From NCBI RefSeq assembly GCF_900100335.1, contig NZ_FNFE01000001.1, positions 62,001 through 126,000 on the forward strand: DNA of 64,000 bases. Direction: 5' to 3'. The notes under the pieces are model-generated. The model was not told the origin of the DNA. It saw only the letters and a program-made list of their open reading frames with translations, and made no database searches. This stretch comes from Natronorubrum texcoconense (GTDB lineage Archaea > Halobacteriota > Halobacteria > Halobacteriales > Natrialbaceae). Shown here piece after piece: positions 1 to 64,000 of this stretch. The translations under genes were made by a program, and so were the position numbers. Numbering within the stretch: position 1 is the stretch's first letter; the number at the start of each line of letters is the position of its first letter.

Positions 1-408
1 CACCGCGGCTTCCGACCCGACGCGTGGTACGAGACCGGCTGGGAGAAACTCGAGACGTTGCGGTTTCTGGAACGAGGCGGCGTCTCCGCGAGCGAAGCGA
101 GCGGACGGCAGGGAGCGACCAGCGGGAGCGACCGTGAACGGACGATGGGGCAGGCCTCCATCGCGTGGCTCCTCTCCCACGACCCGGTCGCAAGCGTGAC
201 GCCGACGTTCCGCACGAAAGGCGATATCGACGAGTGGGCGGCCGCGAGCGACGTGCCGAAACTCTCCGACGAGGAGCTGGCTCGCGTCGAGGAGTTGTAC
301 GAGAACGACTTCGACATCGACCGCGACGACGGGATGGACTCGCTGCGCTCGTCGGTCGGCGGCGAGGACATCGAGTCGGCGGGACTCGACAAGCTCGCGG
401 CCGACTAA
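1..408 (+). CDS. Aldo/keto reductase, C-terminal part (5' end outside window)
   Basis: The reading frame is open from base 1 and ends at TAA 406-408, so 135 C-terminal residues are visible. The stretch MGQASIAWLLSHDPVASV followed by a P-T-F-R-T strand and a helix rich in L-S-D-E-E-L is typical of the last third of the NAD(P)H-dependent aldo/keto reductase (TIM-barrel) family; cofactor-binding residues sit in this part. Between the helix ending in LRFLER and RTMGQ there is an extra segment (about residues 26-48) of low-complexity sequence encoded by repetitive DNA, absent from what I know of the family. Substrate cannot be inferred. The true start lies upstream of the window. Confidence 0.85.
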   Translation, partial: HRGFRPDAWYETGWEKLETLRFLERGGVSASEASGRQGATSGSDRERTMGQASIAWLLSHDPVASVTPTFRTKGDIDEWAAASDVPKLSDEELARVEELYENDFDIDRDDGMDSLRSSVGGEDIESAGLDKLAAD

Positions 409-474
409 CGGATCGTCGGCCTCTTTCTTCGCGTCCGGCGGCCGATCGACGGATACGACGCTTCTGGTGGCGAC

Positions 475-744
475 TCACTCGGTATCGGTCGTCGTCACTC
501 TGAACTCGAACTCGAGCTGGCCGCTCGTTTTTACGTTCACGCCGCCGAGTTGCTCCGAGATCTGTTCGCGCGCTCGAGAGCTCGGTTCGACGGTAACGGA
601 GACGCTGTCGCTGTTCGTGTTGTAGGAGATGTTGCCCACCGTTACGTCGAAGTCGAAGAGCGTCGGCACCTCCGCCCTGAGCTGCTCGCGGACGTCTTCG
701 ACCTCGGACCGAACGGTTGCCATCTCCTCGTTTAACGTCGTCAT
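475..744 (-). CDS. Small haloarchaeal protein of unknown function (89 aa)
   Basis: I do not recognise a named family. The 89-residue acidic protein begins with a predicted amphipathic helix (about residues 1-30, MTTLNEEMATVRSEVEDVRE) and continues as alternating hydrophobic strands ending in a Thr/Asp-rich tail. There are no cysteines and no membrane segment, so a soluble cytoplasmic protein is likely. It is convergent with the aldo/keto reductase gene (66 bases between stops). A second in-frame ATG lies at residue 8. Acidic composition and GC-rich third codon positions argue that it is a genuine gene rather than an antisense shadow. Confidence 0.65.
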   Translation of the reverse strand: MTTLNEEMATVRSEVEDVREQLRAEVPTLFDFDVTVGNISYNTNSDSVSVTVEPSSRAREQISEQLGGVNVKTSGQLEFEFRVTTTDTE

Positions 745-838
745 CGGCGGAGGTAGCTGCTAGTCGCGCTTAACCGTGTTCCTTGCCCACGTGCCGCATT
801 CATACGCTTGGGGTCGCTCGAGGTCGGCGGCCGTCGAC

Positions 839-922
839 TATAGTAACAACTGAAACGATTTACACACCGATCGCAACGCTATCCTGCGATCGGGTGCGCA
901 GTGACTTTCAGTGGCTACGATA
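839..922. repeat. Imperfect inverted repeat, about 37-bp arms with 9-base loop
   Basis: Left arm 839-875 starts TATAGTAACAACTGAAA and ends ACACACCGATCGCA; right arm 885-922, read on the minus strand, starts TATCGTAGCCACTGAAA and ends GCGCACCCGATCGCA. Most positions match across the arms, with a loop at 876-884. No second copy was noticed in this window. The size and terminal TATAGT/TATCGT symmetry look like a small dispersed palindromic (MITE-like) element; I recall similar haloarchaeal intergenic repeats but cannot verify it here. The right arm runs into the 3' end of the neighbouring minus-strand gene. Confidence 0.7.
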
Positions 923-1696
923 CCCCCGCTGCGTCGCCAGCCACTCCTCCCACGTTATCGTTCCGACAGCTCGATCGGGACAGGTCGCTCCGCCCGCCCG
1001 AAACCCGGAGGCGACCGCACCCGGAATCGGAATCCGGACGACGGGACGGCAACTCCCTCGAGCGTCGCGGTACGTTCGAGCTAAACTCCCGACGGTTCGG
1101 CGCTCGGGACCGCCGACGTCGGGGACGCGACCGGACGCCTCGAGCGCCGCGTAGTCCACGATCGCGTCTGCGACCTCGCCGACGTCGATCGGTTGGAGCG
1201 GGACCTCGGCCGGTACCGGCCAGATCGGGAGCCAGGAGATCGTCTCGAGCAACTCGAAGACGAACGAGTGAAACTGCGTCGCGCGGACGACCGTCGACGG
1301 AACGGCGCTCGCTTCGACGGCCCGTTCGGCTGCCAGCTTGTGCTCGTAGTACGTGTACGGAATCTCGTCGACCCCGACGATCGAGACGTAGACGAAGTTT
1401 GTAACGCCGGCGTCGGCAGCCGCTTCGAGGAGTCGCTCGGTGCCGCGGAGATCGACGCTCTCACTGTCGCCGCGGGGAGCGGTTGCCGCGTGGACGACCA
1501 CGTCGACGTCCGCGAGGGCTGCTCGAACCCCCGTTGCGTCCGCGAGATCCGTCGCGACCCACTCCACCTCGTCGTCGGTGTCCTCCGGTGGGGATCGACT
1601 CGTCGCGCGAACCTCGCGTCCCGCACCGAGCAGTCGGGACCGAAGGGCGCTGCCGAGCGTTCCGGTCGCGCCGGTGAGGAGAGTCCTATGAGTCAT
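908..1696 (-). CDS. NAD(P)-binding epimerase / NmrA-like protein
   Basis: A 262-residue Rossmann-fold protein with the dinucleotide motif LLTGATGTLGSALRSRLL at residues 4-21 and the VVVHAAT strand typical of extended or atypical short-chain dehydrogenases. It lacks a clear SDR Tyr-x3-Lys pair in the usual spacing; a YYEHKLAAE segment at the corresponding site gives Tyr...Lys at close spacing, as in NAD-dependent epimerase and NmrA-like proteins. Start chosen at ATG 1694-1696, directly before the Rossmann motif; the frame stays open 71 codons further upstream but that part is Arg-rich and not protein-like. The last four residues (Y-R-S-H) and the stop lie in the right arm of the palindrome at 839-922. 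Confidence 0.8.
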   Translation of the reverse strand: MTHRTLLTGATGTLGSALRSRLLGAGREVRATSRSPPEDTDDEVEWVATDLADATGVRAALADVDVVVHAATAPRGDSESVDLRGTERLLEAAADAGVTNFVYVSIVGVDEIPYTYYEHKLAAERAVEASAVPSTVVRATQFHSFVFELLETISWLPIWPVPAEVPLQPIDVGEVADAIVDYAALEASGRVPDVGGPERRTVGSLARTYRDARGSCRPVVRIPIPGAVASGFRAGGATCPDRAVGTITWEEWLATQRGYRSH

Positions 1697-2033
1697 TCTG
1701 TGTGACACTTCGAACCTCCCGTTCAAATCTGTGTTGGCGGATTCGTTCGTGAAGTTACGTCGGGCGAAGGGTGACACGCGCGAAACATGCGGCCCGCAAC
1801 GGTGACGGGGACGAGACCGGTACCCACCCAGACACACCGCCCTCGTTGGCGGGCGGGACCTCAGTTGAGTGGGTACCAGATGCCGAATTTTCCGGCGGTA
1901 ACACTCCACGGTAGTGAGGACCGTCTCGAGCCGTTTCGGGCGGTGATCCGATCACTCCGTATATACGTCCCTCTATATCTGGGTACTTCCCCTATCCTGA
2001 GCAAGTGCGTACGTTGTAACAGGAGCGAGACCC
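1697..2033. other. Intergenic region between divergent genes (337 bases)
   Basis: No convincing gene is seen. The region lies between the divergent epimerase-like gene and the zinc micro-protein gene. Two TATA-like runs, GTATATACG (about 1958-1966) and CTATATCTG (about 1973-1981), sit 50-70 bases before the ATG at 2034 and may drive it with a short leader. Confidence 0.5.
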
Positions 2034-2174
2034 ATGTCCACCCAAACCTACGAGTTTACCTGTCCGGACTGCCAGCGAGCGATTCCGGTGACCGGCCCGA
2101 TGCGCGACGCGACGCTGTCGAGCGGGTGTCCGATCTGTGGTCGATCGGTTGCCGACGTTCACTTCGGAACGTGA
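2034..2174 (+). CDS. Zinc-ribbon micro-protein (46 aa)
   Basis: A 46-residue protein with two CxxC knuckles, CPDC at residues 9-12 and CPIC at 31-34, spaced as in a rubredoxin-like zinc ribbon. The N-terminal TYEFTCPDC and the middle MRDATLSSGCPIC resemble the small haloarchaeal CPxCG/DUF7560-type proteins, which bind one zinc and are mostly uncharacterised; the family name is from memory. Start is the only ATG before the first knuckle. Function could be protein or nucleic-acid contact, but this cannot be decided here. Confidence 0.75.
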   Translation: MSTQTYEFTCPDCQRAIPVTGPMRDATLSSGCPICGRSVADVHFGT

Positions 2175-2280
2175 CTCCCGACGCGTTCGACTCTCCACGA
2201 CATATTCGGGGAGAATCACGGCCCGATCGAATCGGAGCGGAAAGACCCTTAGTCCCATTTAACACCTTTTGGGAGTGGCT

Positions 2281-2289
2281 TTTTATATG
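2281..2289 (+). promoter_or_regulatory. TATA box of the NUDIX gene
   Basis: TTTTATATG is centred about 28 bases before ATG 2313, the spacing expected for a leaderless haloarchaeal transcript. It favours start 2313 over the in-frame GTG at 2298, which would lie upstream of the transcription start. Confidence 0.6.
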
Positions 2290-2312
2290 GCGTCGATGTG
2301 TATTTCTACGTC

Positions 2313-2771
2313 ATGAATAACGTTACGTACGTCCAAAAAGCGTGTGCGTACATCACGCGCCAGACGGGCGAACTACTGGTCTTCGACGGACCGGGCCACG
2401 ACGGGTTACAGATTCCAAAGGGAACGCTCGAGCCCGGCGAATCGCCGCGTGAGGCGCTGTTTCGGGAGGTAATCGAGGAGAGCGGTCTCGGAACGCTGAG
2501 TTCGACGAGCCATCTGACGACCGACGTCTGGACGCGCCGCGAGTCGCCGCCGAAGCGCTACGTCCGCCATTTCTTTCACTCGACGGTTCACGAACCTCGA
2601 GATCAGTGGACTCACACGGTGACCGACGGCGGCGAGGAACACGGGGCCGAGTTCGATCTCCACTGGGTCCAGCCGACGACCGCCCGGGAGTTCGCGCTCG
2701 ACCTCGACGACTACGTCCACCTGCTACCGAACGTGACGCCGGCCAACGACGTCGCGACGGTCTCCGACTGA
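2313..2771 (+). CDS. NUDIX hydrolase
   Basis: A 152-residue protein with a complete Nudix box at residues 37-60 (G-x5-E-x7-REVIEESGLG), which coordinates the divalent metal for cleaving nucleoside diphosphate-linked substrates. Upstream strands LLVFDGPGHDGLQIPKG show the usual beta-sheet before the box. The substrate (damaged nucleotides, NDP-sugars, ADP-ribose) cannot be told. Start chosen from the TATA spacing. It converges on the FAU-1 gene with only 32 bases between stops. Confidence 0.88.
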   Translation: MNNVTYVQKACAYITRQTGELLVFDGPGHDGLQIPKGTLEPGESPREALFREVIEESGLGTLSSTSHLTTDVWTRRESPPKRYVRHFFHSTVHEPRDQWTHTVTDGGEEHGAEFDLHWVQPTTAREFALDLDDYVHLLPNVTPANDVATVSD

Positions 2772-2803
2772 GGTCGTTCTGTCTTTCGTTTGCCCGTTCT
2801 CCG
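2772..2803 (+). terminator. T-rich region between convergent genes
   Basis: The 32 bases separating the convergent NUDIX and FAU-1 stops contain pyrimidine-rich runs (GTTCTGTCTTTCGTTTG), the usual context for archaeal termination. There is no strong hairpin. Confidence 0.3.
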
Positions 2804-4243
2804 TCACTTCGAGAGCGCACGCTCGACGGCTTCGGCGACGCTCCTCGCTTTCTCGGCCAGTTGCTCCGAAACCTGCCCGTCCGCTACTGCGGCCTCGAGT
2901 TCGTCTGCATCGACGATCTCGACCGTCCCGTTGGGGGTCCGGACGACGTCGATGTAGAGGTCGACGTACCGCGCCGCGTCGGGGAAGAGTTCGACCGGCG
3001 TACAGACGTTGACGTAGGTGCCCTTCGCCGAGCCCTGTTCGTCTCTGTACGTCGTTGGATACCACCACCGACCCTCCCGGAACTTCGTGACGGCGACGTC
3101 GCCGTCCTCTTTAGGGACGCCGAGCGCGTCGTACGTGCCGCCGCCGCGCATCGAGCGCTCGAGGGTCACCGAGCCGTCGCCGTCCCAATCGGTCACTTCG
3201 CCGCGACCCAGCGAGATCAGTCGGCCGTCGGGCTTCCCGTGGCCGATCCCGATCCGATCGCCCGCCACCGGGCCGAACTGTTCGGCGACGGCGGCGAACG
3301 GGAACTCGCCGTCGGCGAGATCCGTCTCCGAGCCGGTGGAGCCGCAGACGGCCTCCGCGAAGTCGACCGCCGCGCTCGCGGCTCGATCGGCAGCTTTGGT
3401 TCGGTGGTGGCCCGGCATCGTCGTCTCCACCTCGCGGCGAACGGCGTCCAGCGCAAAGCGCGTTTCTCGGCCGAACCAGCACCACGTCGTCGTCCGCGGT
3501 GCGGCGAGTTCCTCGGGCTCGCCCGGTTCTTCGGACGTCTCCGCGAGCGCGCCCTCGAGCGCCTGCACCCGTTCGACCGCCTGCTCGAGCGCGGTTTTCA
3601 TCGCCTCGAGATCGGCGTCGGCGGCCGCGCGCTGCCAGCGCAGGCCCCAACCGTCGGGAATCTCGACCGAGAGCAGGTCGGTCATACCGACGAGTTCGTC
3701 GGCTCGCTCACCCCGGAGTGCCGCAGAAACGCCGGTCCGATCCCGCGAGAGCGTACAGAGTCCGCCTCGAACCTCGAGCGTCGGAACGACTCGCGGATCG
3801 TCGTCGCTCCACGGCGGCGTGGGCTCGCGGACCTGCACGCGGTAGCGGTTTCCCGCATCCACGTAGCCGTCGACGTCGTCGTAGTGGAGGTAGCCGCGTC
3901 GACCGTCTCCGAGGTCGACCGTCGCGCCGCCTCCGCCCCCGGCGTCGAGCACCTCGCAATCGAAGACCGCGCCGCGCGAGACGGCGTCCGCCCAGCGGAA
4001 GGTGTCGATCGCGAGTTCCTCGAGTTCGTTCGCGACCGCATCGACGGCGTCGGACTCGCCCGATAGTTCGACGCCCTGTCTGTCGCGCGTCGTCTCGATT
4101 CTCACGTTCGCCGGTGCGGCGTCGAACGAGTCGTCGAATCGCTCCCGAATCGGCTCCGAGGCCTGTACGACCTCGAACCCGTTCTCGCCGAGCAGTCGCG
4201 TGATCGCGGTGGTGTAGATGCCGCGGACTCGGACGGTCGTCAT
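2804..4243 (-). CDS. Probable ribonuclease FAU-1 (RNase E/G-like, DUF402)
   Basis: A 479-residue protein with the architecture of archaeal FAU-1: an N-terminal RNase E/G-like region with an S1-type barrel (about residues 90-135, GGGATVDLGDGRRGYLHYDD) and a C-terminal DUF402 domain (about 350-460, with KFREGRWWYPTTYRDEQG and an acidic DLYIDVVRTPNG strand). FAU-1 binds AU-rich RNA and acts in rRNA processing in the archaea studied; that role is transferred by family. A helical linker (about 210-245) separates the halves. The gene is preceded by a 55-base gap to the next minus-strand gene, so the two could be co-transcribed. Confidence 0.8.
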   Translation of the reverse strand: MTTVRVRGIYTTAITRLLGENGFEVVQASEPIRERFDDSFDAAPANVRIETTRDRQGVELSGESDAVDAVANELEELAIDTFRWADAVSRGAVFDCEVLDAGGGGGATVDLGDGRRGYLHYDDVDGYVDAGNRYRVQVREPTPPWSDDDPRVVPTLEVRGGLCTLSRDRTGVSAALRGERADELVGMTDLLSVEIPDGWGLRWQRAAADADLEAMKTALEQAVERVQALEGALAETSEEPGEPEELAAPRTTTWCWFGRETRFALDAVRREVETTMPGHHRTKAADRAASAAVDFAEAVCGSTGSETDLADGEFPFAAVAEQFGPVAGDRIGIGHGKPDGRLISLGRGEVTDWDGDGSVTLERSMRGGGTYDALGVPKEDGDVAVTKFREGRWWYPTTYRDEQGSAKGTYVNVCTPVELFPDAARYVDLYIDVVRTPNGTVEIVDADELEAAVADGQVSEQLAEKARSVAEAVERALSK

Positions 4244-4298
4244 CGATTCGTCCCCCCGTACGGTGTGTCGAAAGATTCCTCACGTGCAGACACGGGGA

Positions 4299-4676
4299 TC
4301 ACTCCAGCGTCTCGCGGTCGGGTGCGAACCGAACTCGAGCGTTGATCGTCGGTCCCAGCGTCAGTTCGACCGTTTCGTCCGGCAGCACTCGGCCGTCCTC
4401 GACGGAGACGCCCCACGTGTCGAATCGGAGCCAGCCGCGCATCTCGTTCGCGTGCGTCGTGAGATCGAGGTAGTCGACCGCGTGCTCGGGGTACTCCGAG
4501 GCCGAGTGGGCCATGTCCATGTCCGAGTAGACGGTGTCGTGAGCGTCGAAGAACTCCTCGAGCGCCGTCGCATCGGTTTCGACCGCTTCGACGACCGCCT
4601 CCGAGGCGGCCCGAAGATCGTCGGTCTCGAGGCCGACGTCCCGGAGCGCCTGCTGCGTTCGCTGATCGAAGTGCAT
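4299..4676 (-). CDS. Conserved haloarchaeal protein (DUF7532-like, 125 aa)
   Basis: A soluble acidic protein beginning MHFDQRTQQALRDVGL, with two N-terminal helices followed by a beta-rich half (EMRGWLRFDTWGVSVEDGRV). I recognise it only as a conserved haloarchaeal hypothetical; the DUF number is from memory. There are no metal-binding or catalytic motifs and no cysteines. It sits just upstream of the FAU-1 gene on the same strand, so a link to RNA metabolism is possible but only inferred from position. Confidence 0.7.
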   Translation of the reverse strand: MHFDQRTQQALRDVGLETDDLRAASEAVVEAVETDATALEEFFDAHDTVYSDMDMAHSASEYPEHAVDYLDLTTHANEMRGWLRFDTWGVSVEDGRVLPDETVELTLGPTINARVRFAPDRETLE

Positions 4677-4791
4677 GGCCGTCGGTTGGGCGGGGAGGCC
4701 TTTGTGGATTCCGAGTCCGCGCCGGCGCGACGGCTCGGCGGGAGTTCGGCTTCGGGTGGCAGAAATACGTTGCTCGAGTTCGGTAATCGGC

Positions 4792-4956
4792 TCAGTCGTC
4801 GGCCGCGAGACTCTCGGTGCTCTCGGCGGACAGCACGGCGTCTTCGGCCTCCGTGCTGGCGTTCGGGGCTGTCGCGTCGGCTTCGGATGTATTCTCGTCC
4901 GTTTCGTCCGGTCCCGGCGGCGCGGTGTAGAGGATCCCTCGGCTCGAATTGTACAT
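4792..4956 (-). CDS. Small acidic protein, unknown (54 aa)
   Basis: From ATG 4954-4956 the product is 54 residues: a short N-terminal MYNSSRGILYTAPPGPDE followed by a low-complexity Glu/Ala/Ser/Asp tail. A GTG ten codons upstream (4984-4986) is an alternative start, but a TATA-like CATATAAG on the minus strand at about 5002-5009 would place the transcript start downstream of that GTG. No fold can be assigned. It could also be a non-genuine frame, although the composition is that of haloarchaeal proteins. Confidence 0.45.
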   Translation of the reverse strand: MYNSSRGILYTAPPGPDETDENTSEADATAPNASTEAEDAVLSAESTESLAADD

Positions 4957-5084
4957 GGTTGTCGGTCGAGTATCGCAATCGGACACTGATAAGCACGATC
5001 CTTATATGGATCTTGACAGTGAATATCATACTAGGTTCGTTTCCCCGCCGAACGCTTACCGGAGCGGACGTCGTAGCGACGCGC

Positions 5085-6092
5085 ATGGATCAGCGACGAG
5101 ATCTGGTCGAACGGGCTGACGAGAAGTCTCGAGACCTCCAGGAGGTCTCGACGTGGGAACCGCGAACGGTAGTTGATCGACTCGCGTGCGTGATCTACGA
5201 CGCGATCAACTACGGGTTACAGACGATCGTGCTCGCCGTCGCACTGGGGATCACCCTCCTCTTGCTCGTTCAGCCGGCGGTCCTCGTCCTCGAGGATCCG
5301 TCGCTCTCGCTCTTCTTCGGGCTATCGGTGGTCCCGGCGGCGTTGCTCGCGGGATTCATCTGGTACACGGACATCACCTCGAGCGAACCGCTGTCGCTGT
5401 TGGTCGCGACGTTCGTCCTCGCCGTGCTCTTCGCGACGTTCGCGGCGGTCGTGAACTCCACCGTGGGACCGGTTCTGCAGGCGATACCGGTGATCGGCAC
5501 CGTCCTCTTTTTTTACCTGATCGTCGGCCCGGTCGAGGAGGCGGTGAAGCTCCTCGCGGTTCGCGTCTTCGCCTACCGTAGCGACACGTTCGACGCGGTC
5601 ATCGACGGCGCGGTGTACGGCGCGATCGCCGGACTCGGATTCGCCGCGATCGAGAACGCGATCTACATCGCCAGCACGGTCGCGACGGCCGAGGTCGGAA
5701 CGATCACCGCCGCGACCGGCATCGCGACCGTCCGGGCGCTCGTCGGTCCCGGTCACGTCATCTACTCCGCCATCGCGGGCTACTACCTCGGACTCGCGAA
5801 GTTCAACCCGGAACACGCCGGGCCGCTCGTCGCGAAGGGCCTCTTGATCGCCGCGTTCGTCCACGCGACGTACAACACCACGGTCGGCATCGTTCCCGGC
5901 CTCGTCGCGGAGACCTACGCCGTCTCATTCGAACTCGCGTTCGTCGGCTACGTTATCCTGTTCGACCTCGTCGTCGGCTACTATCTCTACCGGAAGATCG
6001 CGCGCTATCGTCGGACCTACCGCGCGGTCAGGGACGACACGGGTGCACCCCCGAATCCGGAACTGACCGAGTTCGACCCGCCACGCCGCTGA
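5085..6092 (+). CDS. PrsW-family intramembrane protease
   Basis: A 335-residue polytopic membrane protein with about eight hydrophobic segments after a charged N-terminus. The PrsW/M82 signatures are visible: EEAVKLLAV (about residues 152-160), AAIENAIY (about 187-194), GHVIYSAIAGYYLG (about 224-237) and a late HATYNT (about 265-270). The paired Glu and the His residues are the predicted metal site. PrsW in Bacillus cleaves an anti-sigma factor; the archaeal substrate is unknown. Start chosen at ATG 5085 because the open frame further upstream is antisense to other genes. The next gene follows after a short inverted repeat. Confidence 0.85.
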   Translation: MDQRRDLVERADEKSRDLQEVSTWEPRTVVDRLACVIYDAINYGLQTIVLAVALGITLLLLVQPAVLVLEDPSLSLFFGLSVVPAALLAGFIWYTDITSSEPLSLLVATFVLAVLFATFAAVVNSTVGPVLQAIPVIGTVLFFYLIVGPVEEAVKLLAVRVFAYRSDTFDAVIDGAVYGAIAGLGFAAIENAIYIASTVATAEVGTITAATGIATVRALVGPGHVIYSAIAGYYLGLAKFNPEHAGPLVAKGLLIAAFVHATYNTTVGIVPGLVAETYAVSFELAFVGYVILFDLVVGYYLYRKIARYRRTYRAVRDDTGAPPNPELTEFDPPRR

Positions 6093-6108
6093 CGGCCGAT
6101 TTCGGCCG
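6093..6108 (+). terminator. Perfect inverted repeat after the PrsW gene
   Basis: CGGCCGA-TT-TCGGCCG follows directly on the stop codon. It could form a hairpin with a tight loop, but no T-tract follows, so termination is only a possibility. Confidence 0.3.
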
Positions 6109-6183
6109 CAATATCGTCTGCCGCGCTCGTTGCCCGCTGGTGCAGGCAGCACCGGCTTGTCTCGCAGTGGCGCACTGTCCGGT

Positions 6184-8433
6184 ATGAGCGCGACCTTTAC
6201 AGACGACGATCTCGAGAAGTCCGTCGAGAACGCCAACGGCGAGGTGATCGGGACCGTCACGGAGATCGAAGCGGATACCGCCCACGTCGAACCCCGCGCC
6301 GGGCTCGTCGACTCGATTAGAGCCGCACTCGGCTGGAACGAGACCCACGAGGACACGCTCGAGATCCACGAGGAGTCGGTCGACGAAATCTCGAGCGAGG
6401 CGATCCGACTCGAGTCGGAGTCGATGGCGGATCTCGAGAACGACCGCTCGACGGAGGAATCGACCGGAATCGACGAAACAACGTCGACGGATGCCGACGC
6501 TCGGGACGCGACGGCGTCCGCTTCGGCCGACGAACCGGACGGGCGGACGAGCCAGAACGCGGCCGAGCGCTCCCCGGAATCCGACCGGACGGTTCCGATC
6601 GAAGAGATGGACCAGCCCGCGCTCGACGAGCAGCGCTCAGAAACGAGGGCGGGACAGACCGAGGAGACGCCCGACGATCCGGATCAGGGCGATCCAACTG
6701 ACGCGTTCAAGGACCCCGAGGAGATTCCGTCGACCGGAATAACGGGTGAGGACGGAAGCGACGGCGAGAGCGACGCACTCGACGAAACGGCTGGAGCAGC
6801 CGAAGTGGAATCATCGGCCGAAGCGGACGACTGGGGCGACACTGAGCCGGCGACCGGATCGGCGGGATCGAACGACCAGTCCTCGGCGGATTCGATGAGC
6901 GGCACTCGATCGGTCGAGTCGCCCGGCGAGACGGACCGATCCGGCGCCCAGGATGTGCCGGCGAGCGAGACTCCGGAACCGATCGACGAGGAGGAGTTGC
7001 TCGATGATATGGGAGCGAGCGAGGATTCGGGCATCGATGTCGCCGACGATGCCGACAACGCCGATAGCGCTGCTGGCGGTCCGAGCACGGAACGGGCCGC
7101 GGACCTCGAGAGCGCGGACGACGTGAGCGTCAAGGATCCGAACGCCGACGACGTGAGCGAGGCTTCCGGGTCCGAATCTGAATCCGAAACCGTAGCCCGA
7201 GATTCGACCGACGAGACGGGTTTGATCGACGAGTCCGACGTACCCGACGAACTGGACACCGGAACGGACCTCGAGTCGGTCGCAGACGCCGACGAGTTCG
7301 ACGGGTCGGACGACGGCGAGACGGAGGGTCCGACGGAAACGGACGACGTGGCCGACGAGATGGATCCGGGCGTCGATCTGGCGGCGGCCGCGGAGCTGGA
7401 CGACACCGACGACCTCGAGGCCGCCGGCGGAGGGAGCGAAACCGGCGAGATGAATCTGGCCGACGAACTCGACACCGGAACGGACCTCGAATCGGCATCA
7501 GAGCCGGAATCCGGTGGGGCGAGCCCGGGGACGGAATCGAGTGCGGACGGGCGGCCGGAGACGGAACTCGATCCCGACGTCGACGACCACGCCTCGAGCG
7601 AGGCGGACCCGCGGCCGGAAACCGAACTCGAGTCGGCTGCGAGCGACGAGTCGGCGGAATCCGCTGTCGGCGAGACGACAGCGATCGAGGAAAGCGAGGA
7701 GGCGGCCGGCGAGATCATCCCGGGAGTCGATATCGAATCGGCCGTGGAACCGGACGACCAGCCGGCGGCCGAGATCGATCCAGACGCGCTCGGCGGTCGA
7801 GACGCCGGTGAGGAATCGACAGCCGACGACGTCGCTCGACGGCGAGTCCCCGACGACGAGGCCGACTCGGACACGCTGGTCGATCGGGTCGCACGAGAGC
7901 GAGTGGACGACGATGAAACGACTACCGCGACCGACGCAGAGAGCCACGATCGAGATCGGTCCCGATCGAGTACGCCGCTCGCAGCCACGCTCGCCGCACA
8001 ACGGGCGGCGATGACGAGCGGACAGGAACTGGTCAAGCAGGGTCTCACCGCCCAGCAGCGAGCCGCTCGAGCCGCGATCGAAGCGCCGCTGCTCGCCCAG
8101 CGTCGGGGCGTCGAGAACGTCCAGTCGGCCACGCAGCGCTACTTCGACACCGTTGGCGAGTTGATGAATGCAGAGTCCGGTGACTCCCACGAGCAGCAGT
8201 CACTGAGCGAGGCGATCGACGAACTCGAGGCGGCACACAGCGACCTCCCGGACGAGGACCTCGCCCAGCAGCTCGCGGATCACCTCGAAGAGCTCCGATC
8301 GCTGCAGGAGCAGTTCGGCGACGACGTCGAACGCGAGAGCGAACGGATAACGGAACTGCTCGAGCGACAGGCCGACCTGCTCGAGCGCTGTCGGGACTCG
8401 CTCGAGACGGACAGCGAGCAGACGGAGCGATAG
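6184..8433 (+). CDS. Giant acidic PRC-barrel-like protein with helical C-terminus
   Basis: A 749-residue protein in three parts. Residues 1-75 (MSATFTDDDLEKSVENANGE, then GTVTEIEADTAHVEP) resemble a PRC-barrel-like domain and match the 79-residue protein at 52143. Residues 80-595 are a disordered Asp/Glu/Ser/Thr-rich region with spaced variants of DELDTGTDLES near residues 356, 391, 427 and 510. Residues 597-740 are predicted helical and coiled-coil (AAQRAAMTSGQELVKQGLTA, later ELRSLQEQF and ELLERQADLLERC), loosely phasin-like. It has no signal peptide and no membrane segment. Start at ATG 6184 matches the paralogue, and CTGTCCGGTATGA is shared at both starts. A scaffold or granule-surface role is a guess. 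Confidence 0.8.
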   Translation: MSATFTDDDLEKSVENANGEVIGTVTEIEADTAHVEPRAGLVDSIRAALGWNETHEDTLEIHEESVDEISSEAIRLESESMADLENDRSTEESTGIDETTSTDADARDATASASADEPDGRTSQNAAERSPESDRTVPIEEMDQPALDEQRSETRAGQTEETPDDPDQGDPTDAFKDPEEIPSTGITGEDGSDGESDALDETAGAAEVESSAEADDWGDTEPATGSAGSNDQSSADSMSGTRSVESPGETDRSGAQDVPASETPEPIDEEELLDDMGASEDSGIDVADDADNADSAAGGPSTERAADLESADDVSVKDPNADDVSEASGSESESETVARDSTDETGLIDESDVPDELDTGTDLESVADADEFDGSDDGETEGPTETDDVADEMDPGVDLAAAAELDDTDDLEAAGGGSETGEMNLADELDTGTDLESASEPESGGASPGTESSADGRPETELDPDVDDHASSEADPRPETELESAASDESAESAVGETTAIEESEEAAGEIIPGVDIESAVEPDDQPAAEIDPDALGGRDAGEESTADDVARRRVPDDEADSDTLVDRVARERVDDDETTTATDAESHDRDRSRSSTPLAATLAAQRAAMTSGQELVKQGLTAQQRAARAAIEAPLLAQRRGVENVQSATQRYFDTVGELMNAESGDSHEQQSLSEAIDELEAAHSDLPDEDLAQQLADHLEELRSLQEQFGDDVERESERITELLERQADLLERCRDSLETDSEQTER

Positions 8434-8531
8434 CTCACTCGCGGTCGGCCGAGTGCAGGACGCGATACGACTCGCGGTCGTCGCGGACCGGAGCGCAGTC
8501 TATATCCCAGCAGGAATGGTACGATTCCGTG

Positions 8532-8882
8532 ATGGTCGCAATCATCGGATCGGTCGTCGCGTTCGTCGTCGCACTGCTCGTCGGTGGATTAGCGATCTAC
8601 GCCGGAGCATCGATCGTCGCCGACGTCGACAACTACTCCTACGCGGTCGTGACCGCACTCGTCGGTGCGATCGCGTGGGCGCTGACGGTCTGGATTCCGC
8701 TGTTCGGGCCGCTGTTCGCGCTGCTCGCCTGGATCTGGGTCATCAACTGGCGGTACCCCGGCGGCTGGATCGACGCCGCTCTCATCGGGCTCGCAGCCTG
8801 GATCTCCGCCCTGGTGATCCTCTTCGTGCTCAACAGCGTCTTCGGACTCGGCGTCAGCGCGTTCGGCGTTCCGGGCGCGTAG
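8532..8882 (+). CDS. Four-helix integral membrane protein, unknown (116 aa)
   Basis: Almost the whole protein is hydrophobic: segments at about residues 2-25, 38-55, 57-73 and 83-105, with a PGGWIDA turn before the last. I do not recognise a family. A TATA-like CTATATCCC at about 8500-8508 is about 28 bases before the start, consistent with a leaderless mRNA. GTG 8529 directly precedes ATG 8532 and either could be used. It converges on the riboflavin synthase gene, with 9 bases between stops. Confidence 0.75.
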   Translation: MVAIIGSVVAFVVALLVGGLAIYAGASIVADVDNYSYAVVTALVGAIAWALTVWIPLFGPLFALLAWIWVINWRYPGGWIDAALIGLAAWISALVILFVLNSVFGLGVSAFGVPGA

Positions 8883-8891
8883 AACCGTTTC

Positions 8892-9497
8892 TCAGTCGAA
8901 CCGCGCCTCGAGCAGCCGTTCGACGTACTTCGCGAGCACGTCGACCTCGAGGTGGACGTGATCGCCGATCTCCTTCTCCGAGAGCGTCGTGAGATCGTAC
9001 GTCGTCGGGATGATCGCGACGGTGACGCGATCGGTCTCCTCGTCCAGGTTCGCGACGGTCAGACTGATTCCGTCGAGCGTGATCGATCCCTTTTCGACGA
9101 CGTAGCGGCCGTACCCCTCGGGGAGTTCGAACTCGAAGAACCAATCCTCTTCGACGGATTCGATATTCGAGACCGTCGCGACCGCGTCGACGTGGCCCTG
9201 CACGACGTGGCCGTCGAACCGGCCGTCGGCCGGCATCGCGCGCTCGAGGTTGACGGCGTCGCCTTCCTCGAGATCGCCCAGATAGGTCCGGTCGACCGTC
9301 TCGGTCGCGAGGAAGACCTCGAACCACGCTCGTTCCTCGAAGCGCTCGACGGTGAGACAGACGCCGCTGACGCTGATACTCTGGCCGTGCTCGAGTCCCG
9401 CCGCGACTTCGTCGGCCCCGATCCGAAGCCGCAGGCCGTCCACGGTGCGCTCCCGCGCGACGATCTCGCCGGTCTCCTCGACGATTCCCGTAAACAT
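8892..9497 (-). CDS. ribE: Riboflavin synthase, alpha-subunit type
   Basis: A 201-residue protein with two lumazine-binding barrels: the first begins MFTGIVEETGEI, the second at about residue 97 with HVVQGHVDAVATV. It dismutates two 6,7-dimethyl-8-ribityllumazine to riboflavin and the pyrimidinedione, in the cytoplasm as a trimer. GVCLTV and the second-half counterpart GISLTVANL are conserved substrate-binding loops. Length equals the bacterial family. This is the bacterial-type enzyme rather than the distinct synthase of methanogens, as is usual in haloarchaea. No other rib gene is adjacent. Confidence 0.93.
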   Translation of the reverse strand: MFTGIVEETGEIVARERTVDGLRLRIGADEVAAGLEHGQSISVSGVCLTVERFEERAWFEVFLATETVDRTYLGDLEEGDAVNLERAMPADGRFDGHVVQGHVDAVATVSNIESVEEDWFFEFELPEGYGRYVVEKGSITLDGISLTVANLDEETDRVTVAIIPTTYDLTTLSEKEIGDHVHLEVDVLAKYVERLLEARFD

Positions 9498-9633
9498 ACT
9501 CGAACGTACCAGCCGACGGATAAAGGCGTTCTGAACCCGTCATGCGTCTCAGTTCTGATACGCCATTCTCCCGACTACCGATGGACGAATTCAGTCGCCG
9601 TCCTTTTGTCCGCACCCGCGCTATCACCGCGCA

Positions 9634-9888
9634 ATGACCGGTATCATCGACACGATCAAACTCGCGGGGACGCTCGTGCTCGCGATTCCCGCCGCGCTCG
9701 CCGGCCTCGAGTTCCTGCTCGTTCGCGGGGAGACCGCGACCGGGGGGATTCTGCTCGTGCTCGCCGTCACGCTCGTGATCGTCCAGCACCGCGTGACGCT
9801 CCCGACCGATCTGCCGGGCATGGCCGCCAAGCGAGTAATCGGATCGATGGCGAGCGAGCCGGAATCCGAACCGGACGACGACGAGTAA
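9634..9888 (+). CDS. Small membrane protein, haloarchaeal (84 aa)
   Basis: Two predicted transmembrane helices (about residues 5-29 and 36-53) followed by a short polar tail ending in an acidic EPESEPDDDE. MTGIIDTIKLAGTLVLAIPA is a typical start for a haloarchaeal conserved hypothetical (DUF7533-like, from memory). No functional motif is visible. It is a single gene between riboflavin synthase, which is divergent, and the transporter pair. Confidence 0.7.
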   Translation: MTGIIDTIKLAGTLVLAIPAALAGLEFLLVRGETATGGILLVLAVTLVIVQHRVTLPTDLPGMAAKRVIGSMASEPESEPDDDE

Positions 9889-10011
9889 GGGCCGTTTCCG
9901 CTCGCGATCGAGCGGGAAACAGCGTCGGCGCGGAAGACGCGTGAGGATAACGGGTTTCCTCTCCCCCTTCCATGGTCGACTTTCGGTTTATGCAGATTGA
10001 CACTCACCAGT

Positions 10012-10164
10012 ATGGATATGGTTCACATTGCCCTGTCCGGACTGCCGATTGGCACGACACTCGCAGTATTGGTAACGATGCTGATGCCAGTCGTAGCGTA
10101 CCTGTTGTATCGAATCGACGCTCAGCGCGGAGACGGGCGCGTAACCGTCTTCGGAAAACGGTGA
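10012..10164 (+). CDS. Small single-pass membrane partner of the symporter (50 aa)
   Basis: The frame from ATG 10012 gives MDMVHIALSGLPIGTTLAVL and a hydrophobic helix through VTMLMPVVAYLLYRI, ending in a basic GRVTVFGKR. Its stop lies 5 bases before the symporter ATG at 10170 (or overlaps a GTG at 10161), so translation is probably coupled. Small one-pass proteins encoded beside SSS-family transporters are known (DUF3311, YhdT); this one has a similar position but I cannot match it to either. A second Met at residue 3 is an alternative start. Confidence 0.65.
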   Translation: MDMVHIALSGLPIGTTLAVLVTMLMPVVAYLLYRIDAQRGDGRVTVFGKR

Positions 10165-10169
10165 TCGCG

Positions 10170-11627
10170 ATGGCGGAATTTCAACTGCAGTTGACGTTCG
10201 GGCTGTTCCTCCTGTCCCTGATCGCGATCGGCATCTACTTTTTCGTGACGACCGAGACGAAGCAGCTCTCGGAGTACATGCTAGCGGATCGAGACGTCGG
10301 TACGTGGCCGATCGCGATCTCCGAAGTCGCGTCGGTCGCCAGCGGTTGGACGTTCTTCGCGTGGGTCGGCGTCGGCTTCACAGTCGGCCTCAGCGGGCTC
10401 TGGTTTTCGATCACGATGCTCCTGATCGTCCTCTTCATGTACCGATACATCGCGCCGACCTTTCGGCGCGAATCCGAGCGCATGAACAGCCAGACCGTCG
10501 CCGACCACCTCGCGTTATTTTTCCGTGACAACTGGTACGGGTCAGCCATTCGCCTTGTCGCGACCATCTCGGTTGTCGTGTTCATGGTGTCGTATATCGG
10601 CGCCCAGATCATCGCCGTCGGCGAGGCGATGGATATCGCTCTCGGCATCGACTACACGACAGCCGTGTTAGTCGGCGGCGTCGCGGTCGCGCTCTACACT
10701 ACGCTCGGTGGATTCAACGCGTCCGTTTGGACGGACATGCTCCAGGGCGGACTCGTGTTCTTGGCGGTCATCGCACTCCCGATTGCGATGGTCGCCGAGA
10801 TCGGCGGCTGGTCCGCATTCGTTACTGAGACAACAGCGACGGACCCGTCCCTCCTATCGATGACGGCTGGAGACACGGGGATGGCCCTCACAGTTGCGGC
10901 GCTCGCTTGGATCACATTCGCGTTCGGCGCGATCGGGCAGCCCCATGGATTAATGCGATTTCAAGCGATCCGATCCGAGCGCATCGTTAGTGCTGCGTCG
11001 GTCATCGCGGTCACGTTTCAGGCCCTGCGACTGACCGTTCCGCTCATCATGGGAGCTGCTGGTCGGGTCCTCTACGAGGGAGTGATTGACGACCCAGAAC
11101 TGGTCGCGATGCACGCTATCGTCGACCTCTTTCCCGGCTGGTTCGCCGGCCTGCTGCTCGCGGGGATCATCGGTGCGATCCTCTCGACGTCGGATTCGAT
11201 GATGCTCGTTACGTCCGCGGACGTCACACGGCTGTACGAGGAGTACGCTGACTCTGACGTCTCGGAGCGCACGTTACTTCTCCTCGGGAGGGGAGTCGTC
11301 CTCGCAGCCGCGGCCGTTGGTATCGGGCTCGCGTACGTCCGTCCGGGAACGATCTTCGAAATCATTGAATTCGCGTTCGTCGGACTCGGCGTTTCGCTGG
11401 GGCTGCCGCTGTTCGCGCTCGTGCTCTGGGAGCGGACCACTGCGGCGGGCGTGCTCGCCGCCATCGTCGTCGGCCTGGTCAGTTCGATCGGGAACCTGTA
11501 TTTTCTTCCGGAGTACTTCCCGATCTTCGTCTGGCCGGTAACGCTCGCGGTACTGGTGATCGTCAGTCTCCTCACGGCCGGAGAGGAGACGGCGAGAAAG
11601 ATGGACGCGGCCGCCTCCGGCGACTGA
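10170..11627 (+). CDS. Sodium:solute symporter (SSS family)
   Basis: A 485-residue protein with about 13 transmembrane segments. Typical SSS features are an N-terminal helix, YMLADRDVGTWPIAISEVAS after TM1 (the sodium-binding unwound helix region), a GFNASVWTDMLQGG loop in the middle and LSTSDSMMLVTSADVTR in the TM8 region, where the paired Ser residues bind sodium. It imports an organic solute (amino acid, sugar or carboxylate) with sodium; the substrate is not deducible. Start at ATG 10170; GTG 10161 is an alternative that would overlap the preceding small gene. Confidence 0.88.
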   Translation: MAEFQLQLTFGLFLLSLIAIGIYFFVTTETKQLSEYMLADRDVGTWPIAISEVASVASGWTFFAWVGVGFTVGLSGLWFSITMLLIVLFMYRYIAPTFRRESERMNSQTVADHLALFFRDNWYGSAIRLVATISVVVFMVSYIGAQIIAVGEAMDIALGIDYTTAVLVGGVAVALYTTLGGFNASVWTDMLQGGLVFLAVIALPIAMVAEIGGWSAFVTETTATDPSLLSMTAGDTGMALTVAALAWITFAFGAIGQPHGLMRFQAIRSERIVSAASVIAVTFQALRLTVPLIMGAAGRVLYEGVIDDPELVAMHAIVDLFPGWFAGLLLAGIIGAILSTSDSMMLVTSADVTRLYEEYADSDVSERTLLLLGRGVVLAAAAVGIGLAYVRPGTIFEIIEFAFVGLGVSLGLPLFALVLWERTTAAGVLAAIVVGLVSSIGNLYFLPEYFPIFVWPVTLAVLVIVSLLTAGEETARKMDAAASGD

Positions 11628-11708
11628 CGATCGATGACAATATCGACCGCATAGCACGCTCATTTTCGGCTCCAAACCGAACCTCGGCGCTCCGGGAGAC
11701 AACTGGCC

Positions 11709-12857
11709 TCACTCGAGCAGTGCCGACGGTTCGAGCGACCGCGACGGAGCCTCGAGATACGTCGCCCGCTCGCCGTCCTCGGCTTTGACCAGCAGGTCGG
11801 CGATTCGAAGCCACGCCCCGTCGCCGACGCGGACGGCGGACTCGAGTCGCACGACGCTTCCTGGCTCGATCGCATCGCCGCCCTCGAGCGGGCGTTCGCA
11901 GGGCTCGAGACCGACGCCGGACGCACGCGTCCGGATGTCGTCACCCTCACCGAAGCCGAACGCGCGTACTTCGGCCTCGAGGTCGGCTTCGACGGCAGTG
12001 ACCGACTCCGTGTCTGCAGTCAGCATCGCGGCCGCGGAGCGAAACGACTGCGTCGCGCCGACGTGGGCGCGGCGCTCGCTGCCGCCGTCGCCGTCGACGA
12101 CGAGCGTGCGGACGAGCCCGGCGTGGTAGCCGTCGGGGCCGCGAGGGGCCGTCTCGATGACGATCGGTTCGCCCGCTCGAAGGGGCTCGTGTTCCGTATC
12201 CGGTGTCGAGGGCGTATGCTCGGGATCGGGGTTAACGACCGTGTTTCCCGCGGGAAACGCGCCCGCCGAGACGATGGCTCGGTCGATCGTCGTTCGGAGT
12301 CGGTTCGACGTCACCGGGTCGCCGTCGACCACGAGCGTGCCGTCGTCGAGCGCTGCGTCTGCGAGTAGCGACGCTGCGCCTCGAATGCCGGCGCTCGCGG
12401 CGGCCTGTGCATCTGCGATGCGGTCGCGCTCGGCGTCCGTTTTCCTCGCTCGAGCGCGCTCGAGAGCGTCCGTCGAGGCGAGGGCGAAGCCGGCCTGCTC
12501 GAGGTAGAGCGCGGCGTCGTGTGGCACTCGTGTGGGCGTGAGGGCCGTGCCCGATTCGGTCCGTTCGGCCAGTCGAGTCGCGAGCGCGTTAGCGGGGTGA
12601 GTCGCCGCGTTCTGGCTCGACTCGAGGACCCACTCGTTCCCGTCGAACGCGACTGCGACCGTGGACGTGCCACAGTCGGTGCGCAAATCGTGCTCGAGGG
12701 TCGACAGGCAGTATCGAACGGCTGCATCGTCGTCGGTCCCGACGTGAACGAACGCATCCGCGTTGCGGCGCTCGAGCGTGTCGCGAATCGTCGACTCGAG
12801 GTGCGAGTCGAGAGTCTCGCTCTCGAACCCGCCTGCAGGTCGTTCCGCGTCAGTCAC
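11709..12857 (-). CDS. M24-family (pita-bread) protein, probably catalytically inactive
   Basis: A 382-residue protein with an N-terminal creatinase-like domain (about 1-150) and a C-terminal M24 domain as in Xaa-Pro peptidases. The metal-site signatures are recognisable but degraded: the first Asp is Glu (VIETAPRGPDGYH), the second Asp is Gly (GYHAGLVRT), the His of GHGxGLExHE is Ser and the second His is Cys (ASGVGLEPCERP), and the final Glu is Ala (LRIADLLV); only the Glu in VRLES remains. It is therefore predicted to be a binding or regulatory homologue, not a peptidase. Its ATG overlaps the stop of the upstream helicase gene by 4 bases, indicating coupled translation. Confidence 0.8.
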   Translation of the reverse strand: MTDAERPAGGFESETLDSHLESTIRDTLERRNADAFVHVGTDDDAAVRYCLSTLEHDLRTDCGTSTVAVAFDGNEWVLESSQNAATHPANALATRLAERTESGTALTPTRVPHDAALYLEQAGFALASTDALERARARKTDAERDRIADAQAAASAGIRGAASLLADAALDDGTLVVDGDPVTSNRLRTTIDRAIVSAGAFPAGNTVVNPDPEHTPSTPDTEHEPLRAGEPIVIETAPRGPDGYHAGLVRTLVVDGDGGSERRAHVGATQSFRSAAAMLTADTESVTAVEADLEAEVRAFGFGEGDDIRTRASGVGLEPCERPLEGGDAIEPGSVVRLESAVRVGDGAWLRIADLLVKAEDGERATYLEAPSRSLEPSALLE

Positions 12858-14725
12858 GGCGCTTCGGCTTCGATCTCCTCGCCGTCGGCGTCGGTGTCGA
12901 CCGGCTGCTGGGCCTCCTCGATCAGGTCCTCGAGCGGCGTCTCGAGGCGTTCGTTGTGGAGCAGGACGTCGATCGGAAGCGTCGGCGCGCCGTCGACGAG
13001 GTTCTCGAGCAGGACGAGTCGTTCACGAGCCCGGGACATGCCGACGTAGAAGACGCGGCGTTCGTTGTCCGTGAGGACGGGAACCGGCGAGGTCGTCTTG
13101 GTAAACTCCTTGCAGCCGGGGATGGCCGTCGGATCGTCGACGGTCGCGACCATCTGCTCGACGACCTTCTCGGTGAGGTCGGTGCCGACGATGACGTGGT
13201 CGGCCTCACGTCCCTTCGCGGAGTGGATGGTGCCGACGCGGACGCGGTCGGTCTCCATCTTCGAGTACTCGCCGATGGCGAAGTAGGACTTGACGCTCTT
13301 CTTTTGGAAGTTGGTGACCTTTCGGAGCATGTCCGAAGCGGATGCTGGGCCGGGCATGAACGGGACGTGACCCTGGATGACCTCAGCGGGGATCATGAGC
13401 TCCTCGAGATCCTCGATGCCGGACTCCTCCTGGCGCTCGTCGATCTCGTCGAAGAGCGCGTCGCGGTCGTTGGTGCCGAAGGCCGACTCCTGGAGCATAT
13501 CCGCGAGGCGTCGGGCCTGCAGGCCGGTGACGTCCTCGCCCGCGTCGATCGCCTCGATGGCTCGGACGTACTGGGTGAGTCGGTCGGTCCACATTCGCTG
13601 GTCGGTCAGGGACGTAAACGGCATCCCCTCGGTGATGAACTCGTCGATGAACTGGAACATCTGGTAGCGCGCTCGGAAGAGCACCATGACGGTTCCCTCT
13701 TCGACGATGGATCGCCGAACCAGGCGCACGACGTCGAGCATGGAGGCGTTGCGTCGAGCCTCGACGGACCCGCCCTCCGTGCGCGGTTTGAGGTCCTTGT
13801 CCTGGCGCTTGTCGATGTGGCGGATCTCCTTGTTGACCGCGTTGAGCACGTTCGAGGGGAGCCGATAGGAGTTCGGCAGAATCACGTCGTCGTCGACCTC
13901 CTCGTCGAGCAAGAGCGCGGGGTCGGCGCCCTGCCAGGAGTAGACGACCTGATCGTCGTCGCCGGCGATCAGGACCTGCTTCATGTGGGGTTTCCACTCC
14001 TCGTAGACGTCGTACTGCAGCGTCGTGATGTCCTGAAACTCGTCGATCACGAGGTAGTCGACGCTCGGGAGGAGAGAGCGCTGTTTCACGCGCTCGAGCA
14101 TGTCCGCGAAGCCGATCTTCCCGTTCTCGCCCTTGTAGGCGCGCCAGGCGCGGATCGCTTCGGGGACGTCGATGCGGTCGTCGTCGGAGGGCCACGTCGG
14201 CGTGTACTTGTTGCCCTCCTGGGCGTTCGGATCGATTTCGGGCGGGAGTCGAACCTCCTCTTCGTCCCACTGGAAGGGGACGTCGTACCAGTCGGCGACG
14301 TCGCGACTGGTCCGCTGGAGCCACTGACTCGTCGCGATAACCTTGTTTCCGATCGTGGTCGATCGGGCCGTCCGCCGGCCGGCGCCGCTGTACTCGTCTT
14401 CGTACTCGATGCCGAACTCGTCGCAGAACTCCTCCTTGTCGGACTCGCCGATGACGTCGCTTCGAGAGAGATCGAGCAGCTCGTAGGCCTTCGCGTGCAT
14501 CGTACAGACGTTGCCCTGCAGCGCGCGCGGACTCTCGTCGAGTCGCTCGGCCAATCGTTCGCGAACCTCCTGTGCAGCCGCTCGCGTGTACGAGACGACG
14601 AGGATATCCCGGAACGTCACGCCATCCTGTTCGAGGATTTCTTCGACGTGGTCGAGCAGGGCAGTCGTCTTGCCGCTGCCCGGACCACCGAACAACCGGG
14701 TCACCTTCGTCTCCGTGGTAGCCAT
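12854..14725 (-). CDS. UvrD/Rep-family superfamily 1 DNA helicase
   Basis: A 623-residue SF1A helicase. Walker A is GGPGSGKTTALL at residues 13-24; the DExx box is VIDEFQDI; AGDDDQVVYSWQGADP (motif III region), NSYRLPSNVLNAVN (motif IV) and YVGMSRARERLVLL (motif VI) follow in order. It is expected to unwind DNA 3'-5' with ATP in repair or replication restart. Length is at the short end for UvrD because the 1B/2B insertions are reduced. The gene is first in a two-gene unit with the degenerate M24 protein (4-base overlap). Confidence 0.92.
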   Translation of the reverse strand: MATTETKVTRLFGGPGSGKTTALLDHVEEILEQDGVTFRDILVVSYTRAAAQEVRERLAERLDESPRALQGNVCTMHAKAYELLDLSRSDVIGESDKEEFCDEFGIEYEDEYSGAGRRTARSTTIGNKVIATSQWLQRTSRDVADWYDVPFQWDEEEVRLPPEIDPNAQEGNKYTPTWPSDDDRIDVPEAIRAWRAYKGENGKIGFADMLERVKQRSLLPSVDYLVIDEFQDITTLQYDVYEEWKPHMKQVLIAGDDDQVVYSWQGADPALLLDEEVDDDVILPNSYRLPSNVLNAVNKEIRHIDKRQDKDLKPRTEGGSVEARRNASMLDVVRLVRRSIVEEGTVMVLFRARYQMFQFIDEFITEGMPFTSLTDQRMWTDRLTQYVRAIEAIDAGEDVTGLQARRLADMLQESAFGTNDRDALFDEIDERQEESGIEDLEELMIPAEVIQGHVPFMPGPASASDMLRKVTNFQKKSVKSYFAIGEYSKMETDRVRVGTIHSAKGREADHVIVGTDLTEKVVEQMVATVDDPTAIPGCKEFTKTTSPVPVLTDNERRVFYVGMSRARERLVLLENLVDGAPTLPIDVLLHNERLETPLEDLIEEAQQPVDTDADGEEIEAEAP

Positions 14726-14830
14726 TGTAGCTGTTCAAGGGCGCAATACCCATAAGTCACGTGGATTTTCGTCGGCAAAAATGCCGATGTAGGTACCGAT
14801 TTCGACTGCGAGCGACCGAAGCTAACCGTT

Positions 14831-14989
14831 TCAGGGGTTTCGCGGGGAGCGGGCGGTTCGTACCTCGGCACCGTCGCGAATTTTGTCCTGGCAGTCCGGA
14901 CAGACCCGCGGATTCTCGACACCGCGTGGGGTGAACACGCGAGCGTACGCGTCGGTGACGAACGCGTCGCAGTTTTGGCATTCCGGCAT
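14831..14989 (-). CDS. Zinc-binding micro-protein (52 aa, DUF7563-like)
   Basis: Translation from ATG 14987-14989 gives MPECQNCDAFVTDAYARVF, then VCPDCQDKIRDGAEVR: CxxC at residues 4-7 and again CPDC near 32-35, a compact zinc ribbon. This is a conserved haloarchaeal type, known to me as DUF7563 from memory. The tail is basic (RTARSPRNP), which might contact nucleic acid. An AT-rich ATTATAATG on the minus strand near 15021-15029 is a likely promoter with a short leader. Confidence 0.75.
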   Translation of the reverse strand: MPECQNCDAFVTDAYARVFTPRGVENPRVCPDCQDKIRDGAEVRTARSPRNP

Positions 14990-15206
14990 AGTGGTTCTCA
15001 CTGAACTGTTGGCAATTCATACATTATAATTCTATCGTGCGTTCGGGAAGGAAAATACCGCAGGGCAGCCGATAATCGCTGGCATGCTGGTACCACGGTG
15101 GCGTCGACGAGACCGTTTTCGAGGCCGTGGTCTCGTGGGCCGAGCGACGGCGTCCGCTCTGGGGCTCGAGTGCGCTCGATACTGCGTGAAAACGAGCTGC
15201 GGTCGT

Positions 15207-15392
15207 TCAGACCGTGGGCTCCCAGCCGCAGACGGTGCAGGTGCTGGCGGACGTATCGTGGAGGCCGCCACAGTCCGGGCACTGCTTCTTGTTATACTCT
15301 TGGTCCCACCCGACCCGTTCTACCGTGTGACCGCGGTCCGTAAGGAATTGGTCGATGACGTCGTCACCGGCGTCACTGGGTGAGGTTGCCAT
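15207..15392 (-). CDS. HVO_0416-family zinc-finger protein
   Basis: A 61-residue protein from ATG 15390-15392: MATSPSDAGDDVIDQFLTDR, then CPDCGGLHD and CTVCGWEP, two CxxC pairs 13 residues apart forming a zinc ribbon. The order (N-terminal helix, W-D-x-E-Y-N-K-K-Q before the first knuckle) matches the family I know as HVO_0416. The TATA-like GTTTAATA on the minus strand (15417-15424) is 28 bases upstream, so the mRNA is probably leaderless and the upstream in-frame Met is not used. Role unknown. Confidence 0.82.
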   Translation of the reverse strand: MATSPSDAGDDVIDQFLTDRGHTVERVGWDQEYNKKQCPDCGGLHDTSASTCTVCGWEPTV

Positions 15393-15416
15393 AGGTGTGT
15401 CAATAGCACCCACACT

Positions 15417-15424
15417 ATTAAACT
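15417..15424 (-). promoter_or_regulatory. TATA box of the HVO_0416-like gene
   Basis: TATTAAAC on the plus strand reads GTTTAATA on the minus strand, centred 28 bases before ATG 15392. This spacing fixes the start for a leaderless transcript. Confidence 0.5.
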
Positions 15425-15560
15425 GTGTGGTCGCCCCATATTTCTGCCTCGACCCGATCGATACCCGCTATCGGGTGGCTGTTTCTATCGATCCTCGGTC
15501 GGTTCCAGCGTCGCTGTGCCGACCAGCGGACTTTTCTCGGTCTCGGCCGAATAGCTACCC

Positions 15561-16403
15561 ATGAGCGACCTGCGCCTCGATGCGACCCAGCTCGATCGCT
15601 ACTCGAGACACGTGATCATGGACGAAATCGGGCCCGAGGGCCAGCAACGGCTGCTCGAGAGTTCGGTGCTGGTCGTCGGCGCGGGCGGACTCGGCTCGCC
15701 GGCGATCCAGTACCTCGCGGCGGCCGGGATCGGCCGCCTCGGCATCGTCGACGACGACGTCGTCGAACGGTCGAATCTGCAACGACAGATCGTCCACGGC
15801 GACGACGACGTCGGCCGGCCGAAAGTCGAGAGCGCGGCCGACTACGTCGGCGCACTCAACCCCGACATCGACGTCGAGCCACACGAGACTCGCCTCACGG
15901 CGGACAACGTCGCGACACTGGTCGACGACTACGACGTCGTCCTCGACGCCAGCGACAACTTCGGGACACGCTACCTGCTCAACGACCACTGCGTGCTCAC
16001 CGGCACGCCGCTTTCCCACGGCGCAATCTACCGCTTCGAGGGCCAGGTGACGACGTTTACGAACGAACGCGGCACGGAATCCGATACCGACTCGCCGTGC
16101 TATCGCTGTCTCTTCCCAGAGGCGCCCGAGCCCGGCACCGTCCCCGACTGCGCGACGACGGGCGTTCTCGGCGTCCTCCCCGGCACCGTCGGCTGCATTC
16201 AGGCGACGGAGGTCGTGAAGTACGTCCTCGGCAAGGGCGAACTGCTCGAGGGACGGCTCCTCATGTACGACGCGATGGACATGACCTTCGAGACGGTCGA
16301 CGTTCTGTCGAACCCGTCCTGTCCGGTCTGTGGCGACGAGCCGGCTATCGAGTCGGTCGAAGACGTGAGCTACGAGGGCAGTTGCGAAATTTCGGCGGAT
16401 TAG
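15561..16403 (+). CDS. ubaA: SAMP-activating enzyme E1 (ThiF/MoeB family)
   Basis: A 280-residue E1-like adenylyltransferase. The ATP site is GAGGLGSPAIQYLAAAG (residues 40-56) with the downstream R-S-N-L-Q-R-Q patch (70-76); the probable catalytic Cys is C197 in DCATTG; zinc ligands are C180/C183 (CYRC) and C254/C257 (CPVC). In Haloferax, UbaA adenylates the ubiquitin-like SAMP proteins for protein modification, tRNA thiolation and molybdopterin synthesis. No SAMP gene is adjacent, but two moeA genes lie in the same window, which fits the pathway without showing linkage. Confidence 0.92.
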   Translation: MSDLRLDATQLDRYSRHVIMDEIGPEGQQRLLESSVLVVGAGGLGSPAIQYLAAAGIGRLGIVDDDVVERSNLQRQIVHGDDDVGRPKVESAADYVGALNPDIDVEPHETRLTADNVATLVDDYDVVLDASDNFGTRYLLNDHCVLTGTPLSHGAIYRFEGQVTTFTNERGTESDTDSPCYRCLFPEAPEPGTVPDCATTGVLGVLPGTVGCIQATEVVKYVLGKGELLEGRLLMYDAMDMTFETVDVLSNPSCPVCGDEPAIESVEDVSYEGSCEISAD

Positions 16404-16447
16404 TCGGCCGGTTCGCCGGTTCGGCCGCCTCTTCTCGACTCAGTTCG

Positions 16448-17404
16448 TTATCGGAACCGTTCAACCGCGACCTCCCGAAGCTCGAGTGCGCCGAGAAGCC
16501 CGATACAGGAAATGAACGCGATCGTCCCGAGTTTCCCGCCGGAACCCTCGAACGCCGGTGCGACCAGCAGGAAGACGACTCCGGAGAGCCCGCCGGCGAT
16601 GCCGATCGCGAGCGCTCCGTCCAACCGATCCGCGCTCGACATTCCGACGAAAGAGGCACAGAAGGCGACAGCTGCCAGCGTCGCCCCGACTTCCGGAACG
16701 GCGAGCGGAAACGCGACGCCCGCGACCACGCCGACGACGCCGGAGCCGACGACGGCACCCCACTCGAGGCGGACGCTCAGGACGACCGTCGCGACGGCTC
16801 CGGCGACGGCCACCGGGACGATGAGGTGGGCGAGCTCCCACTGCGGGGCTCCCGCCTCGGCGAAGTCGAGCCCCAGCAGCGCCGCGGTCGCGAGACAGCC
16901 GAACATCGCGAGCGTCCCCAGCTTACCGCCGACGCCGCCGAACGACTCCGTCGTCGCGACGAATCCGAGTCCCGCGACGACGCCCGCGACGGCGACCGAC
17001 TCGAGCGACCCGAACACCGCCGGTGAGGCCATGCCGACGAACGACCCGCAGTAGACCGGCGCGCCGACCTTCGGGACGGCGAGTCCGGCGGCCAGCCCCA
17101 CCAGCGCGGAGGCGAGCACGGGCCCGACGCCGGCGTGGACGCTCAGGGCGTAGGTGACGACGGCACCGATCACGACGGCGACGGCGTCGACGGCGTCAGT
17201 TCGGCCGAAGGCGGCCGGTTCGAACGCCTCGAGTTCGCGTCGGTGTTCGATCGCGCCGGCGACGGCGGCGGTGAGGATGATTCCGAGCTGGATCCCGATC
17301 GTTCCACTCGGCATTTCGGCCGGAGCGAGGACGGACCCTACGAGCAACGCGCCGGCCGTCAGAAGCAACGCGAGGTAGCCCGCAAGCTGTGCCGGACGGT
17401 ACAC
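16448..17404 (-). CDS. Polytopic membrane protein with internal duplication, unknown
   Basis: A 318-residue hydrophobic protein with roughly ten transmembrane helices. Two halves share a signature: CGSFVGMASP ... GGKLGTLAMFGC in the first and CASFVGMSSAD ... GGKLGTIAFISC in the second, each preceded by P-x-V-G-A. An internal repeat of this kind is common in transporters and channels, but I do not recognise the family. There is no signal peptide or catalytic motif. It is convergent with ubaA (44 bases) and divergent from the EEP gene. Confidence 0.75.
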   Translation of the reverse strand: MYRPAQLAGYLALLLTAGALLVGSVLAPAEMPSGTIGIQLGIILTAAVAGAIEHRRELEAFEPAAFGRTDAVDAVAVVIGAVVTYALSVHAGVGPVLASALVGLAAGLAVPKVGAPVYCGSFVGMASPAVFGSLESVAVAGVVAGLGFVATTESFGGVGGKLGTLAMFGCLATAALLGLDFAEAGAPQWELAHLIVPVAVAGAVATVVLSVRLEWGAVVGSGVVGVVAGVAFPLAVPEVGATLAAVAFCASFVGMSSADRLDGALAIGIAGGLSGVVFLLVAPAFEGSGGKLGTIAFISCIGLLGALELREVAVERFR

Positions 17405-17559
17405 GAATCGAAAGACGAGAAGGTGAACTGAGAGGGTTACGGTTCGACTCGAGACCAGCGCCGGAGAACTCGACGCTAGTATCGTCGGAGAAATAGTTAT
17501 ATCGGATACCCCCTGAGTACGACCGAACGAGCGGTCGATACGTCCGACGCTCGACGCCT

Positions 17560-18339
17560 ATGAAAATCCTCTCCTGTAACGCCGGCTACCTGCTCGGATA
17601 CCAGAACGTCCTCTGGGGGTACGTTCCGCCGCCGATCACCTCGCTGCTCGGCGACACCGACGTGGAACGGCGGAAACTCGACCAACTCGTCTCGCTCGTC
17701 GAGCGCGAGCGTCCCGACGTGGTCTCGCTCGTCGAGCTCGACCGGGGCTCACACCGGACGGAGACCGACGGCCAGTTTCGCACGCTCGTCGAATCGCTTC
17801 GCGACCGGAAGCTCGCCTACGAGGGCGACGTCGCCAACAAGTACGGCAACGGCGGGATCGTCGACTCGCTGCCGTTCTACGGTCACCTCGGAAACGCCGT
17901 GCTCTCCCGTTCGGGCCGTCCGACCACCGCTCACTACCTGTCGACGGGACGAAAACGACTCGTCCTCGAGGTGTCGCTCGCGTCCGACATCGTCCTCTTC
18001 GTGGTCCACCTCTCGCTGCGCGCTCGAAGCAGGACGCTGCAGTTGCGGGAACTCGCTGCGCTGATCGACGAACGGGCCCGCGGGCGGGACATCGTCGTGA
18101 CCGGCGACTTCAACACGTTCGACGGCACGGACGAATTGACCGAACTGACCGATCGAGCGGGACTCGAGCCGCGAGTTCCCGGCGAGACCGTCCCGTCGCG
18201 CCCGCTCGACGAACTGTTCGTCGACTCGCGAAGCCTCGACCTGTTCTGTTGTTCGCCGACGATCGACGTCGCACGTTGTGACGTACTCGACGTCCAACTC
18301 TCCGATCACCGCCCAGTCGTCCTGGAAATCAACCGGTAG
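17560..18339 (+). CDS. Endonuclease/exonuclease/phosphatase (EEP) family protein
   Basis: A 259-residue EEP-fold phosphodiesterase. The metal and catalytic landmarks are in order: MKILSCNAGY (Asn in strand 1), VVSLVELD (Glu), FVVHLSLRAR (His region), VVTGDFNTFDG (Asp and Asn) and LSDHRPVVLEI (Asp-His). The substrate may be a nucleic acid, a phospholipid or a phosphoinositide-like molecule; there is no added domain and no signal peptide. A PLD-like protein gene follows on the same strand 76 bases later, so the two may work together. Confidence 0.85.
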   Translation: MKILSCNAGYLLGYQNVLWGYVPPPITSLLGDTDVERRKLDQLVSLVERERPDVVSLVELDRGSHRTETDGQFRTLVESLRDRKLAYEGDVANKYGNGGIVDSLPFYGHLGNAVLSRSGRPTTAHYLSTGRKRLVLEVSLASDIVLFVVHLSLRARSRTLQLRELAALIDERARGRDIVVTGDFNTFDGTDELTELTDRAGLEPRVPGETVPSRPLDELFVDSRSLDLFCCSPTIDVARCDVLDVQLSDHRPVVLEINR

Positions 18340-18415
18340 CCGGGTCGCGAACCGCCCGTTCTAGGGTCACCCGGCGTACCCGCCATTCAATAGCGACTCG
18401 ATAGTGTACCCACCG

Positions 18416-19072
18416 ATGAGCGAGTTTCAGACCGAACCGGCCGTTTCGTTGTTGGGAACCACCGACTCCAACCGGCGGGTTCAGGAGGCGCTGGCCGATC
18501 TGTTCGCCGGCGACGGAACGATCTACATCGTCAGCGGCTATTTCACCTACCAGGGGTATCTGGCGATACGGGACGAGGTCGTCTCGTTCCTCGAGCGCTC
18601 TCGCGAGAACGAACTGGTGGCGATCGTCGGCCCCGCCTCCGACCAGTTTTCGGCCCGGATCGCCCACGACCTCTGGGCGCTCGACGACCACGATCAGGTG
18701 CGGCTGTACAAACAGCCGCGAGGACTCCACGCGAAACTCTACGTCCGCGACGGTCCGAACCCGCTCTGCATCCTCGGCTCGGCGAATATCACGCAGGTCG
18801 CCTTCGAGTACAACATCGAACTGGGTCTCGAGATGACCAGAGAGAGCTGCGACCACCCGGACCTGCGGCCGTTCCTCGAGTGGGTCGACGAGATCGTAGC
18901 GATGTCCGAGCCGTTGCGACGACGAGACCTGTTCGTTCCCGTGCAGATCGGCTGCTCGTTCGTCAACTGGTCGCACAAGGCGCGGTTGCTTCCGACGCGT
19001 AACGTGATGCTCAGAGTGGTGCCTGTGGTAATCGGTATCGTGGTGCTCGCGACCCTCTTTCGACTCGTTTGA
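18416..19072 (+). CDS. Phospholipase D-like protein with C-terminal membrane anchor
   Basis: A 218-residue protein with one PLD-type catalytic motif, HAKLYVRD (H-x-K-x4-D), followed by the LGSANIT segment seen in PLD-like nucleases and transferases. A single HKD copy implies a homodimeric active site. The C-terminus (about residues 193-216, VMLRVVPVVIGIVVLATLF) is a transmembrane helix, so the catalytic domain is probably tethered on the cytoplasmic side because no signal peptide is present. Start at ATG 18416; an ATG four codons upstream is possible. The pairing with the EEP gene suggests phosphodiester turnover at the membrane. Confidence 0.8.
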   Translation: MSEFQTEPAVSLLGTTDSNRRVQEALADLFAGDGTIYIVSGYFTYQGYLAIRDEVVSFLERSRENELVAIVGPASDQFSARIAHDLWALDDHDQVRLYKQPRGLHAKLYVRDGPNPLCILGSANITQVAFEYNIELGLEMTRESCDHPDLRPFLEWVDEIVAMSEPLRRRDLFVPVQIGCSFVNWSHKARLLPTRNVMLRVVPVVIGIVVLATLFRLV

Positions 19073-19077
19073 TGCGG

Positions 19078-19863
19078 TTAACTGCGCAACAGCCCGCCGT
19101 CGATGGGGACGGCGACACCGTTGACGAAACTCGAGCGCGGACTCGAGAGCACGGTCACGATATCGCCCAGCTCCCGGGGATCGCCGATACGATCCATCGG
19201 AATCTCGCTCGCGAGGTCGGTCAGTCCCTCCTCGTAGTCATCGTAGACGCCGCGCTCGATGTTCGCCTCGATGAGCTCCTCGATACGGGGCGTCTCGATC
19301 GTTCCCGGCAAGACGGCGTTGACGCGAATTTCGGGAGCGAACTCTCGCGAGACCGTCTTCACGAGACCGATTACGCCTCGCCGGACGGCGTTCGACAGCA
19401 ACAGGCCGTCCGCGACTTCGCGGACCGTGCGGGACGTGATACAAGTGATCGAGCCGTACTCCGACTCGAGGAGGTGCTCGTGGGCTTCCTCGATCGTCCA
19501 GACCGCGCTCATCACCAGCAGGTCGTAGGCCTGGTACCAGTCCCGTTCGTCGGTCTCGAGGAAGGTCGTACTCGGCGGGCCGCCCGCGGACGTGACGAGG
19601 TGGTCGAGTCCGCCGAACGCGTCGACCGTCTCGCTCACGAGATGGGACACGTCGTCCGGATCGGTGATGTCGGTCGGCGTGGCCCGGACCTTCCCTGCGG
19701 CCGTCTCGCTGATCGCCTCGCGGGCGTCCTCGAGACGTTCCTCGTCGCGACCGCAGAGCATCACGTTCGCCCCCTCTTCGGCGAGCGCCTGCGCGCTCGC
19801 GAAGCCGAGTCCGCTCGAGGAGGCCGTTACCAGTGCGCTGTTTCCGCCGAGATCGAGATCCAT
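19078..19863 (-). CDS. Short-chain dehydrogenase/reductase (classical SDR)
   Basis: A 261-residue Rossmann protein. The cofactor motif is TASSSGLGFASAQAL (T-x3-x-G-x-G type), followed by an NNAG-like TSAGGPPS. At the usual catalytic Tyr-x3-Lys position the sequence reads DGLLLSNAVRRGVIGLVK, with Ser/Asn rather than Tyr, so the canonical YxxxK is not evident and activity is uncertain. The C-terminus G-V-A-V-P-I-D-G-G-L-L-R-S is typical of the family. Start at ATG 19861-19863; a GTG/ATG four codons upstream is less likely. The stop is 5 bases from the PLD-like stop (convergent). Confidence 0.82.
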   Translation of the reverse strand: MDLDLGGNSALVTASSSGLGFASAQALAEEGANVMLCGRDEERLEDAREAISETAAGKVRATPTDITDPDDVSHLVSETVDAFGGLDHLVTSAGGPPSTTFLETDERDWYQAYDLLVMSAVWTIEEAHEHLLESEYGSITCITSRTVREVADGLLLSNAVRRGVIGLVKTVSREFAPEIRVNAVLPGTIETPRIEELIEANIERGVYDDYEEGLTDLASEIPMDRIGDPRELGDIVTVLSSPRSSFVNGVAVPIDGGLLRS

Positions 19864-19948
19864 GCTCGAGTGCACGACGGCGTGCTACTAAGTCCCGATG
19901 TCACTGGCAAGGTGCTCGTTCGGGTCCGATATCGGTGAAAACCGTCGA

Positions 19949-21424
19949 TCAGTCCGCGCCCAGCCCGTCGAAGTAGATCGTCCGGCGTTCGTCGTCCGCG
20001 GGCGTCGTGATCAGCGAGACGGCGACGGTGACGAGCAGACCGAGCCCCATCCCGACGAGTCCGGCCGTCCAGCCGGCGTACGCGCTCGGGACGGTCGCGA
20101 AGAAGAGACTCGAGAGGTAAAAGCCCTGGCTGCAGACGATGCCGGCCGTGATGCCGGCTCGAGTCGTCCGTCGCCAGTAGAGCGCGACGAGAACGGGCAG
20201 GGCGAGTTGGGCGAAGCCGCTGAACGCCGCGTCGCCGAGTTCGAACAGCGTGGCTGGGTTCCAGAGGCTGGCGACGAACGCCGCGGTCGCGAAGACGACG
20301 ACGCCGACTCGGGCCAGCAGGTCCTCGCGGCGATCCGAGACGTTGCGGTCGACGAACGGTCGGTACAGGTCCCGCGTGAAGTAGGACGACCCCGACAACA
20401 GCATCGAGTCCGAGGAGGACATCATCGCGGCCATCGCCCCGGCGATGACGAGCGCGGCGAACCAGACGGGCGTGTACTCGGCGAGGATCACCGGCAGCAC
20501 GTTCTCGCCCTCCGGAATCGCCACGTCGAGCCCGCGGGCCCACGCGCCGAGCATGAACGAGGGAACGAACAGCAGGACACAGAGAATCGGCCACAGCGCG
20601 AACGAGCGCTTGAGCACCGTTCTCGAGCCCGCGGCGAAGAAGCGCTGGTTTACCTGCGGGAACATCGCGACGCCGAAGCCGATCGTGATCGCCGTCGAGA
20701 GCATCCACTGTGGCGTGTAGTAGGCGCTGCCGAGCGAGAGGAACTCCGCGGTCGCCTCGTTGGACGCCAGTGCGTCCGTCGCGGCGCCGGGACCGCCGAC
20801 GACGGCGAGCACCCAGAGCAGGGCGACCCAGGTCGCGACGAGCATGAACGCGCCCTGGAGCGTGTCGGTCCACGCGATTCCCCGAAAGCCGGCGACGACG
20901 ACGTAGAGGATCATGAACACGGTGATCAGTCCCGCACCGGCGGCGTAGGGGACGGCACCCTCGGTCAGGGCCTCGAGTGCGGTGCCGGCGCCGACCTGCT
21001 GGAGCATGACGTACGGAAAGAGCCAGAGCAGGCTGACGCCCGCGACGAGACCGCGGAGGCGCCTCGAGGCGAACCGGTCGCCGAGCATCTCGCCGAGCGT
21101 GACGTACTCGTAGCGCCGGCCGAGCAGCCACTGTTTGTAGCCGATGACGTACCAGAGGACGGCGAAGATGATGCCGTCCATCAGCCCCATGACGAGGATC
21201 CACTCCGGGCCCTGGGCGTAGGCGATGTTCGGTCCCGCGAAGAACGTAAACGCCGAAAGCAGCGTCGCGAAGGTCGTAAACAGCAGCACGACCGTTCCGA
21301 CCGTCCGACTGGCGAGGTAGAAGTCCTCCGCCGTCCGGTCGGTCAGCCGGTAGGCGACCAGCCCGACGGCCAATGCCAGGAGCAGATAGCCGACGATAAT
21401 GCCGAGTTGGAGGGCGAGGCTCAC
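19949..21424 (-). CDS. Sodium:solute symporter (SSS family)
   Basis: A 491-residue protein with about 13 membrane segments. FYLASRTVGTVVLLFTTFAT, GFRGIAWTDTLQGAFML and MSSSDSMLLSGSSYFTRDLY are the SSS landmarks for sodium and substrate sites. Its ATG overlaps the stop of the DUF3311 gene by 4 bases, so the two are translationally coupled. The DUF3311-SSS pair is a standard arrangement for amino-acid or carboxylate symporters; the substrate is not known. It differs in sequence from the other symporter at 10170. Confidence 0.9.
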   Translation of the reverse strand: MSLALQLGIIVGYLLLALAVGLVAYRLTDRTAEDFYLASRTVGTVVLLFTTFATLLSAFTFFAGPNIAYAQGPEWILVMGLMDGIIFAVLWYVIGYKQWLLGRRYEYVTLGEMLGDRFASRRLRGLVAGVSLLWLFPYVMLQQVGAGTALEALTEGAVPYAAGAGLITVFMILYVVVAGFRGIAWTDTLQGAFMLVATWVALLWVLAVVGGPGAATDALASNEATAEFLSLGSAYYTPQWMLSTAITIGFGVAMFPQVNQRFFAAGSRTVLKRSFALWPILCVLLFVPSFMLGAWARGLDVAIPEGENVLPVILAEYTPVWFAALVIAGAMAAMMSSSDSMLLSGSSYFTRDLYRPFVDRNVSDRREDLLARVGVVVFATAAFVASLWNPATLFELGDAAFSGFAQLALPVLVALYWRRTTRAGITAGIVCSQGFYLSSLFFATVPSAYAGWTAGLVGMGLGLLVTVAVSLITTPADDERRTIYFDGLGAD

Positions 21425-21759
21425 GGCCGATCACCGTTAGTTGCCGATCGAGCCGAGCGGTTCGTTCCGCCGTTCCCGTTCGACGTTCCGTCCCCGCTCG
21501 AGTCTCCCTCCGGTTCGGTTTCGATGCCGATCCCCCACGCTCGCCGGGTGAACAGGTAGAAGACGACCGACGCGAGCCCCATCCAGCCGATATGCCACCA
21601 GAGCCACACCGGCAATCCGGCGACGACCGTTGCGTCCCCCCAGAGGAACCACGGGATCGCGAGCGCGCTGAGGACGACCGCGACCGCGATCCAGCCCACG
21701 AGTTCTAGCCGGCGCATATCCGGAGGTTGGGATCGACGCTGATACTCGTTTCCATTCAA
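21421..21759 (-). CDS. DUF3311 small membrane subunit of the symporter
   Basis: A 112-residue protein with two transmembrane helices (about residues 18-38 and 46-66: VGWIAVAVVLSALAIPWFLW and LPVWLWWHIGWMGLASVVFY) and a polar Gly/Asn/Ser tail. This matches DUF3311, which accompanies SSS-family permeases. The Met at residue 15 (MRRLELVGW) could be the true start, because the residues before it are polar and not needed for the fold. The gene is first in the unit and overlaps the symporter by 4 bases. Confidence 0.85.
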   Translation of the reverse strand: MNGNEYQRRSQPPDMRRLELVGWIAVAVVLSALAIPWFLWGDATVVAGLPVWLWWHIGWMGLASVVFYLFTRRAWGIGIETEPEGDSSGDGTSNGNGGTNRSARSATNGDRP

Positions 21760-21892
21760 CAGCCCCGATTGAAGAGAATCCGTTATCGATCCCTCGAGCC
21801 CCGCTCAGTCGCACGCTTTTCCAAGGTAAAATCGCTCTTTCAGGGAGGAGAAAACGTATAGGTACTGCCAGACGAATGCAACTCGAACTGAT

Positions 21893-22753
21893 ATGGCCCG
21901 GCTGTTCCCGTTCCGTTCCGAACCCGCAGAACACGAGGGCCAGCCACGCATCGTCGACCTCGAAGGCGAGGACGCCGATGCCGTCTTCAGCGCGCTCTCG
22001 TCGACGACTGCGCGACAGATCTACGCCCGACTGGACGAGGAGCCCGGAACGCCGAGCGACGTCGCCGAGGCGATCGACTCTTCGATTCAGAACGTTCGCT
22101 ACCACTTGGAGAAACTCGAGGACGCCGGTCTCGTCTCGGTCGTCGATACGTGGTACTCCTCTCGCGGCAACGAGATGAGCGTCTACGCGGCGACCGACGG
22201 CCCGCTGATCGTCACGGGCGACGAGTCGGCGGCGAGCCGAATACGGGAGGCGCTATCCCGGTTCGTCGGCGGTATCGGCGCACTGGCCGGCGGGAGCCTG
22301 TTAGTCCACCACGGACTCACGCGGTGGGCCGAGTCGGCGACGGACTCCTCGGGGGCGGGGACGGCTCCTGCAGGGACGGAACCTGACGACCGCGACGGAG
22401 CGGACGCCGGCGAATCGGCCGATTCGACGGACGACGCTGGAACGGACGATTCGGCGACGGACGAGGACGCGTCCGACGACTTCGGCGCCCAACAGACGGA
22501 TTCGGAAGACGAGGAGATGGATGAGGCCGCGTCGGACGATGCCGACGTCGCGTACGACGACGAAGACGCCGGCGAGACGATCGACGCCGACCCGACGGCC
22601 GGCGACGGCGCCGTCGAACCCGCCGACGGTACGGCCGAGGTCGCCCAAACGCTGTTCGAGACCGTACCACCTGGGCTCATCTTCTTCCTCGGCGGCCTGC
22701 TCGTGTTGACTGCAGTCACCCTCTACTGGTACTGGTACCGGCCGGCGTACTGA
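21893..22753 (+). CDS. ArsR-type winged-helix regulator with membrane anchor
   Basis: A 286-residue protein: a winged-helix DNA-binding domain at about residues 25-95 (ALSSTTARQIYARLDEEPGT, then IQNVRYHLEKLEDAGLV), a moderately hydrophobic stretch at 122-138, an Asp/Glu/Ser/Thr-rich linker of about 110 residues, and a clear transmembrane helix at about 260-280 (LIFFLGGLLVLTAVTLYWYW). Haloarchaea have many such membrane-linked ArsR-like proteins. It probably represses or activates genes in response to a membrane or surface signal; the target is unknown. It is divergent from the DUF3311-symporter unit. Confidence 0.82.
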   Translation: MARLFPFRSEPAEHEGQPRIVDLEGEDADAVFSALSSTTARQIYARLDEEPGTPSDVAEAIDSSIQNVRYHLEKLEDAGLVSVVDTWYSSRGNEMSVYAATDGPLIVTGDESAASRIREALSRFVGGIGALAGGSLLVHHGLTRWAESATDSSGAGTAPAGTEPDDRDGADAGESADSTDDAGTDDSATDEDASDDFGAQQTDSEDEEMDEAASDDADVAYDDEDAGETIDADPTAGDGAVEPADGTAEVAQTLFETVPPGLIFFLGGLLVLTAVTLYWYWYRPAY

Positions 22754-22937
22754 CGGCGTCCGCCGGCGACCGGGCGCTTCCGGCACTCAGCGGCGCCCCG
22801 CTGACCGACTACGGTGGTAGTCAACGTCGCGCCGTCGGTCAGCGAGCGTGGTACGAAACACCGGATCGCAGGAACGGGGCTCCAACAGGTCAACAGCTAT
22901 TTCCCCGTCACGATCCAAAATCTACATAACCGACCGC

Positions 22938-22974
22938 GGCACCGCGTCTGCGGTGCCCCTCGAGGGGATTCCCC
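22938..22974 (+). promoter_or_regulatory. Nested palindromes directly before dnaG
   Basis: Three overlapping inverted repeats: GGCACCGC-GTCT-GCGGTGCC (22938-22957), CCCCTCGAGGGG (22956-22967) and GGGG-ATT-CCCC (22964-22974), the last ending at the base before ATG 22975. As RNA they would form alternative hairpins masking the start; as DNA they could be operators. TATA-like runs near 22894 and 22920 make a short leader plausible. Confidence 0.5.
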
Positions 22975-24402
22975 ATGGAAGACACGTCGAAATACCTCAT
23001 CCACGCGAACGTTACGGCTGACGGGGTCGTCGAGCGGAGCGACGTCGTCGGCGCGATCTTCGGCCAGACCGAAGGCTTGCTCGGCGACGAACTCGACCTC
23101 CGCGACCTCCGCCAGTCGCAGAAAGTCGGCCGTATCGACGTCGAGATATCCAGTACCGCCGGCCAGTCACACGGCCACCTCACCATCGCGACCAGCCTCG
23201 ACAAGGTCGAGACCGCGACGCTCGCCGCCTCGCTCGAGACCATCGACCGCGTCGGGCCGTGTCGGGCCGACCTCGAGGTCACCGAGATCGAGGACGTCCG
23301 CGCGGCCAAGCGAAAGGAGGTCGTAAATCGAGCGAAGGAACTCCTGCAGACGGGGTTCGACGACAGCGTGATGAGCTCCGAGGAGATCCTCGCCGAGGTC
23401 CGCCAGCACGTCCGCGTCGAGGACATCACCGAGTACGAGGGACTGCCGGCCGGCCCGCGGGTCACCGACAGCGACGCGATCATCGTCGTCGAAGGTCGCT
23501 CGGACGTGCTCACCCTGCTGAAGTACGGCGTCAAGAACGCCATCGCGGTCGAGGGAACGAACGTCCCCGACGCGGTCGCGGAACTGACCCGACACCGCAC
23601 GGTCACGGCCTTCCTCGACGGCGACCGCGGCGGCGATCTCATCTTCGAGGAGCTCTCGCAAGTGGGCGACATCGACTACGTCGCGTTCGCACCCTCCGGC
23701 ACCTCCGTCGAGGATCTCGACCACCACCAGCTGTTCGCGTCGCTGCGCAACAAGGTTCCCTACGACAACGTCTCCGGATTGAACGAGCCTCGGGAGGCCG
23801 TCGCGGCGACCGACGGGAGTTCGACCCCCGCCCCGGCGCCGGACGCCAGACGCACGCACGGATCCGAAGCCGCGTCCCCGACGTCGATCGACGAGTCGTC
23901 CGGTTCGGCCGACCGATCGACGGGGGCCTCGAACGCGGCTACCGACGCGACGGTCGCTGGCGAAGCGGCGACCGAGAGCGAGGCTGCTGGTCCGGCAGAC
24001 GGCTCCGCGAGCGCGCAGTCGGCCGCGAGCACCGACGCGGGGTCGACACCAGCGGCGGACGCCGACGCGACGACCGAACCCGCGGACCCGGAGACCGTCT
24101 ACGGCCACGCGTCGGCGGTCATCCGAGACGGCACCGACCGCGTTCGATTTCTCGACGCCGACGGCGACACTATCGACGAAACCGACGCGAACGACGCCTA
24201 CGACGCCCTCGACTCGCTCGAGCCGGCACCGACGACGGTCGTCTTAGATGCGATCCTCAGCCAGCGACTGCTCGATCTGGCGGCCGACCGCGGCGTCGAC
24301 CGAATCGTCGCGCGCTCGCTCGGTCAGTTCACCAAGCGGCCGACGGGCGTTCGAATCCACGCGATCGACGACGTAGCGGCGGAACGTCCCGATTCGGGCT
24401 GA
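22975..24402 (+). CDS. dnaG: Archaeal DnaG primase
   Basis: A 475-residue archaeal DnaG: N-terminal domain with YLIHANVTADGVVERSDVVG, then a TOPRIM domain with VVEGRSDVLTLLKYGV (catalytic Glu, about residues 170-185) and FLDGDRGGDLI (the two metal-binding Asp, about 216-226). Archaeal DnaG can make RNA primers and is also an exosome subunit that helps degrade RNA. A disordered acidic Ala/Asp/Ser/Thr stretch (about 280-375) separates the core from a C-terminal domain (DRVRFLDADGDTID, then RIVARSLGQFTKRPTG). Start at ATG 22975 follows the nested palindromes. Confidence 0.93.
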   Translation: MEDTSKYLIHANVTADGVVERSDVVGAIFGQTEGLLGDELDLRDLRQSQKVGRIDVEISSTAGQSHGHLTIATSLDKVETATLAASLETIDRVGPCRADLEVTEIEDVRAAKRKEVVNRAKELLQTGFDDSVMSSEEILAEVRQHVRVEDITEYEGLPAGPRVTDSDAIIVVEGRSDVLTLLKYGVKNAIAVEGTNVPDAVAELTRHRTVTAFLDGDRGGDLIFEELSQVGDIDYVAFAPSGTSVEDLDHHQLFASLRNKVPYDNVSGLNEPREAVAATDGSSTPAPAPDARRTHGSEAASPTSIDESSGSADRSTGASNAATDATVAGEAATESEAAGPADGSASAQSAASTDAGSTPAADADATTEPADPETVYGHASAVIRDGTDRVRFLDADGDTIDETDANDAYDALDSLEPAPTTVVLDAILSQRLLDLAADRGVDRIVARSLGQFTKRPTGVRIHAIDDVAAERPDSG

Positions 24403-24542
24403 GCGGAGACTGGCTGACGGACCGATTTCGAGTCGTGGGGAGGCGGTTCCGCAGCACTACGTATTGACGTGAGTGCGTTCCACTCGCAAACGCGGCTCGG
24501 ACCGAGATGTTGATAATCGGCTCCCCTCGAGTTCCGCTCGAG

Positions 24543-24824
24543 ATGTCACCACCACCAATGGCCGCGCTCGTCCTCCTCGCCGGCTGGGTGCTCGTGTTGT
24601 TCGCCGCGACGAACGCGGCGGCGTACAGTCAGTGGCGAGCGACCCGCGACGATGCTGTCGACTCGACGGGTCCGTCGTGTGACGACGCGGCGGATCCGTC
24701 GTCCGACGGTTCGCCAGGTCGGATCGGTATCGACTCTCAGCCACCAGAGTCGGCGGAGCGGGCTCGAGACGATCGACGGGCGTACGGGAGGCGGGACGAT
24801 GTCGGTGCGGTCGCGGACGATTAA
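24543..24824 (+). CDS. Small single-pass membrane protein, unknown (93 aa)
   Basis: From ATG 24543 the protein starts MSPPPMAALVLLAGWVLVLF, one transmembrane helix through FAATNAAAY, then a hydrophilic Asp/Ser/Arg tail of about 65 residues. An ATG 12 codons upstream (24507) would add a shorter, less hydrophobic lead. I do not recognise it. It is a plausible membrane-tethered small protein but could be a weakly conserved or spurious gene; codon usage is ordinary for the window. Confidence 0.5.
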   Translation: MSPPPMAALVLLAGWVLVLFAATNAAAYSQWRATRDDAVDSTGPSCDDAADPSSDGSPGRIGIDSQPPESAERARDDRRAYGRRDDVGAVADD

Positions 24825-25178
24825 TTGTCTAGTTGTCGCCGCTTTGAATCTAGTCGGTGTAGGTTGTTCGGTTACTTTGTGAGCGAACTGACGGCTCTAC
24901 TAGTTACTAAGGTGTCAGTAGTGTTCGAGACCGTGCTGAATACAGGGCGCGAACGTGGCACGAGCCGAGGGTCAATCTCCCAAGGGCGGTGACGGTCAGT
25001 ACGGGTAGTACAGTTTCCGCACCCCGCAAAATGAGCTACGGCTGAACGAGACGATTGCGAACGCTACACCGACGTTGCAGCTAGAACTACGAGATATTTT
25101 GAGAGAGACCGTTGCAAACATGAGGTCGGCTTGCGCTACGAGAAAAAGTTATCCGAGTAGACCTGTTACCGTCGAGTA
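24825..25178 (+). other. Gene-poor lower-GC region with a possible relic frame (354 bases)
   Basis: No complete gene is visible. GC content drops visibly against the flanks. Bases 25035-25157 read in one frame, without a start, as a charged peptide with E-R-D-D-C-E-R-Y-T-D, then RYFERDRCKHEVGLRYEKK and a TAG at 25158, which looks like the tail of a lost gene; another frame is also open, so this is weak. The promoter of the membrane gene at 25179 must also lie here. Confidence 0.35.
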
Positions 25179-25574
25179 ATGATCACCGGTTTGTCGGAGG
25201 GGTGGAACCGGCTGCGGATTCGGAGCCCACGGACGACCGACTGGATCATCAATTTTTTCTGGGCGTTTGTGTTTTTAAGTGCCATTAGCTGGATCCCACA
25301 GGGAAGTACTGCGTTCCGAGGCGACGTTCTGGGTGCGGTTTACTTGCTCGGTGTGTTGTTCGGACTGGGAATGAACGTCCTCATTCACCGTAGACAACTA
25401 CTTGGGTTAATTGGAGGATTACTTTTCATCGGCGTTAGCTTCGCAGAAACCACAGTAACCAACCCTGAATATTCGACAGCGGGTGAGTTAGCCGGTGTCA
25501 TCACCCTGTATCTCGTCGGCTGTGGCGTCGTCCTTCTGTGCCGTGACGAGTTTTCACCTGATGACGGTCAGTGA
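25179..25574 (+). CDS. Four-helix membrane protein, low-GC orphan (131 aa)
   Basis: Hydrophobic segments at about residues 22-40 (WIINFFWAFVFLSAISW), 48-66, 73-88 and 103-122 (GVITLYLVGCGVVLLC). Basic residues precede the first helix, so the N-terminus is cytoplasmic. I do not recognise a family. Codon use (TTA, ATT, GGA, CTT are common) differs from the GC-rich neighbours, and the gene stands alone in a gene-poor patch, which suggests recent acquisition. ATG 25179 is the only good start. Confidence 0.6.
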   Translation: MITGLSEGWNRLRIRSPRTTDWIINFFWAFVFLSAISWIPQGSTAFRGDVLGAVYLLGVLFGLGMNVLIHRRQLLGLIGGLLFIGVSFAETTVTNPEYSTAGELAGVITLYLVGCGVVLLCRDEFSPDDGQ

Positions 25575-26024
25575 GTCAGCCGTCGGTTCGTCGAAATTTG
25601 TGTCAACTATCAACAACGAATACTAGTGTGGTTTCGTTATTCAGAGTTACCTGTGAAAGGCACGTTCAGTATGGAGTTATCTCACTCGATGCATCCTTCA
25701 ACATCGACGGATACCGTCCCTGGGATTCCGCGTTTTGTGTCAGTAATTCTGATGAGAGGCGAGTGAGTGATATGAGTATCATCGACACCAAACCTCGGAG
25801 AAGGTATTGATATTCCAATCTTGATTCATCCCAATGGGTATGATTGCACCTAACTCGAGGTCTGTCTCTGATCGTATTCCACTTGAATCGTCGCGCTGCA
25901 TCCATCCTCTGCATTCAGCAGGCCGTTTCTGACGCCTCGCCTGGGAGCAGGTGGCTACTCCAGTAACGCCTTTCCCGTACGTACCGCCGGTCGTGATCTC
26001 TCACAACGCGGTCAGCAGCGCCAG
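25575..26024. other. Gene-poor lower-GC region (450 bases)
   Basis: I see no convincing gene. Short open frames exist on both strands (about 79-82 codons) but have no start context, no recognisable fold and non-haloarchaeal composition. The sequence is clearly lower in GC than the flanking genes and appears to be decayed or acquired DNA. No inverted terminal repeats or attachment-site duplication were found by eye. Confidence 0.45.
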
Positions 26025-27377
26025 TTACCCGAATAGTGTGAACGACAGCACCACGAGGGCACAGAACAGCGCGCCCGACAGCGTCGCGAGGAAGTTCACG
26101 CCCTGATTGCCGAGCACGTGGCCCTCAAGCGTCGCCCCTAACAGGCTGTCGACGGTCATACCGACGATGCCGGCGGCGACGATGACGGCCGCGCCGACGA
26201 CGCCGACCTCCGGGAAGAGGACGTAGGAGATGCCGGCGACGACGGTGGCGCCCGCGATACCGGCGATCTCCCCCTGCCAGGTGACGCCGCCGTCGGTGCC
26301 AGGTTCGACGGGCTCTAGGGTGGTGATCAGCCGCGGCGTGTCGAAGACGCTCCCGATCTCGCTCGAGAGCGTGTCGCTCATCGCGGTCGAGACGGAGCCA
26401 GCAAAGGCGAACAGGAAGAGCCCCGGCTCGGGATTACCGGGCAGTATCGTCGCCGAACTCGCCGCGTAGCCCAGCACGGCGACGATCGCGACGGCGGCGT
26501 TGCCGAGCACGTTGCCGCTGCCGCGGGCGCCGTTGTTATCCTCGGCGACGCCCAGTTCTTCCTTCTCTTCGTAGCGGAACTTCGAGGAGAGGCCGCCGAT
26601 GGCGAAAAAGGAGATGAGGACGACGAACCAGCCGTAGCCGCCGAGGACGATGGTCAACAGTCCCAGCAGGATGCCGGTGAGCATCCCCGCGATCGAGGCC
26701 GTCTCGAGGGCGTACGAGGCGTAGCCGAGGGCGATGGTGATCCCCAACGCGGCGACGATCTCCACGCCGTCGAGCGTCAGCGCCGGTTCGAGTTCCGCGA
26801 GCAGCCAGCCCAGCAAGCCGACCGAAAGCATGACGATGGGGTCGTCGCGGGCCAGCAGGACGTCCCGGAGCAAGGCCGCGAGCAACGCGGCGCTCGCGCC
26901 GAGGAAGAGCATCGTCGGGACGGTGGTTCCGATCGACTCGAGCGAGTCGGCGCCGTCGGTCAGCGACTGCGTGATCGCCTGCCCGCCGACGGCCGCGACG
27001 GTCGCGACCAGACAGAAGACGGCGACGAGGACGACGTCGTGGTCAGTCCGACGGCTGGCGAGTTGCTCCGCGGCGTTTCCGTAGCCGACGAGGAGTACGG
27101 CGGCGACGAAGACGGCGACCGACATCGAGGCGGTGACCGCGATGAGACCGAGCGTGACGGCTGCGAGGACGAACGTGATGAGTCCGTAGAGGCGACCGTC
27201 CTCGTAGTCTCCCGGATACGCGAGGAGGTCGAAGAGCGGACCGTCGGTCACGGCGAACGCCCCTCCGATCACGACGGCCGCGATCGCGGCCCCGACCCAG
27301 GGGCCGCCGAGGGGCACGGCGAGGACGAGCGTACAGAGGAGCGCGAACGCTCCTGCTCGCCGAACGGGTGCTGTCAC
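26025..27377 (-). CDS. DUF92-family integral membrane protein
   Basis: A 450-residue protein with about 12 transmembrane helices. The C-terminal half carries DUF92 signatures: SSKFRYEEKEELG with NGARGSGNVLGN (about residues 270-298) and SVSTAMSDTLSSEIGSVF, GEIAGIAGATVVAG and DSLLGATLEG further on. The family includes plant VTE6, a phytyl-phosphate kinase, and human TMEM19. By analogy this protein may phosphorylate or handle polyprenyl or geranylgeranyl phosphates in the membrane. The nearby cis-prenyltransferase homologues (27634 and 28852) support an isoprenoid-phosphate role, but this remains inferred. Confidence 0.85.
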   Translation of the reverse strand: MTAPVRRAGAFALLCTLVLAVPLGGPWVGAAIAAVVIGGAFAVTDGPLFDLLAYPGDYEDGRLYGLITFVLAAVTLGLIAVTASMSVAVFVAAVLLVGYGNAAEQLASRRTDHDVVLVAVFCLVATVAAVGGQAITQSLTDGADSLESIGTTVPTMLFLGASAALLAALLRDVLLARDDPIVMLSVGLLGWLLAELEPALTLDGVEIVAALGITIALGYASYALETASIAGMLTGILLGLLTIVLGGYGWFVVLISFFAIGGLSSKFRYEEKEELGVAEDNNGARGSGNVLGNAAVAIVAVLGYAASSATILPGNPEPGLFLFAFAGSVSTAMSDTLSSEIGSVFDTPRLITTLEPVEPGTDGGVTWQGEIAGIAGATVVAGISYVLFPEVGVVGAAVIVAAGIVGMTVDSLLGATLEGHVLGNQGVNFLATLSGALFCALVVLSFTLFG

Positions 27378-27633
27378 GATACCGAGTCCTTTCTGTGGCG
27401 TTTACTTGAAGGTTCGTGAACCACGCCGCGGCCGTTCTCACCGGCGTCAACGGCGCTACCCGGAAAACGTGTAACTGAACAGAAAGGCCGTCAACTCCGT
27501 ACAACCGACTGTCTCAGGCCGAATACACTCGCCGTAACCGGCAGGAAACGTGAGCGCCAGCGGTCCCACCGAAGCGGGGCGATTCCGCTGACGCTTCGTA
27601 ACCGGTATACCAACGCACCGGAAACGCAAGGCC

Positions 27634-28239
27634 GTGGGTCTGTACGAACGGTACCTCGCGTTGCGAATCCGCCGCCACGACGGCACGCTGCCCGACCACG
27701 TCGCGCTCGTCATCACCGAGCGCGACCTCCTCGAGCGCGGCGCCTACGAGACGCTCACCGAGTTTTTCGCGTGGGCGTTCGAGTACGCCTCGCAGGTGAC
27801 GGTCTACGTGAGCGTCCTCGACGCCGCTGCGGTTCCGGCGCTGCGACGCGAACTCGAGACGATCGACGCGCCGCGAGCGGTGGCGGTTCGAGGGCCGGAC
27901 GATCAGACCCGTGCGGACGCGCCGATCCGGATCGGCATCGGACTCGGCGGCAAACACGAGTTCACCAGCGCCGTCCGGACGCTCGCGGAACGCGTCGACG
28001 ACGGCGAACTCGCTCCCGACGAGATCGACGACGAGCGGGTCGAGGAACACCTCATCTTCCCGACCGAACCCGATCTCGTGATCAAGACCGGCGCCGAACG
28101 ACTCTCGGACTTCATGATCTGGCAGTCGGTCTACTCGGAGCTCTACTTCACGGACGTCAACTGGCGGGACTTCCGCAAGCGAGACTTCTTGCGGGCGGTC
28201 CGGGAGTACTGCAACCGGTCGCGACGCTACGGTCAGTAA
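27634..28239 (+). CDS. Cis-prenyltransferase homologue lacking the catalytic motif
   Basis: A 201-residue member of the undecaprenyl diphosphate synthase family, GTG start at 27634. The C-terminal half is well conserved: DLVIKTGAERLSDFMIW (residues 147-163), then YSELYFTDVNWRDF. The N-terminal catalytic block is lost: instead of HVAIIMDGNGRWA it reads HVALVITERDLLE (residues 22-34), so the essential Asp, Gly, Asn and Arg are absent, as is the YAFSxENW segment. RTGG is KTGA. This resembles the non-catalytic Nus1/NgBR partner of eukaryotic cis-prenyltransferases. It is divergent from the DUF92 gene and 75 bases from the convergent HTH gene. Confidence 0.82.
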   Translation: MGLYERYLALRIRRHDGTLPDHVALVITERDLLERGAYETLTEFFAWAFEYASQVTVYVSVLDAAAVPALRRELETIDAPRAVAVRGPDDQTRADAPIRIGIGLGGKHEFTSAVRTLAERVDDGELAPDEIDDERVEEHLIFPTEPDLVIKTGAERLSDFMIWQSVYSELYFTDVNWRDFRKRDFLRAVREYCNRSRRYGQ

Positions 28240-28314
28240 ACTGCTCTACCCCGTTCTCCTGCCCGACAAATCCGAACCCCCGTCTCGGCCACCGGTAGTG
28301 GGACGACCGAACGG

Positions 28315-28761
28315 CTATTTTTTCGGGTCGCGGGCGTCGATCGATCCGGGTCCGTCGCTGCCAGTCGTCGGCGTGCGAGTATCGGTCCTCGTCGTCGGTC
28401 CGCGACCGTCCTCACCCGTCGCGTCCGGCGCCGTCCCGATGGGCTCTTCGAGACCGACGATCGGGCCGTCGAGGTGGACGGCCTCCTCCCCCAATTCATA
28501 CTCGAGAATCCCGTGAGCCTCGAGTTTCGGCAGGACGACGTGAACGAGCGAGATCCGGGCCGACGTCGGCGAGGCTTCGGGATCCAATCGAGCGACCGCC
28601 GTCGCCAACCCCTCGAGGGAAGAACGCGGTCCTGACGTCGAGAGGACGTGCAGGACGATCCGAGTACGGGTACTCGCGAGGAGCGCGTAGGCTGTCTCGG
28701 TCGAAACCTCAGCGACTCGCGTGAACCGATCGACGTCGACAGGGATGCGGGGCGTTGGCAT
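28315..28761 (-). CDS. DUF7344-type winged-helix protein
   Basis: A 148-residue protein: residues 20-95 form a winged-helix-like domain (TAYALLASTRTRIVLHVLST, then SLVHVVLPKLEAHGILEYE), the haloarchaeal DUF7344 pattern (name from memory), followed by a Thr/Asp/Gly-rich tail. It probably binds DNA as a regulator. It lies between the two cis-prenyltransferase-like genes on the same strand as uppS and could regulate them, but there is no direct evidence. A plus-strand T-run overlaps its 3' end. Confidence 0.75.
   Translation of the reverse strand: MPTPRIPVDVDRFTRVAEVSTETAYALLASTRTRIVLHVLSTSGPRSSLEGLATAVARLDPEASPTSARISLVHVVLPKLEAHGILEYELGEEAVHLDGPIVGLEEPIGTAPDATGEDGRGPTTRTDTRTPTTGSDGPGSIDARDPKK
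28318..28323 (+). terminator. T6 run downstream of the cis-prenyltransferase-like gene
   Basis: TTTTTT, 79 bases past the stop of the plus-strand gene, lies just inside the 3' end of the convergent HTH gene. It is a plausible archaeal terminator for the plus strand; there is no hairpin. Confidence 0.3.
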
Positions 28762-28851
28762 ACCAACTACAAGTGCGAGAATGACCGATAAAATCCTTGT
28801 GGTGAGTAAACATGTTCGGCCGACCCCGTCGTCGGATGCCGGTCGTCGCGC

Positions 28852-29808
28852 TCAGTCTGCGGCCTGTCCGCTCGAGTCGAGGTCGTCCACCTGTCCAGTG
28901 TCGACGCCCTCGAGGTCGTCGGGATCGGGCTGTTCGGCCGTCGGGAGCGAGTCCCGGAAGCGCTCGACGACCGACTTGGCTTCGACGAGTTCGGGATCGC
29001 TGACGGCGCCGAGCAGGGCCATCGCCCGCCGGGCGCGGGTTCGTCGCCAGGACTCCTCGCGGTGTTCGTACGTTCGAATCCCTCGAAGGAAGTCGGTCTT
29101 CGAGAACTCCGGCCAGTAGGGCGTACAGAAGAAGACGGCGGCCTCGTTACCGTTGGCGTGCCACGGGAGGAAGTTCGACGTTCGCTCGTCGCCGCCGGTT
29201 CGGATGATCAGGTCGACGTCCCGAACCGGCTGGTCGTAGAGTCGGTCCTCGATCGTCTCGACCTCGATCGCGCCCGGCTCGAGGGTTCCAGTTTCGACGT
29301 CACTGGCGACGCCTTGTGCGGCCTCGAGCAGCTGCGAGCGTCCGCCGTAGGCGAGCGCGATGTTGAGGACGAATCGATCGTAGCCGCGGGTGCGGCGTTC
29401 GGCGTAGTCGACGGCGTCGCGAACCCGTTCGGGAAGACGTTCGACCTCGCCGATCACCCGGATGCGGACCTCGTTCTCGTGGACTCGTTCGGCGTCGGCG
29501 AACTCCCGGAGCTTCTCACAGAGGAGGTCGAACAGCGCCTGATTCTCCTCGTCCGGGCGATCGAAGTTCTCCGTCGAGAACGCGTACAGCGTCAGCTCCT
29601 CGACGCCGATGTCCTGACACCACTCGAGGACGCGCTCGGTCGTCTGGGCCCCCTCTCGGTGGCCGCCGGACCCGTAACAAACAAAGCGGCGAGCGTATCG
29701 CCGGTTTCCGTCCTGGATCACCGCGACGTGCGTCGGTGCACCGGAAATCTCTCTCGAGAGCACCTCCTCGTAGACCGCGTCGACGCGCTGCCGGAGCCAC
29801 CGCTTCAT
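28852..29808 (-). CDS. uppS: Cis-prenyltransferase (polyprenyl diphosphate synthase)
   Basis: A 318-residue UppS-family enzyme. The catalytic motif is intact: HVAVIQDGNRRYARR, with catalytic Asp33 after the first Met, then GHREGAQTTERVLEWC, LTLYAFSTENFDRP and the C-terminal DLIIRTGGDERTSNF. It condenses isopentenyl diphosphates into the cis-polyprenyl carrier used for N-glycosylation and lipid-linked sugars. The WQAAYAELYF segment is altered (LPWHANGNEAAVFF), and an acidic tail of about 45 residues follows. Start at ATG 29806-29808 (MKRWLRQRV); an ATG six codons upstream is possible. Confidence 0.9.
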   Translation of the reverse strand: MKRWLRQRVDAVYEEVLSREISGAPTHVAVIQDGNRRYARRFVCYGSGGHREGAQTTERVLEWCQDIGVEELTLYAFSTENFDRPDEENQALFDLLCEKLREFADAERVHENEVRIRVIGEVERLPERVRDAVDYAERRTRGYDRFVLNIALAYGGRSQLLEAAQGVASDVETGTLEPGAIEVETIEDRLYDQPVRDVDLIIRTGGDERTSNFLPWHANGNEAAVFFCTPYWPEFSKTDFLRGIRTYEHREESWRRTRARRAMALLGAVSDPELVEAKSVVERFRDSLPTAEQPDPDDLEGVDTGQVDDLDSSGQAAD

Positions 29809-29953
29809 TGCTCGGCAAAAGGTCACCTATCCCTATGTGTCTTGTGTGGTGTGTACCACCATGAGAATTCGAGTGTCACGCCGCGAGCGTGGAGTTCGGT
29901 CGGTCTCCCGGAAATCGTGACGGCTATCCGTTCGGACGCCGTCGGCTCGACCA

Positions 29954-30358
29954 ATGGCAGACGCGATCGACGACGACCTCTATCAGCGGACCAAACGGCT
30001 CCTCGAACCGGGCGAGATCGAACTCAACGGCGCGATCGTCCACACCGATCACGACGGACAGGAGGACGTTCAGATGATGCAGGCCACCCTCGACGTCGGC
30101 GATATCATCGCCGAGCACTCGGGCCACGAGCCGGAGGACTGCTACGTCTACTCGGGCAACGACGACCCCGACTTCTCCTCGAACCAGCACCAGGGGCTCA
30201 CCCTCGAGGACGAGTCGTTCGTCTGGGAGTGCCAGCAACTGCTGCGCCAGGGCAGTTTCGACATCGTCATCTACTACCGAGCGAGCGCCGACCACGAGGC
30301 GATTCTCGAGGACGTCCGCGAGCTCGGCTACGAGGTTACGGGCGTCGAGGGCGACTGA
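29954..30358 (+). CDS. DUF5778 family protein
   Basis: A 134-residue soluble protein conserved in haloarchaea: DDLYQRTKRLLEPGEIELNG at the start, a QEDVQMMQATLDVGDIIAEH middle and SFDIVIYYRASADHEAI near the end. I know this pattern as DUF5778 (from memory). No catalytic or metal motif is obvious and the function is unknown. Its ATG follows a promoter region shared divergently with uppS; the heme operon begins 116 bases downstream on the same strand. Confidence 0.75.
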   Translation: MADAIDDDLYQRTKRLLEPGEIELNGAIVHTDHDGQEDVQMMQATLDVGDIIAEHSGHEPEDCYVYSGNDDPDFSSNQHQGLTLEDESFVWECQQLLRQGSFDIVIYYRASADHEAILEDVRELGYEVTGVEGD

Positions 30359-30473
30359 ACGGCCTGTTTCTGCGGAGGAAACGGCCATCGGTTTCGGCAG
30401 TCCGACGTTCGGATACCGCGCTCGAGCGCCCCGTCCCGGTTCGCTTATGCCACGGGACTTCCGAACGACTAGT

Positions 30474-31577
30474 ATGAACACGGACGTCGACCTGTCGGAA
30501 CGCGAACGGGCGGTCGTCAACGCCTTTCAGGGCGGCTTTCCCGTCGTCGAACGCCCCTTCGAACCCGCCGCCGCGGCCATGCGCGAACGCGGGGTCGACA
30601 TCGACGCGGCCGAACTACTCGAGACGATTCGCGACCTGGACGAGCGGAGCGTCCTCTCGCGCTTTGGTCCGCTGGTCAACGCCCAGGAGATCGGCGGCGC
30701 GGCGACGTTGGTCGCCATGCACGCCCCCGAGGACCGCTTCGACGAGGTCGTCGACGCCGTCAACGCCCACCGGGAGGTCGCACACAACTACGAGCGCGAA
30801 CATCCACACCTGAACGTCTGGTTCGTCGTGAGTGTGGCTGAGGAGGAGCGAGTCGAGGAAGTATTGGCCGAGATCGAGGACGAAACCGGCCAGGAGACGT
30901 ACAACCTCCCCAAAGAGCAGGAGTTCCGCGTCGAGGCGAAGTTCTACGTCGACGGCCCGCTCGACGGCAGTGAGAACGATTCGAGCGATGCACCTGACGA
31001 CGCGGCCGCCGGCGTCGACTGCACCGATCTCGGTCCCGACGTTACCCCGACCGACGAATCGACACTAACGCCGGCCGAGCGCGACCTTATTCTCGAGATC
31101 CAGGACGGACTGCCACTGACCGAAACGCCGTACGCGGACGTCGCAGCGGCGATCGATCAGGATCTCGAGTGGGTCCTCGAGACGATCAAGCGGTTCGAGC
31201 AGGAGGGCAAGATTCGGCGCATCGGCGTCGTGCCGAACCACTACGCGCTCGGCTACACGGAAAACGGGATGACGGTCTGGAACGTCCCGGACGACCTCGT
31301 GAGCGAGGTTGGTCCCGAAGTCGCGGGGCTGTCGTTCGTCACGCACTGCTACCGGCGGCCGCGCCACGAGGGCGTCTGGCCGTACAACTTCTTCGCGATG
31401 ACCCACGGCCGCAGCGAGGAAGAGAGCCAGCGACGGATCGAACAGGTTCGCGAAACGATGGCCGCCCACTGGGACGTCGGCGACGACGACTGGGACTCGC
31501 TGTTCTCGACGCAAATATTGAAGAAAACGGGTATCCGTATGGCGGAGCGCGCCGAAGCCAACACCGAATCCCGGTAA
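30474..31577 (+). CDS. Siroheme decarboxylase, AhbA-AhbB fusion
   Basis: A 367-residue protein with two homologous Lrp/AsnC-like halves. Each has an N-terminal winged helix: SERERAVVNAFQGGFPVVER and VLSRFGPLVNAQEIGG in the first, TPAERDLILEIQDGLPLTET and KIRRIGVVPNHYALGY in the second. AhbA and AhbB form the heterodimer that converts siroheme to 12,18-didecarboxysiroheme in the archaeal heme route; here they are fused with an acidic linker (about residues 165-205). The next two genes act upstream in the same pathway, which strongly supports the assignment. Start at ATG 30474. Confidence 0.88.
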   Translation: MNTDVDLSERERAVVNAFQGGFPVVERPFEPAAAAMRERGVDIDAAELLETIRDLDERSVLSRFGPLVNAQEIGGAATLVAMHAPEDRFDEVVDAVNAHREVAHNYEREHPHLNVWFVVSVAEEERVEEVLAEIEDETGQETYNLPKEQEFRVEAKFYVDGPLDGSENDSSDAPDDAAAGVDCTDLGPDVTPTDESTLTPAERDLILEIQDGLPLTETPYADVAAAIDQDLEWVLETIKRFEQEGKIRRIGVVPNHYALGYTENGMTVWNVPDDLVSEVGPEVAGLSFVTHCYRRPRHEGVWPYNFFAMTHGRSEEESQRRIEQVRETMAAHWDVGDDDWDSLFSTQILKKTGIRMAERAEANTESR

Positions 31578-31606
31578 CCAACGGCGTTTGCAATCCAACT
31601 CACAGG

Positions 31607-32263
31607 ATGATTCCACTCTTGCACGATTTTACGGGCGCGACGGTGCTCGTCTTCGGCGGCGGCCCGGTCGGGGCGCGGAAAGCGCGTCGCTTCGCCAGCG
31701 AAGCCGAGGTACTTGTCGTCAGTCCCGCGTTCGCCGATCACGAGTTCGGCAGCGCTGAACTGGTGCGGGCTGCTCCCCAGCCCGACGATATCGACGACTG
31801 GCTCGAGCGAACCGCACCCGCGCTGGTCGTCGCCGCGACGAGCGACGAAGCGATCAACGAGGCCGTCGCAACGTCCGCTCGAGACCGCGGCATCCTCGTC
31901 AATCGCGCGGACCGATCGGGCGAGCGCGACCCGGGCAGCGTCGTCGTCCCGGCGACCGTCCGCGAGGACCCCGTCGTTGTCTCGATCTCCACGGGTGGGA
32001 CCGCACCCGCGCTGAGCAAGCATCTCCGGCAGGAACTCGAGGAGACGCTCGCCGGAGCGGGTGAGATGGCACGCGTCTGTGGCGAACTGCGGACGGAGCT
32101 GAAATCGCGGGACGTCGATCCCGACCGACGACGCAAGATCGTCGTCGATGTCGTCAATTCTCCGGCCGTTTGGACAGCTTTACGTACGGGTGCTTCCAAC
32201 TGTGGTCAAGTGATCGAGGACGTGCTGGACGAGGAACTGCCTGCCGGGGGTGACCCACCGTGA
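31607..32263 (+). CDS. Precorrin-2 dehydrogenase / siroheme synthase
   Basis: A 218-residue Rossmann protein (SirC/Met8/CysG-B type). MIPLLHDFTGATVLVFGGGPVG places the NAD-binding GGGPVGARKA at residues 18-27; VVVSISTGGTAPALSKHLR (about 124-142) is the conserved active-site region. It oxidises precorrin-2 to sirohydrochlorin and may insert iron, feeding siroheme to the decarboxylase encoded just upstream. Its TGA overlaps the hemA GTG by 4 bases (GTGA), so the two are translationally coupled. Start at ATG 31607. Confidence 0.9.
   Translation: MIPLLHDFTGATVLVFGGGPVGARKARRFASEAEVLVVSPAFADHEFGSAELVRAAPQPDDIDDWLERTAPALVVAATSDEAINEAVATSARDRGILVNRADRSGERDPGSVVVPATVREDPVVVSISTGGTAPALSKHLRQELEETLAGAGEMARVCGELRTELKSRDVDPDRRRKIVVDVVNSPAVWTALRTGASNCGQVIEDVLDEELPAGGDPP
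32246..32253 (+). promoter_or_regulatory. Shine-Dalgarno site for hemA
   Basis: GGGGGTGA, one mismatch from the haloarchaeal consensus GGAGGTGA, six bases before GTG 32260. It decides that GTG start and indicates reinitiation inside the operon. Confidence 0.6.
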
Positions 32264-33636
32264 TTCCGGCAGGGGTCGTGACTGCCGGACGAGTAACGCA
32301 CGAAAGCGGGAGCGTCGACGATCTCGCCGACGCGAGCCCCGAGAGCCAGCGGGCCGGCGTCGCCGACCTGCTCACCGTTCCGGCGGTCGAAGAGGCGTAC
32401 GTCCTCTCGACGTGTAACCGAGTCGAGGCCTACGTCGTTGCGACCGACGCCGCCGTCGGCCGGGCTGCGCTCGAAGAGTTTTTCGCGAACGTAGCCGACG
32501 ACGCGGTCGTCGTTACCGACCACGACGAGAGTCTGCGCCACCTGCTGTCCGTTGCGAGCGGCCTCGAGTCGGTCGTCCTCGGCGAGGATCAGATCCTCGG
32601 ACAGGTTCGGACCGCCTACGAGGATTCTCGGAGCGCCGGCGGCATCGGTGAGATGCTCGAGGCCGCCGTCACGAAGGCGATTCACGTCGGCGAACGCGCC
32701 CGCACCGAGACCGAAATCAACGAAGGCATCGTCTCGCTGGGCTCGGCGGCGACGAAACTCGCTGCCGAGAGTATCCCGCTCGAGAACGCGACCTCGCTCG
32801 TCGTCGGCGCCGGCGAGATGGGGCGACTCGCGGCCCGCAGCCTCGCCGACGCCGGCGTCGAGGAAGTCGTCGTCGCGAACCGAACCGTCTCCCGCGCCGA
32901 ACACCTCGCGAGCGAACTCGAGACCGACACCGACGCCGCACCGTTGTCGGCGCTCGACCAGTTCGCGAGCGACGCCGACGTCGTCGTCACGGCGACCGGT
33001 AGCGAGGATCCGATCCTCGATGCGCAACACTTCGAATCGGACGGCGGTGTCGACGCGCCCGGCCGTGGAGACGTGGACGGGACCGACGGTGATTCCACCC
33101 GAGTCGTGGTCGATCTCGGCCAGCCACGCGACGTCGCGCCGACGGCAGCCTCGCTTCCGACCGTGACCGTCTACGATCTGGACGATCTCGAGTCGATTAC
33201 GGCCGAAACTCGCGAACAGCGCGCCGACGCGGCCCGCGAGGTCGAGTCGATGATCGACCGCGAGTTCGACCTGCTCTGCGAGCAGTACAAGCGCGCTCGC
33301 GCCGACGAGGTCATCGCCGCGATGTACGAGTCCGCCGAACGAATGAAAAAACGGGAACTCGAGACTGCGCTCTCCCGACTCGAGGGGGAGGAGTTCTCGG
33401 CGGAGCAACGCGAAGTCGTCGAGTCGATGGCCGATGCGCTGGTCAGCCAGTTGCTCGCCCCGCCGACCAAGAGTCTGCGGGAGGCGGCCGCGGAGGACGA
33501 CTGGAGTACGATCAGTACGGCGCTTCAGTTGTTCGATCCCGACTTCGGCGGCGACGACGGGCCGATCGCACCGCCGCTTCCCATCGGCGGCGCGACGGCC
33601 ACCGAGACCCACCTCGAGGCGACGGACGACGATTAG
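32260..33636 (+). CDS. hemA: Glutamyl-tRNA reductase
   Basis: A 458-residue HemA: catalytic Cys52 in LSTCNRVEAYV, then ESVVLGEDQILGQVR, the NADPH-binding VVGAGEMGRLAARSLADAG and the C-terminal dimerisation helices. It reduces glutamyl-tRNA(Glu) to glutamate-1-semialdehyde, the first committed step of tetrapyrrole synthesis. GTG start, coupled to the preceding gene by a 4-base overlap and a Shine-Dalgarno site. The tail after about residue 420 is Asp/Gly-rich. The heme operon therefore reads ahbAB, precorrin-2 dehydrogenase, hemA. Confidence 0.94.
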   Translation: MIPAGVVTAGRVTHESGSVDDLADASPESQRAGVADLLTVPAVEEAYVLSTCNRVEAYVVATDAAVGRAALEEFFANVADDAVVVTDHDESLRHLLSVASGLESVVLGEDQILGQVRTAYEDSRSAGGIGEMLEAAVTKAIHVGERARTETEINEGIVSLGSAATKLAAESIPLENATSLVVGAGEMGRLAARSLADAGVEEVVVANRTVSRAEHLASELETDTDAAPLSALDQFASDADVVVTATGSEDPILDAQHFESDGGVDAPGRGDVDGTDGDSTRVVVDLGQPRDVAPTAASLPTVTVYDLDDLESITAETREQRADAAREVESMIDREFDLLCEQYKRARADEVIAAMYESAERMKKRELETALSRLEGEEFSAEQREVVESMADALVSQLLAPPTKSLREAAAEDDWSTISTALQLFDPDFGGDDGPIAPPLPIGGATATETHLEATDDD

Positions 33637-33717
33637 TCGGCTCGAACGAGCACGGAACGTACGTCATCACGACCGTTTCTGACGACGCTCCCCGACGAGT
33701 CAGTGATAACGACGGCG

Positions 33718-33897
33718 TCAGTGCCAAAGCTTCGTCGCGTCGACGACCTCGAGGTCGTCGTCGGCTTCGACTTCCCAGATCCGGACGACGAGGTGTGCCT
33801 TGCAGTAGTACTCGGTGGTCTCGATCCCGGTGTGCCCGTTTCTGAGGACGAGCTGGCAGGTATCGTCGTTCGAACAATCGCCTGTCCGATCACACAT
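33718..33897 (-). CDS. Cys-rich micro-protein, unknown (59 aa)
   Basis: A 59-residue protein from ATG 33895-33897: MCDRTGDCSNDDTCQLVLRN, then GIETTEYYCKAHLVVRIWEV. Cysteines at 2, 8, 14 and near 32, with a following His, could bind a metal. I do not recognise a named family. The frame stays open upstream but no ATG improves it. It is opposite in direction to both hemA and the pterin dehydratase gene. Confidence 0.6.
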   Translation of the reverse strand: MCDRTGDCSNDDTCQLVLRNGHTGIETTEYYCKAHLVVRIWEVEADDDLEVVDATKLWH

Positions 33898-33989
33898 TAC
33901 ACTGCCAGCACGTACTCCGCTCGTCGATAAGTCCCTGTCGGTGGTGCAGGTCCGTGTTCCGGCCGGACGACCTCGCGCGGCACAATCAT

Positions 33990-33998
33990 TATTTAATT
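33990..33998 (+). promoter_or_regulatory. TATA box of the pterin dehydratase gene
   Basis: TATTTAATT, centred about 25 bases before ATG 34018, supports that start and a leaderless mRNA over an upstream in-frame codon. Confidence 0.5.
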
Positions 33999-34017
33999 GG
34001 GTTGCGTTCGGCCGACT

Positions 34018-34299
34018 ATGGCCGATCTGCTTTCCGACGACGAAATCGACGACCAGCTCCCCAGCGGGTGGACTCAGGAGGGCGACGAAATCGTTCGACA
34101 GTACGGGTTCAGCGACTACCTCCGCGGCGTCAACTTCGCCCAGATGGTCGGCGAGATCGCCGAAGCGCAGTTCCACCACCCCGAGATCATCATCCGCTAC
34201 GAGGAAGTCGAGATCCGGCTCACCTCCCACGAGGAAGGCGGTATCACGGACAAAGACACCGAGATGGCGGAGCTGATCGAGTCCGAGAAGAACGCCTGA
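34018..34299 (+). CDS. 4a-hydroxytetrahydrobiopterin dehydratase
   Basis: A 93-residue PCD/DCoH-fold protein. The active-site motif is intact: AQFHHPEIIIRYEEVEIRL followed by THEEGGITDKD-like TSH...GGITDKDTEMA. It dehydrates 4a-carbinolamine pterin in pterin recycling; some prokaryotic homologues also help molybdopterin or regulate transcription. The first residues MADLLSDDEIDDQLPSGW are standard. Leaderless start at ATG 34018. The LWR-salt gene follows 19 bases downstream and is likely co-transcribed. Confidence 0.88.
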   Translation: MADLLSDDEIDDQLPSGWTQEGDEIVRQYGFSDYLRGVNFAQMVGEIAEAQFHHPEIIIRYEEVEIRLTSHEEGGITDKDTEMAELIESEKNA

Positions 34300-34318
34300 G
34301 ATGCGGACACGGTGAGCG

Positions 34319-34702
34319 ATGGAAGCCCGATACGTCTTCCGCGCGACGATTCGCCTCGAGCCCGACCAGCCCTCGGTTCGGCTCGACCCGTCGACGGCCG
34401 AGACGACGGTTACCGTCTTTCACGAGGCTCCCGAGCCGGGGCGCGAGGGATGGCTGTTCTTCCGGGACACGCTCTGGCGGGGCGAGGTGAGCGACGCGGC
34501 GTACGGTCGCGGACTCGTCGAGGAGTGGCTCGACGAGCCGGTCGAGTCGGTCTCGTTTCGGGAACTCCAGGTCGACCAGGAGTACTTCGCGGCCATGAAA
34601 GACGCGATCGCGGCCGATCTCGAGACGTTCAACGCCGAGAACGTCTCGGAGGCGCTCTCGAAGTATCTGGGCTCGAGTATCCGAGTTACCGACAAGGAGT
34701 GA
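34319..34702 (+). CDS. LWR-salt family protein
   Basis: A 127-residue protein with the name-giving L-W-R signature in FFRDTLWRGEVSD (about residues 45-57), a family found in halophilic archaea. N-terminal strands (EARYVFRATIRLEP) and C-terminal helices (AAMKDAIAADLETFNAEN) suggest a compact alpha/beta fold. Function is unknown. The 19-base gap to the pterin dehydratase gene suggests one operon. No cysteines and no membrane segment. Confidence 0.8.
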   Translation: MEARYVFRATIRLEPDQPSVRLDPSTAETTVTVFHEAPEPGREGWLFFRDTLWRGEVSDAAYGRGLVEEWLDEPVESVSFRELQVDQEYFAAMKDAIAADLETFNAENVSEALSKYLGSSIRVTDKE

Positions 34703-34774
34703 ACGAGTAATTCCGTGACCAACGAACACACAGCCGACACATCTTTAGCCGAGACGCACGTATCTCGGCGTCCG

Positions 34775-35422
34775 ATGGACGGCGAGATGGACGACGACGA
34801 TCCGTACGATTTCTGGCTGCTCGACCTCGACGGGACGCTCGTCGACGTCGAATGGTCGTACACCCGCGACGTGTTCGACCGGGTCGGCGACCGGGTCGGC
34901 CACGAGTTCACCGACCGCGAAGCCGATATCATCTGGAGCGGTCTGACCGGCTCTCGAGACCGCCAACTCCTAGAGTGGGGCCTCGATCCGCAGGCGTTCT
35001 GGGAGGCTTTCCACGACGAAGAGGATCCGCTGGTGCGGGCCGAACAGACCTACCTCCACGAGGATGCCGAGTTCGTCACTGACCTCGACGTGCCGGTCGG
35101 TCTCGTCACGCACTGCCAGCAGTTCCTCTGTGAGCCGGTGCTCGACCACCTCGACATTCACGACTGGTTCGACGCGCGCCTGTGTTGTACCGAACAGACC
35201 GGCTGGAAGCCCGACCCGGCGCCCGTCCAATCCGTGATGGACGATCTCGGAGTTGCGAACAACGGTCATCGAGGCGTCCTCGCGGGCGACGGCGCCAACG
35301 ACGTCGGTGCGGCCTGGAACGCCGGCCTCGACGCTATCCACGTCGAGCGCGTCGGCCACGACCGGCGCGGGCTGTGCGTCCTCGGCGATTACCGAGTCCG
35401 GTCGTTCGACGAACTGTTCTAA
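34775..35422 (+). CDS. HAD-superfamily hydrolase
   Basis: A 215-residue HAD protein: motif I FWLLDLDGTLVDVEW (nucleophile Asp), GLVTHCQQ (motif II), the conserved Lys in TGWKPDPAPV and motif IV LAGDGANDVGAAWNAG. It is a phosphoglycolate-phosphatase-like phosphatase with unknown substrate. Start at ATG 34775: a TTTAG box lies about 30 bases upstream, whereas the GTG at 34715 would sit before the promoter. Confidence 0.85.
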   Translation: MDGEMDDDDPYDFWLLDLDGTLVDVEWSYTRDVFDRVGDRVGHEFTDREADIIWSGLTGSRDRQLLEWGLDPQAFWEAFHDEEDPLVRAEQTYLHEDAEFVTDLDVPVGLVTHCQQFLCEPVLDHLDIHDWFDARLCCTEQTGWKPDPAPVQSVMDDLGVANNGHRGVLAGDGANDVGAAWNAGLDAIHVERVGHDRRGLCVLGDYRVRSFDELF

Positions 35423-35526
35423 CGTCGGCCGTCGACTCCCGTACGTCTCGAATCGGGTCGATTCTCGAGTCATGCAATACCAAAAAAGATTCAGGAGGCG
35501 ACTCTAAGCTGGAAGCAGAGACGCGA

Positions 35527-35730
35527 ATGAAATACTGCCTCACCTGCGACTGGCACACGAGCGAGACCGACGAGCCCTCCAGCAGCGCTCGCTCGCGCCG
35601 AGCGATCGAACACTACGTCGAGACGGGGCACACGATCGACTCGAGCGACGGCGTCGTCCCGCCGCAGCTTCCCGACCTCCCCGACGAGGTCTTCGTTCGG
35701 GATCTGCTCCCCTCGCCCTCGAGCGACTGA
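35527..35730 (+). CDS. Small CxxC protein, unknown (67 aa)
   Basis: From ATG 35527: MKYCLTCDWHTSETDEPSSS, a CxxC at residues 4-7 with His at 10 and later His residues (EHYVETGHTID), which together could bind zinc. The remainder is acidic and Pro-rich (VPPQLPDLPDEV). It resembles other haloarchaeal single-knuckle proteins but I cannot name it. The upstream open frame is antisense-like, so the ATG is preferred. Confidence 0.6.
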   Translation: MKYCLTCDWHTSETDEPSSSARSRRAIEHYVETGHTIDSSDGVVPPQLPDLPDEVFVRDLLPSPSSD

Positions 35731-35821
35731 TCGACGGCGTATCGGTCGCGCTATCTGCGACGGTTTTTCGAGCGACTAGTACGGAGCCGTGCCCTCGAGG
35801 CGACAGGGCGATCGCCGACGA

Positions 35822-37381
35822 TCACGACGACTTCCACTCCCGTAGCTCGCCGTCGACGACGACCTCGCTGCCGACGTCGTCGAACGTGACGCCGCCGTAG
35901 GCGACGCGACTTCCGGGACCCGAGTAGATCCCTGCAGTGCCACAGTTGGCCGCGCGAGCGGTCGTGAGCGTCGCGTCGACGTTCTCTCGGAATCGGAACG
36001 ACTGGTGTCTGGCTCCCGTCGTTGTAACAGTGCTCAGCTTCAGATCGTCCATATCGTCGAACACCATCGCGTTCGTAAACGCGCCATCGACGATGACGTT
36101 CGTGATTTTCGCGCCGTCGAACCCGCTCGCGTAGAGCCCCGATCCGGCGGCCAACCCGCCGTCGTCGGTCCTGATCGTGACGTTGTCGATGGTCAACTCC
36201 CGTCGACCGCTCTCGACGTGACCCAGCGAGATCCCCCTCGCGTTTTCGATACAGGAGACGCGGTCGATCGTCAGATCCGCGATCAGATCGCCGGTGTCGG
36301 CCCTGATCGCCGAGTGCTGGCAGCCGGTGACGTAGCCGTCGCTGACGGTGATCGACTCGTTTCCGTCGCGGTGGATGTGAACGCCGTAGTCGGGCTCGTT
36401 CTCCGGATCGATCTCGAAGTTCGTCAGCCGGCAGTGTTTCGTCGGCGTGTCGTCGGCCGTCGCTGGGCTGTGATCCTTGCCGTTCCACACGCTGTTCCAA
36501 CCCGTTCCCGCGTTCTGGTTGTCGAACTGAATCGGGGCGTCCGAACTCCCCTCGCCGCCGCGGGTCGCCCGGTAGCCGTCGACGACGACGTTCTTCGAGG
36601 AAACGATATCGATGTGGTGGTAGTAGACCGCGTCGCCGTAGATGTTCTCGAGTCGGACGTTTTCCGCGTGCGCGGGCATGATCCCGTTCGACTCCGGCGC
36701 GTCGATGCGGACGTTGCAGACGCCCCAGTTCGACGCTCCGTCGTAACCGGTCGCGTCGTACCCCCTGTTGGAGAGAAGCGCGCGTCCCTCCTCGCCGTCG
36801 GGGCGCACCCCCTCGAGGACGGTCGATCGACCGGCACCCAGCAGGAGCGTATCGTCATCCACCAGCGGCGTTCGCTCGAGAAGATACCGGCCCGGCGGGA
36901 AGTAAACGATCCCGCCGCCGGCGTCTCCGACGGTCTCGAGGAGGTCGTGGACGGCCTGCCCGACGTCGGTCGTGCCATCGCCTGCGATGCCGTGTGCCTC
37001 GACGTTCCAGACGGGAGTCTCCTCAGTGCGTGCGTGGACGAGGGTCGCTGCGTCGACGCTCGCCGTATCGATACTCGCCGCGCCGATGGTTGCTTCGTCG
37101 ACGTGCGTCTCCTCGAAGTGACTGGCTCCCGGCACCGGCTGATCGGCACTGCCCCGGCCGCCGAAGTACACCCAGTCCTCGCTCGAGTCGTCCCAGCGCC
37201 AGGTGATTCCCTGGTCGGTCGCGTGGAACAGTTCGTCGTCGTACTCGCCCGCTGCCGGACGGTCGGCGATCGGGCCGCGGACGATCGCGTGCTCGTCGAG
37301 CGCCTCGACCGTGTCGGTGTGATCCCACTCGTCGCCCGGTTCGTACGTCCCCAGTCCGAGTCGCGGCGTTTCGTCCGCCAT
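35822..37381 (-). CDS. Right-handed parallel beta-helix protein with tail-spike-like N-terminus
   Basis: A 519-residue protein. Residues 1-110 hold IADRPAAGEYDDELFHATDQ and TWRWDDSSEDWVYFGG, then SADQPVPGASHFE and Ala/Thr-rich short repeats, a layout that resembles virion tail-fibre or tail-spike heads. From about 120, VEAHGIAGDGTTDVGQAVHD and GGGIVYFPPGRYLL begin a pectate-lyase-type parallel beta-helix that runs to about 500. No signal peptide is present on this frame. A 46-residue Tat lipoprotein gene ends 2 bases before the ATG, so the two are coupled. Catalytic residues are not assignable; it may bind or cut polysaccharide. Confidence 0.82.
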   Translation of the reverse strand: MADETPRLGLGTYEPGDEWDHTDTVEALDEHAIVRGPIADRPAAGEYDDELFHATDQGITWRWDDSSEDWVYFGGRGSADQPVPGASHFEETHVDEATIGAASIDTASVDAATLVHARTEETPVWNVEAHGIAGDGTTDVGQAVHDLLETVGDAGGGIVYFPPGRYLLERTPLVDDDTLLLGAGRSTVLEGVRPDGEEGRALLSNRGYDATGYDGASNWGVCNVRIDAPESNGIMPAHAENVRLENIYGDAVYYHHIDIVSSKNVVVDGYRATRGGEGSSDAPIQFDNQNAGTGWNSVWNGKDHSPATADDTPTKHCRLTNFEIDPENEPDYGVHIHRDGNESITVSDGYVTGCQHSAIRADTGDLIADLTIDRVSCIENARGISLGHVESGRRELTIDNVTIRTDDGGLAAGSGLYASGFDGAKITNVIVDGAFTNAMVFDDMDDLKLSTVTTTGARHQSFRFRENVDATLTTARAANCGTAGIYSGPGSRVAYGGVTFDDVGSEVVVDGELREWKSS

Positions 37382-37383
37382 GG

Positions 37384-37524
37384 TCAGTCGGTTCCGTAGC
37401 CGTAGCCGTAGGCCGTCCCGTATCCGGAGCGGGCGGCGCTGATCTCGGAACAGCCCGCGAGCGTGACGCAACCGCCGGACACTGCGACGAGGAGGTCCCG
37501 CCGTCGCAGCGCTGTACCATTCAT
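37384..37524 (-). CDS. Tat-type micro-lipoprotein with YG-rich tail (46 aa)
   Basis: From ATG 37522-37524: MNGTALRRRDLLVAVSGGC, then VTLAGC and a short mature peptide ending YGTAYGYGYGTD. The RRRDLL twin-arginine motif plus the LAGC lipobox indicate export by Tat and lipid anchoring at Cys25, leaving about 22 residues outside. Its TGA is followed by CC and the ATG of the beta-helix gene, so both are probably translated from one mRNA. Haloarchaeal surface proteins often carry YG-rich tails after a Tat lipobox. It is easily missed because of its size. Confidence 0.65.
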   Translation of the reverse strand: MNGTALRRRDLLVAVSGGCVTLAGCSEISAARSGYGTAYGYGYGTD

Positions 37525-37547
37525 ACCACCCGACTATCCCGATACCG

Positions 37548-37555
37548 TATAAAAA
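37548..37555 (-). promoter_or_regulatory. TATA box of the micro-lipoprotein / beta-helix unit
   Basis: GTATAAAA reads TTTTATAC on the minus strand and is centred 27 bases before ATG 37524. This supports the micro-lipoprotein as the first gene of the transcript and a leaderless start. Confidence 0.55.
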
Positions 37556-37603
37556 TGGTCATGCAGCGAGCAGATATGTGAATTGTCAATTACGTTCCGC
37601 GTA

Positions 37604-37667
37604 GAACGGATCGTCTGTACCGTACCGACGCTACGAGAACGAACTGTCTGTATCGCACCGACATCAC
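37604..37667. repeat. Two tandem imperfect 33-base repeats
   Basis: GAACGGATCGTCTGTACC... (37604-37634) and GAACGAACTGTCTGTATC... (37637-37667) match at about 24 of 31 positions, with period 33. The second copy covers the stop codon of the minus-strand glutaredoxin-like gene. It looks like a local duplication. Confidence 0.5.
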
Positions 37668-37927
37668 GCGTAGTGTGCCTCGAGGTAGTCGACGATCTCC
37701 TCGCTCTCGTAGAGCGCCTCCTCGCGGGCGGTGTCGACGAGGAACGGGATCGAGTCCTCGCCGCCGATCGCCTCCATCGCCTGTTGGGTCCCGTCGTTGA
37801 GTACGTCGCCGCCCTCGCTGCCGGGCCGTCGCGGATTGTGGATCACGTACGAAACGCCGAGATCGGTTAGCTTCTCGCGAACGTCGGCGCTGTGCGGACA
37901 ACCTTCCGCCTGGTACAGTTCGAGCAT
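37664..37927 (-). CDS. Glutaredoxin / GST N-terminal-like protein
   Basis: An 87-residue thioredoxin-fold protein: LELYQAEGCPHSADVREKL carries a CPHS active site, the monothiol glutaredoxin type; a cis-Pro region (SIPFLVDT) and the ESEEIVDYLEAHY end are as in GST N-terminal domains. Haloarchaea lack glutathione but use gamma-glutamylcysteine, so the partner thiol may be that. Start at ATG 37925-37927; an ATG 10 codons upstream adds a polar lead. A tandem repeat covers the stop. Confidence 0.8.
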   Translation of the reverse strand: MLELYQAEGCPHSADVREKLTDLGVSYVIHNPRRPGSEGGDVLNDGTQQAMEAIGGEDSIPFLVDTAREEALYESEEIVDYLEAHYA

Positions 37928-38032
37928 GCCACGAGGATCGTCGCCGCTGGCGGGCATAACCGTTGGCCGCGCACACTCAGCCGTCGATCTCGTTCGACGA
38001 CTCGGCCGTGCGGTGGTGGTCCCGGAGTGGGC

Positions 38033-38686
38033 TCACCGAACGTTCGATTGCTCGCTCGCGGGCTGTAACTCGTCGTCGACCAGCGTCTCGTAGGCGCGTC
38101 GGAACCGTTCGGAGAGCGCCTGGTGGGAGATTCCCAGCTCTTCGGCCAGCTCCTCCATCGAGATGCCGCGGGGAATCTCGAAGTAGCCGTGCTCGAGCGC
38201 CGCCTCGAGCGCTTCCTGTTGCTGTGGGGTTAGCCGCGTCTCGTCGCCCGTCACGCCGCTAACGTCGCTCACCCGGCGCAGATCGACCGAGATTCCGGAC
38301 GCCTCGAGGCGGTCGTACGCTCCGACGAGCGTCTCCCGATCGGGGAACCGGACTCTGACCTGCCACCAGCCGTCGGTGCCCCACATCTCGAGGACGGAGC
38401 CGCCGTTTGCGAGCAGTTCGTCGCGGAGTCGCATCGTCCCCTCGACGAACGTTACGTCGAACAGCAGCCGCGACTGGGTTTCGACGAGTAGTTCGTACTC
38501 GGCGACGGAGGGATCCGTCTCGAAGGCCGCCGCGGCCGTCTCGCGGTCGACGTCGGAGACCCAGAGCGAGGGGCACGTCTTCGAGACCGACGACTCGAGC
38601 TCGAACGTGGCTTCGGGTGCGTATTCGAGTGCCGTTCCCAGTGTCGTCTGCGCTGCTGGTAGCCGGAACTCGGCTATCGTCGACAT
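38033..38686 (-). CDS. HTH-10 (bacterio-opsin activator) transcriptional regulator
   Basis: A 217-residue protein. Residues 1-140 form a sensor-like domain (MSTIAEFRLPAAQTTLGTAL, then SVLEMWGTDGWWQVRVRF); residues 150-205 are the HTH-10 domain (LTPQQQEALEAALEHGYFEI, then SMEELAEELGISHQALSERF). Haloarchaea carry many of these regulators with unknown ligands. ATG 38684-38686 is preferred over the GTG directly upstream. It lies between the glutaredoxin-like and moeA genes; the target cannot be named. Confidence 0.85.
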   Translation of the reverse strand: MSTIAEFRLPAAQTTLGTALEYAPEATFELESSVSKTCPSLWVSDVDRETAAAAFETDPSVAEYELLVETQSRLLFDVTFVEGTMRLRDELLANGGSVLEMWGTDGWWQVRVRFPDRETLVGAYDRLEASGISVDLRRVSDVSGVTGDETRLTPQQQEALEAALEHGYFEIPRGISMEELAEELGISHQALSERFRRAYETLVDDELQPASEQSNVR

Positions 38687-38809
38687 CACAACTTGTACAC
38701 CACACTGACGTAAAAATCGCTATTCTGGCAGTATTGACTGTCTTCCGGGTTGATATCGACCGAATCGTCGATAGTTGTTAGTGGCCAGCCTCCGCCGACT
38801 CGGCGAGCG

Positions 38810-40792
38810 TCAGCGCTCGGCGTCGGTTCGAGTCTCGTCCTCGAGCACCGCCTCGAGTTCACGAACGCTCGCCTTGCCCGTTCGATCTGGGTTTGCGAGC
38901 ACTCGAACGGGTTGCTCGCCGAGGGAGACGAACGCGAGATCGAGTCGCTCGGCGGTCTCGCGCAGTCCTAGCCCGACGTCCGCGTCGCCAGAAATCACCT
39001 TTCGCGCGGGACTCTCGTGGGCGCGAAGCCCCAGGTCGAAGCCGTCGATCGCCTCGCGAAGGTCGTGGGGGGAACCGTCGCGATCCGCCGCGAGGTCGTC
39101 GACTGCGGCCTCGAGACTCGAGCGCAGCCCGGAGTCGGTCGTGCGGTTGACGAAGCGCAGATCGCGATCGACCAGATCGGCGAGTTCCTCCACACCGTCC
39201 GGATTGCCGGGCCGGACGACCAGCCCCCACTCGCGGCTCCAGACGCCGAGTTCTTCGGCCTCGAGTTCGCGATCGGTCGGTCCCGCGACGACCGCGACGT
39301 CCGGCACGCCCTCGCGCAGCCGGCGCAGTCCCGGCCGGGAGCCGACCGACAGATAGCGCGGGTTCTCGAGGCGGTCGAGCAGCCGATTCAGCGTCGGATC
39401 GTCCTCGCCGACGCCGAGCAGCGTCGGCGGGCGGACGTCCGGCGAAAAGAGCTGAACGGTGACGGGTTCGTCCTCCTCGAGGTAGTCGGTCTCGGGACCG
39501 ACTTCGACGACGCCGTCGGCTTCGGCGAGACTGGTCGTCGCGCCGGAGCCCTTGTCGACGGGATAGACGAGCGGCTCGTCGTCCGCGTTCTGAACCAGTC
39601 CGACGGGCATCAGCCGAAGCCGTCCTTCGCCGTAGCGTTCCTGTCTGGCCATCCATCCCGAAACGGTCGCCGCCTTCGGCTCCGGCAGCCCCGCGGCCGC
39701 GCGGATCGCGGGCGCGACGAACGTCCGGAAGACCATCATCGCGGAGACGGGGTAGCCGGGGAGACCGATGTAGGCGGAGCCCTGCAACCGGCCGACGAGC
39801 ATCGGCTTCCCCGGTTTGACGCTGACGCCGTGAAGCAGCAGTTCGCCCTGTTCCTCGATCACCCGGTAGATGACGTCGACTGCGCTCGCGCTGGTCGACC
39901 CCGAGGAGAGCACGAGGTCGCAGTCCTCTGCCGCCTCGCGGAGGATGCGCTCCATTTCGTCCTGCTCGTCGCCGGCGTGGGGGTAGAGCACCGCCTCGCC
40001 GCCGGCGTCCTCGACTCCCGCAGCGATCGTGTAGCTGTTGACGTCGTAGATCTCGCCGCGCTCGCTCTCGAGATCCCCACCCGGCCGAACGAGTTCGTCG
40101 CCCGTCGAGACGATGCCGACCGTGGGCCGTCCGCGGACGGGCACCTCGTCGATCCCGAGCGCCGAGAGCAGTCCGATGTCCCGCGGCGTGATTCGGGTCC
40201 CGGGACCGAGCGCTCGCTCGCCGGCCGCGACGTCGGCACCCGCGAACATGACGTTGTCGCCGGGGGTGACCGAGGTGCGGACCAACACGTCGTCCGCCCC
40301 ATCGCCGTCGGTTTCGTCCGTGCTCGCGGTTTCACCGTCGTCTCGCGGCTCAGCCGCTCGATTGTTCGCGGAACTTCGTTCCGCGCTACTCGCTCGTTCC
40401 GTCGACATATCGTCGACGCGATCCGTGCGTTCGACAGGGACCATCGCGTCCGCGCCGTCGGGCATCACCGCACCGGTCGAGATTTCGGCGGCCTGCCCAT
40501 CCTCGAGTTCGACGTCGGGGTGCTCTCCCGCGTGGACTGCGCCCACGACCTCGAGTCGCGCCGGGTCGGCTTCGTCCGCGCCGAACGTGTCTCGTGCCCG
40601 AAGGGCGTAGCCGTCCAGACTCGCCCGATCGAATCCCGGGACGTCGAGTTCGGCGTCGAGTCGTGCCACGAGCACCCGTCCGCGGGCGTCCTCGAGCGAG
40701 ACGCGGTCGATGCCGGCCTCGAGCGAGAGCGAGTCGATCGCCTCGCGGGCCGCCGCGGGGGAGGCGAGGTCGCGAAACTCCTTGCGTTCCAT
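38810..40792 (-). CDS. moeA: Molybdopterin molybdotransferase MoeA fused to a binding domain
   Basis: A 660-residue protein. Residues 1-400 are MoeA: LDAELDVPGFDRASLDGYAL, EISTGAVMPDGADAMVPVE, GIVSTGDELVRPGG, SSGSTSASAVDVIYRVIEEQ and GLPGYPVSAMMVF. It inserts molybdenum or tungsten into adenylylated molybdopterin. Residues about 445-650 form a periplasmic-binding-like domain (LGVGEDDPTLNRLLDRL, later GDADVGLGLRETAERLDL), a fusion known in archaeal MoeA and thought to bind molybdate. A Ser/Ala/Asp-rich insert around residues 130-160 is encoded by palindromic DNA (40341-40405). Confidence 0.9.
   Translation of the reverse strand: MERKEFRDLASPAAAREAIDSLSLEAGIDRVSLEDARGRVLVARLDAELDVPGFDRASLDGYALRARDTFGADEADPARLEVVGAVHAGEHPDVELEDGQAAEISTGAVMPDGADAMVPVERTDRVDDMSTERASSAERSSANNRAAEPRDDGETASTDETDGDGADDVLVRTSVTPGDNVMFAGADVAAGERALGPGTRITPRDIGLLSALGIDEVPVRGRPTVGIVSTGDELVRPGGDLESERGEIYDVNSYTIAAGVEDAGGEAVLYPHAGDEQDEMERILREAAEDCDLVLSSGSTSASAVDVIYRVIEEQGELLLHGVSVKPGKPMLVGRLQGSAYIGLPGYPVSAMMVFRTFVAPAIRAAAGLPEPKAATVSGWMARQERYGEGRLRLMPVGLVQNADDEPLVYPVDKGSGATTSLAEADGVVEVGPETDYLEEDEPVTVQLFSPDVRPPTLLGVGEDDPTLNRLLDRLENPRYLSVGSRPGLRRLREGVPDVAVVAGPTDRELEAEELGVWSREWGLVVRPGNPDGVEELADLVDRDLRFVNRTTDSGLRSSLEAAVDDLAADRDGSPHDLREAIDGFDLGLRAHESPARKVISGDADVGLGLRETAERLDLAFVSLGEQPVRVLANPDRTGKASVRELEAVLEDETRTDAER
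40345..40384. repeat. Two palindromes inside moeA
   Basis: GCGGCTCAGCCGC (40345-40357) and GCGGAACTTCGTTCCGC (40368-40384) are near-perfect or perfect inverted repeats within the coding sequence. They encode the low-complexity linker of the MoeA protein and look like inserted repeat DNA kept in frame. Confidence 0.6.
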
Positions 40793-40975
40793 ACGCGCCG
40801 TTGGCGGGCCGGGGCTAAAAACGTCGGTCGACCCGATCGCGGCGTGTGAGTGCCACGCACGACATCGGACGGATGGGTATCCAACGAACGATAATGGTGT
40901 ACTATTTCGAGAAAATGAGAGTGACTGGCGGTGTACCTGCCGATATCAAGCCCTTTACCGCCAGAACCCAAACCC

Positions 40976-42460
40976 GTGTTCGTGTCTTTTCGATGGAGTG
41001 ATCTCCCGAATCCGTTCCGGTGGCTGCTGCTCTCGGTCGGCTCGCTGCTCGCGCGATTCGGGGTGATCGAGCCCCGACGCGTCGAGCGGACGACCGACCT
41101 CGCGTGGCCGCGGATCGTCACGGGACTCGCCCGGATGTCCAAATCCGCGGCGGACATCGCGATGGTCGGGATCGCCCTCGGGCCGGCAGCGATCGCCGGC
41201 ATCGGACTCGCGGCCCCGTTCTGGGGACTGGCGTTCGGGATCGGCGGCGGTATCGCCGGCGCGACGATCGGGCTGGTCTCCCAGCGCTACACCGGTGGCA
41301 CCGCCGAGCAGGTCTCGCTGGCGGTGACGACGAGCGGACTCGTCGTCGCGGCGATCATGCTTCCGCTCGCGGCTCTCTACTGGATCGCTCCCCACCAACT
41401 GATCGCGCTCGTCGGCAACGACGCCGCGTCGATCGCCTACGGCGCGGAGTACCTCCAGGTCGTCGCGCTCGGCGTCCCGTTTGCGGCGCTGAACCTCATC
41501 GGTAGCCGAGCGCTCGTCGGCGCCGACGACGCCTGGACGCCGATGATGCTCCGAGCGGGCGGCGCCGTCGTCAACGTCGCGCTCAACGCGGTGTTCATCT
41601 TCGCGCTCGGACTGGGCGTCGTCGGCGCGGCGATGGGAACCGTCGTGGCGAACGCCCTCGTACTGGCCGCGTTCGTCGTCGGCTTCGCCGTCGGCCGACT
41701 GCCGCTGATCGGCGAGTTTCCGGTCACGCTCAGCCTCGGCCGGCCCCGCACGACGCTCGAGGACGTCCGCGACGTCCTCAGTATCGGCACGCCGCTGGTG
41801 TTTACGAACGTCGCCCGACGAGGGGCTCAGTTCCCCATGCTCGCCATCGTCGCGCTCTTCGGGCCGAACGTCCTCGCCGCCTACGTCGTCGCTCGACGGG
41901 TCCGGGATCTGATGGACACGCCCGGCTGGGGCTTCTCGCTGGCCTCGAGCAGCCTCGTCGGACAGGAACTCGGCACCGGTGACGAACGAGCAGCGGACAG
42001 TTACGGCCGTCAAGTCCTCTGGTTCGGCGTCGGCGTCTACCTCGTCAGCGCGGCGGTCGTCTTCGTCTTCGCCGAACAGATCGGCCGCGTCTTCGTCGAC
42101 GACCCGTCGATCCTCCCGCTCGTGACGACGTTCATCGCCGTCGCCTGCGTCAGCGTCGTCTTCCGCGGCGTCAGCGGCGGCGCGACCGGCCCGCTGCGTG
42201 CCAGCGGCGACACTCGCTGGCCCTTCTACGGCCAACTGCTCGGGCTCTACGTCTTCGCGCTCCCCGTCGCGCTCCTCGGTGCCGTTGCGGTCCCGATCCC
42301 GGGTCTCGAGGCCGTCACCCCGCTCGGGATCGAAGCGCTGTACGCCGCCTTGGTCCTCGAGACGCTCGTCCCCGCCGTCGTCACCTACTATCGGTTCGAG
42401 ACGGGAACCTGGAAGGTCGTCAGTCGGTCCTACCGGCCCGACTCACAGCCGAGTGACTGA
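40976..42460 (+). CDS. MATE-family multidrug/solute exporter
   Basis: A polytopic protein of about 494 residues with 12 transmembrane helices in two homologous six-helix halves: SKSAADIAMVGIALGPAAIA early in the first, RGAQFPMLAIVALFGPNVLA in the second. MATE carriers export cationic drugs or metabolites with sodium or protons. The start is uncertain: GTG 40976, GTG 40982 or GTG 40931; a CCCTTTACCG box near 40959-40968 favours the two later ones. It is divergent from moeA. Confidence 0.88.
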   Translation: MFVSFRWSDLPNPFRWLLLSVGSLLARFGVIEPRRVERTTDLAWPRIVTGLARMSKSAADIAMVGIALGPAAIAGIGLAAPFWGLAFGIGGGIAGATIGLVSQRYTGGTAEQVSLAVTTSGLVVAAIMLPLAALYWIAPHQLIALVGNDAASIAYGAEYLQVVALGVPFAALNLIGSRALVGADDAWTPMMLRAGGAVVNVALNAVFIFALGLGVVGAAMGTVVANALVLAAFVVGFAVGRLPLIGEFPVTLSLGRPRTTLEDVRDVLSIGTPLVFTNVARRGAQFPMLAIVALFGPNVLAAYVVARRVRDLMDTPGWGFSLASSSLVGQELGTGDERAADSYGRQVLWFGVGVYLVSAAVVFVFAEQIGRVFVDDPSILPLVTTFIAVACVSVVFRGVSGGATGPLRASGDTRWPFYGQLLGLYVFALPVALLGAVAVPIPGLEAVTPLGIEALYAALVLETLVPAVVTYYRFETGTWKVVSRSYRPDSQPSD

Positions 42461-42587
42461 GCGCTCGAGCGAGGTGACTGCCGTGGCAGTTCGTCCGAAT
42501 CCGTTTCGATCGTCGACGGAATCTTCGTTTAGTTATAAGTCGCGTCGGATGAGTGGCTTTTTCCGCTCGAGCGTCGAGAGTCGTGGT

Positions 42588-42911
42588 ATGGCCACACATG
42601 GCTTCCAACGGGATGCCGACGCGGGCGTCTCCCTTCCTGACGCCGTCCCGTTCGATCCGTCGCAGTCGTCGCGATTGAGCTGGGAACTCGGGTCGCAGGT
42701 GGTCGACGGCGACGACGCTTCTTTGTACGGTGAATGGGCACGACCGGGACGCACGTGGCATCTATCGATCTTTCGGGTGCTGACCAACACCGCGGTCGTC
42801 TGCGTCCGCACGCCCGTCGGCCGGGAGCGATTCTACAGCCTTCCGAGACGAGACGTCGAATCCGCGATGGCGCGTCTCGAGTCGGCGAGTCAGTGGCACC
42901 GACTCGAGTAA
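42588..42911 (+). CDS. Haloarchaeal conserved protein, unknown (107 aa)
   Basis: From ATG 42588: MATHGFQRDADAGVSLPDAV, then SSRLSWELGSQVVDGDDASL and WHLSIFRVLTNTAVVCVRTP. A small alpha/beta protein without cysteine pairs or membrane segments. A TATA-like TTAGTTATAAG lies about 55 bases upstream, giving a short leader; an ATG 13 codons upstream (42549) is possible but would start almost at the promoter. No named family is recognised. Confidence 0.65.
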   Translation: MATHGFQRDADAGVSLPDAVPFDPSQSSRLSWELGSQVVDGDDASLYGEWARPGRTWHLSIFRVLTNTAVVCVRTPVGRERFYSLPRRDVESAMARLESASQWHRLE

Positions 42912-43015
42912 TCTCTCGCACGCCATCCGCGCGGTTCGATCGGTCTGACTCGCTCGTCCTTCACTGAGCCGCACAGACAGCAATGCCTACAAGTTTGGCG
43001 CTGGAGGATGGTGGT

Positions 43016-44143
43016 ATGTCACGACTTGCCGAATCCGATCGGGAGCGGATCGCCGCGTTGTTCGACCGCCACCTCGAGGTTGGCCTCCACCACGGCGCCC
43101 AGTTGAGCGTCTACGTCGACGGCGAGCAGGTGCTCGACCTCGCGGGCGGCGTGACGGGTCCGGACGGCGACGACGAGACGACGGACACGCGCCACGTTCT
43201 CTTTTCGTGTACGAAGCCGTACGCCGCCGTGACCCTCCACGCGCTCGTCGACGAGGGCGAACTCGCCTACGACGATCGCGTCGTCGACCACTGGCCCGAG
43301 TTCGCCGACGACGGAACCGAGAAGGCTGATATCACCGTCCGACAGGTGCTCAGCCACACGTCGGGGCTCAATCGCGGCGAGATCGACGACCGACCCGACC
43401 TCTGGGGCGACTGGGACGCCGTCGTCGAGCAGCTCGAGTCGATGGAGCCGAACTTCTCGCCGGGCGAGCAGCCGGCCTACCACGCGCTCACGTTCGGCTG
43501 GCTCGTCGGCGAGCTCGTCCGTCGGGTGTCGGGGACGCCCATCGAAGATGCTGCTGCGGAGCGCGTGTTCGACCCGCTTGGCATGGCCGACACCGGCATC
43601 GGCCTTCGGGAGGACGAAGACGACGACGTCGCGACGCTGGTCGGTTTCGAGCCGTTCGACCGCTGTCGCGACCCGGGCGAGGGGCTCGGCGACCACACGG
43701 CAGTTGCCGCGCCGTTCAACACCGAGGCGATCCACCGCTCGGTGATTCCGGCGGCGAACGGCATCGGCACCGCGAACGATATGGCCCGGTTCTACGCCTG
43801 CCTCGCCAACGACGGCGAACTCGAGGGCACCCGGCTCCTCTCGGCCGAAACAGTCGAGAACATGACCGCCCTCGAAGCCGAAACCGATGCGGACGGCACG
43901 CTCGGTCGCGAAGGCCGGTTCGCCCTCGGCTTCTGGAAGGGGGGGACGACGGTCGCACCGTACGGAACGCTCTCACCCGACCGGGCGTTCGGCCACGCCG
44001 GCCTGGGCAGTAGCGTCGGGTGGGCGGATCCCGAGGAGAATATCGGCTTCTCGTACGTCACGAACGGAGTTCGAGACGGCTCCTACGAACACGTCGCTCG
44101 CGTGAACGCGCTCGCGGACGCGGTTCGACTCGCGCTCGAGTAG
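43016..44143 (+). CDS. Serine hydrolase (beta-lactamase/transpeptidase-like)
   Basis: A 375-residue class-C-beta-lactamase-like protein (pfam Beta-lactamase type, as in esterases EstB). The nucleophile motif S-x-x-K is seen as SCTK in HVLFSCTKPYAAV; QVLSHTSGLNRGEI follows, and the Tyr of the second motif lies in PAYHALTFGWLVGELV. A C-terminal HAGLGSSVGWADPEENIGFS corresponds to the HTG-like third motif. Substrates may be esters, peptides or lactones; no signal peptide, so cytoplasmic. Start at ATG 43016; an ATG 11 codons upstream is possible. Confidence 0.87.
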   Translation: MSRLAESDRERIAALFDRHLEVGLHHGAQLSVYVDGEQVLDLAGGVTGPDGDDETTDTRHVLFSCTKPYAAVTLHALVDEGELAYDDRVVDHWPEFADDGTEKADITVRQVLSHTSGLNRGEIDDRPDLWGDWDAVVEQLESMEPNFSPGEQPAYHALTFGWLVGELVRRVSGTPIEDAAAERVFDPLGMADTGIGLREDEDDDVATLVGFEPFDRCRDPGEGLGDHTAVAAPFNTEAIHRSVIPAANGIGTANDMARFYACLANDGELEGTRLLSAETVENMTALEAETDADGTLGREGRFALGFWKGGTTVAPYGTLSPDRAFGHAGLGSSVGWADPEENIGFSYVTNGVRDGSYEHVARVNALADAVRLALE

Positions 44144-44154
44144 GGTCGACGGCC

Positions 44155-44295
44155 CTAGACGGCGAACCAAAAAACGTCTCTGAGCGCCACGAGGAGTATC
44201 CCCGCCACGATCACCAAAACCAGAAACGTAAAGAAGATGATTGCGGCCTGTCGTCCGGTAAGCGACTCCCCTTCGAGGAGTTCGGTCAGTCCCAT
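44155..44295 (-). CDS. Single-pass membrane micro-protein (46 aa)
   Basis: From ATG 44293-44295: MGLTELLEGESLTGRQAAII, then a hydrophobic helix FFTFLVLVIVAGILLVAL and a short RDVFWFAV tail. The charged N-terminus is probably cytoplasmic. Minus-strand ATTAATAAC at about 44318-44326 is about 27 bases upstream and fits a leaderless promoter, which raises the likelihood that this tiny gene is real. Function is unknown; there is no obvious operon partner. Confidence 0.6.
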   Translation of the reverse strand: MGLTELLEGESLTGRQAAIIFFTFLVLVIVAGILLVALRDVFWFAV

Positions 44296-44430
44296 ACGTA
44301 CAGAGTAACCAGACAGTGTTATTAATGATGGTGGTCGCGGGCGTGCCGTTCATACGGTCTGCTGTTCGTCATTTCCGGTGCAACCGCGACGTCCTGCGGT
44401 TACACCGGTAACTCGGTACAGCAAACCGTC

Positions 44431-45753
44431 TCAGCCGTTCGGCTCCCAGTCCTGTACGGCGACCGTCTCTCCAGCCGGGATCCCCTCGCGCTCGTCGTCG
44501 ACGACCACCCAGCCGTCGGCGAGCGCGACGCTCGAGAGCACGCCCGAACCGCTCGCTCTGGTCGGCGTCGCGGCGTATCGCGGCTCGTCGGCCGCGAGCT
44601 CGTTCGCGTCTCCCTCCCACGACTCGAGTTGCACCCGCGCGAACGTTCGCGTCCCGGGTTCGCTCGGGATCTTGCGCTCGAGTCGCGCCCGTGTCGCGGG
44701 ATGGGGGTCGGGCTCGGTGCCCTCGAGCCAGCGCAGCACGGGGCGCAGGAACTGGACGGCGTTGACGATACAGGCGACGGGGTAGCCGGGTAAGGCGAGG
44801 ACGGGCGTGTCTTCGACGATCCCCAGGCAGACGGGGTGGCCGGGTTTGAGACCGACGCCGTGGACGAGCACCTCGCCCAGATCGTCGATCACCTCGGGGA
44901 GGAGGTCGCGCTGGCCGACGGAGGAGCCCCCGGTCGTGACGACGACGTCCTTCGTCAGATCTCGCTGGATCGCCACGCGCAGCGATTCGGGGTCGTCAGT
45001 GACGACGTTTCGGTAGGTCGCACGGCCGCCCCAGCGCTCGACCAGTCGGGAGACGGTGAGTCCGTTCGTCTCGACGACCTCGCCCGGCTCCGGATCGCTC
45101 GTGACGAGTTCCTCTCCCGTCGGCACGACGCCGACCGTCGGCCGCTTCGCGACCGGGACCTTCGCGTAGCCCGCGGAGCGCAGCAGTCCGAGATCCGACG
45201 GTCGGAGCCGATGACCCGCATCGTAGAGCCGTTGGCCCTCCGCGACGTCCTCGCCGATCGGCGCGACGTTTTCCCCCTCCGCGACGGCGTCTTCGACCTC
45301 GAGTTCGCCCGCGGACTCGACTGTCGTCACGCGTTCGATCATCACGACGGCGTCGGCGCCCTCCGGCAGGGCGCTCCCGGTGTGGACGCGGGCGGCGGTA
45401 TCGGGTCCGACGCTGGCGTCGCCGCCGGTTCCCTCGGCGATCCGGAGCACCTCGGGCGAGCGGTCGCTGGCACCGAAGGTGTCCGCGGCGCGGACGGCGT
45501 AGCCGTCCATCGCGGCCCGCCGGTAGTGGGGGACGTTCTGTGCGGAGACGACCGGTGCGGCCAGCACGCGTCCGTCCGCGCGCTCGACGTCGATCCGTTC
45601 GGTGCCCGTCTGCGGCGGGCTGGCGTCGCTGTAACCCTCTCCGTCGCCCCGCTCGCTCGCCGCGACGGCGTCCCTGAGTATCCGACGCGCCTCTGCCACT
45701 GGGGTCCGCACCTTGAACCCGGACTCCTTGCGCTCGCTGTCGGCTCCGTCCAT
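44431..45753 (-). CDS. moeA: Molybdopterin molybdotransferase MoeA (second copy)
   Basis: A 440-residue MoeA without the extra binding domain: RAAMDGYAVRAADTFGA, VHTGSALPEGADAVVMIE, GVVPTGEELV, TTGGSSVGQRDLLPEVIDDL and ALPGYPVACIVNAVQFL. It is about 220 residues shorter than the fused copy at 38810, which ends in the binding-like domain. Two MoeA types are common in haloarchaea and archaea generally and may favour molybdenum or tungsten. Start at ATG 45751-45753; an ATG nine codons upstream is possible. Confidence 0.88.
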   Translation of the reverse strand: MDGADSERKESGFKVRTPVAEARRILRDAVAASERGDGEGYSDASPPQTGTERIDVERADGRVLAAPVVSAQNVPHYRRAAMDGYAVRAADTFGASDRSPEVLRIAEGTGGDASVGPDTAARVHTGSALPEGADAVVMIERVTTVESAGELEVEDAVAEGENVAPIGEDVAEGQRLYDAGHRLRPSDLGLLRSAGYAKVPVAKRPTVGVVPTGEELVTSDPEPGEVVETNGLTVSRLVERWGGRATYRNVVTDDPESLRVAIQRDLTKDVVVTTGGSSVGQRDLLPEVIDDLGEVLVHGVGLKPGHPVCLGIVEDTPVLALPGYPVACIVNAVQFLRPVLRWLEGTEPDPHPATRARLERKIPSEPGTRTFARVQLESWEGDANELAADEPRYAATPTRASGSGVLSSVALADGWVVVDDEREGIPAGETVAVQDWEPNG

Positions 45754-45819
45754 ACCCTGACTCGGGGCGCCGGGCGTCAAAAGCGTAGGGTCCGCCGCCC
45801 GCCCGACGTATCGTACATG

Positions 45820-45828
45820 TTTATATTG
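45820..45828 (+). promoter_or_regulatory. TATA box of the GIDE-like gene
   Basis: TTTATATTG lies about 32 bases before ATG 45856. It rules against the in-frame ATG at 45817, which would overlap the box itself. Confidence 0.5.
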
Positions 45829-45855
45829 GGTGTCGCATTACTGTCACGGCCACAG

Positions 45856-46674
45856 ATGGTCCTCCAATTCGAGCCGCTCTCGGCCGCGGTCCTCGCGATC
45901 GGCGGGGCGATCGCACTCGGCTGTCTCTGGTACGGGATCGCGGAGCTTCGACTCGCGAACCGCGTCCTTCGATCTCGGCCGGATTCGGTCCTCGATACGC
46001 CCAACGGCGGGCGAGTCGAACTTCGCGGGACCGCCACCGCCGCCGGCCGAGTCGTTCGGTCGCCGTTTACCGACACGCCGTGTCTCGCTTACAGCTACGC
46101 CGTCGAGGAGCGACAAGATTCGAACAACGGCACGTCGTGGACGACGATCGCCTCCGGCGACGACTACGTCCCGTTTCGACTCGAGGACGAGACGGGAAGC
46201 GTCCTGATCGAGCCGCCGGGTGCGGACTTTCGGCTCGAGAGCGACACTCGAATCGACGTCGACGGCGGCACGGAGCCACCGCCGCGAGTCGCCCGGTACA
46301 TCGAAGACAGCGAGGACGTCGACTGTCAGAACAGCGTCGTCGATCTCCGGCTGTTCGAGCTCAAAACGGGCACGGACCGTCGATTTCGCGAGCGGATCCT
46401 CGAGCCCGGCGAAGAGATTCACGTGCTCGGCGTCGCCCGATACGACACGACCGTCTCGCGAGACGCCGGCCAGGTCAACGCCGCCGTCGGGATCGACGAG
46501 GCGGCGCTCTCGGAGAGTCCCCTGCTCCGGCTGCGACACCACCTGTTCGGCGATCCGTTCGTCATCTCCGACAGCACCGAACGTCGCCTCGGGTTGCGGG
46601 CCGGTGCGTACGGCCTCGGCGCCGTGATTCTCGCCGTCGTCGCCGTGGCGCTCGCCGTTCTGTTGGCCGTCTGA
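45856..46674 (+). CDS. GIDE-domain membrane protein
   Basis: A 272-residue protein with an N-terminal transmembrane helix (about residues 8-28), a globular middle and a C-terminal helix (about 250-270). The middle, RVELRGTATAAGRVVRSPFT, then CLAYSYAVEER, FRLEDETGSVLIEPPGADF, matches the GIDE domain known from the mitochondrial ligase MULAN. There is no RING finger, so it is not a ubiquitin ligase by itself. Role in haloarchaea is unknown. ATG 45856 is fixed by the TATA box. Confidence 0.75.
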   Translation: MVLQFEPLSAAVLAIGGAIALGCLWYGIAELRLANRVLRSRPDSVLDTPNGGRVELRGTATAAGRVVRSPFTDTPCLAYSYAVEERQDSNNGTSWTTIASGDDYVPFRLEDETGSVLIEPPGADFRLESDTRIDVDGGTEPPPRVARYIEDSEDVDCQNSVVDLRLFELKTGTDRRFRERILEPGEEIHVLGVARYDTTVSRDAGQVNAAVGIDEAALSESPLLRLRHHLFGDPFVISDSTERRLGLRAGAYGLGAVILAVVAVALAVLLAV

Positions 46675-46794
46675 GCACGGCTACCGTTTCCACGATTTGC
46701 GGCTCGTTGGTACTCCCCACCATCTCCGATTTTGGTTCCGCTCGAATCGACCGCTACCGCGGGCTTTTTCGTATCGGCGTTCGAACCAGTAGCT

Positions 46795-47157
46795 ATGTCA
46801 GCGCTTCGCGACGCACTGCGGGACCTCTCGGACGACGTCTTCTTCGATCTGCTCGAGAGCGAGGACGCCTACCTGCTCGTCCTCGACGTTCCGGGAGTCT
46901 CCGCCGACTCGCTCGAGCTATCGGTCGACGACGGCCGAATCTCCATCGACGCCCACCGCGAGAAAGAGCCCGAGGACGACTACCGCTATCTCGAGGAGAA
47001 CCGCTCGCTGTTCCTGGACGTCGACCTCCCGCTGCCCGCCGACGCCATCGAGACGGAGGCCGAGGCGGCCGTCGAGCGCGGCGTCCTCGAGTTGACGCTC
47101 CCCAAAACGCGGGACGGAGAGATGACGATCGACGTCGTCGAAGAGGACGCCGACTAA
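46795..47157 (+). CDS. Hsp20 / alpha-crystallin-family small heat-shock protein
   Basis: A 120-residue sHSP: DAYLLVLDVPGVSADSLELS starts the alpha-crystallin domain and GVLELTLPKTRDG is the conserved late strand (G-V-L-x-L-x-L-P). It acts as an ATP-independent holdase that forms oligomers. The N-terminal arm is short (about 25 residues) and a long acidic C-terminal extension is absent. The UbiB-like gene starts 16 bases later with its own Shine-Dalgarno site, so both are likely in one transcript. Confidence 0.85.
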   Translation: MSALRDALRDLSDDVFFDLLESEDAYLLVLDVPGVSADSLELSVDDGRISIDAHREKEPEDDYRYLEENRSLFLDVDLPLPADAIETEAEAAVERGVLELTLPKTRDGEMTIDVVEEDAD

Positions 47158-47160
47158 CGT

Positions 47161-47167
47161 GAGGTGA
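47161..47167 (+). promoter_or_regulatory. Shine-Dalgarno site for the CTG-started ABC1/UbiB gene
   Basis: GAGGTGA matches the complement of the haloarchaeal 16S rRNA 3' end and is 6 bases before CTG 47174. No ATG, GTG or TTG is at this distance in any frame that leads into the kinase, so it decides the unusual start. Confidence 0.6.
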
Positions 47168-47173
47168 CCGAGA

Positions 47174-48919
47174 CTGGTCTCCCTCCGCGCCTACAAGCGG
47201 TTCGTCCTCGTCGCGTGGCAGTTCCTCCCGCTGCTCGTCGCCTTCGCCCGTGACCGGCGACGATTCCTGCTGTTCGGCCGGTCGCGGCGCGTCGACCCCG
47301 AGACTCACCGCCATCGCGCGGAGGTTCTCCTCGAGTCGCTGTTGACCCTCGGGCCGACGTTCATCAAACTCGGCCAACTGCTCTCGACGCGGCCGGACGT
47401 GTTACCACCGGCGTACATCGAGGTGCTCTCGGCGTTACAGGACGACGTGCCGCCCGCGGAGTGGGACGAGGCGAAGGTCGTGCTGGAGGACGAACTCGGC
47501 GGGCCGCTCGAGGACTATTTCACCGAGTTCGAAACGGACGCGATCAGCGGCGCGAGTCTGGGACAGGTGTACCGAGCGCGCGTCGATCCCGACGCCGTAG
47601 CGAACGACGAAGCCGCCGTCGGGGCCACCGAACGGGCGACCGATGTCGATACCGCCGCCGACGCTGGCCGCGAGGTCGCCGTCAAGATTCGGCGGCCGAA
47701 CATCGAGGAACTGGTGAACGCCGACCTCCGCGTAATCAAGTGGTCGCTCCCAATCTTGCTCACCTTCGTCGACGAGTCGCGGTCGTTCTCGCTCGAGAAC
47801 CTCGCCGACGAGTTCTCGAAGACGATTCGCGAGGAGATGGACTACGAGCGAGAGGCCGAAATGCTCCAGGAGATCCGCGGAAACTTCGCCGACGACGACC
47901 GATTCGTCATCCCCGACGTGATCGAGAGCCACTCAGGGCCGCGCGTGCTCACGATGGAGTACGTCGAGGGTACGAAGATCAACGACGTCGAGGAACTCGA
48001 TCGCAGAGGGATCGACCGAACGCGAGTCGCAGAAAATTTGGAGCGATCGTACCTCCAGATGATCATCGAGGACGGCGTCTTTCACGCCGACCCGCACCCG
48101 GGGAACCTCGCGGTGACCGACGACGGACGGATCGTCTTCTACGACTTTGGGATGTCCGGTCGGGTCGATTCGTTCATCCAGGAGAAGATCGTCGACTTCT
48201 ACGTCGCCGTCGCCAACCAGGACATCGACGGCATCCTCGACGCCCTGATCGAGATCGGGACGCTCAGCCCCGACGCCGACCGCGGGGTGATGGCCGAGGT
48301 GATGGAGATCGCCATCCAGGACGCCCGCGGCGAGGACGTCGAGCAGTACCGGATCAACCAGATCGTCGGGCAGATCGAGGACTCGATCTACGTCTTCCCG
48401 TTCCGACTCCCGAAGAACCTCGCGCTGGTCCTCCGGGTCGCGACCGTCGTCGAGGGCGTCTGCGTCACCCTCGATCCGGAGTTCGACTTCATCGACACCG
48501 CGACCGACTACCTCACCGAGCGGGGCTACCGCGAGGAGACCGCCCGCCAGTACGTCCGCGAGACCGGCCAGCAACTCCGCCGTAGCGGCGAGTCGCTGAC
48601 CCGACTGGCACCCAAAACCGAGCGGGCGCTCGACAAACTGGACCGCGACGACCTCTTCGTCCGGATCGGCGTCGAGGACGAGGAGAAGGTGTTCGCCACG
48701 TTCGCCAAACGGCTGATCTACGGCATGTTACTGACCATGTCGCTGTTCTCGATGGGCGTGCTGTACGCCCTCGAGGCCCCCGAGGCCAGCGTCGTCGCCG
48801 CGGTCTTCTCGTTCGTGGTGGTGATCCAACTCTACCGATCGTTCCGCGAGCGGCGAACGACCCGCGTCAAACCGCAGTTCACCCGCCAGAACCTGCGCCA
48901 GCGACGAGGCGAGGAGTGA
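47174..48919 (+). CDS. ABC1/UbiB/AarF-family atypical kinase-like protein, probable CTG start
   Basis: The product from CTG 47174 is 581 residues. Family landmarks: LTLGPTFIKLGQLLSTRPDV, the Ala-rich loop QVYRARVDPDA, KIRRPNIEELV, VFHADPHPGNLAV (catalytic Asp-His region), VFYDFGMSGR and two C-terminal transmembrane helices (about 515-550). UbiB-type proteins support quinone or isoprenoid-lipid metabolism with ATPase activity. Upstream of the first TTG (47342) the frame still reads like the family (SLRAYKRFVLVAWQFLPLLV), so the TTG is too late; CTG with a good Shine-Dalgarno site is the only start that restores full length. Confidence 0.85.
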   Translation: MVSLRAYKRFVLVAWQFLPLLVAFARDRRRFLLFGRSRRVDPETHRHRAEVLLESLLTLGPTFIKLGQLLSTRPDVLPPAYIEVLSALQDDVPPAEWDEAKVVLEDELGGPLEDYFTEFETDAISGASLGQVYRARVDPDAVANDEAAVGATERATDVDTAADAGREVAVKIRRPNIEELVNADLRVIKWSLPILLTFVDESRSFSLENLADEFSKTIREEMDYEREAEMLQEIRGNFADDDRFVIPDVIESHSGPRVLTMEYVEGTKINDVEELDRRGIDRTRVAENLERSYLQMIIEDGVFHADPHPGNLAVTDDGRIVFYDFGMSGRVDSFIQEKIVDFYVAVANQDIDGILDALIEIGTLSPDADRGVMAEVMEIAIQDARGEDVEQYRINQIVGQIEDSIYVFPFRLPKNLALVLRVATVVEGVCVTLDPEFDFIDTATDYLTERGYREETARQYVRETGQQLRRSGESLTRLAPKTERALDKLDRDDLFVRIGVEDEEKVFATFAKRLIYGMLLTMSLFSMGVLYALEAPEASVVAAVFSFVVVIQLYRSFRERRTTRVKPQFTRQNLRQRRGEE

Positions 48920-49012
48920 GTTCTCCGCCGTTTGCGGTTGCGAGTCCCGTATCGCCGTCGAACCGAGGTCCTTGTCTGCAACCTTCATTCCCTTGGCTCA
49001 CGTCTAGCGGGT

Positions 49013-50113
49013 ATGGACTACGACCGGATCGCCGATCTGTCGCTGTCGATCGACGCGGTGTCGACCGAACGGCTGGAACGGGAGACCTCGAGCGAATTCA
49101 CCCGCGTCACGACCGAGTTTGCACTGACCGGACCCGGATCGAACGACGACGGCGGTCGCGATGACTCCATCGTCGGCCGCGGCGAGGACGTCACCTACGA
49201 GACCGACGAGCACGACGCGCTGGCCGAGTCCGGGTTGCTCGACCTCACCGGCGAGTACAGCATCGACTCCTTTTCCGCCCGCCTCGAGTCGGTCGATCTG
49301 TTCCCGGCGGGCCCGCCTGACCGAGAGGTCTTTCGAAACTACCGCCGATGGGGACTCGAGAGCGCCGCGCTGGACCTCGCCCTTCGACAGGCCGGTACCG
49401 ATATCGCCAGCGCGCTCGGTCGCTCGCTCGATCCCGTTCGGTTCGTCGCCAGCACGCGGTTGGGTGAGCCGCCGACGACCGACCGACTCGAGCAGTTGCG
49501 CGACCGGGTTCCCGACCTCGAGTTCAAACTCGATCCGATCCCCGAGTGGGACGACGACGTCGTGAGGGCGATCGACGAGAGCGTCGGCACCGACACCGTC
49601 CGGATTCTCGACCTGAAAGGACAGTACGAGGGGACCGAGGTCGACGTCCCGACGGACCCGGCGCTGTACCGGCGCGTTCTCGAGGCCTTCTCCGACGCCG
49701 TAATAGAGGACCCGGCGCTGACCGACGAGACCGACCCTCTGTTCGGGGAGGACGCCGTTCGAAGCCGCGTCTCCTGGGACGCGCCGATCGACGGGCTCGA
49801 GGACGTCGAATCGCTCCCGTGGGAGCCCGACTGGCTCAACATCAAACCCTCTCGGTTCGGCTCGCTCGAGTCGCTGCTCGAGACGATCGCCCACTGCGAG
49901 GAGCGCGATATTCGGCTGTACGGCGGCGGCCAGTTCGAACTCGGCGTCGGTCGCGGCCACATCCAGACGCTCGCGTCGCTGTACTATCCGAACAGTCCGA
50001 ACGACGTCGCGCCGCGGGCGTACAACGAGGCCGTCGCCGGGACCGAACTGCCGTCGAGCCCGCTCGAGCCGCCCGCAGCGTCGGTCGGCTTTCGGTGGGA
50101 CCACGACGCGTAG
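49013..50113 (+). CDS. Enolase-superfamily protein of unknown specificity
   Basis: A 366-residue protein with an N-terminal cap and a C-terminal barrel. Superfamily positions are visible: FKLDPIPEW, RILDLKGQYEG (Asp), VIEDPALTDE (Glu-Asp-Pro), VSWDAPI (Asp), WLNIKPSRFGSLES (Lys) and GGGQFELGVGRGH (Glu). This implies a metal-assisted abstraction of a carboxylate alpha-proton, but the substrate is unknown and no dedicated subfamily is recognised. Start at ATG 49013. The following phosphoesterase gene is in the same direction, with a gap of 144 bases. Confidence 0.8.
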   Translation: MDYDRIADLSLSIDAVSTERLERETSSEFTRVTTEFALTGPGSNDDGGRDDSIVGRGEDVTYETDEHDALAESGLLDLTGEYSIDSFSARLESVDLFPAGPPDREVFRNYRRWGLESAALDLALRQAGTDIASALGRSLDPVRFVASTRLGEPPTTDRLEQLRDRVPDLEFKLDPIPEWDDDVVRAIDESVGTDTVRILDLKGQYEGTEVDVPTDPALYRRVLEAFSDAVIEDPALTDETDPLFGEDAVRSRVSWDAPIDGLEDVESLPWEPDWLNIKPSRFGSLESLLETIAHCEERDIRLYGGGQFELGVGRGHIQTLASLYYPNSPNDVAPRAYNEAVAGTELPSSPLEPPAASVGFRWDHDA

Positions 50114-50257
50114 CCGAGCGGGACGGTCCGGTGGGGGCAGACGACTGTCGACTCCTGTGCGCAGGCGACGCCGAACTGGTGTGAGCCGGCTCGAGTGCGT
50201 ATCGCCGTGTGACGAGCGGGATTAGCACTATACCCGTCGAAGTCGAACGTCGAGGCC

Positions 50258-51607
50258 ATGGCCGATACTGTCGCCGATCCGGTCTACTACGTGATCAGCG
50301 ACCTCCACATGGGCGGCGACGAGCAACTGGGTGAGATCGACTTCCTCGATGAGTTACTCGCGTTTCTCGAGCGGTTGGAGACGACCGACGAGGATGTGGA
50401 GTTGATAATCAACGGCGACGCGTTCGGACTGTGGGAGTACACCGAGACCGAGGGGGTGGCGAAGTTCGACCGGCTCACCGAGCGCTATCCCGATCTGTTC
50501 GAGCAGTTGCGCGCGACCGGCGATTCGATACCGATAACGTTGCTGCCGGGCAATCACGACAGCGATCTCGCCGCCTACGACGAGTACGTGAGCCGGCTGG
50601 CCGACTACAACGTCGACCTCGTCCAGGACCAGTCGGTCGTTCGACCGGTCGGCGACCGAACGATCCACTTCGAACACGGGCACCAGCAGGATCCAAACAA
50701 CCGATTCAGGGACTTCGGCAACCCCTTCGAGACGCCGCTTGGCTACTTCTACAACGCGCTCGTCACGAGCCGAGCCGGTCAGCTTTCCGACCGGGGACGG
50801 TACAACTGGCTGAAAGACGTCCAGGCGGTCACGCCCACCGAGCGGGTCCCGAACTGGCTCCTCTCGAAGTACTTCTACCGCGAGATGAACCCGCTCTTGC
50901 GCTACGCCGTGATTCCGTTCCTGTTGCTGTTCTACGTTAGCGTCATCATCGCCGTACTGGCGGGGCTGGACGTCGCCGGTATCTGGACGATGCCGGTCGA
51001 GCGGACGGACGCAGTTCTCGACCGGATGGGACTGGTCGGCGAGACCGTTCACTTTCTCCTCGTCGTCAACGCGGCGATCACCGGCATGATCCTTCTCGTC
51101 GGCATTCCGGTCTACTTCGTCTTCCGCGACGTCGGGAAAACCGTCGATCGGTTCGGCGTGTTCGAGACGGACCTCACCGTCGACCCCGAAACGCCGTATA
51201 TCGAGGCCGCCCGCGAGGTGTTCGCCGAGCGTCCGGAGACGGCGATCTTCTGCTACGGCCACACCCACCGACCGTCGGTGACAGAGATCGACGGCCGGCT
51301 GCTCGTTAACACCGGCACCTGGCTGAAACGCCTCCACCGTCGGGACGTCGTCGCGGGGCTGCTCCCGCCGGTGTTCTATCCGTCCTACCAGCTCTGTGCC
51401 GTCCGAATATCGGACGGTCCCGACGGTGTGGCCGTCGAGTACGAGGAGATCGAGAAAGCAAACCCCAGTTCGGAGGAGATCACCCGAACGGAACGCCTGC
51501 TCACGCTGGGACGGGCACCGACGCCGACGCTGCCGGATCGAGCGGTCGTCACCGACGAGCGACCGGACTCGACGACTGACGCGGATCGAGAGGCGGATCC
51601 ACCGTGA
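50258..51607 (+). CDS. Metallophosphoesterase with two internal membrane helices
   Basis: A 449-residue calcineurin-like phosphoesterase. Metal ligands are in DLHMGGD, INGDAFG, LPGNHDSD and CYGHTH, as in UDP-2,3-diacylglucosamine hydrolase-type enzymes. Two transmembrane helices (about residues 225-245 and 265-290) separate the first metal motifs from the last one, so the fold is interrupted by a membrane hairpin. Haloarchaea make no lipid A, so the substrate differs. The C-terminal tail is polar. Confidence 0.85.
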   Translation: MADTVADPVYYVISDLHMGGDEQLGEIDFLDELLAFLERLETTDEDVELIINGDAFGLWEYTETEGVAKFDRLTERYPDLFEQLRATGDSIPITLLPGNHDSDLAAYDEYVSRLADYNVDLVQDQSVVRPVGDRTIHFEHGHQQDPNNRFRDFGNPFETPLGYFYNALVTSRAGQLSDRGRYNWLKDVQAVTPTERVPNWLLSKYFYREMNPLLRYAVIPFLLLFYVSVIIAVLAGLDVAGIWTMPVERTDAVLDRMGLVGETVHFLLVVNAAITGMILLVGIPVYFVFRDVGKTVDRFGVFETDLTVDPETPYIEAAREVFAERPETAIFCYGHTHRPSVTEIDGRLLVNTGTWLKRLHRRDVVAGLLPPVFYPSYQLCAVRISDGPDGVAVEYEEIEKANPSSEEITRTERLLTLGRAPTPTLPDRAVVTDERPDSTTDADREADPP

Positions 51608-51711
51608 AAACGCCGTACAGCGGGCCAGAGTCGTAAACCGGCCATCGTCAACTCGCTATTCGCGACGAGAAATCGAACGAAAACGGAGGGTGTCGGCCGC
51701 CATCGCTCGAG

Positions 51712-51861
51712 TCACTCGGAGTAGCCTTCCTGGAGGAACGTGCCTTCGGTCTCGTAGATCGAGACCAGTTCCTCGAGGAGCTCCTCGATGGTCTGATCCT
51801 CCTCGCAGTGGCTGTCGAGTCGGTCCTTCAGGTCGTCGCTGATCTCGATGGTGTGAGTCAT
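51712..51861 (-). CDS. Antitoxin-like micro-protein (DUF7557-like, 49 aa)
   Basis: From ATG 51859-51861: MTHTIEISDDLKDRLDSHCE, then DQTIEELLEELVSIYETE. A short strand followed by two helices resembles ribbon-helix-helix or VapB-type antitoxins (family number from memory). No toxin gene is adjacent; the neighbours are a phosphoesterase and a PRC-barrel protein. It might act as a stand-alone DNA-binding protein. Confidence 0.7.
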   Translation of the reverse strand: MTHTIEISDDLKDRLDSHCEEDQTIEELLEELVSIYETEGTFLQEGYSE

Positions 51862-52142
51862 GGGTGGAACGAGGCGTCGTCACTAGTCACGCCAGCCGGC
51901 GTCAAATACTCCGGGGGCGCGTGTGCAGTGGGTCACATCGGCCGAAGGGACGTCCCTCGAACCGACTGGCGGGACGGCCGTCGCTCCGATCGACGGGACG
52001 ATACTTCGCCTCGGGCCGCCGGAGGAAATCTGCACAGACTGGCACGGGAGTACGCCCACCCGGACTGGCACGGGTGGATCACCCGCCCGAACCGGCACGG
52101 GACGGCCACGACGTTATCCCGGCGGTCGTGATACTGTCCGGT
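51862..52142. other. Region with GACTGGCACGGG repeats before the PRC-barrel gene
   Basis: GACTGGCACGGG occurs at 52037-52048 and 52063-52074 (26-base period), and AACCGGCACGGG at 52090-52101. The copies lie 42-106 bases before ATG 52143 and could be operator sites or a local amplification. No gene is seen in this stretch. Confidence 0.5.
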
Positions 52143-52382
52143 ATGACAGCGACACTGACTGACGACGAAGTCGGGAAGACAGTGATCGACGCGGAAGGGA
52201 AAGAGCTCGGAATCGTCGCGCAGGTCGACGGTGGCCGCGCCGCCGTCGATCCGAACCCCTCCGTCGCGGAGCACGTGCTCGCGAAGATCGGCGTGGAAGG
52301 GGAGGACGACGAGGACTACATCGTCACGGAAGACATGCTCGAGACCGTCGGCGAGGATATCGTGCTGCGCGGCGAACTCTGA
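52143..52382 (+). CDS. Small PRC-barrel-like protein (79 aa)
   Basis: MTATLTDDEVGKTVIDAEGK, then ELGIVAQVDGGRAAVDPNP, is a short beta-barrel-like domain with the same start as residues 1-75 of the 749-residue protein at 6184. PRC-barrel domains bind RNA or partner proteins, for example in ribosome maturation and photosynthetic reaction centres. Both genes share CTGTCCGGTATGA at the start. GACTGGCACGGG repeats lie upstream. Acidic and soluble. Confidence 0.75.
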   Translation: MTATLTDDEVGKTVIDAEGKELGIVAQVDGGRAAVDPNPSVAEHVLAKIGVEGEDDEDYIVTEDMLETVGEDIVLRGEL

Positions 52383-52493
52383 GTCGGCGTTCCGAGCGCG
52401 CGAGACCCGATCGATACCCACGATTCGCGTACCGTCTGTGAAACCCGCGAGATGTGTTATCGTGACTGAGCGCGAGAGATACGGCGAGAAGCG

Positions 52494-52949
52494 ATGCGCC
52501 CAGTCGTCACATACGGACTCGGTGTCGGCGCGGTCGCGGTCGTGGTGTTCGTCCTGTTCGTCGCCTTCGTCTCCGGTGTCGGCGGCCTCTACACGCACGA
52601 TCACGGAACGCTCGAGGTGTCGATCGACGGGGAGCGAATCGACTTCGACCAGCCGCAGTACCACGACCGACACCCCACGTTCCACTTCCACGAGGGCGGG
52701 GGCCAGGAGTGGCACCACCACCCCGAGAGCCCGTTGGCGGTCCTCGAGTTCGAGCGGCTGTCGGTCGCGGAGGCGCTTGGAACGCTGGAGATCGACGTGA
52801 CGGACTCGAGCGTCACGATCGACGGGAGGATCTACGAGGATGGCGAGCCGGGAACGACGGTTTCGATCACGGTCGACGGCGAGCCGGCCGATCCCGACGC
52901 GCACCTGTTGCAGGACGGTGACGACGTCGTCCTCGAGGTGGTGTCGTGA
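52494..52949 (+). CDS. Membrane-anchored His-rich protein, unknown (151 aa)
   Basis: An N-terminal hydrophobic helix (about residues 8-30, GVGAVAVVVFVLFVAFVSGV) anchors or exports the protein; the rest is a soluble domain with a His cluster, THDHG and then YHDRHPTFHFHEGGGQEW and HHHPES (about residues 34-79). The later part (GTLEIDVTDSSVTIDGRIYE) is beta-rich. About 11 His in 50 residues point to metal binding outside the membrane. I do not recognise the family. Confidence 0.7.
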   Translation: MRPVVTYGLGVGAVAVVVFVLFVAFVSGVGGLYTHDHGTLEVSIDGERIDFDQPQYHDRHPTFHFHEGGGQEWHHHPESPLAVLEFERLSVAEALGTLEIDVTDSSVTIDGRIYEDGEPGTTVSITVDGEPADPDAHLLQDGDDVVLEVVS

Positions 52950-52996
52950 TTCGTACGGACGGAAGCGTCGGCCGGTGACCCGAGTCCGTCGCGTCG

Positions 52997-53461
52997 ATGG
53001 TCGTCGAAACGCGTTTGCAGATCGCGACCGTCTGTTCGTCCGTGCTCCCCGAAACCGTCTGGGACCGTCACTCGAATCCGAAAAGCGGCTGGAGCCGACT
53101 GCTCTCGTATCCGGTCCTGATTGTCGCGCTGTACGCTCGAAACTGGCGGCTGCTCGGAGCGACCTGTGTCTTCCTGTTGATCAACCCGATCCTGTTTCCC
53201 GCCCCCGAGTCGGACTCGAAGGCCTGGATGTCTCGAGTCGTCCGCGCCGAACAGGAGTGGACGGACGCCGGCAACCCCCTCGTTGGACTCGGATTTCCGC
53301 AGGTGCTGAACCTCGTCCAGATACCGGTGTTCTGCTACAACGTCTACGCCGCGTACAGGCGATATCCGTTCCGAACGGCGGTGTTCACGGTTGCGACGAT
53401 GATCCTCAAGCTCTGGTTCGTCGCCGAACTCGTCGAGCGATCGTCGCCTGCCGAGACCTGA
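52997..53461 (+). CDS. DUF6653-like membrane protein (154 aa)
   Basis: A 154-residue protein with SVLPETVWDRHSNPKSGWSR at the start, hydrophobic segments at about 35-50 and 53-70 (LLGATCVFLLINPILFPAP) and another pair at about 105-145. Known to me as DUF6653 from memory; function is not known. The gene follows the His-rich protein gene by 47 bases on the same strand and may be co-transcribed. It converges on the 7-TM gene with 16 bases between stops. Confidence 0.7.
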   Translation: MVVETRLQIATVCSSVLPETVWDRHSNPKSGWSRLLSYPVLIVALYARNWRLLGATCVFLLINPILFPAPESDSKAWMSRVVRAEQEWTDAGNPLVGLGFPQVLNLVQIPVFCYNVYAAYRRYPFRTAVFTVATMILKLWFVAELVERSSPAET

Positions 53462-53477
53462 ACAACGAACTACCGGA

Positions 53478-54257
53478 TTAGTCGTCGAGCGACTGCTCGC
53501 GCCAGGTCGTCCAGTCGTACAGCCGCTCGAGTTCGCCGCCCTGCTGTCGGATAGCGACGGCGGTGTTGAACAGGAAGGCGGCGACGAGCGTCGTACCAAC
53601 GATCCAGGCGGCGTCGGCGAGCGCGCCGTAGCCGGCGAAATACCCCGTCACCAGGTCGACGAAGACGACGGCAACCACGACGACGATAGCCGGTAGCAGG
53701 TGGCGGGTCAGCGCAGCCAGGGTGGTTCCCTCGTGGACGCGGACGGCCTGCACGCCGTAGAGGATCGCCCAGCCGGAAGTGAGGATCCAGCCGACCGCGA
53801 CGACCGGGCGCGTCCAGTCGGTGTCGACGAGAAAGGTCCCCCACCACGCGGCGACGAAGACCGCGATGACGGCGACGTCGGCCCACGCGGGAAGCACTCG
53901 AGAACGCCCTTCCCCCGGCCGTTCGGCGTGGTACAGCGCTCGGATACCCAGCGTGAGAAAGAGGATGAAAAACAGCACCGCGCCCTCGACGAACGAACTG
54001 GGCCAGTCGGACTCGAGCAACAGCGTTCCGACGCCGGCCGCGGCGTAGACGATCGCGGCGCCGATACCGGCGAACAGGTACCACTGTGCCTCGCTCACGT
54101 CGGCCGCGAGCACGTCGCGGACGTAGACGGACGTGTAGTACAGCAGGACGACCGCGGCGACGGCGATCGCGAGGTAGGCGAACAGGGAGCCGATCGCGAC
54201 CGTCGTTTCCGGATCGCTGGCGTCGAACGCGATCGACGGTGCGGAGACGAACATCAT
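53478..54257 (-). CDS. Seven-helix membrane protein, opsin-like topology without retinal Lys
   Basis: A 259-residue protein with seven hydrophobic segments (about 20-42, 58-82, 85-108, 123-146, 150-170, 185-207, 215-240) and an N-terminal region outside. The last helix, AAWIVGTTLVAAFLFNTAVA, has no Lys, so it cannot bind retinal as a rhodopsin does, and the helix-3 Asp motif of bacteriorhodopsin is missing. Function is unknown. Two adjacent ATGs (54257, 54254) are possible. Its promoter is shared with the divergent aminotransferase gene. Confidence 0.75.
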   Translation of the reverse strand: MMFVSAPSIAFDASDPETTVAIGSLFAYLAIAVAAVVLLYYTSVYVRDVLAADVSEAQWYLFAGIGAAIVYAAAGVGTLLLESDWPSSFVEGAVLFFILFLTLGIRALYHAERPGEGRSRVLPAWADVAVIAVFVAAWWGTFLVDTDWTRPVVAVGWILTSGWAILYGVQAVRVHEGTTLAALTRHLLPAIVVVVAVVFVDLVTGYFAGYGALADAAWIVGTTLVAAFLFNTAVAIRQQGGELERLYDWTTWREQSLDD

Positions 54258-54408
54258 CGGCTGCTAGGTGATCGCCAGACCGGTAAAAGTCCACCTTCGG
54301 TTACCGCCTTTCGGGAACCAACTGGTGGCGTACGGGACGGCGACACGAGAACTGAACGGAGCTGCGCGAAAGCGAGTTGCTAACACGATGGATCGCGAAC
54401 GGCCCGTT

Positions 54409-55521
54409 ATGACACCGCTGGAGCTTCGCGAGACCGTTCCGGCCCTCGAGTCCACCGCCTACCTGAACTGGGGTGCGGGCGGACCGAGTCCGCGACGCGT
54501 CGTCGACGCGGCCGAATCGGCCCTCGAGTACCACGAGTACGAGGCCCCTGCCAACGAGGGACAGTACCCCGCGGCGTTCGACGTCTACGACGAGGCGAGA
54601 GCGTCCGTGGCCGACCTGCTCGGCGCCGACGCGGACGAAATCGCGCTCACCGAGAGCACGACGGACGGGATCAACCGGGTCGCGGGCGCCATCGACTGGG
54701 AGGCGGGCGACGTCGTCGTCCGGACCGACCTCGAGCACTCCGCAGGGATCCTCCCGTGGCAGCGTCTCGAAGACGAACGCGGGATCGAGGTTCGGACGCT
54801 CGAGACGGAACGCGGGCGCCTCGATCTCGAGTCCGTGAAAGCGGCGGCGAGCGAGGCGACCCTGATCTGTGTGAGTTCGCTCACCTGGACGCACGGCACC
54901 CGACTACCGATCTCGGATATCGTCGACGTCGCCCACGATGCGGGTGCGCTCGTGCTCGTCGACGCCGTTCAGGCCCCCGGACAGCTGCCGGTCGACGTTG
55001 GACAGTGGGGTGCCGACTTCGTCGTCGCCGCGGGCCACAAGTGGCTCTGTGCGCCGTTCGGCTCCGGCTTCCTCTACGTTCGAGAGGGACTCGTGCGCGA
55101 ACGAAATCTCGTGCCGCCCGCGATCGGCTACCGCAGCGTCGTCGACGAGAACGCCGTCGACTACCGATACGAATCGGGGGCGAAGCGGTTCGAGGTCGCG
55201 ACCTCGAGTCCGGCCCCCTACGCCGGATTGACGGCGGCGATCGACTGCCTCGAGGAGACCGGTATCGAGACGATCGGCGACCGAATCGAGACGCTGACGG
55301 ACCGGCTCAAAGCGGGCCTCTCCGACGAGCAGTTGCTGAGTCCGCGACGCTACGAGTCGGGCCTCGTGACCATCGCGGTCGACGAACCGGAGCCGACCGT
55401 CGAGCGGCTCTCGGAACGCGGAATCGTGGTTCGGTCGCTTCCCGGCCCCGAGGCGATTCGCGCGTCGGTCCACGCGTTCAACACCAGGGAAGAGGTGGAC
55501 GCGCTGCTCGAGTGCTTGTAA
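54409..55521 (+). CDS. Class V aminotransferase-family protein
   Basis: A 370-residue PLP enzyme: ALESTAYLNWGAGGPSPRRV, the LTESTTDGINRVAGAI region, VLVDAVQAPGQLPVDVGQW (cofactor Asp) and the Schiff-base Lys in VVAAGHKWLCAPFGSGFLY. It is in the cysteine desulfurase / isopenicillin-epimerase-like group, but no conserved desulfurase Cys loop is visible, so an aminotransferase or lyase is more likely. Start at ATG 54409; a TATA-like GCTAAC near 54380 and an alternative ATG 54388 were considered. Confidence 0.87.
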   Translation: MTPLELRETVPALESTAYLNWGAGGPSPRRVVDAAESALEYHEYEAPANEGQYPAAFDVYDEARASVADLLGADADEIALTESTTDGINRVAGAIDWEAGDVVVRTDLEHSAGILPWQRLEDERGIEVRTLETERGRLDLESVKAAASEATLICVSSLTWTHGTRLPISDIVDVAHDAGALVLVDAVQAPGQLPVDVGQWGADFVVAAGHKWLCAPFGSGFLYVREGLVRERNLVPPAIGYRSVVDENAVDYRYESGAKRFEVATSSPAPYAGLTAAIDCLEETGIETIGDRIETLTDRLKAGLSDEQLLSPRRYESGLVTIAVDEPEPTVERLSERGIVVRSLPGPEAIRASVHAFNTREEVDALLECL

Positions 55522-55578
55522 CTCCCGATCGACTGGAACGAGAGATAGCTGTAAGGTGCACCGGGCTGTCGAGTACGT

Positions 55579-56409
55579 ATGTTCGACCGGATCCTCGTTC
55601 CGACCGATGGCAGCGGCCCAGCGAACGCGGCGCTCGAGTACGCCGGCGAAATAGCCGCCGTCGAGCAGGTGACCGTCCACATCCTGTACGTGGTCGATCC
55701 CGACGAGACTGACGAGACGGACGACCCCCTCGCGGTGAGTCGCGACTGGACGGGGGAGACCGGCTCGCCCATTATCGAAGAGATCGAGACGGGCGAGCCG
55801 CGGGACGCGATCCTCGAGGCCGCCGCCGAGCACGACGTCGACGCGATCGTCATGGGGACGCGCGGCCGACGCGGCGTCGGTCGACTCCTGCTCGGCAGCG
55901 TAACCGAGTCGGTCGTCCGGGACGCCGACGTCCCCGTCCTCGTCGTCCGGGGTGCGCCCGAGGTCAGACGCCCCTACCCGATCGAGACGATCGTAGTTCC
56001 GACCGACGGCAGCGCGCACGCGGACGTCGCACTCGAGCGCGCACTGACGGTCGCAGCCCACCACGACGCGACCGTTCATCTCCTTTCGATCGTCGACGTG
56101 ACGCCGGCGGGAATCGAAGATCAGAACGATCTCAGACTCGATCGACTCGAGCGGTACGCCCGCCGAGTCGTCGAGGAGGGCGTCGAGCGGGCGGCAGACC
56201 TGGGTGTCGAGACGGAGGTGACGGTTACGTACGGCTCGACGCACCAAAAGATTCGGACGTACACGGACGCCGTCGATGCTGATCTCCTCGTGATGGGAAC
56301 GCACGGACGCAGCGGCCTCGATCGACTCCTCCTGGGAAGCGTCACGGAACGTGTTCTCCGGACGGCGACGACGCCGGTGCTGACGGTTCGTGCAGCGAGC
56401 GAGGAGTGA
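55579..56409 (+). CDS. Tandem UspA universal stress protein
   Basis: A 276-residue protein with two Usp domains. The ATP-binding G-x2-G-x9-G-S/T signature appears twice: MGTRGRRGVGRLLLGSVTES at about residues 93-112 and MGTHGRSGLDRLLLGSVTER at about 238-257. Usp proteins bind ATP and help in stress survival. Each half begins with a strand: FDRILVPTDGSGPANAALEY and IETIVVPTDGSAHADVALER. Its stop lies 62 bases from the convergent coiled-coil gene. Confidence 0.9.
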   Translation: MFDRILVPTDGSGPANAALEYAGEIAAVEQVTVHILYVVDPDETDETDDPLAVSRDWTGETGSPIIEEIETGEPRDAILEAAAEHDVDAIVMGTRGRRGVGRLLLGSVTESVVRDADVPVLVVRGAPEVRRPYPIETIVVPTDGSAHADVALERALTVAAHHDATVHLLSIVDVTPAGIEDQNDLRLDRLERYARRVVEEGVERAADLGVETEVTVTYGSTHQKIRTYTDAVDADLLVMGTHGRSGLDRLLLGSVTERVLRTATTPVLTVRAASEE

Positions 56410-56471
56410 GCGGCCGGTTGTTCCGGCATTGCTGCCTCGGGCAGTCGACCTCGAGTCCGCGAGTGCCGGTG

Positions 56472-56966
56472 TCAGTCGGGATCGGTCTCACTCGAGTCCG
56501 CCGCGGCTTCGACGAGGGTCTGTCGTTCCTCGAAGTACGCCGGGGCGTCGTGGTCCGCTTCGAACTGGATGACGCGTTCCAGCGCGGCCGACCCGTCGTC
56601 GTCGGACTCCAGGTCCTCGGCGAGATCGGTGTACGCCGCCGCGAGATCCTGAAAGGCCTGCATGCGCGTTTGCTTTGCCTCGACGAGGAGCTGTTTCTCC
56701 TTGACCTCGCTCTCTAACTCCTCTAAGGCGTCGATGTCGACGTCACCGGGTCCGGCCGGGGTCGACGGGCCGCCGACGCCTTCGACGCCCGACGCGTGCT
56801 CCTCGAGTCGCGTCCGAAGTTCGGCCATCTCCTCGTCGATTTCGGAGAGCAGGTCGTCCGCTTCGTCGCGCATCGTCTCGACGCGGCCCGAGAGCAAGCC
56901 GGCCTGCGTGTGACAGTAGTCGACGAACTCCTCGACGACCAGTTCCGGGCCGCTGTCGTCGCTCAT
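56472..56966 (-). CDS. Coiled-coil protein, haloarchaeal, unknown (164 aa)
   Basis: A 164-residue acidic protein with two helical regions: about residues 8-60 (EFVDYCHTQAGLLSGRVETM, then LLSEIDEEMAELRTRLEE) and 77-140 (ALEELESEVKEKQLLVEAKQ), linked by Gly/Pro-rich VEGVGGPSTPAGPGD. It looks like a soluble coiled-coil adaptor. I do not recognise a named family. No membrane or metal motif. It is convergent with the UspA gene. Confidence 0.7.
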   Translation of the reverse strand: MSDDSGPELVVEEFVDYCHTQAGLLSGRVETMRDEADDLLSEIDEEMAELRTRLEEHASGVEGVGGPSTPAGPGDVDIDALEELESEVKEKQLLVEAKQTRMQAFQDLAAAYTDLAEDLESDDDGSAALERVIQFEADHDAPAYFEERQTLVEAAADSSETDPD

Positions 56967-57383
56967 AGCGGTCCGTTCGTGCTTCTACCCGAAGTCAGTT
57001 TGGACTGAGCGGTTCGGCGGCTCGAGGGTGCCTCGAGGAGGGGTGTCGACACTCGTACAATACCGATGCAGCAACGGTTTTATTGGTGGTTCCAGAACGC
57101 TATGTTACGTGGTTGCTGACGCCGTCGATGCCGTCTCCTACGTGATCGGGGGGCTTTCATATCGGTGGCAAGCAACTCGAGCGGGCGTTTCCTCGCTGTT
57201 CGACGGTTCCGGGCACGCGGCGAGAACTCGATCGATATCTCCGATCTTCCCGAAGATCCATTTGCTAGCATAGCCCACGCTACGGCGGTTCCAGACCCGT
57301 TAAGTCCCTTCGGCCACTGACTCACTCACAGTGAATCGAGCAGCGAGTCGCGAATATCTGCAGTCACCAGTCACCACCCATAC
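56967..57383. other. Long upstream region of uvrA (417 bases)
   Basis: I see no convincing gene. A TATA-like GTTTTATTGG lies near 57076-57085 and TTAAGTCCC near 57300-57308; the latter could serve uvrA with a leader of about 50 bases. A 9-base direct repeat GGTTCCAGA is at 57088-57096 and 57287-57295, 199 bases apart, and may be chance. AGTCACC is doubled just before the uvrA start. Confidence 0.45.
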
Positions 57384-60347
<2,964 letters not shown>

Positions 60348-60516
60348 GCCTCCAATCCGCTCTCGAGCCGTTTTCCCGTGTCGCTCCGTCCGGAGCCAGT
60401 CTCGAGTCGAAACGCGAACGGTCGGTCGCTGCGCGGACATCTCGTGAGTCGGCCGCGATCTGGGGCGTCTATGGTCGGGTGGCCGTTTACACCGTACTCG
60501 TTCTAACCGTCGGTCA

Positions 60517-61353
60517 ATGCTCCCGCCAATCGCGAGCAACTTCGTCGCGGCGGAGGACCCTTCCGGGGCCCTTTCTCACGTCGAGACGCTCAACGGCGAC
60601 GGTATCAGCGGCATTCTGAATCTACTCGGCGAACACTACGACGATCCGTCGGCGGCCGCTGCGGACGCCGACGCCTACGTCGACTTAATTGAGGCTATCG
60701 ACGACGCCAACCTCGACTGTTGCGTCTCGGTCAAGCCCTCCCAGATCGGACTCGACATCGGCGACGACGTCTTTCAGACCCACCTCGAGCGAATCGTCGA
60801 CGCGGGCGTCGAGCACGACGTCTTCGTCTGGATCGACATGGAAGATTACACCACGACCGACGTGACGCTCGACGCGTTCGAACGGCACGCCCATGAGACC
60901 GACGGGAACGTCGGCGTTTGCGTGCAGGCGAACCTGAAGCGGACGCGGGAAGACGTCGAACGACTGGCCGACGTCCCCGGTAAAGTACGCTTCGTCAAGG
61001 GGGCGTACGACGAGCCGAGCAGCGTCGCCTACAAGCAAAAAGCGCGGGTGAACGAAGCGTACCGCGAACTGCTGGCGTTCGCCTTCGAAGCGTTCGACGA
61101 CGGGATCGCGGTCGGCAGCCACGATCCGGAGATCGTCGAGTACGTCGAGGGGCTCTCGGAGGCCCACGACACGCCGTTCGAGTTCCAGTTGCTCATGGGC
61201 GTCCGCGAGGGCGCACAACACGACCTCGCTGCGGAGTACGAGGTCTACCAGTACGTCCCCTACGGCGGGAAGTGGTTCTCGTACTTCTACCGTCGCGTCC
61301 GCGAGCGTAAGGAGAACGCCCTGTTCGCCCTTCGAGCGGTCGTCGGGTCGTAG
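60517..61353 (+). CDS. Proline dehydrogenase
   Basis: A 278-residue monofunctional ProDH, the FAD-dependent enzyme that oxidises proline to pyrroline-5-carboxylate at the membrane. Barrel strands CCVSVKPSQIGLDIGDD, DVFVWIDMEDYTTTDVTL, VGVCVQANLKRTREDVERL, VRFVKGAYDEPS and the terminal YVPYGGKWFSYFYRRVRERK (the conserved RRxxER substrate and FAD patch) are all present. A dedicated HTH-10 regulator and an aldehyde dehydrogenase gene lie 0.6-1.5 kb away, supporting a proline-catabolism locus. Confidence 0.93.
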   Translation: MLPPIASNFVAAEDPSGALSHVETLNGDGISGILNLLGEHYDDPSAAAADADAYVDLIEAIDDANLDCCVSVKPSQIGLDIGDDVFQTHLERIVDAGVEHDVFVWIDMEDYTTTDVTLDAFERHAHETDGNVGVCVQANLKRTREDVERLADVPGKVRFVKGAYDEPSSVAYKQKARVNEAYRELLAFAFEAFDDGIAVGSHDPEIVEYVEGLSEAHDTPFEFQLLMGVREGAQHDLAAEYEVYQYVPYGGKWFSYFYRRVRERKENALFALRAVVGS

Positions 61354-61505
61354 CGAGCGACTCGAGCGCAGCGCGCGGCCGATCGCCCGATAGCCGCAAT
61401 TCGTCTCGGAGACACCTCTACTGGTGTCTCTCGAGCAACCGAGAATGAACTCGGTTCTGTCAACCGCTCCACAAACTATTTGATCGCCTTGTGAAAGATA
61501 CTCGT

Positions 61506-61961
61506 ATGGAACGGCGCGAACTCTCTCGCAGAACGATCGCACTCTGTCTCGCTGGCGGGGTCGGTCACGCTCTCTTTGCGCTCTGGCTGATCGGATTCGT
61601 CCGTGAGGGATCGTTTTGGGGAACGAACACGCCAGAATCGCCCTCGGGAGCGGCGTTCCTTTCGGTTACGATCCTCGGGCTCGTTTTACTCGGCGGTGTT
61701 CCATTCGTGTTGTTCTTCCGTTATCGGCTCCTGTCACCGTTCGTCGCCCTCTTCACCCTTTTCACGTGGGCGTTCTACGGCAGCTATCAACACTTCGAGG
61801 AAGCGCGCGCCACCGGTGCAACACCGATCGGTCTCTACGCCGATTCGCTGTTCGGCATTCTCTGGTTCGTTCCGCTGGCGATCGTTCTTCTCGTCGGGCT
61901 GGTCGAGTATCTTGTTCGTAGCCGTTTCGATAGCCGTCCGCTCGAGGCTCCCTCCGATTGA
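61506..61961 (+). CDS. Four-helix membrane protein, unknown (151 aa)
   Basis: A 151-residue protein from ATG 61506 (MERRELSRRT) with hydrophobic segments at about 12-30, 49-70, 74-93 and 118-137. A TATA-like ACTATTTGAT at about 61472-61481 is about 29 bases upstream, so a leaderless mRNA is likely and the GTG at 61491 is not needed. I do not recognise a family. It lies between proline dehydrogenase and the convergent HTH-10 gene, and a role in proline transport is unlikely given its size. Confidence 0.7.
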   Translation: MERRELSRRTIALCLAGGVGHALFALWLIGFVREGSFWGTNTPESPSGAAFLSVTILGLVLLGGVPFVLFFRYRLLSPFVALFTLFTWAFYGSYQHFEEARATGATPIGLYADSLFGILWFVPLAIVLLVGLVEYLVRSRFDSRPLEAPSD

Positions 61962-61991
61962 GACGACCGACCGCGTCGCTATTGAACTTCG

Positions 61992-62741
61992 TCAGCCTTC
62001 GCCGCCGAGGTCGTCGGGATCCAACAGTTTCGATTCGGCCTTTCGCAGGTGGTCGAGTAACGTGGTCTTCGAGATATCGAACTCGCTCGCGAGTTCGCGG
62101 GTCGAGACGCCGCGCGGCCACTGGTAGTAGCCCCGTTTACGCGCGAGTTCGAACACCTCTCGCTGGGTACTGGTGAGCGCGTCCATTCGACGCTTGCGCT
62201 CGGATTCGCCCGTCGGCGTGCTCGTGACGGTTTCGACCGAGACGTCGGCGTTCCCGTCCTCGCAAATGCTCTCGATCGCGGTTTCGATCCGCTCTCGATC
62301 GCCGGCGAAACAGACTTGCCAGTGTTCCCGGCCGTTCTCGATCCGGACGGGTGCGCTGTGGACGAACCCGTGTTCTAACAGCGTCGGACAGATCATCTTC
62401 TGGGGGTCGTACTCGAGGAAGAACTCGCGGGCGACGTTTCCCGGGAGGGACGACGATTGCCGTCGGCCGAACCGCTCCTGAAGCTCGAGCACGTCGCCCG
62501 CCAGCGACGAGTCGTCGATCTCGGTGAGCAACGCCTCGACCTCTTCGGTCGTCTGGCCGAACGCGGTGAACAGTCCGTTGACCGAGGCCGACTCCGTTTC
62601 CGCCGTCGGCGCGGTGTACACCGCGTGCGCCAGAATACCGCCGCCGACCCGATCGGTCGCCTCGATCGCCCAGCAGTTCGGATGCCAGACCTCGAAGGAC
62701 AGCCTCGTCCCCTGGACCGGCTGATCCCAGTTCGTTGCCAT
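61992..62741 (-). CDS. HTH-10 regulator of the proline locus (predicted)
   Basis: A 249-residue Bat-type regulator. Residues 1-180 are a sensor region (MATNWDQPVQGTRLSFEVWH, then CWAIEATDRVGGGILAHAVY); residues 190-243 are the HTH-10 domain (LTSTQREVFELARKRGYYQW, then STRELASEFDISKTTLLDHL). It sits between proline dehydrogenase and the divergently transcribed aldehyde dehydrogenase gene, so it probably controls proline or P5C use. Start at ATG 62739-62741; the frame is open 39 codons upstream without a fold. Confidence 0.85.
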   Translation of the reverse strand: MATNWDQPVQGTRLSFEVWHPNCWAIEATDRVGGGILAHAVYTAPTAETESASVNGLFTAFGQTTEEVEALLTEIDDSSLAGDVLELQERFGRRQSSSLPGNVAREFFLEYDPQKMICPTLLEHGFVHSAPVRIENGREHWQVCFAGDRERIETAIESICEDGNADVSVETVTSTPTGESERKRRMDALTSTQREVFELARKRGYYQWPRGVSTRELASEFDISKTTLLDHLRKAESKLLDPDDLGGEG

Positions 62742-62846
62742 TCTACGGTACTTCTTTGCAGTGATCACCAAGAAGGTCTCGTTTCGCGAGGCGACCCTCC
62801 CATGGACGGGTGACGTTATTCGAGACGCACGGCCCAATCGGTATCC

Positions 62847-64000
62847 ATGAGTCAGCAATCCTCAGATCAGCTGTACGGCCACCACATCGACGGTGAGTGG
62901 ACCGATGGTAGTGGCACCGAAACGTTCGCGAGCGAGAATCCGGCGACGGGCGAGGAACTCGCACGGTTCCACCGGGGGACCGACGCCGACGTCGACGCCG
63001 CGCTCGAGGCCGCCGAAGCGGCGACCGACGAGTGGCGCGAACTCTCCTACATCGACCGCGCGGAGTACCTCTGGGACATCTACCACGAACTCCGCGAACG
63101 CACCGACGAACTGGCCGAAATCGTCACGAAGGAGTGTGGCAAGGAGATCAGCGAGGGCCGCGCTGACGTCGTCGAGGCCTACCACATGGTCGAGTGGGCG
63201 GCGGGCAACGCTCGCCACCCCCACGGCGACGTCGTCCCGAGCGAAATCGGGAGCAAAGACGCCTCGATGCGCCGGAAACCTCGCGGCGTCATCGGCTGTA
63301 TCACGCCGTGGAACTTCCCGGTCGCCATCCCGTTCTGGCACATGGCTATCGCCCTCGTTGAAGGGAACACGGTCGTCTGGAAGCCCGCCGAACAGACGCC
63401 GTGGTGCGGGCAGATCATCGCCGAGATGATGGACGACGCCGGAATTCCGGACGGCGTCTTCAACATGGTTCAGGGCTACGGCGACGCCGGTGCCGCCATC
63501 GTCGACGACGACCGCGTCGATACGGTGCTCTTCACCGGCTCCGCGGAGGTCGGCCACGAAATCGCGGGCAAAGTCGGCGGCCAGCCCGGCAAACTCGCGG
63601 CCTGCGAGATGGGCGGCAAGAACGGCACCGCCGTCACCGAGAAGGCGGACCTGGACATCGCCGTCCACTCCGCCGTGATGTCGAGTTTCAAGACGACGGG
63701 ACAGCGCTGCGTTTCGAGCGAGCGCCTGATCGTCCACACGGACGTCTACGACGAGTTCAAAGAACGGTTCGTCGCAGTCGCCGAGGAGATCACCGTCGAC
63801 GATCCGCTCGAGGAGGACACGTTCATGGGGCCCGCTATCGAGCCCGAGCACGTTGAGAAGATCCACCGCGCCAACCAACTCGCTCGTGACGAGGGCGCCG
63901 AGGTGCTCGTCGACCGCGCGGAGCTCGACGCCGAGGAGATTCCCGAGGGCCACGACGAGGGCAACTGGGTCGGCCCGTTCGTCTACGAGATCGAGTACGA
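62847..64000 (+). CDS. Aldehyde dehydrogenase, probable P5C dehydrogenase (3' end outside window)
   Basis: 384 residues of an NAD(P)-dependent aldehyde dehydrogenase from ATG 62847; the gene continues past the window. ITPWNFPVAIPFWHMAIALV and WKPAEQTPWCG are the cofactor site; the conserved Glu is in CEMGGKNG and the catalytic Cys in TTGQRCVSSERL. Next to proline dehydrogenase and an HTH-10 regulator it most likely oxidises glutamate semialdehyde (P5C) to glutamate; a different aldehyde remains possible. Start follows the divergent regulator promoter region (62742-62846). Confidence 0.85.
   Translation, partial: MSQQSSDQLYGHHIDGEWTDGSGTETFASENPATGEELARFHRGTDADVDAALEAAEAATDEWRELSYIDRAEYLWDIYHELRERTDELAEIVTKECGKEISEGRADVVEAYHMVEWAAGNARHPHGDVVPSEIGSKDASMRRKPRGVIGCITPWNFPVAIPFWHMAIALVEGNTVVWKPAEQTPWCGQIIAEMMDDAGIPDGVFNMVQGYGDAGAAIVDDDRVDTVLFTGSAEVGHEIAGKVGGQPGKLAACEMGGKNGTAVTEKADLDIAVHSAVMSSFKTTGQRCVSSERLIVHTDVYDEFKERFVAVAEEITVDDPLEEDTFMGPAIEPEHVEKIHRANQLARDEGAEVLVDRAELDAEEIPEGHDEGNWVGPFVYEIEY

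Follow-up and report, generated by a model that had tools for sequence, protein, structure and literature searches.

ERIC sequences are short palindromic bacterial repeats that end in TA and can fuse to reading frames. Correia/NEMIS elements, likewise short bacterial palindromes ending in TA and able to fuse to reading frames, are described together with the repeat unit of pneumococcus (RUP), a non-coding sequence of about 100 bp with IS630-like inverted ends that uses TA targets and whose own frames contain stops (PMC2229807). ISY100, of the IS630/Tc1-mariner group, inserts at TA and duplicates it (PMC2170065), and part of the same paper cites earlier work on preferential transposition of IS630 to the TA in CTAG. 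Short haloarchaeal repeats that lack a transposase and show strain-specific insertions are described from Haloquadratum walsbyi as SMRs, MITEs and PATEs; the SMRs reportedly have neither a target duplication nor transposon relatives, and the PATEs, which are related to IS605, have no terminal inverted repeats (PMC3119063).

The locus studied here lies at positions 839-922 of the window (the whole 64-kb stretch of DNA that was analysed) and consists of an 80-bp palindromic element (841-920) with a TA on either side, an 84-bp imperfect palindrome in total. A sequence-only reading had called an imperfect palindrome at 839-922, and these coordinates correspond exactly to the element plus its two TA copies. 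Our reading, to which we assign a probability of roughly 0.87, is that this is a MITE moved in trans to the TA of a CTAG-like target, that it landed in the TAG that ended an epimerase-like gene, and that it is now probably immobile. The features are as follows.

839-840, no strand: TA target duplicate on the left (empty sites have one TA, filled sites two).
841-920, plus strand: palindromic MITE of 80 bp in the orientation TAGTAACAACTGAAAC...GGCTACGA; boundaries taken from the empty sites of family relatives, with 47 matching stretches in the host genome.
921-922, no strand: right copy of the duplicated TA target, which is the minus-strand TA of the original TAG stop codon as reconstructed.
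839-875, plus strand: left arm, with outer stem 839-855, unpaired stretch 856-862 and inner stem 863-875 (pair counts over 205 and 39 copies; fold).
876-884, plus strand: apical loop, variable, and the site of extra sequence in long variants elsewhere in the genome.
885-922, plus strand: right arm, with inner stem 885-898 (one bulged base), unpaired stretch 899-905 and outer stem 906-922 (pair counts; fold).
908-1696, minus strand: epimerase-like gene, encoding an NAD(P)H-binding domain, that received the insertion in its stop codon (Pfam NAD_binding_10 and Epimerase; element-free orthologues).
908-922, minus strand: element-derived Tyr-Arg-Ser-His codons and TGA stop (translation of the filled site and of the in-silico empty site).

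The terminal arms (839-855 and 906-922) are 82% complementary over 17 bp, and beyond a conserved unpaired stretch an inner stem joins 863-875 to 885-898. Folded as RNA, the element strand is more stable than 200 of 200 shuffles (z -3.6); folded as DNA, it is better than all but one of 200 (z -3.4). The element has terminal inverted repeats, many copies and no transposase gene, for which 80 bp leaves no room. It occurs once in the window.

The filled epimerase-like reading frame ends ...WLATQRGYRSH*, with the final codons TAT CGT AGC CAC followed by TGA; the tyrosine codon combines the TA on the right with the element base that comes first on the minus strand. Joining the flanks in silico with a single TA gives a protein that ends ...WLATQRG* at a TAG stop. 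As reconstructed in this way, the insertion fell into the TAG stop, added four residues and supplied a TGA, and translation would now run through the four element-encoded residues to the element-encoded stop. The last four codons and the stop (908-922) are thus inside the element, as the sequence-only reading had proposed; its further claim of an insertion at the 3' end that provided a new stop also stands, with the refinement that the gene was not shortened but lengthened by four residues. Element-free orthologues in two genomes of the same genus end ...WLAEQYAN* and ...RLAERYASGANDTPAHAKSPT*, so that homologues without the palindrome carry different C-termini, as that reading had anticipated. 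This comparison, in which the empty site of the window copy is a reconstruction and the orthologues are only 58-62% identical, indicates that the insertion left the conserved portion of the protein untouched.

Mobility was assessed by aligning haloarchaeal loci with and without a copy of the element. In Halomicrobium katesii and H. mukohataei, which are about 97% identical, empty sites read GCGAC-TA-ACAGG and GTGC-TA-GTCGG, and filled sites read TA-[TAGTA...TACTA]-TA. All five comparisons with flanks at least 96% identical, which come from this species pair, show a single TA when empty and TA-element-TA when filled. Apart from substitutions, most empty sites of lower identity fit the single-TA model; two depart from it by about four bases. 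The first aligned pairs, about 87-95% identical, had looked like blunt insertion with small irregularities, and no flanking duplication was found when repeats were sought beyond the constant ends TATAG...CTATA, because the duplicated TA sits inside those ends. Insertion without target duplication was rejected when the 97% identical pairs revealed the hidden TA. The target duplication for which the sequence-only reading advised a search is therefore present, although as TA only, and hence it resembles part of the palindrome. One apparent presence/absence pair, Haloarcula hispanica and CBA1115, was discarded, as the copy is in both plasmids and had been missed in one search. The remaining pairs demonstrate that the element is mobile; transposition itself is deduced from sequence.

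Judged from the bases beside the TAs, 101 of the 189 copies whose ends are intact had CTAG as their old target; among control TAs in the same loci, CTAG accounts for 257 of 14,397. Both TA duplication and a bias towards CTAG are characteristic of the IS630/Tc1-mariner group, and we therefore classify the element as a MITE. Among 136 testable insertions, 31 fall, once reconstructed, in the stop codon that closes a frame of 150 codons or more. The corresponding control values are 698 of 14,397 for all TAs (p 8e-13) and 47 of 257 for CTAG sites (p 0.29), with the p-value approximate because some insertions in the sample are shared and an open frame need not be a gene. The idea that stop codons as such are preferred was discarded, since the effect vanishes against the CTAG control, and the CTAG target alone can account for the frequency of stop-codon hits. 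An enzyme that prefers CTAG often hits stops, as CTAG often is a stop codon in these GC-rich genomes, and the element adds stops of its own, which amounts to a simple rule for rewriting protein C-termini.

The 47 matching stretches in the host genome, found with a 101-bp query, represent about 40 loci, of which some 31 are near full length, eight have extra sequence in the apical loop and one is degenerate. They are mostly 76-93% identical to the window copy, as expected for an old population that is no longer moving. Matches occur in 32 of 61 genomes (the host and 60 relatives) and in 31 of 37 genomes of the same family, many of which hold dozens of copies; the copy number within one family ranges from none to dozens. 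The element is also present in 50 plasmid records (Natrialbaceae, Haloarcula, Halomicrobium, Halostella and others), and an exact-pattern scan placed it in further genera of Natrialbaceae and Haloarculaceae. No match was found among 50,697 phage records, and a phage origin was set aside on that account; nor was there a match in Rfam, so the element is not identified with a known RNA family. The suspicion, drawn from the letters of one locus, of a mobile and amplified element belonging to a widespread non-autonomous haloarchaeal family is supported by the number of loci, the presence/absence pairs and the spread over genomes and plasmids, and the contrary picture of a single-copy sequence with no homologues does not apply. 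A literature search with pieces of the element sequence found no paper. The IS630-type palindromic MITE is a known type, and the present element is a new example of it, absent from the literature searched.

Several copies depart from the standard form. The eight long variants carry roughly 40-330 bp of additional, internally repetitive GC-rich sequence exactly in the apical loop (CTCGCGGGTCGTTCC..., CCGCGGTTCTCGCTCAC..., GAACCGCG), and this sequence occurs outside the element in the host genome too. In that genome (G000) they are located as follows.

Long variants: C7:193748-194003, C2:1269050-1269195, C4:228296-228447, C10:93162-93287.
Long variants, continued: C3:802660-802874, C9:178403-178600, C3:83265, C2:1297641-1298059.

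At 85-136 of the window, within the reading frame 1-408, there is a low-complexity stretch (GCGAGCGAAGCGAGCGGACGG...GCGGGAGCGACCG) of a flavour like that of the long-variant inserts, with a single match within the window. Tandem pairs of elements 3-8 bp apart were seen at three loci of one genome (L159, L161 and L162 of G028), two of which share the same spacer, an arrangement that would arise if the pair travelled together or if the terminal TA of an existing copy served as target for a new one.

A DDE_3 domain search of the relatives identified a candidate partner, an IS630 transposon of 1059 bp (measured from TATAG to CTATA) with the ends TATAGTAGTCGTTAGAAATAATTGCTCAC and TATAGTAGTCGTTAGAACTTTC. 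It has two overlapping ORFs, presumably joined by a frameshift, both of which score above the NCBIfam cut-off for IS630 transposase; of its 18 complete copies, 16 have CTAG as target and two have ATAG. Aligned with the element's right arm, one end of the transposon is identical at 21 of 35 positions, a score reached by roughly 1 in 100,000 shuffles; once the first eight bases, the common TATAGTAG, are set aside, the similarity is modest (13 of 27, p about 0.004). In Natrialba magadii (G034) this transposon sits at a CTAG inside the arm of two separate element copies. The internal CTAG is the same in both (L419 and L428, at about 1424-2570), which may reflect nested insertion or movement of a composite. 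By analogy with RUP and IS630-Spn1 (PMC2229807), the probable mobiliser of the element is an IS630-type transposase acting in trans, which would insert the element at the TA within a CTAG-like site and duplicate that TA, perhaps by cut-and-paste as in ISY100.

The partnership between the element and this transposon is not one-to-one. The host genome has no DDE_3 match and no detected IS630-type transposase, and for that reason the window copy is probably immobile now. The catalytic ORF of the IS630 has no homologue in the host genome or in several copy-rich genomes, among them G016 and G028, and Halomicrobium katesii has only a distantly related IS630 with different ends, yet its element copies were recently mobile. 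The findings in G016, G028 and H. katesii speak for a TA-targeting MITE with another mobiliser, either a different IS630 subgroup or a TA-targeting member of IS5, a serious possibility to which we nevertheless give less than even odds, as the 1059-bp IS630 shares similar ends and the CTAG target with the element. H. katesii (G061) also contains, at L444, L445 and L446, an IS630-like element, about 1146 bp long and present in multiple copies, whose ends (ATACAGTCGTGCGAAAGTATTTGC) differ from the inner part of the element arm (GAAAGT...TGC) yet recall it.

Together with the stop-codon effect, the covarying arms are the more interesting features of the element. Among 205 equally long copies, pairing between the arms reaches about 89-100% at almost every stem position, with two mismatches and the middle stretch unpaired in most copies. 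Pair 30/54 is C-G and T-A at near-equal frequency (C-G in 7 and T-A in 5 of the 15 host-genome copies), pair 12/73 occurs as C-G, T-A and G-C, and pair 15/70 as A-T and C-G. Both-sided changes were found among 39 divergent copies at 10 of 28 pairs, in 46 cells compared with 11.6 for shuffles and 3-6 for a slid partner, counts that are inflated by subfamily amplification. The strong covariation indicates that pairing is maintained, and its cause may be selection on pairing, arm-to-arm copying, or co-adaptation to the transposase. A rather improbable further reading is that pairing is itself selected or enforced by arm-to-arm copying, in which case the MITE would be a structured hairpin beyond two transposase binding sites and the unpaired stretch a recognition feature.

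The covariation and the many copies at gene ends could also be taken to mean that the copies persist chiefly for a role as structured RNA or as transcript ends, as regulatory hairpins whose mobility is incidental. We consider this unlikely, as the CTAG target explains the gene-end bias, presence and absence differ between close species, copy numbers vary so widely within one family, and Rfam holds no counterpart. A REP/REPIN-like or IS200/IS605-type hairpin, or an SMR of the Haloquadratum walsbyi kind, which reportedly leaves no target duplication (PMC3119063), would suit the hairpin form, the GTAG near the right end and the want of repeats beyond the constant ends, but is highly improbable given the TA duplicated at high-identity empty sites and the genomes (G004, G005, G012 and G015) that carry the element without a Y1 transposase. 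No element copy lies near any of 30 Y1 genes, and a REP/REPIN with a Y1 (RAYT-like) transposase was rejected for lack of both co-occurrence and adjacency; the SMR class, which fits in size, was rejected because the element duplicates its target. Two Y1 (IS200-type) transposase genes, at G000:C2:3-326 and G000:C5:6-305, were the only ones found in the host genome, and both are cut at contig ends, where the assembly probably breaks at copies of the gene.

The trans-mobilised MITE that we favor constitutes a defined, widespread archaeal family: it has exact ends, a target site and a transposase that can plausibly be assigned to it, and its hosts are organisms with short mobile repeats earlier described as enigmatic. 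It resembles the SMRs, MITEs and PATEs of Haloquadratum walsbyi as a short haloarchaeal repeat without transposase and with strain-specific insertions, but differs from SMRs in duplicating TA and from PATEs in having both terminal inverted repeats and a TA duplication, both classes being set apart here by their description. With Correia/NEMIS and ERIC it shares the short palindrome ending in TA and the fusion to reading frames, an analogy in design only; their hosts are bacterial and those of the present element archaeal. TA duplication, CTAG preference and terminal bases similar to those of haloarchaeal IS630 link it to ISY100 and the IS630-family insertion sequences, from which it differs in having no transposase gene. 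RUP, with its IS630-Spn1 partner, is likewise a short non-coding repeat with IS630-like inverted ends, TA targets and stops within its own frames, whereas the present element is archaeal, 80 bp long and almost wholly palindromic, with covarying arms and a measured preference for CTAG.
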